Positions 1 through 22,609 of a stretch of 22,609 nucleotides of DNA are shown piece by piece. This DNA comes from a virus. The position numbers and the translations under genes were made by a program. Within the stretch, counting starts at the first letter, position 1, and each line of letters starts with the position of its first letter. The notes under the pieces are model-generated. The model saw only the letters and a program-made list of their open reading frames with translations. It ran no database searches and was not told the DNA's origin. The stretch lies in the IMG/VR virus record IMGVR_UViG_3300028809_000075, positions 1 through 22,609 of that record; one strand, written 5' to 3'.

Positions 1-80
1 ACCAGCTCGGGGTGAGCGACAAGCATGTTGTCGATGGCCCGAACCGTGTATGCTACGTCGTGAGCGATGATCTCAGCCAT
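1..80 (-). CDS. Unrecognised small early protein, 5' part only
   Basis: This is the first 26 codons of a minus-strand gene that runs off the left edge of the window. The ATG at 80 lies one base after the stop of the upstream gene, so it continues the leftward operon and is probably translationally coupled. The visible residues begin MAEIIAHDVAYTVRAIDNML and look like an amphipathic helix. Nothing in this fragment identifies a family. Confidence 0.6.
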   Translation of the reverse strand, partial: MAEIIAHDVAYTVRAIDNMLVAHPEL

Positions 81-81
81 T

Positions 82-417
82 TCAGACGCTCCTGTTCCTT
101 GCTTCGCGCAGGTACTCACGAGCCTTGCGGCGGAGCCTGCGGCCTTCAGCGGCATAGTGAGCTGCGCGGTTCGGGTTGGTTTCTTCCTCAGCCCAGCGGA
201 AGTACTGGACGGACTGCTTGCTGAGGCTCTTGGCGAACGAGATGGACCGGGCCCGCCATTCGAGCTGCTGAGCAATCCAGGCGGCATCCTGAGCCGGCGT
301 AGGACGCTCAGCCCAGATCCATTCACCCCGTTCGTCAGCAACAACGGTGAACTTAGCTCGCGCGGTCGGTGCTGGCTTTATGGGGAGGGGAGAGGGGAGG
401 AGGGGGACGGCGCTCAT
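82..417 (-). CDS. Hypothetical Arg-rich early protein (111 aa)
   Basis: I do not recognise a family. The start overlaps the upstream stop by four bases (ATGA), so the gene belongs to the leftward operon. The first 20 residues are proline-rich (LPSPLPIKPAPTA). The middle contains several Trp and Glu residues, and the C-terminal 40 residues are strongly basic and helical (RRLRRKAREYLREA), which could bind nucleic acid or acidic proteins. A plus-strand ORF overlaps almost the same bases, but the unbroken coupling of the minus-strand genes favours this strand. Confidence 0.7.
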   Translation of the reverse strand: MSAVPLLPSPLPIKPAPTARAKFTVVADERGEWIWAERPTPAQDAAWIAQQLEWRARSISFAKSLSKQSVQYFRWAEEETNPNRAAHYAAEGRRLRRKAREYLREARNRSV

Positions 418-608
418 GACCGAGCCCTCGCGCGTTCGCGCTCCTGGCGGTCGCGCAACTCGCTGTAGGAAATGCCAGCCGAGCCCATGGAGTAGGCGCC
501 ACGCAGCGCGCCGATGAGTGTCTGCTTGATGTTCTTCGGCTGCGGGTCGCAGAGGTTGATCACCTCAATGGCCATCGTCTCCAAATCGTAGTTCACGCGG
601 TCTTTCAT
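414..608 (-). CDS. Hypothetical early protein (64 aa)
   Basis: No family recognised. The ATG directly abuts the TAG of the preceding gene, and the stop overlaps the next start by four bases, so translation is probably coupled on both sides. The protein has a short acidic/hydrophobic N-terminal half (ETMAIEVINLCD) and a very basic tail (RDRQERERARARS). It is a typical small accessory protein of a leftward early phage operon. Any role in host takeover would be inferred from position only. Confidence 0.7.
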   Translation of the reverse strand: MKDRVNYDLETMAIEVINLCDPQPKNIKQTLIGALRGAYSMGSAGISYSELRDRQERERARARS

Positions 609-890
609 CTACGCTGCTCCTTTGATCTGGATATCGGGGATGCGGGCCTTGGCGAGCAGCGCGTGCATAGGCGCCGCGTCGAACATCGTGTGGTTTTCGA
701 TGAGGTCGACAGCTTCGCTGAGCGCCCGGAACATTTCCGGAGCTGCCGCGATCATGGCGGCATACCGTCTGTCGATTACGATGGCGATCGCGGGCTCGTC
801 GCTTCCAGCGTCCTCTCGGGTGACAAACATGCGGGGGGCGAATGTCTCTGGCTGCAGTACCCAGCGTTCGGTTGGAAGTTTGTGGCTCAT
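609..890 (-). CDS. Hypothetical early protein (93 aa)
   Basis: The start was set at the ATG at 890, which overlaps the stop of the upstream gene by four bases. A longer reading frame begins further upstream but would run over the neighbouring gene. The protein opens with MSHKLPTERWVLQ and then has a beta-rich stretch (AIAIVIDRRYAAMIAAAPEMFRALSEAVDLIE). The phrase AAAPEMFRAL-EAV recalls a common motif in small phage proteins of unknown function, in which an A-P-E-M/L segment is followed by a helix. No enzyme motif is visible. Confidence 0.72.
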   Translation of the reverse strand: MSHKLPTERWVLQPETFAPRMFVTREDAGSDEPAIAIVIDRRYAAMIAAAPEMFRALSEAVDLIENHTMFDAAPMHALLAKARIPDIQIKGAA

Positions 891-1150
891 GCGGCCCTCC
901 CACTGACAAGCTCGCCAATGCTGGCAACCCAAGCTGCGGTGTCCGCAGACCATTCCTCGTTTTCAAGGTCATCGAGGGTGCGGGGGTGCTCCATCGTGTG
1001 CCAAATCCAGCCACGGCCGCCGCACTCCCGGCAGATGCACTGCCGATAGTTGGGCTCGCTGGCGCCGCTGCTGGCAGGCAATGGACCTTCGTCCCATTCG
1101 CCGTAACCGTCGCAAGCGAGGCAGGGCGCAAATCCGGTGTAGCGGTCCAT
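887..1150 (-). CDS. Small protein with two DnaJ-type CxxCxGxG zinc motifs (87 aa)
   Basis: Start chosen at ATG 1150, which shares one base with the previous stop (TGATG). The protein has two CxxCxGxG motifs, at residues 10-17 (CLACDGYG) and 40-47 (CRECGGRG), the pattern of the DnaJ cysteine-rich zinc-binding domain. Two such repeats can hold one zinc ion in a hairpin. The acidic C-terminal half (DDLENEEW) has no known motif. Phage proteins with isolated DnaJ-like zinc fingers are common, and their roles are mostly unknown. Zinc binding is likely; a chaperone role is not supported because there is no J domain. Confidence 0.75.
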   Translation of the reverse strand: MDRYTGFAPCLACDGYGEWDEGPLPASSGASEPNYRQCICRECGGRGWIWHTMEHPRTLDDLENEEWSADTAAWVASIGELVSGRAA

Positions 1151-1389
1151 CACTTGGCTCCCGTGTATTGCGGAATGAACGGGCCCCAGACGAAGTCCTC
1201 GAAGGAGAAGGTCGGGCCGATGCCGGGGACAAACACGCGCCACTTTTCGGCGCCCTCGCCGTTGTTGTCGAAGACCTGCACGACCTCCCAGTTCACCGAA
1301 CGCCAGTTCTCGGCATCCTCGTCAGACACGCCTGACGGATTGGTCAGTTTGGCCCAGTAGTGGCCTTCTTGGTGGGGAACGCGGGCCAT
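1150..1389 (-). CDS. Hypothetical early protein, Trp-rich (79 aa)
   Basis: The ATG at 1389 directly follows the stop of the upstream gene (TGAATG). The sequence is rich in aromatic residues (HYWAKL, ENWRSVNWEVVQVFDN, FSFEDFVWGPFIP) and reads as a small beta-sheet protein. The N-terminal pattern 'GHYWAKL ... WEVVQVFDN ... WRVFVPG' is a familiar shape for short phage proteins of unknown function, with three or four predicted strands. No catalytic or metal-binding residues stand out. Confidence 0.75.
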   Translation of the reverse strand: MARVPHQEGHYWAKLTNPSGVSDEDAENWRSVNWEVVQVFDNNGEGAEKWRVFVPGIGPTFSFEDFVWGPFIPQYTGAK

Positions 1390-1605
1390 TCACGCGGCCT
1401 CGTATTTTGTGCCGCAGAACGGGCAGTAGGTGATGAACATGGCCTTGGCCTTTGGTTTGCCGCGGCCAGTTTCGATCTGGTAGGTCCGGATCATCAGGTC
1501 CGGGTTGTTTTCACGCCCCGTTTTGTCAAACAGCATCGCCCGCTCAAGGCGCGTGTTGTGCTGCTCCAACTTGGCGTCGATGTTATCTGCGCACTTGCAG
1601 GCCAT
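1390..1605 (-). CDS. Zinc-ribbon-like hypothetical protein (71 aa)
   Basis: The protein has a CPFCG knuckle at residues 61-65 near the C-terminus and a CxC pair at residues 3-5. Together these could supply four ligands for one zinc ion. The middle is basic (ETGRGKPKAKAMFITY). Small phage proteins with a terminal CPFCG knuckle are frequent and uncharacterised. The start lies three bases downstream of the preceding stop in the leftward operon. Zinc binding is inferred from the cysteine spacing; no function is proposed. Confidence 0.75.
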   Translation of the reverse strand: MACKCADNIDAKLEQHNTRLERAMLFDKTGRENNPDLMIRTYQIETGRGKPKAKAMFITYCPFCGTKYEAA

Positions 1606-1608
1606 CCC

Positions 1609-1839
1609 TCAGTACCTCCCACCGATAGCGCCGTAGGGCTCTTCGTACTCGCGACGCTCACGAGCCCACTGTTCCCAATCCTTGGTGGTGGTGCAGTCAG
1701 CGGCGCGCAGCTCTGGCTTGGCGGCGAGCGATGCGATGTCATCCAGAGCCATCTGCAGGACGTTGGTTGCCTGCGCGACGCTGCCAGAAGTCACAGCCTG
1801 CGCTCTAACCTTCGACCACTCGGCGGCTGTCTTGTGCAT
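1609..1839 (-). CDS. First gene of leftward operon, hypothetical (76 aa)
   Basis: Start chosen at ATG 1839 (MHKTAAEW), although the frame stays open to 1920. The longer version would place its N-terminus over the promoter and operator at 1892-1920, which is implausible. From the predicted transcription start near 1885 this gives a leader of about 45 bases. The protein is helical (VRAQAVTSGSVAQATNVLQMALDDIASL) and ends in a Tyr/Glu-rich tail. No family recognised. As promoter-proximal gene it sits where lambdoid phages keep their N-type regulator, but no arginine-rich N motif is present. Confidence 0.7.
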   Translation of the reverse strand: MHKTAAEWSKVRAQAVTSGSVAQATNVLQMALDDIASLAAKPELRAADCTTTKDWEQWARERREYEEPYGAIGGRY

Positions 1840-1891
1840 CTGTCTGTCCCCATCATCTGGCACCTGGTGCGGTGCTGCTTGGTATGGGGAG

Positions 1892-1942
1892 AGTATGGAA
1901 AATCCATAGACGGCTGTCAAGCGTGTTTATGGAAAATCCATA
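1892..1942 (-). promoter_or_regulatory. Leftward early promoter with two repressor operators
   Basis: On the minus strand there is a perfect -35 box TTGACA (1920-1915), a 17-base spacer and a -10-like CATACT (1897-1892). Two identical 15-base perfect palindromes, TATGGAAAATCCATA, lie at 1894-1908 (spacer and -10) and 1928-1942 (upstream of -35), 34 bases apart. The same motif recurs between the repressor and Cro genes. The layout matches a repressor-controlled PL-type promoter for the eight-gene leftward operon. Repressor binding is inferred. Confidence 0.8.
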
Positions 1943-1985
1943 GGACGTGAGCAGTAATGATCCACCGATGGAACGGCGCTAAGAA

Positions 1986-2687
1986 TCAGTTCTTGGATTT
2001 GGGCAGGGCGCGCGGGCTATAACCGCCCACAACAACGCCTCGTGCGATGACCTCGGTTTCGCCATCCGAGCCATTCAGCGGAAACGCCTGGTGCTTCGGG
2101 TTCGAGCTGTGCGGCACAAGATACCAGCCGCCCTTTCGGCGCTCTGCCGCCTTGAGCGTGATCTCGACTAACTGCCCCCCGGCCCGTTGCCGCTCAACGT
2201 GGAGGAGCATCCCCTCTACCAACGCCAGTCCACTGTCCGCAAAGTCGACGCATGTAACTGTGCTGCCGTCTGGGTAATCCAGATCCATCGAGTCGCCTAC
2301 GACCCGCAGCGTGTATTGTTTTGCATGTGGAAAGCGCGGGTCTCTAACGACCGGCACCATCTCGTTATTAGCCCCTTCAATAGCGTCGGTTGTCTCCAAC
2401 CAATGCCCAGCTTGGATAGTACCGAGAAGGGGCAAGCCCGCAACATCTATTTCGTAGGGTTCAACCCCGTTTGGGGAAATCTCCCCCTGGCCGGTGAGCA
2501 GCCACATTAGCGAGACCTTGAATTTCCTAGCGTATTTTTCCGCGACCGGGGTTCGGATGCCGCTAGTGCCGTTTTCGTGAGAGTAGTAGGTCGGCTCCTT
2601 AACACCTAGCGCCCGTGCGGCGTCAGCGGCGGTTTCATAACCAGCCCTTTCGCGAGCAATGATTAGGCGTTCGTTAATCTCGGTCAT
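1986..2687 (-). CDS. CI-like lysogeny repressor, HTH + S24/LexA-type peptidase (233 aa)
   Basis: This is the prophage repressor. Residues about 5-65 form an XRE-type helix-turn-helix (AADAARALGVKEPTYYSHENG). Residues about 85-225 form an S24 (LexA/CI) autoprotease domain. The cleavage-site dipeptide is Ala93-Gly94 (TIQAGHW), the catalytic serine is Ser133 in GDSM, and the lysine is Lys179 in ITLKAAER. All three elements are present, so RecA-stimulated self-cleavage and SOS induction are expected. The ATG at 2687 was chosen over an open frame reaching 2762, because that extension would read through the operators. The gene diverges from the Cro-like gene and lies next to the leftward promoter. 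Confidence 0.93.
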   Translation of the reverse strand: MTEINERLIIARERAGYETAADAARALGVKEPTYYSHENGTSGIRTPVAEKYARKFKVSLMWLLTGQGEISPNGVEPYEIDVAGLPLLGTIQAGHWLETTDAIEGANNEMVPVVRDPRFPHAKQYTLRVVGDSMDLDYPDGSTVTCVDFADSGLALVEGMLLHVERQRAGGQLVEITLKAAERRKGGWYLVPHSSNPKHQAFPLNGSDGETEVIARGVVVGGYSPRALPKSKN

Positions 2688-2712
2688 AGCGGCGGCACCA
2701 TGCCATAGGAGC

Positions 2713-2755
2713 CTACGGAAAACCCATTGACATTGTCCTATGGGAAATCCATAGT
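2713..2755 (+). promoter_or_regulatory. Rightward early promoter and operators (PR-like)
   Basis: A perfect TTGACA -35 lies at 2727-2732, followed by a 17-base spacer and CATAGT (2750-2755) as -10. A palindrome, CTATGGGAAATCCATAG (2738-2754), overlaps spacer and -10. A degenerate copy, CTACGGAAAACCCATTG (2713-2729), overlaps the -35. Both resemble the two perfect operators near 1894 and 1928, and the promoter-proximal copy has the same offset from the -35 box as at the leftward promoter. A half site CCATAG sits at 2703-2708. Control by the CI-like and Cro-like proteins is inferred. Confidence 0.8.
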
Positions 2756-2761
2756 GCCGCA

Positions 2762-2953
2762 ATGATCACTATTCTAGACCTCAAGGCGGCACGCGCAAAG
2801 CTCGGACTCTCACAGGCAGCTTTTGCCCGCGAGATCGGCGTGAACCAGACCACAGTGTGGGGCTGGGAACATGACAACGCGCTTCCCAAGAACAAACTGA
2901 CGCTCGCCGCTCTCGAGCGCCGCATCAACGAGCTGCTGAAGGCCGCAGCATGA
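2762..2953 (+). CDS. Cro-like XRE-family repressor (63 aa)
   Basis: A compact helix-turn-helix protein. Residues 16-38 (LSQAAFAREIGVNQTTVWGWE) have the XRE/HTH_3 pattern, followed by a helical C-terminus (LAALERRINELLKAAA) that could dimerise. Its length and its divergent position opposite the CI-like gene are those of a Cro protein, which would shut down repressor synthesis and tune early transcription. There is no Shine-Dalgarno sequence before the ATG, and the predicted transcription start falls at or next to the ATG, so the message may be leaderless. The stop overlaps the next start by four bases. Confidence 0.88.
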   Translation: MITILDLKAARAKLGLSQAAFAREIGVNQTTVWGWEHDNALPKNKLTLAALERRINELLKAAA

Positions 2954-3153
2954 CCGAACACTCTGCTGAGTGGCTGGCAGGCGCGGCGGCAGAGCGCGAG
3001 CGGATTGCCGTATGGCATGAGGCTCAGGCCGACAAGCTAGAAGCCGCGATCGAGCGCATCTTGGAAGAGGGCGGCACTATCGGCGTCTCCAACAAGACGA
3101 TGGCTGAACTGCACCGCAGCTTCGCGGTTGCCATCCGGGCTGGTGCGCAATGA
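2950..3153 (+). CDS. Hypothetical early protein (67 aa)
   Basis: Coupled to the Cro-like gene by an ATGA overlap and to the following 24-codon gene by another. The protein is almost wholly helical (AAAERERIAVWHEAQADKLEAAIERILEEGG) and probably forms a short coiled coil. The 'AxERERI' phrase resembles segments in two other small proteins of the window (6638-6916 and 10197-10436). No family function known to me. Confidence 0.75.
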   Translation: MTEHSAEWLAGAAAERERIAVWHEAQADKLEAAIERILEEGGTIGVSNKTMAELHRSFAVAIRAGAQ

Positions 3154-3224
3154 GCACCCCAATCTTCCTCACCGGTATGGCCATCGTGGCGTTCTGGCTC
3201 GCGTGCATCGCGGTGCTGGCATGA
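3150..3224 (+). CDS. 24-residue single-span membrane peptide
   Basis: A very short frame, MSTPIFLTGMAIVAFWLACI..., overlaps the upstream stop and the downstream start by four bases each (ATGA at 3150 and 3221), exactly as its neighbours do. Nearly the whole peptide is hydrophobic and would span the membrane once. The coupling on both sides is the main argument that it is translated. It could be a small regulator of a host membrane protein or simply a coupling device. Confidence 0.55.
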   Translation: MSTPIFLTGMAIVAFWLACIAVLA

Positions 3225-4273
3225 GCAACGCCGGCGCCCGTCTCATCTCTGCGGCTCAGGCCATGCGCAAACAAATCGCGGCTTCGGACGCGCCCAAAGG
3301 AAAGGGCAGCGAAGCCGAAGCTAGCGCTGCCCAAATTCAGGATAATGCAATGCTGAATGTAGCTGAACGCCCGACAGAGGGCAAGGCAGCCAACGCGCCT
3401 ACGCAGAAGTTTCACAGTGTTTCCGCCCTGCGCCGAGCCCAGTTGTGGCTTGACGAACAGGTCGCGAAGTCGGCCGGAGCGGTATCCGCTCAAATGGTTA
3501 CCATGAGCCCGGAGCTTGCCGAGGTTCTTTTGGGCCGCAACGAGGGCAATCGAAAACTCAAGGTGCGCCGCGTCGAGGATTTTTCCCGCGACATGGCAGC
3601 CGGGAGTTGGAAGCTCAACGGCGAGCCCATCATCGTGTCTCGTGAAGGTCGGCTCAACGACGGGCAGCATCGTTGCGCTGCGGTCATCCAGTCGAAGGTG
3701 TCCGTCGACATGCTCGTAGTGTTCGGCGTTGATCGCGACAGCCGCGACACGCTTGATCACGGAACGGCCCGCTCCCCCGGCGACGACCTTGCGCTGCACG
3801 GCCACGCGAACACTATCGTTCTCGCAGCTGCGGCGCGGCTCCTTTGGCAGTGGCGCCAATATGGCTCCGTTCAGCACAGCGGGGTGAAGGCCCCGACCCG
3901 TGTCGAGCTGATGGCCACGGTGGAGCAGAACCCCGGCATCATCCGGGCCATTCTCGCGGTTGGCTCGAAAGGCTCCAAGGCTAAGGCGGTCGCATCCATC
4001 GCGATGCTGGCGTTCTGCCACTTTGCCTTCAAGACGGTCGCCAACGACATCGACGTGACCTTCTTTTTCGATGCCCTCATTGAGGGCGATAATCTGAAGC
4101 GCGGCGACCCTATCCTGAACGCGCGCAACCGCCTGATTGCCGAACGGCGCATTCTCAGCGTCGAAGAGCGTGTTGAGTTGCTCTTCAGGGCATGGAACGC
4201 GCATCGGCGCGGCGAGACGGCGCGTGTGGCGTTCCGCCTGACCGGTGGCGAACTCCCGATGCTGGAGTCGTAA
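3221..4273 (+). CDS. ParB-like DGQHR-motif phage protein (350 aa)
   Basis: Start set at ATG 3221, which overlaps the preceding stop; an upstream in-frame start would run through two coupled genes. After a basic, disordered N-terminus (1-60), residues about 90-175 resemble the ParB/sulfiredoxin-like N-terminal fold: FSRDMAAGSWKLNGEPIIVS, then LNDGQHRCAAVI with DGQHR at 147-151, comparable to the ParB phosphate-binding GERR motif. The rest (180-350) is helical and unassigned. Related proteins are widespread in phages of alphaproteobacteria and lack a proven function. It is followed directly by a second ParB-like gene. DNA binding or a nucleotide-hydrolysing switch is inferred. Confidence 0.75.
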   Translation: MSNAGARLISAAQAMRKQIAASDAPKGKGSEAEASAAQIQDNAMLNVAERPTEGKAANAPTQKFHSVSALRRAQLWLDEQVAKSAGAVSAQMVTMSPELAEVLLGRNEGNRKLKVRRVEDFSRDMAAGSWKLNGEPIIVSREGRLNDGQHRCAAVIQSKVSVDMLVVFGVDRDSRDTLDHGTARSPGDDLALHGHANTIVLAAAARLLWQWRQYGSVQHSGVKAPTRVELMATVEQNPGIIRAILAVGSKGSKAKAVASIAMLAFCHFAFKTVANDIDVTFFFDALIEGDNLKRGDPILNARNRLIAERRILSVEERVELLFRAWNAHRRGETARVAFRLTGGELPMLES

Positions 4274-5083
4274 ATGTCCACCGACCTCCCGATCAACAAG
4301 ATCATTGCCCGCGACGATGCCCGCGCCATCAATGCCGAGACTGTCGTCGGATTGGCCGAGAGCATCGCCAATGTTGGGCTGATCAACCCTATCCGTGTCC
4401 GTGTTGCCGGGGATGGTTGGGAGGTCATCGCTGGCGTGCACCGGCTTGAAGCTTGCAAGAGCCTGGGGCTGGTCGACATCCCGGCCGATATTGTAGCCGA
4501 TGACGATCTGCACGCCGAGTTGGCGATGATCGATGAGAACCTGTGTCGGGCGGAGTTGACGCCGTCCGACCGGGCTCGCCAGACCGCACGCCGCAAGGCC
4601 ATCTATCTCGAGCTGTATCCCGAGACGGCGGAGCACGTTGCTGGCGGTAAGGGCAACGCGACGGTGGACAAGTTGTCCGCTGTTCAGTCGTTCGCAGCCA
4701 GCACCGCCGCCCTCTCCGGCGTGGATGAGCGCACAGTGCGCCGTGATGCCGAGCGCGGCCAGAAGATCCTGCCCGAGGTTATGGACCTTATCGCAGGCAC
4801 CAAGCTCGACACGGGCACCTATCTGGACAAGCTCAAGGCGATGCCGGGGAGCGAACAGTTTCGGGCAGCTCAACGCGACCTCCTGCATCTTCGTCATCAA
4901 GAGCGGGTCGCTATGCAGGCCCGTACCAAGATCAAGGTGGCCGACGCCCCGCTGAACGACGAGGCCGCTCAAGAGCGGCAGGTGGCGGCTCTTATGTCGG
5001 CATGGAACAAGGCATCGGCCGAGGCGCGTCAGGAGTTTCTGGAGCGCATCGAGACGCCAGTTTTTGATAGGTCGGCGGCATGA
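4274..5083 (+). CDS. ParB/Spo0J-like protein with HTH (269 aa)
   Basis: Residues 5-95 form a ParB N-terminal domain: a typical opening (LPINKIIARDDARAIN...VVGLAESIANVGLINPIRVR), GVHRLEA at 54-60 and ENLCRAELTPSDRA at about 89-102, matching the conserved ParB boxes. Residues about 130-160 contain a helix-turn-helix (AASTAALSGVDERTVRRDAE). The C-terminus is helical. ParB proteins are CTP-dependent DNA clamps in partition systems, but no ParA gene is visible here. In phages such proteins may act as transcription regulators or in DNA metabolism. The ATG follows the previous TAA without a gap. The 3' end overlaps the convergent minus-strand gene by 55 bases. Confidence 0.87.
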   Translation: MSTDLPINKIIARDDARAINAETVVGLAESIANVGLINPIRVRVAGDGWEVIAGVHRLEACKSLGLVDIPADIVADDDLHAELAMIDENLCRAELTPSDRARQTARRKAIYLELYPETAEHVAGGKGNATVDKLSAVQSFAASTAALSGVDERTVRRDAERGQKILPEVMDLIAGTKLDTGTYLDKLKAMPGSEQFRAAQRDLLHLRHQERVAMQARTKIKVADAPLNDEAAQERQVAALMSAWNKASAEARQEFLERIETPVFDRSAA

Positions 5084-5439
5084 TCGCGGCCCCCAACCAC
5101 AACGAGTTTGCTCGCCTCTCCCTCGGGGCTCGAGCGAAAGGCCGGACGGCGGAGCTTCCTCCCCTTCGTCGTCCGGCCACCCTCGATCACGCGCAGATGG
5201 CAGTACACAGCCTCGGAGTGGGGCGCTCCGGCTTTGGTAGCTGTGTACTCCCACCTGCTCGCGGGAACTTTGTACGCGGGCGGGCTAACTGGCACCGAGC
5301 CAGCCTCCCTAGACTTGGCCGCGGGCTTCGCGCTCGCGGTCCTTTTGGGCTGAGAGGCGGTTGCAGCCGCCATCTCGCCAACAACCATACCCTGAGCGAG
5401 TGCGTCCGAAAGTGCGTCGCCAAGGGTTCGAAACGTCAT
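5029..5439 (-). CDS. Unrecognised minus-strand gene inside the rightward operon (136 aa)
   Basis: ATG 5439 has a good ribosome site, GGAG eight bases upstream; a TTG at 5445 would add two residues. The N-terminal 25 residues look like a helix (TFRTLGDALSDALAQGMVVGEM), followed by an Ala/Lys/Pro-rich linker and a middle section (WEYTATKAGAPHSEAVYCH) encoded by nested inverted repeats. The C-terminus overlaps the ParB-like gene. The alternative plus-strand frame over this stretch has an improbable Cys/Arg/Gly-rich composition. The mirror-image start region shared with the gene at 5492 supports it being real. No family recognised. Confidence 0.55.
   Translation of the reverse strand: MTFRTLGDALSDALAQGMVVGEMAAATASQPKRTASAKPAAKSREAGSVPVSPPAYKVPASRWEYTATKAGAPHSEAVYCHLRVIEGGRTTKGRKLRRPAFRSSPEGEASKLVVVGGRDHAADLSKTGVSMRSRNS
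5140..5249. repeat. Nested inverted repeats inside a coding frame
   Basis: Two palindromic units lie 23 bases apart. The first pairs GGCCGGACG (5140-5148) with CGTCCGGCC (5170-5178). The second pairs AGTACACAGC (5202-5211) with GCTGTGTACT (5240-5249), with an inner CGGAG/CTCCG pair. Both are perfect within the arms and sit inside the minus-strand frame. Nested palindromes of this size within a gene look like an inserted palindromic repeat element. Confidence 0.6.
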
Positions 5440-5494
5440 TTCCAAGTCTCCAGCTGCCTAGGACCCGAACCTAGGCAAGGAGACTTCGTAAATG
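5437..5494. promoter_or_regulatory. Symmetric palindrome covering two divergent ribosome sites
   Basis: The region between the start codons at 5439 (minus) and 5492 (plus) is a near mirror image. AAGTCTCC (5444-5451) pairs with GGAGACTT (5479-5486), and TGCCTAGG (5455-5462) pairs with CCTAGGCA (5470-5477) around a seven-base loop. Each outer arm is the Shine-Dalgarno region of one of the genes. A transcript from either strand that includes both arms would fold its own ribosome site into the stem. It could also be a protein-binding site. Confidence 0.65.
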
Positions 5495-5890
5495 TCCAAA
5501 TCATCGTCGGAGAAATCAGAAATGTCTGAGATCGCGTGGGCGTCAAATGCGCTTCAAGAACGCATCGCACCGGTCGGTAGTTCACAGTTTGTCGAAACGC
5601 GCATCCGCAAGGCCGCCACTGCCTTGGGGTGGAAGTTCAGCCGAGCCAGGACGGTTTGGTACGGAGACGAGCGCGCGAGCATCAAGCCGCGGGAATTGCG
5701 GCGCATCGAGGAAGTTGCGGGGATCCAATATGGCCGTGAAGAAATCAGAGACGTCGATGCGCTCATCAACAGCGCCGACGCTCTCCTTATGGGCGTCAAT
5801 TCGGATTTCTACAGCGCGTTCGCTGCTGCGCTCCGCGCGGTGGCTGGCGCTGTTGATCGCTCCCGAGCTTCGAAACGAGACGGTCGCTGA
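5492..5890 (+). CDS. Hypothetical early protein, possibly DNA-binding (132 aa)
   Basis: No firm family. Residues 35-75 (ETRIRKAATALGWKFSRARTVWYGDERASIKPRELRRIEEVAG) have a helix-turn-helix-like rhythm and many basic residues. The rest is helical (DVDALINSADALLMG). A second candidate start, ATG 5522, also has GGAG nine bases upstream, which would shorten the protein by ten residues. The gene sits where lambdoid phages place cII-type regulators, downstream of Cro, but no homology to CII can be claimed. Its start lies in the symmetric palindrome. Confidence 0.72.
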   Translation: MSKSSSEKSEMSEIAWASNALQERIAPVGSSQFVETRIRKAATALGWKFSRARTVWYGDERASIKPRELRRIEEVAGIQYGREEIRDVDALINSADALLMGVNSDFYSAFAAALRAVAGAVDRSRASKRDGR

Positions 5891-5937
5891 TAGCGCCGAC
5901 GATCTCGCCGTCTAACCCATCAACACGGAGAAGATGA

Positions 5938-6120
5938 ATGAGACTGTCTTGGACCGTAGCCTGTGCGCTGGTGGCGTTGGACTGCGCTGAGAAGGCTAGC
6001 GGAGCCCAGCCGCAGCACCTCTTCGTGGCAGACCTTATCTGGCTCTGGTGGGTCGCCGCAGCCATCTGGAGCGTCATCGCCGCCGCTACAGCGGTCACCC
6101 GCTGGCAACCCGCCTCCTAA
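5938..6120 (+). CDS. Small membrane protein (60 aa)
   Basis: ATG 5938 has GGAG (5927-5930) seven bases upstream. An overlapping ATG at 5934 in another frame gives only 18 codons. The protein has a short hydrophobic N-terminus (SWTVACALVAL) and a stronger membrane segment at about residues 30-52 (VADLIWLWWVAAAIWSVIAA). It is probably an inner-membrane protein with one or two spans. Function unknown. Confidence 0.6.
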   Translation: MRLSWTVACALVALDCAEKASGAQPQHLFVADLIWLWWVAAAIWSVIAAATAVTRWQPAS

Positions 6121-6147
6121 CCTCACCCATCAGCAGGGGCCGCTCTG

Positions 6148-6345
6148 ATGAACTTCCTCCCGATCTTCTTTCGTCCCAAGCCGCTTCACGTCCAGCCTCG
6201 CTGGCATGCAGCAACGAAGTCAGAGAACCGAGCGGCCCGCCAGCTACGCGCTGACCGCCGAATGGAACTCGAGATCATGTCGGTTCACATGACGGATGAG
6301 CAGCGGGAAGCCGCCAAGGCCCGCGCTGTACGGAGGGCGTTATGA
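6148..6345 (+). CDS. Hypothetical basic early protein (65 aa)
   Basis: The ATG follows AGGGG at a somewhat long distance. The protein is basic, with an N-terminal FLPIFFRPKP and a helical C-terminus (HMTDEQREAAKARAVRRAL). The stop overlaps the start of the next gene (ATGA), which supports translation. No family recognised. Confidence 0.62.
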   Translation: MNFLPIFFRPKPLHVQPRWHAATKSENRAARQLRADRRMELEIMSVHMTDEQREAAKARAVRRAL

Positions 6346-6641
6346 GCATTCCGAGCTGGGCCTATCGCGGCGCGAAGGTGGTGTGCGTCAAGAACTTCCC
6401 GCGTGCAGAAGTCGAAGGCGTCAACCACCCGCATGTCAACTCTGTCTACACGATTCGAGAGATCGACCCGGTGCCGCCCGGAGATTGCATCCGGCTGGCA
6501 GAGGTGATCGGCCATATCTGCTTGGATGGCCACGAAGCGTCGTGGGGCATCGAGTGTTTCCGTCCCCTCATTACCCAATCAGACGACATATCCGCTCACT
6601 TCCAGCATCACCTCTCCAACCCTGTGAGGGAAGAGGCATGA
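6342..6641 (+). CDS. Conserved-looking phage protein of unknown function (99 aa)
   Basis: The protein has the familiar shape of a small phage beta-barrel-like protein: 'WAYRGAKVVCVKNF ... NSVYTIREID ... CIRLAEVIG ... IECFRPL'. Similar proteins that begin with a 'G-KVVCV' strand, contain 'YTIRE' and end in 'FRPL' are common in phages of alphaproteobacteria and have no assigned function. It is coupled to both neighbours by ATGA overlaps. No catalytic residues visible. Confidence 0.78.
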   Translation: MSIPSWAYRGAKVVCVKNFPRAEVEGVNHPHVNSVYTIREIDPVPPGDCIRLAEVIGHICLDGHEASWGIECFRPLITQSDDISAHFQHHLSNPVREEA

Positions 6642-6916
6642 GCGTTCTCTCTCTCCCGGACGACTTCGAAGAGCAGGTTGAGCGGCGGATGGCGAAGGAC
6701 GCAGCAGCGCGTCAGCAGGCTGAGTGTGACCGAGCAGCGGCTAAGGCCAGAGCCGAACGAGAGCGCTGCGCGAGGCTCATGGATGCGTGGGCGGCGGGGC
6801 ACCACTACCACGAGGAACTGGCGCGCGAAAGCGGTGACGCGGAGGGTGTTCTCCTTCACGCGCTCCTAGCCGCAGAGAACGAAGCCGCCGCCGCAGCAAT
6901 CCGGAGCCTAACATGA
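6638..6916 (+). CDS. Helical hypothetical protein with RERCA motif (92 aa)
   Basis: Start set at ATG 6638, overlapping the previous stop; the frame is open much further upstream, but that part shadows the preceding gene. The protein is highly charged and helical (EEQVERRMAKDAAARQQAECDRAAAKARAERERCARLM), then has HHYHEE and an Ala-rich end. The ERERCAR phrase recurs in the protein at 10197-10436. Probably a coiled-coil protein; function unknown. The stop overlaps the methyltransferase start. Confidence 0.75.
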   Translation: MSVLSLPDDFEEQVERRMAKDAAARQQAECDRAAAKARAERERCARLMDAWAAGHHYHEELARESGDAEGVLLHALLAAENEAAAAAIRSLT

Positions 6917-7455
6917 CCCTCATCGGCTTTAGCCCCACCAACCACCCGCAGCAGGTTGGTAAGCGCGGCGCTAGCGATACGGTTGATGAGCGGATCACGC
7001 CTCAGTGGCTGTTCGATGAGTACAACGCTTTCTTCCAATTCACTCTTGATGCTGCCGCAAACGCCGCTAACGCAAAGTGCCGCAAGTTCTATGACCTCGA
7101 CAGCGACGGGTTGTCCTCCCCGTGGGTAGGCGAGCGCGTTTGGTGCAACCCGCCTTATTCAAACATCAAGGCCTGGGTGGAAAAGGCTTGGCTGGAGTGC
7201 AAGGGCGGCGACTGCTTCGTGGCCATGCTGCTGCCAGCAAATCGCACCGAACAAAAGTGGTGGCAGGAACACGTTGAGCCTCACCGAGACCTCCCAAACG
7301 GGCTTGTTCGAGTCCGCTTTCTGCCGCGGCGTATTAACTTCGGCGTTCCCGGCAATGAGGGCGCCAAGTTCAATAGCTCGCCTCCATTCGGCCTTTGCCT
7401 GCTGACGATAGCTTCAGAGCACTACTACGACCGGTTTTTGGAGCAGAAGGCATGA
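6913..7455 (+). CDS. Phage DNA N6-adenine methyltransferase (180 aa)
   Basis: The protein matches the phage Dam-type family (PF05869). It has the opening 'DERITPQWLFDEYNAFFQFTLDAAANAANAKC', the catalytic NPPY tetrad at residues 79-82, and the C-terminal 'FLPRRINF...SSPPFGLCLL' typical of that family. It would transfer a methyl group from S-adenosylmethionine to the N6 of adenine. Family members are about this size and usually have no companion restriction enzyme; protection from host restriction or control of replication and transcription is the usual suggestion. It is coupled by ATGA overlaps to both neighbours. The target sequence cannot be read from the protein. Confidence 0.92.
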   Translation: MTLIGFSPTNHPQQVGKRGASDTVDERITPQWLFDEYNAFFQFTLDAAANAANAKCRKFYDLDSDGLSSPWVGERVWCNPPYSNIKAWVEKAWLECKGGDCFVAMLLPANRTEQKWWQEHVEPHRDLPNGLVRVRFLPRRINFGVPGNEGAKFNSSPPFGLCLLTIASEHYYDRFLEQKA

Positions 7456-7724
7456 CCTCCTCCCCTAAACACATAGGGAGCGCAGTAGCTGAGGGGACAT
7501 CGGTCCCGGCTGGTTTCTCGCTGCCGTGGAACACGACGCGGACGATGGCGGATGTGTGGGCCGATGACAAGGCGACCGCCAGATCTGAGCATGCCCGGAA
7601 GGCTGGCTTGGGCAGGGCCAAGCAGAAGCGCCAGCAATTTGTCGAAGACTATCAGAAACGCATGAACCTGACGCCACGGGGGAAGATCCCGTTCGCCGGG
7701 TATGACGCAAGCGAGGTGTGGTGA
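7452..7724 (+). CDS. Hypothetical early protein (90 aa)
   Basis: Start at ATG 7452, overlapping the methyltransferase stop by four bases. The N-terminal half is low-complexity (TSSPKHIGSAVAEGTSVPAGFSLPW). The second half is basic and helical (SEHARKAGLGRAKQKRQQFVEDYQKRM). No family recognised. Its position between a methyltransferase and the DnaA-like protein suggests a replication or DNA-handling accessory, but this rests on context only. Confidence 0.72.
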   Translation: MTSSPKHIGSAVAEGTSVPAGFSLPWNTTRTMADVWADDKATARSEHARKAGLGRAKQKRQQFVEDYQKRMNLTPRGKIPFAGYDASEVW

Positions 7725-8224
7725 TGGAGAATGTATCTGGTCTTTGGGAGGGGGAGCGCTCGTCGTCTGGGCTGGTCAGAGTGGCCATCCAGAAGATGGA
7801 TGAGCGGTTCGTGCAGGCGATGGCAGAGGCCCACGCTGACAGAACCACTCCGGTTCGAAGCACTGCCGCTGTGCGTGCGAAACTGAAAGCAAGCGGACGC
7901 GTCGTTACCTCGTCGTCGTCCCTCTCGCTGCATGACGTAGACGGTCTGCAGCTGGCTGACGAGGAGGTAGCCAAAATGAGGGCGGTCCTCAACCAGCCGA
8001 GCGTCAACCGGATCGTGACTGCAGTGGCCAGCAGGACAGGCGTATCGCCCTACAAAATTGCCGGCAAGGGTCGCTCTGCCGATGTGGTGCGTGCGCGCAA
8101 CTGGGCTTTCTTCCTCCTAGGCGAGGACGGTTTCAGCCTGGCCCAGATCGGGAGGATGTTTGGCAAGGACCACACCACCGTTCGGCACGGGATCATCCAG
8201 CACAAGAAGCGGGGAGGGGAGTGA
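7724..8224 (+). CDS. Stand-alone DnaA domain IV DNA-binding protein (166 aa)
   Basis: Residues about 95-163 resemble DnaA domain IV, the part that recognises DnaA boxes: 'VASRTGVSPYKIAGKGRSADVVRARNWAFFLL...FSLAQIGRMFGKDHTTVRHGI'. The sequence KDHTTVRHGI is close to the classical DnaA signature. The AAA+ ATPase domain of DnaA is absent; the N-terminal 90 residues are unrelated and look poorly ordered (a Ser run near 70). The protein could mark a phage origin or compete with host DnaA. ATG 7724 (TGATG overlap) was chosen over two in-frame GTG codons just upstream. Confidence 0.88.
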   Translation: MENVSGLWEGERSSSGLVRVAIQKMDERFVQAMAEAHADRTTPVRSTAAVRAKLKASGRVVTSSSSLSLHDVDGLQLADEEVAKMRAVLNQPSVNRIVTAVASRTGVSPYKIAGKGRSADVVRARNWAFFLLGEDGFSLAQIGRMFGKDHTTVRHGIIQHKKRGGE

Positions 8225-8571
8225 TGAGCAACGTTGCCCGCCTGTTCCCTGAGCCTGCGCCGGTCGCGGCCCCCAAGGGTGATTTCGAAGCGGTATGGAA
8301 GGCTTGGCCCCGCAAGGACGGCAAGGCCATCGCCCGCTCCAAGTACGACGCCATCATCAAGGGTGGATACCGTACGCGCACTCTCGACAAGTCGTCGGGG
8401 CAGTTCATCGAGTTGGAGCTGAGCGCGACGGCTGATCAAATCCTGGCTGGTGTCAAAGCCTACGTGGATAGCCAGATCGATAAGCGGACGTTCCGGTTCA
8501 AGGATGACGGGAAGTTTGTCCCGCATTTCGCTACTTGGCTCGGTCGGGCTGGCTGGCAGGATTTCGAGTGA
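8224..8571 (+). CDS. Phage replication-protein C-terminal-like protein (115 aa)
   Basis: The pattern 'FEAVWKAWPRKDGKAIARSKYDAI...DQILAGVKAYVDSQ...KFVPHFATWLGRAGWQDFE' is that of a small domain found at the C-terminus of many phage replisome-organiser or O-like proteins, and often alone. It probably helps to recruit replication proteins, and its place directly after the DnaA-like gene supports a replication module. Start at ATG 8224 with a TGATG overlap. The last 41 bases overlap the convergent ribbon-helix-helix gene. Confidence 0.75.
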   Translation: MSNVARLFPEPAPVAAPKGDFEAVWKAWPRKDGKAIARSKYDAIIKGGYRTRTLDKSSGQFIELELSATADQILAGVKAYVDSQIDKRTFRFKDDGKFVPHFATWLGRAGWQDFE

Positions 8572-8770
8572 TGCGCCGCAGCTCGCGTTCGACAGCATCG
8601 CGGATGAAGTCCGAGCGCTTGTTCGGCCCCGCCAGTTCGTCAATGCGAGCGGCAACGTCCGCTGACAGGCGGATGGTGGTCACAACGGTTTCGATGTTGC
8701 GCTTGAGCGGCGGGCGACCCATGCGGGGCTTTGTGCCCGAGTCCAATGAGAGCGTCAAACCATCCTCCAT
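8531..8770 (-). CDS. Ribbon-helix-helix regulator (79 aa)
   Basis: Residues about 30-70 fit the Arc/CopG ribbon-helix-helix fold: a beta strand (VVTTIRLS), then two helices (ADVAARIDELAG and KRSDFIRDAVERELRRI). Such proteins bind DNA as dimers and often repress their own gene. A strong promoter with repeated sites precedes it. It lies on the opposite strand to the flanking early genes. It could be a free-standing regulator or an antitoxin; no toxin gene is evident next to it. A later ATG at 8722 exists, but neither start has a clear Shine-Dalgarno site. Confidence 0.82.
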   Translation of the reverse strand: MEDGLTLSLDSGTKPRMGRPPLKRNIETVVTTIRLSADVAARIDELAGPNKRSDFIRDAVERELRRITRNPASQPDRAK

Positions 8771-8819
8771 AGCGTATTCTGTTATTGACCCTTATAGCGT
8801 ATGCGGTTATAACGGTCAA
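8770..8819 (-). promoter_or_regulatory. Promoter and repeated operator of the RHH gene
   Basis: On the minus strand, TTGACC (8819-8814), a 17-base spacer and TATAAG (8796-8791) make a near-consensus promoter. The sequence TAGCGTATNCNGTTAT is repeated at 8770-8785 and 8795-8810, 25 bases apart, and the second copy lies within the spacer next to a GTTATAAC palindrome (8806-8813). The overlap suggests autorepression by the ribbon-helix-helix protein. The predicted leader is only about 14 bases. Confidence 0.72.
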
Positions 8820-8839
8820 ACCAAAGCAGGAGCAGGGCG

Positions 8840-8983
8840 ATGGAACTGATCTTCAAGCGCGGCGCAGTCGAGATTTGGGCGGTCACTGAGGCCCACGGCG
8901 TGGACTATTACGTCTACGGCATGACGCGCGATCCCATCGTCTGCCCGTCGATGGGGATGGCACGCGAGAAGGCTGCCGCATGA
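8840..8983 (+). CDS. Hypothetical small protein (47 aa)
   Basis: ATG 8840 follows GGAG (8829-8832) at seven bases, and the stop overlaps the cytosine methyltransferase start (ATGA). The protein, MELIFKRGAVEIWAVTEAHG..., reads as a small beta-sheet unit followed by a short helix. The ribosome site and the coupling support it as a real gene. Function unknown. It may help to couple translation of the methyltransferase. Confidence 0.7.
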   Translation: MELIFKRGAVEIWAVTEAHGVDYYVYGMTRDPIVCPSMGMAREKAAA

Positions 8984-9666
8984 GGAAGCTTCGCGCGCTG
9001 GACCTGTTCTGCTGCGCAGGCGGCGCCAGTATGGGGCTTGCTAAATCTGGCTTTGAGGTTGTCGGCGTCGATATTAGGCCGCAGCCGCGGTACCCGTTTG
9101 AGTTTCATCAAGCCGATGCGTTGACGTTCCCGCTGGGCGGGTTCGACTTCATCTGGGCGTCACCCCCATGCCAAGGGTACACCGAGCTGCGGCACGCGCC
9201 GGGAACCAAAGGCGCGCCCCAACTCATCGACGTCATCCGTGAGCGTCTTTGGCCGCATAGCCACGACACGCTCTGGGTCATAGAGAACGTCGAAGACGCT
9301 AAGTGGGCGATGCGAGATCCGGTGCTGCTCTGCGGTTCGATGTTCGGGCTTGGAGCGCAGGGATGCCGCCTTCAGCGGCACCGGCTGTTCGAGGCCAATT
9401 TCCACATTCCACAGCCTGAACATCGGCACGACGATAGCCCGGTGATCGGTGTTTACGGCGGGCATGCGCGTAAGCGTTCGGCAACAGCCGGCGGTCGCGG
9501 AACAAAGGATGTGTGGGCGGGCGGGCACAAGTCCGCAGCGTCAGAGGCTATGGGAATGGATTGGGCGACCCTGGGCGAAATGTCCGAGGCCATACCGCCT
9601 GCCTACAGCGAGCATGTCGGCCGCTCGGCTTGGTACCACATTCAAAATAAGCGAGCGGTGGCGTGA
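8980..9666 (+). CDS. DNA (cytosine-5) methyltransferase (228 aa)
   Basis: All core motifs of C5-MTases are visible: motif I DLFCCAGGASMG (residues 8-19), motif IV SPPCQGY with catalytic Cys64, motif VI ENVE (102-105), motif VIII QRHRLFE (132-138) and the motif IX/X end 'SEAIPPAYSEHVG' (202-214). It methylates C5 of cytosine using S-adenosylmethionine. At 228 residues it is short for the family, with a compact region between VIII and IX that should hold target recognition. No restriction endonuclease adjoins it, so protection of phage DNA or epigenetic control is the likely role. Confidence 0.92.
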   Translation: MRKLRALDLFCCAGGASMGLAKSGFEVVGVDIRPQPRYPFEFHQADALTFPLGGFDFIWASPPCQGYTELRHAPGTKGAPQLIDVIRERLWPHSHDTLWVIENVEDAKWAMRDPVLLCGSMFGLGAQGCRLQRHRLFEANFHIPQPEHRHDDSPVIGVYGGHARKRSATAGGRGTKDVWAGGHKSAASEAMGMDWATLGEMSEAIPPAYSEHVGRSAWYHIQNKRAVA

Positions 9667-9686
9667 GGGCGCGCCCCAAAGAATAA

Positions 9687-9715
9687 GGGCCCGCGCCCAC
9701 CACGGCGCGAAGCCC
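9687..9715 (+). terminator. GC-rich hairpin after the cytosine methyltransferase
   Basis: GGGC (9687-9690) pairs with GCCC (9712-9715), and CGCGCC (9692-9697) with GGCGCG (9704-9709), around a six-base loop and a small internal loop. There is no T tract, so intrinsic termination would be weak. A ten-base palindrome GGGCGCGCCC (9667-9676) directly follows the stop codon. Confidence 0.4.
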
Positions 9716-9737
9716 TCAAATACGTCGGTCTCTCAGA

Positions 9738-9772
9738 AGGACACCCGACGCACGAATGTTATAGAATAACAT
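9738..9772 (+). promoter_or_regulatory. Candidate promoter with perfect 17-base palindrome
   Basis: ATGTTATAGAATAACAT (9756-9772) is a perfect palindrome with seven-base arms. It covers a -10-like TAGAAT (9762-9767); AGGACA (9738-9743) lies 18 bases upstream as a weak -35. The half-site GTTAT/ATAAC also occurs in the repeats before the ribbon-helix-helix gene, so that regulator might bind here too. This is inference from sequence similarity. Confidence 0.5.
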
Positions 9773-9790
9773 GACGTGGAGCGCAAGCGA

Positions 9791-10144
9791 ATGTCGTTCA
9801 GCAAGACGCCCGATACGAGCTTTGCCAACAGGCAGGAAACGGCGGGTAGGGACGTGCCTAACAGTTCAATCGGCGGGCAGACGCGGGACGTGAACGCGCT
9901 CAAAAGACGGCCCAAGGGGTTTAGCAGGGAAGCGGCCCCTTCGATACGACACATAGTGGTGAGGCTAGGTCTCTTGAGACCTGCATACCAGGGGGTGGCG
10001 CCCTCTACAGGGAACCCGGGGGCATCCGGAGACCAAACAGCGTCGATAGTGTCGGTTGGACTGAAATCACCCTCTAGAGACTACCGTGACGGGCTGGCAG
10101 GTTTGATACCTCACCCTACGTCTCTTGTGACTGATTTTGCCTAA
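9791..10144 (+). CDS. Doubtful open frame, perhaps not translated (117 aa)
   Basis: ATG 9791 has GGAG nine bases upstream and follows the candidate promoter. The first third uses codons like its neighbours, but the rest contains many codons rare in this window (ATA, AGA, CGA, CTA) and no recognisable motif, and it overlaps a stretch rich in inverted repeats. It could be a small gene, a decayed gene, or a chance frame over a structured RNA. Confidence 0.3.
   Translation: MSFSKTPDTSFANRQETAGRDVPNSSIGGQTRDVNALKRRPKGFSREAAPSIRHIVVRLGLLRPAYQGVAPSTGNPGASGDQTASIVSVGLKSPSRDYRDGLAGLIPHPTSLVTDFA
9958..10115 (+). ncRNA. Candidate structured RNA
   Basis: A closing pair GGTGAGG (9958-9964) with CCTCACC (10109-10115) encloses several local helices. 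The clearest is AGGTCT/AGACCT (9967-9972 and 9977-9982) capped by a CUUG tetraloop. CCGG...CCGG pairs near 10016-10029, and CCG/CGG near 10084-10092. GAGACC occurs again at 10029-10034 and could compete for the same GGTCTC. No known RNA family is recognised, and these pairings were found by eye. Confidence 0.3.
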
Positions 10145-10196
10145 CGAACGGTTAACGCAGCCGCCTAACCCCTCCCAAGCAAAGCGAGAGAGCATC

Positions 10197-10436
10197 ATGA
10201 GCGGACAGAAGATCATCGACGGGCTGAACGAGGCTATCGCGTTCGCAAAGGCTATTTCCGAGGCGACGGCAATTGAGCGCGAGCGTTGCGCGAGGATCGC
10301 TGAGCGCGATGGTAGTGCGCACGATGCAACGCTCAGCCAGCAGACGGCAGAGTGGCATGCTCGCGTAAACGCGGAAGTGCGCACTGCTGATCGCATAGCC
10401 CGAGCCATACGCAACCCAACCCCGGAGGCATCATGA
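10197..10436 (+). CDS. Hypothetical helical early protein (79 aa)
   Basis: Start at ATG 10197, following a GAGAG stretch; the frame is open upstream to 10137, but that part has poor coding character. The protein is mainly helical (KIIDGLNEAIAFAKAISEATAIERERCARIAERDG), and the IERERCAR phrase matches the one in the protein at 6638-6916. Small phage proteins with a conserved 'ERCARIA' segment are common and unassigned. Its stop overlaps the following start. Confidence 0.72.
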   Translation: MSGQKIIDGLNEAIAFAKAISEATAIERERCARIAERDGSAHDATLSQQTAEWHARVNAEVRTADRIARAIRNPTPEAS

Positions 10437-10702
10437 GCGACGTGACGATACCGGAGAGCGTGGTGGCAGCGGCGCGCGAAGCAGCCGCATCATATTACGA
10501 CTCGATCACCCCAACAGCCTCACAGGACATCCGAGCGGGGAACCGAGACAAGGCGCCAGTGGTACAGATCGCCATCAGCGCCATCCTCACAGAACGATGG
10601 CGAGCGGCACAGATTGTTGCATTGTACGGCGATCATCCAGACGCTGGCGTAGCTTTCGTCTCAGACGAGATCGCCCAAGCCATCCGGTCTTCCCATGAGT
10701 AA
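10433..10702 (+). CDS. Hypothetical early protein (89 aa)
   Basis: Coupled to its neighbour by an ATGA overlap. The protein is helical (PESVVAAAREAAASYYDS), with a second half 'TERWRAAQIVALYGDHPDAGVAFVSDEIAQAIRS'. It looks distantly like the other small helical proteins of this operon. No function can be proposed from the sequence. Its stop falls inside the start region of the next small gene. Confidence 0.72.
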   Translation: MSDVTIPESVVAAAREAAASYYDSITPTASQDIRAGNRDKAPVVQIAISAILTERWRAAQIVALYGDHPDAGVAFVSDEIAQAIRSSHE

Positions 10703-10871
10703 GGGGTGGCAGTTCTACGCGATGATGTTGGCCATCGGGCTCGCTTTCGGGAGCGCGGCGGATGCCGCCTACAACGCTCGCAAGGCCAACCGCGCCATTC
10801 AGCAGATCGCCGCCGAAATCGAACAGGCTCGCGCCCTATCTCAACCCAATGACGAAGGAGAGGGGAAGTGA
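10695..10871 (+). CDS. Small membrane-anchored protein (58 aa)
   Basis: The gene overlaps the preceding stop by eight bases and the following GTG by four. The N-terminus (GWQFYAMMLAIGLAFGSAADAA) could be a membrane anchor or a signal peptide with a plausible AXA-type site. The remainder is helical and charged (ARKANRAIQQIAAEIEQARAL). An Rz-like or coiled-coil inner-membrane protein is conceivable but not supported by context. Confidence 0.6.
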   Translation: MSKGWQFYAMMLAIGLAFGSAADAAYNARKANRAIQQIAAEIEQARALSQPNDEGEGK

Positions 10872-11041
10872 GCCTTGGCCCATTCGGTCGATTTCGGTGG
10901 TGGCTGTTCAAGCGTATCTCGGATGTTGGCTGGCGCATTTGCCCGGAGCCGCACCGCGCGAACCTGCAGCGCTATTCGCCTGACTGGCAGCAAGTGGACG
11001 ACTACCTGATCCACCTCTCATCCAAAGGGAACAAGGAATGA
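10868..11041 (+). CDS. Hypothetical small basic protein, GTG start (57 aa)
   Basis: The GTG at 10868 overlaps the preceding stop (GTGA), and the stop overlaps the next ATG. The protein is rich in Trp and Arg in its first half (GPFGRFRWWLFKRISDVGWRI) and acidic or polar in its second half (YSPDWQQVDDYLIHLSSKG). The coupling on both sides supports it as real. No family recognised. Confidence 0.6.
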   Translation: MSLGPFGRFRWWLFKRISDVGWRICPEPHRANLQRYSPDWQQVDDYLIHLSSKGNKE

Positions 11042-11214
11042 CGGAGACACCGAAGATCAAAGGTCCGTACAAACGTCCCTCGCGTCTCAAGGCCATCGTC
11101 CCGCTGGAGTTTGACTACACTCCGGGCCGCGTCGGGCGCACCGCGTACCGCGCCAAGCCTCGGCCGCTCCGGGAACTGTTCGAGCTGAGAAACAAACTCA
11201 GACCAACCACCTAG
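11038..11214 (+). CDS. Hypothetical basic protein (58 aa)
   Basis: The ATG overlaps the preceding stop. The protein is strongly basic (KIKGPYKRPSRLKAIVP ... RVGRTAYRAKPRPLRELFELRNKL) and could bind nucleic acid. The coding run of overlapping genes ends here, 33 bases before the next start. Function unknown. Confidence 0.6.
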   Translation: MTETPKIKGPYKRPSRLKAIVPLEFDYTPGRVGRTAYRAKPRPLRELFELRNKLRPTT

Positions 11215-11247
11215 ACTAGCACATCCACCAACCCAGGGGCATCTGAG

Positions 11248-11808
11248 ATGGGGCGTAAGAAGCAAGCAGGCGTAAAGCGTACAGCCTCGGGGCGAAAGTC
11301 ACGGGCCACCGACGCATATCAGGAGAACCTCGAACCCATCCTTACCCGCATGCGGCTGTTCGGCCTCTCGGAGAAGGACGCTCGGGACCAGAAGGCCTCA
11401 ACCTTCGTCGGGCGCCTGCAACTCACCAAGGCCATGAGCCAGGTGCAGTACGATGCCGCCCAGACGTGGCTGGAGGTTCGCGAGCACTATCAGCGTGCCA
11501 TCAAGAGCCCCGACGCGCTGCGCAGCTCGGGTGGTGGCGGCGATGCCGGCGAAAGCCCGTCCTACGCCTCATGGTGCCAGCAGGCCATCAAGCGCTACGA
11601 CGCAGCACAGAAGGCCATCATGACCGAGCAAATGCTGTTTGCCAACCGTGGGCGCAACCTCATCGCAGCGCTCGACTACATCGTGTCCCGCAATGAGATC
11701 CACTGGCATCTGGTGGGCGACTGCCGGCTGGCGCTCAACGCCCTCGCTCATCACTTCAGTGGGAACAAGGTCAAGCGGCTTGACGACGCTTCGCAAATCG
11801 CGGCATAA
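11248..11808 (+). CDS. Hypothetical phage protein at the end of the early region (186 aa)
   Basis: The ATG follows an AGGGG ribosome site. A basic N-terminus (GRKKQAGVKRTASGRKSR) precedes a helical body: 'MRLFGLSEKDARDQKASTFVGRLQLTKAMSQVQYDAAQTWLEVREHYQRAIKSPDALRSS', a Gly-rich linker, and a second helical part ending 'HWHLVGDCRLALNALAHHF'. I recognise the type as a phage protein of unknown function. It is the last gene before the non-coding boundary and the late genes, where many phages encode an antiterminator or late activator. A regulatory role is therefore plausible but is inferred from position only. Confidence 0.78.
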   Translation: MGRKKQAGVKRTASGRKSRATDAYQENLEPILTRMRLFGLSEKDARDQKASTFVGRLQLTKAMSQVQYDAAQTWLEVREHYQRAIKSPDALRSSGGGGDAGESPSYASWCQQAIKRYDAAQKAIMTEQMLFANRGRNLIAALDYIVSRNEIHWHLVGDCRLALNALAHHFSGNKVKRLDDASQIAA

Positions 11809-11882
11809 GGACGTAATGCGATTTTCAGACTATTGTCTGAAGCAGAGAACGCGTGACACGGTGAAATTCTGCCGGCCGTGGC

Positions 11883-11905
11883 CCGTCTTTCCGGACGGCG
11901 CATTT
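11883..11905 (+). terminator. Possible terminator after the early operon
   Basis: CCGTC (11883-11887) pairs with GACGG (11894-11898) around six bases, followed by CGCATTTT. The stem is short and the T run has only four bases, so this would be a weak intrinsic terminator. It lies about 75 bases after the last early gene. Confidence 0.4.
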
Positions 11906-11956
11906 TGTAGGGTTCGTGTGGCAGGCCCTGCCGCGTTTCAAGTTTCCACCGGGTAT

Positions 11957-12004
11957 GAGCGTTGAGCCGCAGGGGACGTGCGGCTAGCATTGTGAGCAAC
12001 GCTC
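11957..12004. repeat. Nested inverted repeat in the early/late boundary
   Basis: GAGCGTTG (11957-11964) pairs perfectly with CAACGCTC (11997-12004), and directly inside it GCCGCA (11966-11971) pairs with TGCGGC (11979-11984). A 12-base bulge lies on the right side only. TAT before and ATA after could extend the outer stem. It could fold as an RNA or serve as a protein site. Confidence 0.55.
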
Positions 12005-12274
12005 CATAAGCGTCATCCCCACGGCCCGGAACGACAACAATGCCCGCCAACGCTTCGGCGCACCCGGTGGGCTACTCATCTGGCGGCGGCACACTACTGC
12101 GCCCAGAATGACGGAAGCGCGTCAGGCTCAGTGACAATGCGCAAGCCGTAGCCACGAGAGCCGCTAATGCACACGCGGCCCGCCAGTATCCCCCTATACC
12201 AGAGCAGGCAGCAGTGGCCTGCCGATCTCAGCCAATTAGCCGATCTGTCGCTCGCGACCCCGGCGGAGGCTCCA

Positions 12275-12703
12275 ATGGCATACACCGACGAAGAGGCCGC
12301 AGCTATCAAAGCGCGCGTCTGTCTCGAGATTACAGAGGGCAAAAGCCTTCGGTCGATCTGCGAAGCTGACGATATGCCGACCGCTGAAACCATTCGTGTT
12401 TGGCTGATTGAAGACGGCGAGTTCTCTGTGCAGTACGCGCGTGCGCGGGAAGAGCAGGCAGACTTCTACGCCGACGAGATCATCGACATTGCTGACACGG
12501 CTAAGGACGCGAACCTGGCGAGGCTTCAGATTGATGCCCGCAAGTGGAAAGCCTCCAAGCTGCAGCCGAAGAAGTACGGCGACAAGCTCAACCTAGACGC
12601 CGATCTCAACCTCAAGGCCGACGACACCATCACCGGACTGCTTGCTCGCATTGCCTCAGAGGGCAAGCGGCTCGCTACCCCGTCCGAAGACGAACCAACC
12701 TGA
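12275..12703 (+). CDS. terS: Terminase small subunit (142 aa)
   Basis: ATG 12275 has GGAGG five bases upstream; the open frame extends to 12167 but without support. The N-terminal half has the small-terminase helix-turn-helix pattern: 'DEEAAAIKARVCLEITEGKSLRSICEADDMPTAETIRVWLIED-EFSVQYARAREEQADFYADEIIDIAD', characteristic of Sf6 gp1-like small subunits (DNA recognition plus oligomerisation). 'LARLQIDARKWKASKLQPKKYGDKL' is also typical. The C-terminus would contact the large subunit. It recognises the packaging site and starts the late operon here, separated from the large subunit by four other genes. Confidence 0.9.
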   Translation: MAYTDEEAAAIKARVCLEITEGKSLRSICEADDMPTAETIRVWLIEDGEFSVQYARAREEQADFYADEIIDIADTAKDANLARLQIDARKWKASKLQPKKYGDKLNLDADLNLKADDTITGLLARIASEGKRLATPSEDEPT

Positions 12704-12717
12704 CATAGAGGTCCATC

Positions 12718-13329
12718 ATGGCGACCGTACTCACCGATCAGGCCCAGCATGCAATCACGCAGGCAGTGCTCGCTCTACTTGCCGGCGCGGATGGTGTGGC
12801 AATAGCCAGCGCTGCCAATCCGATCCCAGTGGCTCCCGGCGTCGGTGGCGCAGTCATCAGCGCATCCAACCCGATGCCCGTCGCAGGACAGGCCTACAGC
12901 GCTTCGGCAACGTTCACCCCGGCAGCAGCCTCGCATGTCGCTGGCGATGTGAACGGCGGCGCGCAGTCGATTGCCTTTGGCGCAATTAGTGCCAGTCGCG
13001 TCATGATAACTAGCGCTGCGCTCGAGATCGATGGCGGCACCGCCGAGGCAACTGCCTGGCGGCTTTACCTCTACAACGTCACGCCCCCCTCGGCGCTGGC
13101 GGATGACGCGGCTTTCGACCTCCCGAGCGGTGATCGCGCTTCGTATCTCGGCTATGTAGATCTCGGCACAGCGGTTGATCTCGGCTCCACCCAGTGGGTT
13201 GAGACCAACATCATCAACAAGCAGATCAAGCTCGCTGGTACTGGCGTGTTCGGCTATCTCGTGAACTTGACGACGCTGACGCCGGCAAACGTGGCTCACA
13301 TCGTCACGCTGCATGCTGTGGGGCTCTGA
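12718..13329 (+). CDS. Putative virion structural protein (203 aa)
   Basis: The sequence is rich in Ala, Thr, Val and Ser with few charges. It has a short repeat (ASAANPIPV and SASNPMPV at about 30-55) and a beta-rich C-terminal domain ('RVMITSAALEIDGG', 'WRLYLYNVTPPSALADDAAFDL', 'SYLGYVDLGTAVDLGSTQW'). This composition is that of phage head-decoration or tail-fibre proteins. The position among late genes supports a structural role. It ends with a one-base overlap into the next gene (TGATG). No specific family recognised. Confidence 0.7.
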   Translation: MATVLTDQAQHAITQAVLALLAGADGVAIASAANPIPVAPGVGGAVISASNPMPVAGQAYSASATFTPAAASHVAGDVNGGAQSIAFGAISASRVMITSAALEIDGGTAEATAWRLYLYNVTPPSALADDAAFDLPSGDRASYLGYVDLGTAVDLGSTQWVETNIINKQIKLAGTGVFGYLVNLTTLTPANVAHIVTLHAVGL

Positions 13330-13700
13330 TGCTTCCGCCGTTCCCGGTGCTGTTCGTGACGCCGGAACTGCGCGGGCTCGGGACTGTAGCCCTGCTGGGC
13401 TCTGCGACAGCGGCAACCTATGATCCAGCAACGGGCGTTGGGTCTGTCACGCGGGTGGACGGATCGAACCAGTCGTATGTGACGTTCCCGGTTACGAACG
13501 GGCGGGCCTACGCCATCAACATCACCGCCACACAGCCCGTGCTCGTCAGGAACACGCCGACTGGGCCGGTGATTTATGGCCCCGCGACGGGCACAACGTC
13601 GACGGCATTGGTGGTTGGGGCGTCGGGCGCCATCGTCATTACTTTCAGCGGCGCTGCGGGAACCTCGGCCTTCACCATCAATTCGTTGCGGGCACGATAA
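13329..13700 (+). CDS. Putative virion structural protein, beta-rich (123 aa)
   Basis: Translationally coupled to the preceding gene. The protein reads as beta strands throughout (ATYDPATGVGSVTRVDGSNQSYVTF, RAYAINITATQPVLV, GAIVITFSGAAGTSAFTINSL) and resembles a small jelly-roll or Ig-like sandwich. With its neighbours it probably builds a tail or capsid appendage. It has no enzymatic motif. The next gene begins after 17 bases. Confidence 0.65.
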   Translation: MLPPFPVLFVTPELRGLGTVALLGSATAATYDPATGVGSVTRVDGSNQSYVTFPVTNGRAYAINITATQPVLVRNTPTGPVIYGPATGTTSTALVVGASGAIVITFSGAAGTSAFTINSLRAR

Positions 13701-13717
13701 CAAGCGAGGGCAGGCCG

Positions 13718-15139
13718 TTGCTCTCTGCGGTTCGACAGATCATTCTAACTCCCGCCTTGGTTCGCGTCAGCGCCTACGGGAACAACCTCGCGGCCTTGAA
13801 ATCTGCCTTGAGCGCGGCGCAGGCCAGCAAGCGGCTGGTGATAGACGTACCGGTATCGGTCGCCATGACAGACCAGAACGACCCGCTGCGGTTGTTCGAT
13901 GGCCTGCGTATTGACTTCGTAGGGGCCGGCTCAGTCACCTGGGACGCATTCGGGCTGCCACTGTTCTGGGCGAAAGGCGTGAGTGGGCTCAGGATCAACA
14001 GCCCGGTGATCTACTTCTCCGGCACCGCGCAGACCTCGCTGCCGGCCGCCAACGCCTCGTTCTATGATGACGTGCTGGACCGGAGCGCCAACGGCTTCCC
14101 CCGGCGCGATGTGATGGCGGCTTTTGGCCTGTTTGGTTGCAGCGATGTGGAGTTCGTAAACCCGCGCTTTCTGGCCACAGACTACTCATCCAGCGCTACG
14201 CTGATGCAGCGGGCGATCACGATAAGCGACTACGAGGACGGCAGCCCGAGCACCAACATTCGCATTCTTGGTTCGATGGACCTTGACGGCGTTACCATGG
14301 GGCTTCTGGCGTGGGGCGTCGACGGGCTGAGCCTCGAAGGGATGATCACCCGGCGTTGGGGGCAATTGAACGTCGCCACCTACACCTGGGAAATAGCCTG
14401 CCACGCCATTTACTTCACGACGCAGCGTCCGAACTACAATGTGACGGTCGGGGATCTGGTGGACGTTGGCCCCGCGGTGCCGGGCACCATCCATGCGGCA
14501 TCCCCGCCGCACAGTTTCAAGTTTATCGGGATAGCCGGCGGGTCTGTGGGATCGATGGTCGGAGCGCGGCCGAGCGGCATCCTAGAGTGGCAAACGACAG
14601 GAACACTGGCGGCGCCGTTCACCTTCGGCCCGATCGAATGGACAGGAACGTCCGACGCCGACATGGCGACAACGGGCGCCATAAACATGCCGGGGACAGG
14701 CGGGCCGGGCTCCGGGCTGGCGGAGTACACGCAGTTCTCCACTATCGTTCTGAACTGCCCGGCAGACATGAGCGACGAGGTCATCACTTCGGTGCTGGCG
14801 TGGCCTGAGGCGGATGTGGTCCGCTTTATCGACTTTGGGCTGATCACGATAAACTATGCAGGAAACGTCCAGAGTTCATCGACGCCGCTGATCATCGGGG
14901 CATTCACGGACTGCCTGATCAACGTCACTGTGATGGCGCCAGCGTGGACCGTGGCGAACGCCCTCATCGTTCGGATAGACAACGGCGGTTCTGACAACAC
15001 GATGGACATCACCACCCAGGGCCCGACCTTCGCCAGCGTGCGGTTTGTAGAGGAAGACACCGCGGCAAGCTCCGGCAACTTCGCGACCTTCCGAGAGTAT
15101 GGGACGGCGAACGTCAGAACCGTGGGACCAACTGCATAA
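13718..15139 (+). CDS. Beta-helix tailspike-like protein (473 aa)
   Basis: A long protein with repeated short strands and turns: 'GVSGLRINSPVIYFSG', 'CSDVEFVNPRFLAT', 'STNIRILGSMDLDGV', 'GVDGLSLEGMITRRWGQLN'. This is the rung pattern of a right-handed parallel beta-helix, as in pectate-lyase-like tailspikes that bind or cut surface polysaccharide. The C-terminal third (STIVLNCPADMSDEVITSVL, PLIIGAFTDCLINVTV) continues the beta pattern. It starts at a TTG (13718) with GAGGG seven bases upstream; the next in-frame ATG is about 48 codons on. No P22-type head-binding domain is obvious at the N-terminus. Active-site residues cannot be assigned. Confidence 0.75.
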   Translation: MLSAVRQIILTPALVRVSAYGNNLAALKSALSAAQASKRLVIDVPVSVAMTDQNDPLRLFDGLRIDFVGAGSVTWDAFGLPLFWAKGVSGLRINSPVIYFSGTAQTSLPAANASFYDDVLDRSANGFPRRDVMAAFGLFGCSDVEFVNPRFLATDYSSSATLMQRAITISDYEDGSPSTNIRILGSMDLDGVTMGLLAWGVDGLSLEGMITRRWGQLNVATYTWEIACHAIYFTTQRPNYNVTVGDLVDVGPAVPGTIHAASPPHSFKFIGIAGGSVGSMVGARPSGILEWQTTGTLAAPFTFGPIEWTGTSDADMATTGAINMPGTGGPGSGLAEYTQFSTIVLNCPADMSDEVITSVLAWPEADVVRFIDFGLITINYAGNVQSSSTPLIIGAFTDCLINVTVMAPAWTVANALIVRIDNGGSDNTMDITTQGPTFASVRFVEEDTAASSGNFATFREYGTANVRTVGPTA

Positions 15140-15180
15140 GCACGATTCACAAGTGCAGGGCCGCGATCTAGACTCCCAGC

Positions 15181-15315
15181 ATGCAACGCTTTTGGCGCTT
15201 TGTCGCTGGACTACTCGACCGGGTGCCCAGCGCCTGGGGGATTCCGCTTCTGGTGCTCGTGGCCGTGCTTATGTGGCTCGGTTTGCTCGCTGTGCCGAAG
15301 ATACTCGGGCTCTAA
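15181..15315 (+). CDS. Small single-span membrane protein (44 aa)
   Basis: The frame begins MQRFWRFVAGLLDRVPSAWG, then has a strong membrane segment (IPLLVLVAVLMWLGLLAV) and ends KILGL. No good ribosome site is seen, but the gap between tailspike and large terminase holds nothing else. It could be a small holin-like or membrane-active protein; this is not established. Confidence 0.45.
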   Translation: MQRFWRFVAGLLDRVPSAWGIPLLVLVAVLMWLGLLAVPKILGL

Positions 15316-15334
15316 TTTCGCGAGGCAGAGAAGC

Positions 15335-16861
15335 GTGGCAGCGCAGCTCAAGCCCGACCAGTTCCTAGATCCACGCTGGCGGCTCTCAAACCTATACCGC
15401 ATCGTCAACAAGGACGGTAAGTCGGTCAAATTCGAGCCGAACTGGGCACAGCTTCAGTTCCTCGACGGCATCCACAGCCGGAATTTGATACTCAAGGCTC
15501 GTCAGCTCGGGTTCACCACGTTCTGCTGCCTGGTCTATCTCGATGACTGCCTGTTCACTCCCAACGTGCAGGCCGCAGTCATTGCCCACAAGCTCGATGA
15601 TGCCAAGATCATCTTCAAGAACAAGGTCAAGTTTCCCTACGACAATCTGGACGATGGGTTGCGAACGGCTCTGGCTCTGACACAGGACAGCGCAGACACC
15701 CTGGCGCTCGCCAACAACAGCTCGATCCGCGTTTCGACCTCTACCCGCTCCGGCACGGTCAACTGGCTGCACGTCTCCGAGTACGGCAAGATCTGTGCGC
15801 AGTTCCCAGACAAGGCGCAGGAAATCCGCTCTGGTGCGTTTCCGTCTGCTGAACGTGGTGTGATCACCATCGAGAGCACGGCCGAAGGCGAGGGCGGCGA
15901 CTTCCACGACAAGTCAGTGGCTGCCGAGGAGATGGCGTTGCGCGGCGTCGACCTGACCCGCAAGGACTACAAATTCTTCTTCTTCCCATGGTGGGCCGAG
16001 CCGACTTACGCGATGGCCCGCACCAACGTGCCGATATCGCCCGACGACACGGATTACTTCGACAAGATCGAACGGGAGGCCGGCACGACGCTATCACTAG
16101 AGCAGCGCAACTGGTGGGTGACGGAAGAGCGCCAGCAGGGCAGCGACATGAAGCGCGAGTATCCTGCGACCGCCAAGGAGGCATTCGAGCAGGCGATTGA
16201 AGGCGCGATCTTCGCTGACGACATCGCCATTGCCTACAAGCACAAGCGCATCGGGAACTTCCCGTTCGACAAGACGCGCCCGGTCAACACGTTCTGGGAC
16301 CTCGGGCACAGCGACGAAACCGCCATCTGGCTCGAGCAGGATATTGGCTCGCAGCCCACGATGATCGGCTACTACGAGAATTCAGGCGAGGGCATCGAAC
16401 ACTATCTGCGCTGGCTCAAGGCATGGGCCGATGAGCGCCAGGCGGTGTTCGGCAAGCACTATCTGCCGCATGACGGCGACCGCAAGACGATCTGGACCCC
16501 AGAGGGCTCGATGGTTGTCATGGGGCGGCTGGGCTTCCGCCCGAACATCGTCAGCCGCCACCCCGACAAGTGGGAAGCGGTGAAGATCGGCCGGCGCAAG
16601 TTCGGCACGGTGGCATTTGACGAAGCGGGCACCAAAGAGGGCATGCAGCGCCTCAAGGCCTACCGCAAAGAGTGGGACGATCGGCGGTCAGTGTGGAAGG
16701 ACCATCCGCACCACGGGCCGGAGTCGAACGGCGCCGACGCATTCCTGACGTTTGCCCAGAGTGGGCATGCAGTACAGGCGGAAGTTGCCCATGACGGTGA
16801 TCGGCACAAGAGCCGCTACTACGACCGCGAGGAGGCTGATGACTCATGGGTGACGTACTAG
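15335..16861 (+). CDS. terL: Terminase large subunit (508 aa)
   Basis: The DNA-packaging motor. The N-terminal ATPase has a Walker A-like segment KARQLGFTT (residues 54-62), a Walker B region ending in Glu149 (WLHVSEYGK) and the coupling motif ITIESTAEG (177-185). The C-terminal RNase H-like nuclease shows WDLGHSD with Asp322, LPHDG with Asp380 and GADAF with Asp468, the usual metal ligands. The start is GTG 15335 (GAGG upstream); the longer open frame would overlap the small membrane gene. The stop overlaps the portal start by 16 bases. Confidence 0.93.
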   Translation: MAAQLKPDQFLDPRWRLSNLYRIVNKDGKSVKFEPNWAQLQFLDGIHSRNLILKARQLGFTTFCCLVYLDDCLFTPNVQAAVIAHKLDDAKIIFKNKVKFPYDNLDDGLRTALALTQDSADTLALANNSSIRVSTSTRSGTVNWLHVSEYGKICAQFPDKAQEIRSGAFPSAERGVITIESTAEGEGGDFHDKSVAAEEMALRGVDLTRKDYKFFFFPWWAEPTYAMARTNVPISPDDTDYFDKIEREAGTTLSLEQRNWWVTEERQQGSDMKREYPATAKEAFEQAIEGAIFADDIAIAYKHKRIGNFPFDKTRPVNTFWDLGHSDETAIWLEQDIGSQPTMIGYYENSGEGIEHYLRWLKAWADERQAVFGKHYLPHDGDRKTIWTPEGSMVVMGRLGFRPNIVSRHPDKWEAVKIGRRKFGTVAFDEAGTKEGMQRLKAYRKEWDDRRSVWKDHPHHGPESNGADAFLTFAQSGHAVQAEVAHDGDRHKSRYYDREEADDSWVTY

Positions 16862-18873
16862 ACGGAGCGATCAAGAAGGGCGAGCCCGTCCCGCTGCGCT
16901 TCCGCCAGTGGTACATCCCCGACCGCGACAAGGCGCGCGACTGGCGCACTGAGGCCAAGGAAGACTTCGACTTCGTCGCCAACCGGCAGTTTAGCGAAGA
17001 CGAACTGAAGGTGCTGCAGAAGCGCAAGCGCCCGGCAGTCGTGTTCAATCGCATCGGCCCGATCATCGACGCCATCACGGGCTACGAGATCGGCAACCGC
17101 CGCGAGGTGCGATATATCCCGCGCGAACTCGGCGACGTGAAGCCGAACGAGTTACTCACAGCCGCGGGGCAGTGGTTCCGTGACGAGGGTTATGGCGACT
17201 ACGCCGATAGCGCCATGTTCGCCTCGATGATCGTTTGCGGCATGGGCTGGACCGAAACCCGACTCAACCTCTCCGATGGGCCGGACCCAAAGCCGGTCAT
17301 TGAGGAACTAGACCCGTTCGAGATGGCGTGGGACCGGGACGCCCGGCAGCGCAATCTCAAGGACGCTCGCCGCGTCTGGCGCGTCCGTCGCATTCCGACC
17401 AACGAAGCCAAGGCGATGTTCCCGGGCTTTGCCAAGGACGATCTGCACGCCGGCTGGTCGGAGGTTAACTCCGAAGCCGACCTGATGCGCTCCGAGGACA
17501 ACACCACCCGCGAGAACGGCGAGGATGGCTATGTCACCGTCGTGCAGTGCCAGTGGATCGAAAAGGAAGAATACTGGGTTGCCGAAGATCCGATGACCGG
17601 CCAGCAGGCCGAGTTCACGTCCGAGGAATACGCCAGCGCCAACAAGCGGCTTAAGCAGTTCGCCGGCATGGAAATGCAGGGCGTCAAGTTCAAGCGCAAG
17701 GTGCGGAAACAGGCGTTCTTCGGCGAGGTGGTGCTGAGCTACGGCCCAGCGCCTTGCAACGACGAATTCTCGCTGCAGTGCGTCACCGGCAAGTTCGATC
17801 GCAACAAGGGCACATGGTACGGCGCCGTCCGGGCGATGAAAGATCCGCAGCGCTGGGCCAACAAGTGGCTGGCGCAGATGATGCACATCATGAACGCCAA
17901 CGCCAAGGGCGGCATCATGGCGGAGCGTGGTGCATTCGCAGACCCGCGCAAGGCCGAGCAGGAGTGGTCACAGCCCGATAGCGTGACCATGATGGAAGAC
18001 GGGGCGATCTCGGGCCAGAAGGTCAAGGAAAAGCCTCAGACCCAGTTCCCGGTCGGGTTCCAGCAGCTCACCGAGTTCGCCATTTCGTCCATTCGGGACG
18101 TGTCGGGCGTCTCCCTGGAGCTTCTAGGGCAGCGCGAGAGCGACCAGGCGGCATCGCTGGAGTATCAGCGCCGGCAGAGCGGTATGACCATCCTGCAGCC
18201 GTTCTTTGACGGGCTGAAGCTCTATCGCGAGCTGCAGGGCAGGGTGATCCTCTACTACCTGCAGACCGATATTCCCGATGGCACGCTAATCCGCATCGCT
18301 GGCGAGGAAAACGAGCAGTACGTGCCGCTGATGAAAGAGGCCGACAAGACCTACGACATCATCGTGGACGACGCTCCGAACGCCCCGAACCAGAAAGAGC
18401 AGATCTGGAGCGTCATCCAAGGCATGCTCCCGCTGGTCGGCAAGGTCATCCCGCCAGAATACATCCTCAAGGCGCTGAAATACTCGCCGCTCCCGTCGTC
18501 GGTGGTGTCGGAACTCGAGGAAATGGCCAAGGCGCCAAATCCCGAGGCTCAGGAAGCTGCGGCGAACGCGGCTCGCATGGCGGCGGCCGAGATCGACAAG
18601 ACGACCTCCGAAGCAGCCCTGAACAACGCCAAGGCGCAGGCGGAGGGCGCGAGTGGGCAGGCGGAGATGGTGAAAGCTGAAGCCGCGCAGCAGGAAGCGG
18701 CGATGGATATGGCCGTCAGCCGTCAGGAGTTCCAGCAGTCGATGGAGCAGATGGCGATGGAGCGCCAGCGCGACCGCGAGCGGCATGAAGCCGATATGGA
18801 AAAGATCGCAGCGCAGGTCATGGCAACCCGCGCAAACGCAGCCATTACGCGCCAGACAGCGCAGGCTGAGTAG
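16846..18873 (+). CDS. P22-like portal protein (675 aa)
   Basis: This is the portal, the dodecameric ring at the head vertex through which DNA enters. The N-terminal stretch 'RTEAKEDFDFVANRQFSEDELKVLQKRKRPAVVFNRIGPIIDAITGYEIGNRREV' (about 34-90) is typical of the P22-like portal family, as are 'DPFEMAWDRDARQRNLKDARRVWR' and 'SIRDVSGVSLELLGQRES'. The last 120 residues are Ala/Gln/Glu-rich and predicted to form a long coiled coil, like the barrel extension of P22 portals. ATG 16846 has GGAGG ten bases upstream. It overlaps the end of the large terminase. Confidence 0.92.
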   Translation: MGDVLDGAIKKGEPVPLRFRQWYIPDRDKARDWRTEAKEDFDFVANRQFSEDELKVLQKRKRPAVVFNRIGPIIDAITGYEIGNRREVRYIPRELGDVKPNELLTAAGQWFRDEGYGDYADSAMFASMIVCGMGWTETRLNLSDGPDPKPVIEELDPFEMAWDRDARQRNLKDARRVWRVRRIPTNEAKAMFPGFAKDDLHAGWSEVNSEADLMRSEDNTTRENGEDGYVTVVQCQWIEKEEYWVAEDPMTGQQAEFTSEEYASANKRLKQFAGMEMQGVKFKRKVRKQAFFGEVVLSYGPAPCNDEFSLQCVTGKFDRNKGTWYGAVRAMKDPQRWANKWLAQMMHIMNANAKGGIMAERGAFADPRKAEQEWSQPDSVTMMEDGAISGQKVKEKPQTQFPVGFQQLTEFAISSIRDVSGVSLELLGQRESDQAASLEYQRRQSGMTILQPFFDGLKLYRELQGRVILYYLQTDIPDGTLIRIAGEENEQYVPLMKEADKTYDIIVDDAPNAPNQKEQIWSVIQGMLPLVGKVIPPEYILKALKYSPLPSSVVSELEEMAKAPNPEAQEAAANAARMAAAEIDKTTSEAALNNAKAQAEGASGQAEMVKAEAAQQEAAMDMAVSRQEFQQSMEQMAMERQRDRERHEADMEKIAAQVMATRANAAITRQTAQAE

Positions 18874-18922
18874 GAACAGCGCTTACCAGGGCCAAGCGGC
18901 CAACAACTGGAAGCGCTCAGAG

Positions 18923-18956
18923 GCGCGCCGCGGCACCGTCCCGATAGACGGCGCGC
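18923..18956. repeat. Inverted repeat between portal and scaffold genes
   Basis: GCGCGCCG (18923-18930) pairs perfectly with CGGCGCGC (18949-18956) around an 18-base loop, in the 143-base gap after the portal gene. There is no T tract. It may act as an mRNA processing or stability element, or as a weak attenuator in the late transcript. Confidence 0.45.
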
Positions 18957-19016
18957 TTCGCAATTCCCGGCCGGGCGGGTCATCCCGGCACCAATTGGCA
19001 ACATGGCAGGAATAAA

Positions 19017-19208
19017 ATGGACGAACGAGCGATGAGGTTCGCCGAGGAGACTCGGCTGCGTGACGAAGCCCAGAAGTGGGCACAACTCACCAAGGAAGCG
19101 CAGGACGCCGCGCTCCCGGAGGCTGAAGAATTGGACGAGCAGCGCAAGCGGGCTGTTCGGGCCTATGAGGCCTTCCAGAGCGGCTTCGACAACGGGGAGG
19201 GCGAATAA
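19017..19208 (+). CDS. Small helical late protein (63 aa)
   Basis: The ATG follows AGGA at five bases. The protein is highly charged and helical (EETRLRDEAQKWAQLTKEAQDAALPEAEELDEQRKRAVRAYEAF), likely a coiled coil. It overlaps the scaffold gene by one base (TAATG). Its position between portal and scaffold suggests a head-assembly accessory, but no family is recognised. Confidence 0.7.
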   Translation: MDERAMRFAEETRLRDEAQKWAQLTKEAQDAALPEAEELDEQRKRAVRAYEAFQSGFDNGEGE

Positions 19209-20161
19209 TGGCCCGCACCTCGCCGACCGAAGAAAGCCTCGGCCTTGGCCCGACTGCCGAGGAACTGGCGACCATCTCGTCTCCGGCCGACGACAACGAC
19301 GATATCCCGATTGCCGACGATGAACCTACGCCGGTAGTCGAGGCGACCCATCCTGGCGTCAAGGACGTTATCAAGGCACCAGAGGTTGTAGCTGATCCCG
19401 CAGCCAAGCCGGAAGACCCCAAGACGGTCGATCTCCGGGCGTTGCAGGAGGCCCGAGCCGAGGCCCGCGAGGCCAAGCAGCGCAACGCCCTGCTGGAAGC
19501 CCGCACCAACGAAATGCTGGCGATGTTCAACCGCCAGCAGCCCGAGACAGCAGCCAAGCCGGCTGTGGCAGAAATCCCGCCTGAGGATGACGTTATCGGC
19601 CGCATCAACTGGCTGGTGAACCAGTTTCAGACCCAGTCGCAGCAGACGGCCGAGGAACGCCGGGCGCAAGCCCAGCAGAACGAACGCCAGCAGACGCTGG
19701 GGCGGCTCGGGTCGATCGAGGACGCATTCCGCGCCTCCGCGCCCGACTACGACGCCGCGGTGCAGTTCGCCGGCCAGAGCCGCGAGGCAGAACTCGAGCT
19801 GATGTATCCGCTGTCCACCAAGGAGCAGCGCGAACAGGCCGTGCTGCAGGAATGGGACGGCATCGTTCAGCAGAGCATCAAGGCCGGCGTCAATCCGGCC
19901 GAACAGGTCTACAAATTCGCCAAGATGCGCGGGTTCACGGGTGCCGCTCCGGCCCCGACCCCTGCACCGCAGGCGCAACCCAATCTGCGGGCCGTGGCAG
20001 AGGCCCAGCAGAGGCACCAGAGCCTTTCCGATGCACCGGGCGGCGAGACCATCGCTCCGCTCGACGCCAAGGCCCTGGCCCGCATGAGCGACAAGGAATT
20101 CAAGGCCTGGATGTCCAAGAAGGGCAACGAGGCCAAGTTTGACGAGATCATGGGGCGCTGA
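19208..20161 (+). CDS. Putative capsid scaffolding protein (317 aa)
   Basis: The sequence has the composition of a scaffold: a disordered acidic N-terminus (ADDNDDIPIADDEPTP), a coiled-coil middle rich in Glu, Gln, Ala and Arg (LQEARAEAREAKQRNALLEART, QSQQTAEERRAQAQQNERQQTL), and a small basic C-terminus (SDKEFKAWMSKKGNEAKFDEIMGR), where P22-type scaffolds bind the coat protein. It lies directly before the major capsid gene, as expected. There is no protease motif. Homology to a specific scaffold family is not demonstrated from sequence alone. Confidence 0.8.
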   Translation: MARTSPTEESLGLGPTAEELATISSPADDNDDIPIADDEPTPVVEATHPGVKDVIKAPEVVADPAAKPEDPKTVDLRALQEARAEAREAKQRNALLEARTNEMLAMFNRQQPETAAKPAVAEIPPEDDVIGRINWLVNQFQTQSQQTAEERRAQAQQNERQQTLGRLGSIEDAFRASAPDYDAAVQFAGQSREAELELMYPLSTKEQREQAVLQEWDGIVQQSIKAGVNPAEQVYKFAKMRGFTGAAPAPTPAPQAQPNLRAVAEAQQRHQSLSDAPGGETIAPLDAKALARMSDKEFKAWMSKKGNEAKFDEIMGR

Positions 20162-20249
20162 TCCTGCCAAGTCAGCCCTGATGAAGGCCTACGCATAGCG
20201 GCCACTACAGCCATGCTTCGGCGCCGGGACCGTTAGACCGGCAACGTCT

Positions 20250-20268
20250 GCCCCTCACGTAGCGGGGC
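20250..20268 (+). terminator. Attenuator-like hairpin before the capsid gene
   Basis: GCCCC (20250-20254) pairs with GGGGC (20264-20268) around nine bases and is followed by TTCG. A second pair, GCCGG (20223-20227) with CCGGC (20238-20242), lies just upstream. There is no T tract. These could modulate read-through or stabilise the capsid message; it is not a clear terminator. Confidence 0.4.
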
Positions 20269-20335
20269 TTCGCCATGCCAAGCGGGCGTTATCGCGCGGC
20301 GCAAACCCAACATTTCCCAGCAATAGGAGCCAGAA

Positions 20336-21451
20336 ATGGCAACCACGACCTTTGGCGTGAATGACGCCAATGCCGTCAAGCTGTGGGCGAAGCGTCTCGG
20401 TTTCCAGATCGTGTATCGGACCGATATCTCCGCGCTCATCGGCGAAGACGCGAATTCCATCATCCAGCTCAAGCCCGAGACATCCAAGTCAGCCGGCGAT
20501 CAGGTGACGTTCTCCCTGATGACCGAGCTGACTGGCGACGGTTTCACCGAAAGTGAAATCGCCGAGGGCAATGGCGAGTCGCTGTCCATCTATTCGGACG
20601 CCATCGTCATCAACGAGCTTGGCCACGTCGTCGGCATCCCCAACAAGGGTCGTTCGATCGATGACCAGCGGGTGCCGTTCAACCTCCGCGATGCAGCCCG
20701 CATGGGTCTGCGTGCCTGGTGGTCCAAGCGCCTGTCCACGATCTTCTTCAACCATGTCTGCGGCTACACCCCGGAGACCCGCGCGAAGTACCGTGGCAAC
20801 AACGCGATCATCGCTCCGTCGTCGGGCCGGCAGATATGGGTCGACGCCGCCAACAACAACTCCGATGGCGACGAAAACCTGGCGAGCGATGACGTGTTCA
20901 CGCTCCGCATGGTCGACATCGCCCGCGAAGTTGCGGAGACCCAGTCCAACCCGGTGCGCCCGCTCAACGTCGAAGGCTACGACGACGGCCGGGATATCTC
21001 GGGCGGCAAGTACGTCATGTACCTGCATCCCTACCAGGTCACGGACCTCCGCACCAACACCTCGACCGGGCAGTGGCTCGACATCCAGAAGGCCGCGTTG
21101 GCCAACGGATCGGCGAGCAAGAACCCGATCTACACCGACGCTCTCGGCGAGCATAACAACGTGATCCTGAAGAAGGCCAATCACGTCACGCTCGGCGCGA
21201 ACTCTGGCACCCCGACGACCTCTGTCCCCAATACCCGCCGGGCGGTTCTGCTCGGCGCCCAGGCTGTCGCCATGGCGACTTCCAAGGACGGCGGCGAGAC
21301 CGATTACTCGTGGAACGAAGAGCTGCTCGATCACAAGCGCAAGCTCGAAGTTTCGGTCATGTCCATCTTCGGCATGAAGAAGACCCAGTTCAACAGCGCC
21401 GATTTCGGCACCGTTGTGGTGTCTTCGTATGCCGCGGCCCACACCAGCTAA
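20336..21451 (+). CDS. Major capsid protein, N4-gp56 family (371 aa)
   Basis: The protein follows the N4-gp56 family major capsid pattern: 'TTTFGVNDANAVKLWAKRL', 'SIIQLKPETSKSAGDQVTFSLMTELTGDGFTESEIAEGNGESLSIYSDAIVINELGHVV', 'QRVPFNLRDAARMGLRAWWSKRL' and 'MYLHPYQVTDLRTNTSTGQW'. It would form the HK97-fold shell of the head. A clear GGAG precedes the ATG by six bases, consistent with strong expression. It is followed closely by two beta-rich late genes. The length is ordinary for this family. Confidence 0.9.
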   Translation: MATTTFGVNDANAVKLWAKRLGFQIVYRTDISALIGEDANSIIQLKPETSKSAGDQVTFSLMTELTGDGFTESEIAEGNGESLSIYSDAIVINELGHVVGIPNKGRSIDDQRVPFNLRDAARMGLRAWWSKRLSTIFFNHVCGYTPETRAKYRGNNAIIAPSSGRQIWVDAANNNSDGDENLASDDVFTLRMVDIAREVAETQSNPVRPLNVEGYDDGRDISGGKYVMYLHPYQVTDLRTNTSTGQWLDIQKAALANGSASKNPIYTDALGEHNNVILKKANHVTLGANSGTPTTSVPNTRRAVLLGAQAVAMATSKDGGETDYSWNEELLDHKRKLEVSVMSIFGMKKTQFNSADFGTVVVSSYAAAHTS

Positions 21452-21463
21452 GGAGGCTGAGCC

Positions 21464-21877
21464 ATGGCTACCAACACCGCAGGCTCGACCGCCCGCCGGC
21501 TCGAGACTCAGCAGGTTCACTACCTGCACAAGCAGATCACCTACGCCACCGAGAACACGGAAATCATCATCGGCTACCTGCCGGCGAATGCGACCGTTAT
21601 CGGCGGCGGGGTGCACGTGGTTACTGCGTTCAACGACTCCGGCACCGATACGCTGGATGTCGGGTTCACGGGGGGCTCGTCCACCGCTGATCCGAACGCC
21701 TACGCGACCCTGCTCGACCTGTCTGCTGTCGGCTTCATCGCCCTCGATGAACTGGCGGCGACGACCAACATCAAGCAGACCGTCGATACGACCGTGACCT
21801 GCATCTACAACGGCCAGAACAACAACGCGTCGGCCGGCGTGGCTGAGGTCTACGTCACCTACGTGCTCGCCAACTGA
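21464..21877 (+). CDS. Putative head decoration or structural protein (137 aa)
   Basis: The ATG is preceded by a strong AAGGAGG. The protein is beta-rich and Thr/Ala/Asn-rich (QQVHYLHKQITYATENTEIIIGYLPANATVIGGGVHVVTAFNDSG, VDTTVTCIYNGQNNNASAGVAEVYVTYVL), which suits a capsid-surface protein. Its place just after the capsid gene fits a decoration protein. The start '(N)TAGSTARRLETQQ' is also seen in similar phage structural proteins of unknown detail. Confidence 0.72.
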   Translation: MATNTAGSTARRLETQQVHYLHKQITYATENTEIIIGYLPANATVIGGGVHVVTAFNDSGTDTLDVGFTGGSSTADPNAYATLLDLSAVGFIALDELAATTNIKQTVDTTVTCIYNGQNNNASAGVAEVYVTYVLAN

Positions 21878-21884
21878 GACATGT

Positions 21885-21906
21885 GAGGCGGGCTTCGGCC
21901 CGTCTC
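21885..21906 (+). terminator. Strong UUCG hairpin between late structural genes
   Basis: GAGGCGGGC (21885-21893) and GCCCGTCTC (21898-21906) form a nine-pair stem with one G-U pair, closed by a TTCG tetraloop. CTTC follows rather than a full T tract. It is probably a partial terminator or RNA stabiliser after the capsid and decoration genes. Confidence 0.65.
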
Positions 21907-21925
21907 CTTCACAAGGAGAAATCAC

Positions 21926-22408
21926 ATGGCTAACACTGGCACGCACGACCTCTACAAGGACTCGGCCGTCAAAGTCGGGACACTCCAGCAGACTGGCAGT
22001 CCGATTGCTGTCGGCGACGCCAACACGTCGCTTTCCGCTGAGCACAGCGGCAAGCCTCACCTGGTTGCCAATGTGTCGGCGGATCGGACGTTTACGCTTC
22101 CTGCCGCCAAGGCGGGGCTCGATTTCGATCTCATCGCCACGGTTGGCGCTGCCGATGGTCATGACTGGATCATCTCGACCGGCTCTGACACGAACTACTA
22201 TGTCGGCGCCATCGTGCATCTGGATACCGACTCCGACGCGGCAGGTGACGAGATCGTAGTCGTTGCTCCTGATGGCAACTCGAACTCCAAGCTGCAGATA
22301 AACCTGCCGCAGGGTGGAACTCGGGTTCGCCTTATCTGCGACGGCACGCTGTGGACGGTGAGCGGGTTCGCCGTATCGGCCACGGCTCCGACCTTCGCTG
22401 ACCAGTAA
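21926..22408 (+). CDS. Putative virion structural protein (160 aa)
   Basis: AAGGAG precedes the ATG by seven bases. The protein is beta-rich with many Asp, Thr and Gly residues (TFTLPAAKAGLDFDLIATVGAADGHDWIISTGSD, LQINLPQGGTRVRLICDGTLWTVSGFAV). The 'LPQGG-RVRLICDG--WTVSG' ending is typical of phage structural proteins with a C-terminal beta-sandwich. The exact role (decoration, connector or fibre) is not clear. The TAA and the next ATG share one base. Confidence 0.7.
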   Translation: MANTGTHDLYKDSAVKVGTLQQTGSPIAVGDANTSLSAEHSGKPHLVANVSADRTFTLPAAKAGLDFDLIATVGAADGHDWIISTGSDTNYYVGAIVHLDTDSDAAGDEIVVVAPDGNSNSKLQINLPQGGTRVRLICDGTLWTVSGFAVSATAPTFADQ

Positions 22409-22599
22409 TGGACCTCACCTACGAATATCTGTGGTCGGCGGGATACCTCCTGCCGACCGATACCCCGCTCAAGGGCGGCATCATCACGACGGTCAAAGAG
22501 GATGGCTCATGGGCCGTCCATCCGAATGTCGTCGCTGTTGAGGTGCCTCGACGCGGCAAGAAAGCAGCTCGGGCGAAGCGAGGGAGGGCGAAGTCATGA
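22408..22599 (+). CDS. Small basic late protein (63 aa)
   Basis: The gene shares one base with the preceding stop and four with the next start. The protein has an N-terminal 'DLTYEYLWSAGYLLPTDTPLKGG' and a very basic tail (VPRRGKKAARAKRGRAKS). It may be a minor head or connector protein. No family recognised. Confidence 0.68.
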   Translation: MDLTYEYLWSAGYLLPTDTPLKGGIITTVKEDGSWAVHPNVVAVEVPRRGKKAARAKRGRAKS

Positions 22600-22609
22600 G
22601 CGATCGCGC
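22596..22609 (+). CDS. Start of a further late gene, cut by the window edge
   Basis: An ATG at 22596 overlaps the preceding stop (ATGA) and opens MSDR before the window ends. Only the coupling supports it; the product is unknown. Confidence 0.4.

Follow-up and report, generated by a model that had tools for sequence, protein, structure and literature searches.

The window, by which we mean the whole stretch of DNA analysed (22,609 nucleotides), is a 22.6-kb virus record in which a mirror-image palindrome separates a gene on the plus strand from a putative, divergent open reading frame (ORF) on the minus strand. The features on which the argument rests are listed below.

1986-2702, minus strand: CI-like repressor gene, left of the palindrome
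2762-2953: Cro-like gene, left of the palindrome
4274-5083: ParB-like gene, left of the palindrome
5029..5439, minus strand: putative divergent ORF of 136 aa (the minus ORF), called from the reading frame and its ribosome site
5352..5376, plus strand: a second hairpin (hairpin A), GAGAGGCGG - TTGCAG - CCGCC(A)TCTC, lying within the minus ORF
5444..5462, plus strand: left arm of the palindrome, AAGTCTCC (5444-5451) + AGC + TGCCTAGG (5455-5462), from sequence, fold and exact repeat matches
5463..5469, plus strand: loop ACCCGAA, a 7-base spacer, from sequence
5470..5486, plus strand: right arm, CCTAGGCA (5470-5477) + A + GGAGACTT (5479-5486), from sequence and fold
5492..5890, plus strand: gene of 132 aa (the plus gene), phrog_27989 family (PHROGs E 8.7e-40)

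Elsewhere in the window, a gene of the early region (7718-8224) encodes a protein of 168 aa in which Pfam identifies a DnaA C-terminal domain (E 2.4e-15), and the gap between the cI-like and cro-like genes (2703-2760) holds CCATAGG...CCTATGG repeats, a likely repressor operator whose sequence is unlike that of the palindrome.

The palindrome and the genes on either side

The minus start at 5439 reads GGAGACTTGGAAATG and the plus start at 5492 reads GGAGACTTCGTAAATG. Read on the minus strand, the left arm contains the ribosome site of the minus start, and the plus ribosome site GGAG (5479-5482), which precedes the ATG at 5492, lies within the right arm. The arms form 8+8 Watson-Crick pairs (16) around a 3x1 internal loop, and the CATTT/AAATG flanks can extend the pairing further. 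RNA covering 5437-5494 is predicted to fold with -27.5 kcal/mol on the plus strand and -30.9 kcal/mol on the minus strand (z approximately -6 and -5.6), and none of 200 dinucleotide shuffles folded as well on either strand. Sequence, fold and shuffles therefore bear out the sequence-only reading in its description of a mirror-image palindrome of 16 pairs with both ribosome sites in its arms. Any pair of facing ribosome sites would produce the CTCC/GGAG part of the symmetry, but not the inner stem of 8 bp.

Searches for known elements returned little at this place. Neither the window nor the palindromes of 17 relatives gave a match at the Rfam gathering score, the one tRNA returned (in L005) being unrelated. 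No intrinsic terminator, sought as a stem followed by a T run, was present on either strand at 5437-5494, and a promoter search at 5000-6000, confined to the sigma-70-like type, found none. Among other viral contigs, TGCCTAGG-N7-CCTAGGCA was found in a close relative and in two matches without noted flanking resemblance.

Compared with L005, the plus gene has 0/3/14 substitutions by codon position. An AlphaFold model built with 27 homologues, in which residues ~10-80 are modelled with confidence, predicts a Cro/C1-like helix-turn-helix fold for residues ~10-82, and fold comparison gave Z 6-7 over ~60 residues to ImmR, SinR, DdrO, ClgR and lambda CI. On this model the product probably has a Cro/C1-like fold and is likely to bind DNA. 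We grade DNA binding no higher than likely because the Foldseek match to a lambda-repressor-like fold is weak (E >0.3) and a Pfam match is absent. A second in-frame ATG at codon 11 (5522) has its own ribosome site, GGAGAAATCAGAAATG (5509-5524), and is present in 37 of 40 relatives, and the true start of the gene may lie there.

The minus ORF shares 65-68% identity with L006 and L007 over its N-terminal 31 aa. Within the window's clade, gaps keep its frame and codon-position bias is absent, so that the coding evidence for it in this clade is weak. A plus-strand ORF of 149 aa (5080-5529), similar to plus ORFs in L006 and L007, spans the palindrome and competes with the minus ORF as the putative coding strand. 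Further inverted repeats lie inside the minus ORF at 5140-5178 (87% complementary arms) and 5190-5261 (86%).

Position and covariation among relatives

Homologous loci, about 60 and mostly in Rhizobiales phages and prophages, came from 21 genome and 39 viral records, some of them the same or near-identical, and from two annotated Rhizobium phages. These two phages were found by protein; annotated phage DNA and plasmids held no close relatives. Named hosts are nearly all Rhizobiales, with one bin labelled Betaproteobacteria. In most loci a palindrome lies within ~60 bp upstream of the first start of the plus gene and extends with its 3' arm to the ribosome site, with sequences that are very different from one locus to another (example arms are CTATGGG/CCCATAG in L038, GGTTCATTGG/CCAATGAACC in L054 and GCCTAGG/CCTAGGC in the window). 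The loops of many relatives end in GAAC or CAAC, a likeness to the window loop judged by eye. Loci without a clear palindrome are L019 and L034 (both degraded or unclear), L096, L100 and L101. A profile of position peaks at -60 (mean 17.6) and -120 (17.0) against a background of 12.6, and the position is held across proteins that are 40-50% identical, with comparable palindromes rare elsewhere in these loci.

A short divergent minus gene, its start 46-55 bp away, is present in many clades, and both Rhizobium phages have it annotated as a CDS. The upstream ORF is codirectional (plus) in L013-L017 and L033, where the palindrome is nevertheless present (the short plus ORFs of L013 and L014 were read off the sequence), so the element belongs with the plus gene. 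At L006 (4899-5010) the locus is recombinant and combines this minus ORF and a palindrome with pairing arms with a plus gene of another family (phrog_35370-like). No consistent palindrome was found by eye among relatives of that L006 plus protein, a result that ties the element to phrog_27989.

Covariation of the arms was measured by cutting the palindromes in the loop and pairing left halves with right halves from other loci. Across 40 loci, own arms outpaired swapped arms with z 10.1, or 9.2 in a second implementation. Because own hairpins are chosen as best, the same test was run elsewhere as a control; random windows gave z 1.4-2.4, and other offsets nearby did not exceed 3.7, the second hairpin excepted. 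Ten held-out loci, fetched after the first analysis, gave a group z of 4.6 over that baseline bias of 1.4-2.4, four of them (L095, L096, L100 and L101) being individually weak or unclear. Since swapping the arms destroys pairing, it is the complementarity that is conserved and not the sequence. Pairing and symmetry, which the sequence-only reading had proposed to look for in relatives as a check on itself, are thus conserved.

Strand preference and template switching

If pairing were selected in an RNA of one strand, G-U pairs should be tolerated over A-C mismatches on the transcribed strand. No such preference was present in the palindrome helices, which held 18 G-U and 16 A-C, plus 5 and 4 in the held-out loci (23 vs 20). 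As a yardstick, 28 tRNAs of a single host genome had 24 G-U and 1 A-C in their acceptor and T stems, with stem pairs taken by fixed positions (ARAGORN brackets real pairs only). The palindrome counts come from related loci and are not independent, and the contrast with tRNA is nonetheless large. A looser symmetric count that included long outer extensions gave 76:75, and the stricter count was used instead. Equal G-U and A-C leave selection on one-strand RNA pairing unsupported; they are compatible with homogenisation at the DNA level, with a DNA site or with constraint on both strands. The symmetry is hence strand-independent in evolution as well as in form, and these comparisons of sequence indicate that the palindrome is a genuine, conserved, strand-symmetric element before a putative phage regulator gene.

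Symmetry without strand preference is what would be expected of a DNA site, and a phage regulator acting as a dimer, for which the plus product is a candidate given its resemblance to the Cro/C1 fold (Z 6-7), could bind the double-stranded palindrome and repress transcription of the adjacent gene or genes. We consider such an operator unlikely. Sequence, loop length and bulges differ even among near relatives, whereas the helices of the regulator and its predicted recognition region, GW-S-x-TRTKDxWY, are conserved; the half-site motif does not recur in the window, and the repeat in the cI-cro gap differs from it. The conserved half-site sequence and spacing expected of a dimer operator were not found across the loci, and the suggestion that the palindrome is a dimer-binding operator of fixed sequence loses ground accordingly. 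A better conserved candidate is TCGGAAATGTCCGA around the first start, which may be an operator for the plus product. This sequence (5486-5500 and homologous places) is palindromic, exact in 14 of 40 relatives and within two mismatches in 28 of 40, and degraded in the window. A search for an operator that the palindrome might share with the cI-cro region, or that recurs within the window, found none.

Template switching has arm homogenisation and spacer inversion as its described products (PMC8604942) and can create and maintain RNA hairpins (PMC8794818). Evidence of the second product comes from hairpin A. In clades with a short minus gene, a second covarying hairpin lies ~70-130 bp upstream (arm-swap z 11.3-11.9), of which hairpin A of the window, itself without RNA folding excess (z +0.3/+1.1), may be the smaller counterpart. 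In near-identical relatives its apex reads either GCCG-TTGGCG-CGGC or GCCG-CGCCAA-CGGC, exact inversions of each other. The two forms separate L036/L043 from L044/L064 and L040 from L047, ~95-110 bp before the plus start, and the inversion converts AAPTAAG of the minus protein into AVGAAAG. The palindrome at 5444-5486, whose spacer is constrained by the ribosome sites, showed no such inversion, and arm homogenisation is deduced from covariation across loci and not from reconstructed single events. Spacer inversion was thus seen in the neighbouring hairpin A only, and template switching at the palindrome itself is an inference.

These observations also bear on whether the palindrome does anything at all. 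Facing ribosome sites, whose CTCC/GGAG gives an automatic seed of symmetry, could have started an inverted repeat that template switching then extends and repairs without any regulatory function; the equality of G-U and A-C agrees with this, and the spacer inversion next door indicates that template switching is active in the region. The kept position at this level of protein divergence, the rarity of similar palindromes in the rest of these loci and the persistence of the element where facing ribosome sites are missing speak against such a mutational relic, which we regard as quite unlikely.

Ribosome-site accessibility and a proposed role

In the window, opening the ribosome sites is predicted to cost 12.1 kcal/mol on the plus strand and 12.0 kcal/mol on the minus strand; shuffling the opposite arm lowers these costs to 3.7 and 3.5. 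Over 40 loci the plus site costs 5.8 kcal/mol to open, compared with 3.4 with shuffled upstream sequence (p 6e-7). By these opening costs, the ribosome site is predicted to lie in a stable hairpin in the window, where the effect is clearest, and over the 40 loci. In the 30 divergent loci both sites are affected, the minus site less so (plus site 6.2 vs 3.5, minus site 6.2 vs 4.6 with shuffled arms), and the effect is weak in the eight codirectional loci (5.1 vs 3.1, p 0.08). The plus ribosome site is paired with a probability of 0.76, compared with 0.67 for shuffled sequence and 0.74 with the upstream halves of other loci.

The sequence-only reading had proposed a symmetric switch in which divergent transcripts overlap and a hairpin on each regulates both genes, possibly with pairing between the two RNAs. 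The part of it that stands is that both ribosome sites are costlier to open, in the window and in the divergent loci. A dependence on the divergent pair does not, as the palindrome persists where the upstream gene is codirectional and the minus gene is missing; coding support for the minus ORF in the window is weak, and the promoter search at 5000-6000 offers no sigma-70-like start for its transcript. We therefore hold this switch to be very improbable. A related possibility, which we think improbable, is that one DNA palindrome serves the ribosome sites of both strands and is selected for strand-symmetric complementarity and not for its sequence, with template switching as built-in repair.

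The reading we favour, tentatively and at somewhat short of an even chance, is that the palindrome acts in cis on the phrog_27989 regulator gene, as a hairpin that damps translation and whose arms are kept complementary by template switching. Transcripts entering the plus gene from upstream would carry the hairpin, which would lower initiation at the first start and so keep the putative DNA-binding regulator scarce; in the window, a minus-strand transcript would be subject to the same effect. Arm complementarity would stem largely from template switching during replication, which copies one arm onto the other and which equal G-U and A-C counts fit as DNA-level homogenisation, while selection would hold the element at its place. 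Against the damping hairpin, the same equality does not indicate that RNA pairing has been selected on either strand singly, the pairing probability is raised modestly and not above that obtained with other loci's upstream halves, the opening-cost effect is weak in codirectional loci, and initiation at the second start, which lies ten codons further on behind its own ribosome site, could bypass the hairpin.

The locus shares with template-switch-maintained inverted repeats the concerted change of the arms, together with spacer inversion in the neighbouring hairpin A (PMC8604942, PMC8794818). Known repeats of this kind are scattered in yeast genes or rRNA, whereas the present element recurs at one regulatory position within a family of phages. 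Leader hairpins that bury the ribosome site occur in several phage mRNAs, and the palindrome resembles them in that the ribosome site of most loci lies within its 3' arm or borders on it and has a raised opening cost; it differs in having no evolutionary strand preference, a nearly free sequence and no Rfam family, and in that a single hairpin would serve both strands in the window. Aca2 is a phage helix-turn-helix repressor that binds both DNA and RNA. The arrangement here, a small phage protein with a predicted helix-turn-helix beside inverted repeats near a ribosome site, is similar, although the repeat sequence is not conserved. Small inversions associated with hairpins occur in chloroplast genomes, where, as in hairpin A, a hairpin spacer is exactly inverted; the present case differs in lying in phage DNA, partly within an ORF and beside a covarying, putatively regulatory palindrome.

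Covariation is normally taken as proof of RNA structure. Strong covariation without strand preference, next to a spacer inversion, makes this locus a compact test case for telling RNA selection from DNA template switching. In addition, the uncharacterised phrog_27989 genes can now be assigned a candidate control element and, for their products, a likely fold.
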